From NCBI GenBank assembly GCA_019894735.1, contig JAGXOB010000133.1, forward strand, positions 1 through 6,154: a stretch of DNA of 6,154 nucleotides, read 5' to 3'. Each line of letters opens with the position of its first letter. Positions within the stretch are counted from its first letter, which is position 1. This document shows, piece by piece, positions 1-6,154 of this stretch. This DNA is from Promethearchaeota archaeon (lineage in GTDB: Archaea; Asgardarchaeota; Lokiarchaeia; Sigynarchaeales; SOKP01). The notes beneath the pieces were generated by a model. That model was not told where the DNA came from. It saw only the letters and a list, made by a program, of their open reading frames with translations, and searched no databases. The translations under genes and the position numbers were made by a program.

Positions 1-111
1 AATATTTGAAAGTAATAATTACTAAAAAAAACCCCATTATTTAGTAGAAAAGAGTTACATTGCCTATATCTTTTTGGAATTTTAAAAATCTTTTATAAAC
101 ATAACGTTATA

Positions 112-144
112 TTAACGATGATGCTGGGCAGATCCCCCAGTTAA
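112..144. other. GC-rich bulged hairpin in the leader region
   Basis: This is a GC-rich island in otherwise AT-rich DNA. TTAAC (112-116) can pair with GTTAA (140-144), and TGGG (125-128) with CCCA (136-139), leaving an 8-nt bulge GATGATGC on the 5' side. Pairing CTGGG with CCCAG is an alternative. It lies about 40 bp upstream of the TATA-like box of the next gene, so it is probably outside that mRNA. It could be a small RNA, the 3' end of an upstream transcript, or an operator. The bulge resembles a C box, but I see no matching D box. No function is assigned. Confidence 0.35.
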
Positions 145-180
145 CTACATTATTAATTCTAAAAATTATAAGCTTAAGAC

Positions 181-189
181 TTATAAATA
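181..189 (+). promoter_or_regulatory. Archaeal-type TATA box for the 239-1666 gene
   Basis: TTATAAATA with a purine-rich stretch just upstream (AAGAC) fits an archaeal BRE/TATA element. Transcription would be expected to start about 25 nt downstream, near 209-212, giving a leader of roughly 30 nt before the TTG codon. No Shine-Dalgarno sequence is visible in that leader. This is inferred from spacing and composition only. Confidence 0.5.
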
Positions 190-238
190 GTAAAGTCCAA
201 TTTTAGAAATAATTCAATAAAAATTTTATAAATTCAAT

Positions 239-1666
239 TTGAATAATATTACTCAAAACAAAGGTGAAATTAAAATCGAATCTAAAAATAGATTTTCAAA
301 TAAGTTTTTGATCTTGGTACTAGCAGTAATTATCGTGGTGAACCTTTGTATAGCGTTTTTGTTGCATTTTATAAAACCAAGCGTTCATCATCAAGCCCAC
401 GAAGTAATCATGACTTATCATTCAATATCTACACCTTTTATTGGTATAGTGTCGCTGCTTTTTCTCGAAATCATAGAGATACGTTCTAGGGTTTATAAAT
501 TAATTAAGTACACCGCAACTATAGGCGGAATTTGTGGAGGTATCGGTGCTATATTTTGGGCTTATACAGATTTGTTTCTTCTACACCACCTTTTTCTCGT
601 AGGATTAAGTCTCTTATTTCTGTGTGCTATCTTCTTGGTTTATGGTCTTATTCCTGGAAAAGAAGTGAAAGAAGCCGAATATTACAGGGATATTCCTAAA
701 ATTGCTGGATTTAATATTCTCCATTTAAGCTCTGTAATTATTATAGGAAGTATGATAGTCTTCGCAATTTTCGGTGCTCTAGCTGCTATTATAATGTTAG
801 CTATTGACGAACCCTTCTTTTTAGTAGAGTTTGAATACGTGTTCAACCGGGGAATAGACAAAGAATTGTTCCAAGAATTAGCTAGCTTTCACATGCGATT
901 GATGAACGCACTATTACTTACTGGAGTTTTAATACTTACTTTCAGATACACAAGAGTTAAAGGTAAATTCGCCAAGATTGGACTCTGGTTTATCTTAATT
1001 GGCGTCGTTGCCATGACGGCAGGATATTTTCTCGTGTTAGTTATGGGAAAAGCAGCAAATGCCATTTTAATGCCAGCGCGAGCATTGATATTGTTTACAG
1101 GTGTGATAGTTGCGTTTGACGGTTGGATTAAAGTATCCAAAGAAGAACTAGGTTCTGAATATGGTTCTGCCTCTTTTGGTTCTAAAATTATGGCACTATT
1201 AAAAAATCCTTTAAGATTGAGTATGTTCGTTACGTACTTCTTAGCAGGATTTATTGTGGTAATTCCAGGAATGTTAATTGTTACTGACCTTGAAACGTAC
1301 CGGGATATTTTGAATTATCCTGTCGAGCGCAATTTTGCTACCGGACATCCACATGTGCTTATTACTCTCGGAGCTATCGTAGTCTTTAGCATAATAATAC
1401 ACAATTTGATACCTAAGAACAAAATGCGGAAGATTATTGGATGGATTTTATTAGCAAGTCAATTAATTATCTTTCCCACAGCAGCGTTTTATTTCCTAAG
1501 AGATCCATTAGATACTGTCGTTGAATCTGCTTTAACACACATAATCATCGGTGGCTTAGTTCTTCTCTTCGTTGACCTGTTACTCTTTTTAGGCTTAACT
1601 TTACATCAAGCAATTTTTAAACGAGAAAAATTCTCTGAAGACATCAATCCTTTTGTTATCGAATAA
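239..1666 (+). CDS. Divergent heme-copper oxidase-superfamily subunit I-like membrane protein (12 TM)
   Basis: This 475-residue protein has about 12 membrane helices (roughly 22-43, 56-78, 91-110, 113-137, 160-188, 214-237, 245-268, 276-296, 329-348, 370-390, 398-418, 431-456). That is the usual size for a COX1/NorB subunit. Helix 2 has VIMTYHSISTPF with H61 at the low-spin-heme ligand position. Helix 4 has DLFLLHHLFLVG, like the helix-4 start of COX1. Helix 6 has LFQELASFHMRL with H218 where the first CuB histidine lies. Helix 10 has GHPHVLITLGAI (H370, H372), matching the HFHYVLSMGA heme-ligand signature, followed by IIHNLIP, like IHWFP in oxidases. The helix-7 His-His pair and the helix-6 Tyr (HPEVY in oxidases, HMRLM here) are absent, so a normal CuB site is unlikely. 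With the N-terminus inside, these histidines lie near the outer face, as in the family. The start is TTG: the frame is closed by a stop at 218-220, and the next in-frame ATG is codon 58, inside helix 2. The superfamily call rests on motif alignment by eye; NnrS-like is the main alternative. Confidence 0.72.
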   Translation: MNNITQNKGEIKIESKNRFSNKFLILVLAVIIVVNLCIAFLLHFIKPSVHHQAHEVIMTYHSISTPFIGIVSLLFLEIIEIRSRVYKLIKYTATIGGICGGIGAIFWAYTDLFLLHHLFLVGLSLLFLCAIFLVYGLIPGKEVKEAEYYRDIPKIAGFNILHLSSVIIIGSMIVFAIFGALAAIIMLAIDEPFFLVEFEYVFNRGIDKELFQELASFHMRLMNALLLTGVLILTFRYTRVKGKFAKIGLWFILIGVVAMTAGYFLVLVMGKAANAILMPARALILFTGVIVAFDGWIKVSKEELGSEYGSASFGSKIMALLKNPLRLSMFVTYFLAGFIVVIPGMLIVTDLETYRDILNYPVERNFATGHPHVLITLGAIVVFSIIIHNLIPKNKMRKIIGWILLASQLIIFPTAAFYFLRDPLDTVVESALTHIIIGGLVLLFVDLLLFLGLTLHQAIFKREKFSEDINPFVIE

Positions 1667-1683
1667 CGATAAATACAATACTA

Positions 1684-1705
1684 ATTAATTTTTTATTTTT
1701 TTTTT
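1684..1705 (+). terminator. Poly-T transcription terminator
   Basis: Two T runs (1689-1694 and a 10-T run at 1696-1705) follow the stop codon by about 20 bp, with no strong hairpin. This is the expected form of an intrinsic archaeal terminator. It separates this gene from the next one, which has its own TATA-like box. Confidence 0.5.
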
Positions 1706-1771
1706 AGTTCTTAAAAATTAAACTCAATATAGAACAATAAACAAATGTAGTATACAAGGGAGTAAAGCGAG

Positions 1772-1787
1772 AAATATATATAAAAGG
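1772..1787 (+). promoter_or_regulatory. TATA box for the SOR-like protein gene
   Basis: The run ATATATATAAAAG preceded by purine-rich GCGAGAA fits an archaeal BRE/TATA. Transcription would start near 1805, giving an AT-rich leader of about 70 nt without a Shine-Dalgarno sequence. A GTATAC palindrome lies just upstream, at about 1750-1755. With the terminator at 1684-1705, it suggests the gene is transcribed on its own. Confidence 0.45.
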
Positions 1788-1875
1788 CATTAACAATTAT
1801 AAATGAAAAAGTAAAAATATTAAATTACCTAACTATTTTTACAATTCATAAATTTAAAAAAAAAATCGATTAAAA

Positions 1876-2559
1876 ATGTCAAAAAAAAAGATATTTTACG
1901 CTTTGTCCGTTTTTTTGCTTCTCGGTATAACGATGAGCGTTCTAAACGCGAGAGCGCATGCTCCTATCAATATAGATATAGAATACGATGTCGATACAGA
2001 AAGCCTTAGCGTTATATATACTCACGGAGTTTCGGATCCTGAAGAACATTATATAGAATCAATCGAAGTGTGGATTAATGTCACACAAATCTGGGAGGAT
2101 CATGAACATCACACATGGTTCGATGATCGAGATAATTATGCAATTGCTATACGTCCTTCAGTAGCGCCTAATTATACATTCTACTACACTGAACAACCAA
2201 CCGATATAACTCCCATTACAACCTCACACACACTAGCTCATTATAACATTTCATTGCCAGGACTCCAGAAAACCGGAACACCTTTAGATTTACCGATAGA
2301 CGAAAATACTGGAGAACCAGTAGGATTTATAGAAGAAGGTCGGACTAATATTACTCTATCAGCTACTTGTTCCGACGGGGGAGTCCTAACAGAGCATTAT
2401 TACGTTGGACTACCTTACTACAACCCACATCTAACCTTCGCTGAAGCAGCAATGCCTGCAACTGTCTCGACGATCATAGTATTTGCATTGCTTTTTCTCT
2501 TACCGAAATTAGGTCAAAAAAACGCACCAAAATTAACCGAGGAAAAAAACAAACGTTAA
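1876..2559 (+). CDS. Exported, membrane-anchored protein with a superoxide-reductase-like / Ig-like ectodomain
   Basis: This 227-residue protein has a Lys-rich N-terminus and hydrophobic signal segment (about 5-25), an ectodomain (28-193), one C-terminal helix (about 194-210) and a basic tail, so most of it faces outward. The ectodomain has four N-x-S/T sequons (N68, N99, N124, N158), consistent with archaeal glycosylation. YTHGVSDPEEHYIESIEV (48-65) resembles the superoxide reductase segment with two iron-ligand histidines (HPM..xHYIEWIE). H28 in HAPI could match the first ligand histidine, and LSATCSDGG around C165 resembles the axial-Cys segment (CNxHG). The match is partial: the two histidines are 8 rather than 6 residues apart, and the His three residues after the Cys is Gly. 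A DHEHH cluster (75-79) could bind metal. It lies 209 bp after the heme-copper-like gene, so an electron-transfer or scavenging partnership is possible but unproven. A SoxZ-like or other Ig-fold protein is an alternative. The start is ATG with no Shine-Dalgarno sequence. Confidence 0.6.
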   Translation: MSKKKIFYALSVFLLLGITMSVLNARAHAPINIDIEYDVDTESLSVIYTHGVSDPEEHYIESIEVWINVTQIWEDHEHHTWFDDRDNYAIAIRPSVAPNYTFYYTEQPTDITPITTSHTLAHYNISLPGLQKTGTPLDLPIDENTGEPVGFIEEGRTNITLSATCSDGGVLTEHYYVGLPYYNPHLTFAEAAMPATVSTIIVFALLFLLPKLGQKNAPKLTEEKNKR

Positions 2560-2575
2560 ACAACAAATAAAAACA

Positions 2576-2597
2576 TTTTTTTTACTGTTTTATTTTT
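2576..2597 (+). terminator. Poly-T terminator after the SOR-like gene
   Basis: An 8-T run at 2576-2583 and further T-rich sequence to about 2597 start 17 bp after the stop codon. This fits an archaeal poly-T terminator and prevents read-through into the convergent gene. Confidence 0.5.
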
Positions 2598-2853
2598 AAT
2601 TTAATTCTATTTATAATTGTAATTAGCTAGTTAGATTTTAAAAAAACAACAACAAAATAAATGCTTTCATTTAATTTCCCTCCGCTAAAATTTGTAGATG
2701 ATCTAAAGATTTGGTTTTAAAACTAAAAATAATCAGCCCATTAACATGCAATAAATCTGATTTATTTTTTTCAAATATTCGTTAATTTAGTTAAAATCTC
2801 TTTATTTAATCTGTTTTCTTTAAAAAAAGAGTATCATCATTTAATCTTCAAAG
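2598..2853. other. Convergent intergenic region with no recognisable gene
   Basis: This stretch is extremely AT-rich and lies between two convergent terminators. The only short ATG frame I noticed (2661-2720, 19 codons) has no visible ribosome binding site or family resemblance. I see no RNA gene, repeat array or mobile element. It is most simply spacer and 3' UTR. Confidence 0.6.
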
Positions 2854-2876
2854 AAAAAGAAAAAAAGAAAAAAAAA
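2854..2876 (-). terminator. T-rich terminator of the minus-strand membrane gene
   Basis: On the minus strand this reads as three T runs separated by single C residues, including a 9-T run, about 35 nt past the stop codon. This fits a poly-T archaeal terminator. It faces the plus-strand terminator at 2576-2597. Confidence 0.5.
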
Positions 2877-2911
2877 TTAAACTTTATTAATAATATCTTT
2901 AGCTATTACTT

Positions 2912-3682
2912 TTATTTAGTTCTGATTAGTGCTGACGATGGTCGAATTTGACTATAAACCAAAGCAGTAGACAACATTGAAGTCCCAATGACTGATGTAA
3001 TTACACCACCTAGAAATTGAAAATCAACAGTTGTCCAAACATTGATTCCACCAACAACATGTGCGCCTCTCATGAACTCTGTCCCGAGGAATGAAACTGC
3101 TGCTAACCAGAAGAAAAACAAGGACATAAGAATCAATTGTTTTACGTATCGTCCAGACACATCGCTTGCTTCGATAAACTTTTTAGTCGCTACTTTAAAC
3201 CTTGGCACAAAATTCATCATAACAAGGACAACCATTACTAATAGATTTCCTATCGTACGTCCCCAATTAGGCGTACCAAAGTCAAAAGCTTCAGTGAAAC
3301 CAGCTGTATCTGAGATAATTGCGGGGAGAAGTCCAGTAATAAATCCTAAGAAAGAAACAACCATAGCAATTATAAAGAAACGCTTCCAAGGCATTTTTGT
3401 AAAATAGAAGTAAATCAAAAAGCCATAAGCAAATGCTACAATCCAGGTTATTACATTCGATGGTTGATAAACCCAACTAAAAGTACCTACATGAGTCATC
3501 ATATCAAACCATGAATGGTCTGCTGGAAACGGTGGAGAAGGCATACCCGTAGGGATATCCCACACTACACACATCGCTCCGTAAGCACTTAAGATTTGAG
3601 TAGCCGCAACAACCGCAAAAAGAGCTAAAATTATAATATTAAATATCAATTCAGATCGTTTTATGCGCGTTTTAAACACCAC
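2912..3682 (-). CDS. Six-helix integral membrane protein of unknown family
   Basis: This 256-residue protein has about six membrane helices (12-35, 75-94, 101-122, 142-160, 182-201, 219-245). An extended polar loop after helix 1 (36-74) carries Cys38, His56 and His64 in a Pro/Trp-rich context. I do not recognise the family. Residues that stand out are FGTPNWGRTIGN (135-146) before and into helix 4, and His208 in the helix 5-6 loop. There is no obvious enzyme motif, cupredoxin copper site or CxxCH heme motif. It is read divergently from the 4594 gene, with which it shares an identical 157-bp upstream sequence, so co-expression is likely. The GTG start is supported because this region lines up with the other gene's start (TGGTGTT in both). 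An accessory subunit of the neighbouring heme-copper-like proteins is possible, from context only. Confidence 0.7.
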   Translation of the reverse strand: MVFKTRIKRSELIFNIIILALFAVVAATQILSAYGAMCVVWDIPTGMPSPPFPADHSWFDMMTHVGTFSWVYQPSNVITWIVAFAYGFLIYFYFTKMPWKRFFIIAMVVSFLGFITGLLPAIISDTAGFTEAFDFGTPNWGRTIGNLLVMVVLVMMNFVPRFKVATKKFIEASDVSGRYVKQLILMSLFFFWLAAVSFLGTEFMRGAHVVGGINVWTTVDFQFLGGVITSVIGTSMLSTALVYSQIRPSSALIRTK

Positions 3683-3721
3683 TTATTTTTTTACGTTTTT
3701 TTTTAAAATTTTTTTTTAATA

Positions 3722-3739
3722 AATAGAAAAATTTCTATT
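3722..3739. promoter_or_regulatory. Dyad symmetry in the left arm, candidate operator
   Basis: AATAGAAA and TTTCTATT form 8-bp half-sites around a 2-bp centre. The dyad lies between a TATA-like box (3740-3749) and the GTG start. It is repeated exactly at 4533-4550 in front of the other divergent gene, so one dimeric regulator could control both. Functional status is inferred. Confidence 0.4.
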
Positions 3740-3761
3740 GATTATATAGTAGGATACAATC

Positions 3762-3772
3762 TAATTTATAAA
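3762..3772 (-). promoter_or_regulatory. TATA-like box of the minus-strand gene
   Basis: On the minus strand this reads TTTATAAATTA, a good archaeal TATA match. It is about 80 bp from the GTG start, giving a leader of some 55 nt. A second candidate, CTATATAATC (3740-3749, minus strand), is closer. Both are duplicated in the right arm. Confidence 0.45.
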
Positions 3773-3867
3773 GATTCATTTTTTTTTTAGAATTTTCTCT
3801 TATACTCTTTAGCTAATGAATAACCATTCAGTTTCTATCCTTAACAATAAAAATTTACAGCAAACTC

Positions 3868-4404
3868 TTATATGGAACAGAAAAAAATTCTAAATATAAT
3901 TTTTTATATTGTCAGCCTTCTTAATGAAATTTAACAAAAATTCTGGTGTGTATTTTGATAAATCAGAAAGAATTCCAATATTGTAAAGCTAAAGCTTCTT
4001 TTCACATATCTCAGGAACTAATAAGTAGGAAAAAGTTCTCAATATGTTGATAAAGGATTTTGAGCGAAGTTGCAAGAAAAATCCGAAGTAAGGGATTAAT
4101 GCGCGGGGAGGCACGATCGAAAAAGGGGAGTATTGTAGGATTTAAAGGAATTTTCATCTTTTTTGTATATATACCATAAAGCTATAATCTAGTGGCAGGA
4201 CGATTTGAAAAGACTCGATATACCGAGCTATTATAGTTACTGTTGTCTATCAGAATCCAATTTTACTTCGAAAAAAGACCAAAATGGTGAAAATCTCTAT
4301 GATTCTTACGATCTCCAGTTTTTCTTGAATGTTCTTGAAGGTTTTTTCGCGGGAGATATTTTGAAAAAAGGAATATTATTTTTTTATAAGACAGTTCTAT
4401 ATAG
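3868..4404. other. Spacer between the inverted-repeat arms, no convincing gene
   Basis: These 537 bp lie between the two arms. They contain a hairpin (GGATTTT 4055-4061 with AAAATCC 4078-4084), a GC- and purine-rich patch around 4100-4132, and a GTATATATAC palindrome (4165-4174) that could be a TATA box. CTATAAT (4182-4188) can pair with ATTATAG (4230-4236), enclosing a small CTCG/CGAG hairpin (4214-4227). Part of this resembles a tRNA D arm, but no complete tRNA can be folded. The only open frame of note (4205-4417, TTG start, 70 codons) runs into the right arm and matches nothing I know. The spacer could hold an RNA or the remains of an inserted element. Confidence 0.5.
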
Positions 4405-4499
4405 GAGTTTGCTGTAAATTTTTATTGTTAAGGATAGAAACTGAATGGTTATTCATTAGCTAAAGAGTATAAGAGAAAATTCTAAAAAAAAAATGAATC

Positions 4500-4510
4500 T
4501 TTATAAATTA
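4500..4510 (+). promoter_or_regulatory. TATA-like box of the 4594 gene
   Basis: TTTATAAATTA follows an A-rich stretch. Transcription would start near 4530, giving a leader of about 65 nt. CTATATAATC at 4523-4532 is an alternative box that would give a leader of about 40 nt. Both are mirrored in the left arm. Confidence 0.45.
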
Positions 4511-4532
4511 GATTGTATCCTACTATATAATC

Positions 4533-4550
4533 AATAGAAATTTTTCTATT
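4533..4550. promoter_or_regulatory. Dyad symmetry in the right arm, candidate operator
   Basis: This is the copy of the AATAGAAA-N2-TTTCTATT dyad found at 3722-3739. It sits at or just after the predicted transcription start, a typical position for an archaeal repressor. It could equally form a hairpin in the mRNA leader. Confidence 0.4.
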
Positions 4551-4593
4551 TATTAAAAAAATTAAATTATAAAAAAAAAAGTGATGATATAAA

Positions 4594-5316
4594 ATGGTGT
4601 TATTTCAAACTGTATGGGACTTCAGTTATTATTTTGGTAGCGGAAATGCTGCAAAAATTGTAATGTGGGTTTCAGCGATTATCGGATTCATCTTCGCATT
4701 TTTTCTGTTAGCATCTTACCTCAATCATAGGAAACCTGAACACTTTTACTGGGGAATTTCTTTCGCTTTGTTGTGGATAAATACTCACATCGCCATAGCA
4801 GGTGGTAGTTACGCGTATTTTCTACAAGAAGTACCAGCAACTTTTTTCGCATTAATGGTAGGACTGTTTGCAGTGGGTCTATTTAAAAACGTGAAACCTG
4901 AAAGTAAATTGGGAAAATGGCTATTAATGTATGTTATTGCTATGTCCCTCGCAATAGGTTTCTTTAAACAGGAGACTGTAAATATAGTACTTGGCACTCC
5001 CGCAATCGTTGCACCTATTTTAGTGATGGCTTTACACATTCCAATGGCAATTTTAATAATTTGGCTTCCTCTCACGACGAGAGACGAAAATGGAAAATCA
5101 GCAATCATATTTTCAATAGCAGGCATACTAATGGCTATTGTTGGAATACTTTTAGCTATTGCAACCCTTGGTATTCTTGCGACTGACTTCTATCTTGAAA
5201 TAGTTTTCAACGCGTTTCCTTTCGTTTACCTGTTAGCTGCCTTAGGTTTTGCTTGGGGAACATTTGTTCCTAAAAGATGGGGCTTTAGTATTGCAGGTAT
5301 CGAGTTAGAAGACTAA
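4594..5316 (+). CDS. Seven-helix integral membrane protein of unknown family
   Basis: This 240-residue protein has seven predicted helices (about 22-42, 49-67, 79-97, 108-125, 132-157, 170-192, 203-224) and short loops. I cannot name a family. Visible features are SYLNHRKPEHFYWGISFALLW (41-61, basic loop into helix 2), His65 in helix 2, His148 in helix 5 and Trp221 in helix 7. There is no retinal-binding Lys in helix 7, so it is not a rhodopsin, and it lacks the sequence features of oxidase subunit III. The ATG start is preceded by GTGAT (4581-4585) at 8 nt, a weak Shine-Dalgarno match. The shared upstream arm suggests co-regulation with the divergent six-helix protein. The second heme-copper-like gene follows 244 bp downstream in the same direction. 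A heme-binding or assembly role is possible from context but unsupported by motifs. Confidence 0.72.
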   Translation: MVLFQTVWDFSYYFGSGNAAKIVMWVSAIIGFIFAFFLLASYLNHRKPEHFYWGISFALLWINTHIAIAGGSYAYFLQEVPATFFALMVGLFAVGLFKNVKPESKLGKWLLMYVIAMSLAIGFFKQETVNIVLGTPAIVAPILVMALHIPMAILIIWLPLTTRDENGKSAIIFSIAGILMAIVGILLAIATLGILATDFYLEIVFNAFPFVYLLAALGFAWGTFVPKRWGFSIAGIELED

Positions 5317-5349
5317 GCTAAATTTATCGAAAAGCTTTTATGCAATAAA

Positions 5350-5369
5350 TTTTTTTTTCTTTTTATTTT
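5350..5369 (+). terminator. Poly-T terminator after the seven-helix gene
   Basis: A 9-T run (5350-5358) followed by shorter T runs to 5369 starts about 33 bp past the stop codon, without a strong hairpin. It suggests the next gene has its own promoter. Confidence 0.5.
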
Positions 5370-5495
5370 GTTATCAACTTCTAAGAATAACTTTCATTAT
5401 GCAAGCATAACTTTTAATAAATTGATATTCAATAAAACTCATCTATTAAATACTAGATATATCATAGTTAAGTATTATACGAATGATAAGCAAAA

Positions 5496-5505
5496 GATAT
5501 ATTAA
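5496..5505 (+). promoter_or_regulatory. Possible TATA box for the truncated heme-copper-like gene
   Basis: GATATATTAA preceded by CAAAA is a plausible BRE/TATA, with a start near 5525-5530 and a leader of about 35 nt to the GTG at 5561. The surrounding DNA is so AT-rich that other placements are possible. Confidence 0.35.
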
Positions 5506-5560
5506 TCAATAAGAATTTAATTAGTAAAAAAAAATTATTTTTTAATTTGTCCAAACAAAG

Positions 5561-6154
5561 GTGTTTAAAATAGAAATAGAAACAGAAACAGTCCCGATGC
5601 AAACTGGTCTAGAATCCTCAATGGAAACGCAAGAGATGAAGCCTGAAACAGAAACGAGTTTTAAGAAGATACATTACGTATTGTTCCTATTCGTATTTGT
5701 TCAAGTTATTTGGTATATGACTTTTTCCGAACCTTTGACTGTCCTCATCGGAGGAGAGCCGATCTGGCCTTTCTTCCTTAACGACGATGTAATATCAAGA
5801 ACTGCTCGACTTGTCATGATCTATCACTCGCTAGCTATACCCTTTTTTGTAGCGAATGTATTCTGGATATTAGAACACTACGAGATCCGTCCGAAGTTGC
5901 TTCCAACTTTAAAAATTCTTTTAGTACCTAGTGCGTTTATTGTAGGTATAAACGGAATGCTTTTTGCCTATACACGTCTAAGACTTTTCCACGAGCTTTT
6001 CACTTTTGGTTTACTGCTGGTTTTTATAGGTGGAATAGTATTTATTGTTTCAGCTTGGCCAGTTAAAGGGAGATTTCCAAAACATAATCCGCTTGGATCT
6101 ACGTTCCGTGGATTGAACTTAGAGTATTTCAACCTTGTTGTTTTAGCAATATGC
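5561..6154 (+). CDS. Second heme-copper-superfamily-like membrane protein (partial, 3' end beyond window)
   Basis: 198 codons are visible, open to the last base, covering helices 1-4 and the start of helix 5. The product is a paralog of the 239-1666 protein. VMIYHSLAIPF (85-95) matches its helix 2, with H89 at the low-spin-heme ligand position. FAYTRLRLFHELFTFGLL (135-152) matches its helix 4, with H144 equivalent to H116. The two align without gaps from helix 2 to helix 4; I count 27 identities in 79 positions, and the H-to-H spacing is 55 in both. Histidines in the loop before helix 2 of the first copy (50, 51, 54) are not conserved here. An acidic, Thr/Glu-rich tail precedes helix 1. GTG 5561 is the first start after a stop at 5543-5545; ATG 5597, 5621 or 5636 are alternatives. 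Helices 6, 7 and 10, which decide whether a catalytic metal site exists, lie outside the window. Confidence 0.68.
   Translation, partial: MFKIEIETETVPMQTGLESSMETQEMKPETETSFKKIHYVLFLFVFVQVIWYMTFSEPLTVLIGGEPIWPFFLNDDVISRTARLVMIYHSLAIPFFVANVFWILEHYEIRPKLLPTLKILLVPSAFIVGINGMLFAYTRLRLFHELFTFGLLLVFIGGIVFIVSAWPVKGRFPKHNPLGSTFRGLNLEYFNLVVLAIC

Follow-up and report, generated by a model that had tools for sequence, protein, structure and literature searches.

The window, the whole stretch of 6,154 nucleotides of Lokiarchaeal DNA that was analysed, carries gene A (239..1666, plus strand), which encodes a 12-helix membrane protein of 475 aa with a predicted heme-copper oxidase (HCO) fold and without most of the histidines of the CuB region. 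Its reading frame starts with TTG. Downstream lie SORl (1876..2559, plus strand), two cluster membrane proteins, TM256 (2912..3682, minus strand; invariant His 20/20, Cys 19/20) and TM7 (4594..5316, plus strand; two invariant His, 19/19), and gene B (5561..6154, plus strand), an HCO-fold paralog of A for which the first 198 aa are present because the window ends inside the gene. This is the A-to-B part of the order found at loci L001 and L002, which reads A, SORl, TM256, TM7, B, CtaB-like, TM202 (with four invariant His), GlcD-like and GlcF-like.

SORl is a protein of 227 aa with a likely signal peptide, a C-terminal helix and a His/Cys pattern (HxP...THG...HY...C) like that of superoxide reductase minus one ligand, given that Gly occupies the place of the expected last His. 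Four of the five iron-ligand positions are apparently kept, each in 13 of 14 alignment rows, two of which are halves of one gene. We treat SORl as a superoxide reductase as a lead only, since its profile matches only weakly (5.8%, E 0.0065) and the structure model is unusable (pLDDT 46); true superoxide reductase genes are located elsewhere in 15 of 20 genomes. Between the divergent TM256 and TM7 lies an inverted repeat (3696-3878 and 4394-4576) with arms of 183 nt that are 95% complementary and spaced 515 nt apart. The TM256-TM7 gap is 911 bp in the window and <300 bp in L001 and L002, hence the repeat has the look of either an insert or a fold-back made in assembly. None of 120 loci contains a 23-mer taken from one arm, and the window gave no matches to Rfam or in a tRNA scan. 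A few genes upstream of A in L001 (810-2916) and L002 (3202-5301) are sulfur-relay-type genes, which we take to be YeeE-like and DsrE/DsrH-like.

Conserved and replaced positions in A

The predicted structure of A has 12 transmembrane helices and the HCO fold, in line with a preliminary description of the gene as a heme-copper-like subunit of 12 helices. Helices I-VI span residues 21-45, 52-78, 83-109, 113-137, 160-188 and 210-237, helices VII and VIII form one DSSP run (243-310), and the remainder follow at 324-349, 357-390, 395-420 and 426-460. A contains histidines at 43, 50, 51, 54, 61, 116, 117, 162, 218, 370, 372, 388, 434 and 456, and none at residues 243-310. From the helix ends of the model and the loop charges, the conserved histidines would sit within the membrane's outer third.

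A database search returned 64 relatives of A with identities of 52-98%, and those with a named organism are Asgard archaea. Conservation was counted over the 50 sequences of at least 400 aa, the A of the window included, out of 65 sequences. The positions expected to bind heme, named in the preliminary description together with H218, are all conserved: H61 of helix II (codon 419..421, plus strand), at the low-spin heme ligand position, in 44/44 A sequences where covered, 102/102 B and 27/27 D, the B-like proteins of other Asgards; and H370 and H372 of helix X (codons of H370-P371-H372 at 1346..1354, plus strand), at the high-spin and low-spin heme ligand positions, in 50/50 each. A thus carries the helix II His and the helix X HxH that mark the heme positions of the HCO superfamily. 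H218, within the sixth helix of the model, is present in 50/50 (codons of H218-M219-R220 at 890..898, plus strand).

The CuB region has changed. Column 220 is Arg in 50/50 A, and His in 102/102 B and 28/28 D as well as in 50/50 D and 64/64 sequences of a further group, W, in a second alignment. At the end of helix VII, N274 (codon 1058..1060, plus strand) stands in place of the family His, with Asn in 50/50 A (His in 0/50), and His in 102/102 B, 28/28 D and, in the second alignment, 50/50 D and 64/64 W. Columns 243-296 contain a His in 3 of 50 A sequences, and with all 65 sequences aligned, three have His at column 294. One of three conserved CuB-region histidines is therefore left (H218), which bears out the earlier view that A lacks most of the CuB site and has no helix 7 His; the three-His arrangement with the helix VII HH is absent. 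The position four residues after the helix VI His is Tyr in oxidases of the HCO A and B families and Glu in cNOR. In A it is Met in 39/50 and otherwise Thr or Ile, with Glu absent from the commonest letters, so that neither the oxidase Tyr of HPEVY nor the cNOR-type Glu, both already noted as absent in the preliminary description, is found. The combination of a helix VII HH and a helix VI Glu that would mark a NO reductase is likewise lacking.

Other histidines are peculiar to A. At the outer start of helix IV (codons of H116 and H117 at 584..589, plus strand), H116 is invariant in the family (50/50 A, 102/102 B, 28/28 D) and H117 is specific to A (49/50 A, 0/102 B, 0/28 D). Also conserved in A are H50 (37/38), H54 (35/37) and H388 (49/50), together with the outward H43 (16/16) and H51 (33/38). 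The outward H43, H50, H51, H54 and H117 are missing in B and almost absent from D, and relative to the family A has gained H50, H54, H117 and H388.

Three A gene pairs gave dN/dS values of 0.07-0.11, which argues against a decaying gene and, with the residue conservation, makes a pseudogene unlikely. The dS between A and its counterparts in L001 and L002 was 0.86-2.12 over three pairs, and in the same cluster dS was lower for SORl (0.25-0.34) and B (0.38-0.56); the history of A may differ, or its neighbours may have been homogenised.

The A/B/D/W family and its probable kinship with heme-copper oxidases

Full-length B of L001 is 25-27% identical to A (E about 1e-25), and profiles of A match those of B (100%, E 8.5e-48) and D (100%, E 1.1e-57). 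Prometheoarchaeum has a homolog of B, DSAG12_01126. A profile search returned 188 proteins, the best 120 of which reach group W; among these 120 listed matches, five organism-named W members were counted, all Anaerolineae bacteria. The family alignments comprised 50 A, 102 B and 28 D and, separately, 50 D and 64 W, the latter being those of 68 listed W with at least 400 aa. Columns 61, 116, 218, 220, 274, 370 and 372 are His in every covering B, D and W sequence, full-length B relatives keeping all seven, and with E197, R355 and E363 they form the family signature. A keeps five of the seven and E197, R355 and E363 and has lost His220 and His274; judged from its sequence, it is a derived paralog rather than a typical member of A/B/D/W. 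At column 222, D and W carry Met (49/50 and 64/64) and B carries Gln (101/102). HxlR-family regulators adjoin D genes at L060 (7805-8323) and L072 (11764-12198), which hints at redox or stress control there.

In a midpoint-rooted tree of 143 selected sequences, A forms a single clade (support 1.0) on a stem of 1.52, compared with 0.67 for B, and is sister to B with moderate support (0.75) inside Asgard diversity. Given this placement and the retention of His220 and His274 in B, D and W, the loss of copper-region His in A is probably derived and took place in a duplicated gene under purifying selection. The second metal site of A, earlier proposed to be vacant, different or non-copper, has R220 and N274 in place of His, and the vacancy looks derived, since paralog B keeps both histidines. 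B also occurs without A, at L074, L076, L077, L079 and L080, where it is accompanied by CtaB; A is hence an add-on that B does not need everywhere (for example, at L080).

A, five A relatives, B and ten wider family members all stayed below the cut-off of every Pfam and NCBIfam model, and for A there was no match to either collection up to E 1. No description of A/B/D/W was found in the literature searched, which includes PMC12808453, PMC12993045, PMC6737245, PMC11459464 and PMC9258230 and covers a minority of subscription papers. The family is apparently undescribed and unnamed, so the earlier proposal of an undescribed branch holds for A/B/D/W as a whole and not for A alone. PMC9258230 describes fam02696 of Halobacteria, found near cbb3 or NorB genes, as having no Pfam annotation and a distant homology to HCO subunit I; A/B/D/W, also without Pfam annotation and distantly HCO-like, can be likened to it by description only.

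Kinship with HCOs was assessed by hhalign, with reversed COX1 and three unrelated membrane families as controls (0.1-1.7%) and with COX1 against NorB (76-80%) and against CcoN (98-99%) as a yardstick. The combined A+B+D profile matched 18 Asgard COX1 sequences, the A-type, PF00115 oxidases of Heimdall-type Asgards, along their full length over 436 columns (93%, E 3.3e-7) and a set of 25 COX1 sequences at 82%. Scores against COX1 were 70-76% for B alone, 83-88% for D and 17-22% for a wide set with bacterial members. A alone scored 1-4% and is not separated by itself from the controls, and its sequence kinship with HCOs appears to run through B and D. A low-scoring set of Asgard HCOs gave 2-16% with four family profiles. 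In the COX1 alignment, H61 falls on the helix II His, H370 and H372 fall on the helix X HFH and column 274 comes opposite the stretch around the helix VII HH; helix VI, with H218, is shifted by an eight-column gap. We give very little credence indeed to the reading that the HCO resemblance goes no further than a common helical arrangement. Significant similarity to some unrelated family of 12 helices had been named beforehand as evidence against the heme-copper identity, and none turned up. Searches of PDB sequences gave no HCO, either for A, with matches only at E 5 or worse, or for the D+B profile, and PF00115 had no match in A up to E 1 and none in the whole genomes G001 and G002.

COX1 has HPxVY and HH and NorB/qNOR has HLWVE on helix VI and HH on helix VII (the NorB motif is seen in L120 and L117), whereas A and B are without either motif of each pair; cbb3 CcoN, of the HCO C family, has the helix VII HH, whereas A has no His there and B, D and W have a single one. 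Profile comparisons with CcoN were weak (0.4-27%), and those with CcoN and NorB together reached at most 27%. The HxHxM motif of NnrS (PF05940) resembles HLHIM of D and W; a comparison tried on that basis, confined to three NnrS sequences, gave 0.1%, and PF05940 had no match in A. We place A in an unnamed family as a relative with the HCO fold, and class it neither as an oxidase nor as a NO reductase.

Heme genes and heme supply

On the heme o synthase model, the CtaB-like proteins of L001, L002 and L060 scored 207.7, 217.0 and 214.2 bits against a cut-off of 210.3. A survey with the A profile, which may have missed distant family members elsewhere, found a strong family match in 36 of 227 Asgard genomes (38 minus two weak short matches, in G010 and G122). 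By hand count, a strong CtaB (E 1e-39 or better) is present in all 36 of these as compared with 11 of the 191 others, and it lies within about 4 kb on the same contig in 30 of the 36 and otherwise in 6. COX1 was over the cut-off in 8 of the 36 family genomes and in 5 of the 11 with a strong CtaB and no family match, leaving 6 without.

Heme genes were surveyed in 20 of the 36 family genomes, which were chosen by us and for which completeness is not given. CtaA, which would make heme A, was found in 2 of the 20. HemB and HemC were missing in 18, including G001 and G002, both of which hold A, and were present only in G035 and G040, both also with CtaA; among 14 control genomes, 11 have HemB and 11 have HemC. 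Genomes with a heme O synthase-like gene and without HemB and HemC are apparent heme auxotrophs, so that heme would have to be imported, unless some family members work with a different cofactor. For the heme reading this gap is the most serious difficulty. Of the 18 genomes without HemB, 8 have PF01578 heme-handling proteins over the cut-off, in two of these with stops within the matched region; this makes the use of heme plausible in the 8, and none was found in G001 and G002. The heme synthesis protein AhbD had no match over the cut-off in the 20 genomes, with many cross-matches from other radical-SAM proteins. Near D genes, G045 has CcmF-like, CcmC-like, CcmB and ABC ATPase genes and a sub-threshold CcmE match, G053 has a CcmF-like protein, a protein with six CxxCH and a cytochrome b561, and G040 has a CcmF-like protein.

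Proposed function of the A-B pair

Our best explanation, to which we give about an even chance, is that A and B form one membrane complex carrying heme O, which would derive from farnesylation of scavenged heme. B would hold the reactive heme-metal centre and, close to the outer membrane face, reduce O2, NO or a similar small oxidised substrate, and A would bind heme but no copper and serve as an electron-transfer or stabilising subunit. The assignment of roles follows from the putative three-His site in B and the sole H218 in A; with neither the oxidase Tyr nor the NO reductase Glu present, no particular substrate is indicated. The extra outward histidines of A (H50, H51, H54 and H117) could provide electron entry or docking for the neighbouring secreted protein. 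Linkage is shown between A and B, and between B-type genes and the heme O synthase-like gene. Against the explanation we count the HemB/HemC gap, the lack of PF01578 in G001 and G002, the score of A alone on COX1, the occurrence of B without A elsewhere and the helix VI offset in the COX1 alignment. A broader claim is put forward only tentatively: A/B/D/W may be a new HCO branch whose metal site consists of the helix VI HxH and one His at the VII/VIII end, and which works in heme-auxotrophic Asgards of anaerobic lineage on heme O derived from scavenged heme, with a two-subunit form in Lokiarchaeia made of a catalytic B and of A as a copper-dismantled, heme-only relay.

We think it unlikely that A keeps the HCO fold and is no longer a heme protein, having another cofactor or acting as a structural or transport subunit. 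The HemB and HemC genes not found in 18 of 20 family genomes, the long A stem and the loss of two of seven family histidines point that way, but H61, H218, H370 and H372 are invariant under purifying selection and the family is linked to CtaB. Somewhat less probable still is a role in heme capture and relay, in which an HCO turned carrier would pass scavenged heme from the outer face to CtaB and B: the apparent auxotrophy, the A-specific outward histidines (H43, H50, H51, H54 and H117) and the linked heme-modifying enzyme would fit, whereas heme import is a function without direct support here and L074, L076, L077, L079 and L080, related loci with B and CtaB, are without A. That A acts as a reductase in its own right, on its own substrate and by means of a high-spin heme with a second site that is unusual or vacant, we rate just as low. 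H370 and H218 are kept, and R220 and N274 fixed, in 50/50 sequences, but A is without the Tyr, Glu or three-His site of known catalytic HCOs, and B, with the fuller site, adjoins it. A gas sensor that binds heme without catalysis and is coupled to a signalling partner is very improbable: heme positions without a metal site and the HxlR regulators next to two D genes would suit it, yet Pfam and NCBIfam show no signalling domain in A and it is the D loci, rather than those of A, that have the HxlR genes.

HCOs are regarded as reductases of O2 and NO whose His metal site varies little. Another branch in which this site is altered, occurring in bacteria and in Asgards that are mostly without COX1, would bear on the origin of the superfamily and of its metal site, and on the electron acceptors open to these relatives of the lineage of the eukaryotic host. 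Where HemB and HemC are missing, the presence of a heme O synthase-like gene makes a sharp and testable claim, namely that heme is taken up from outside, modified and put to use. The A-B pair amounts to a natural experiment, in which the copper-site ligands have been removed and the heme ligands kept.
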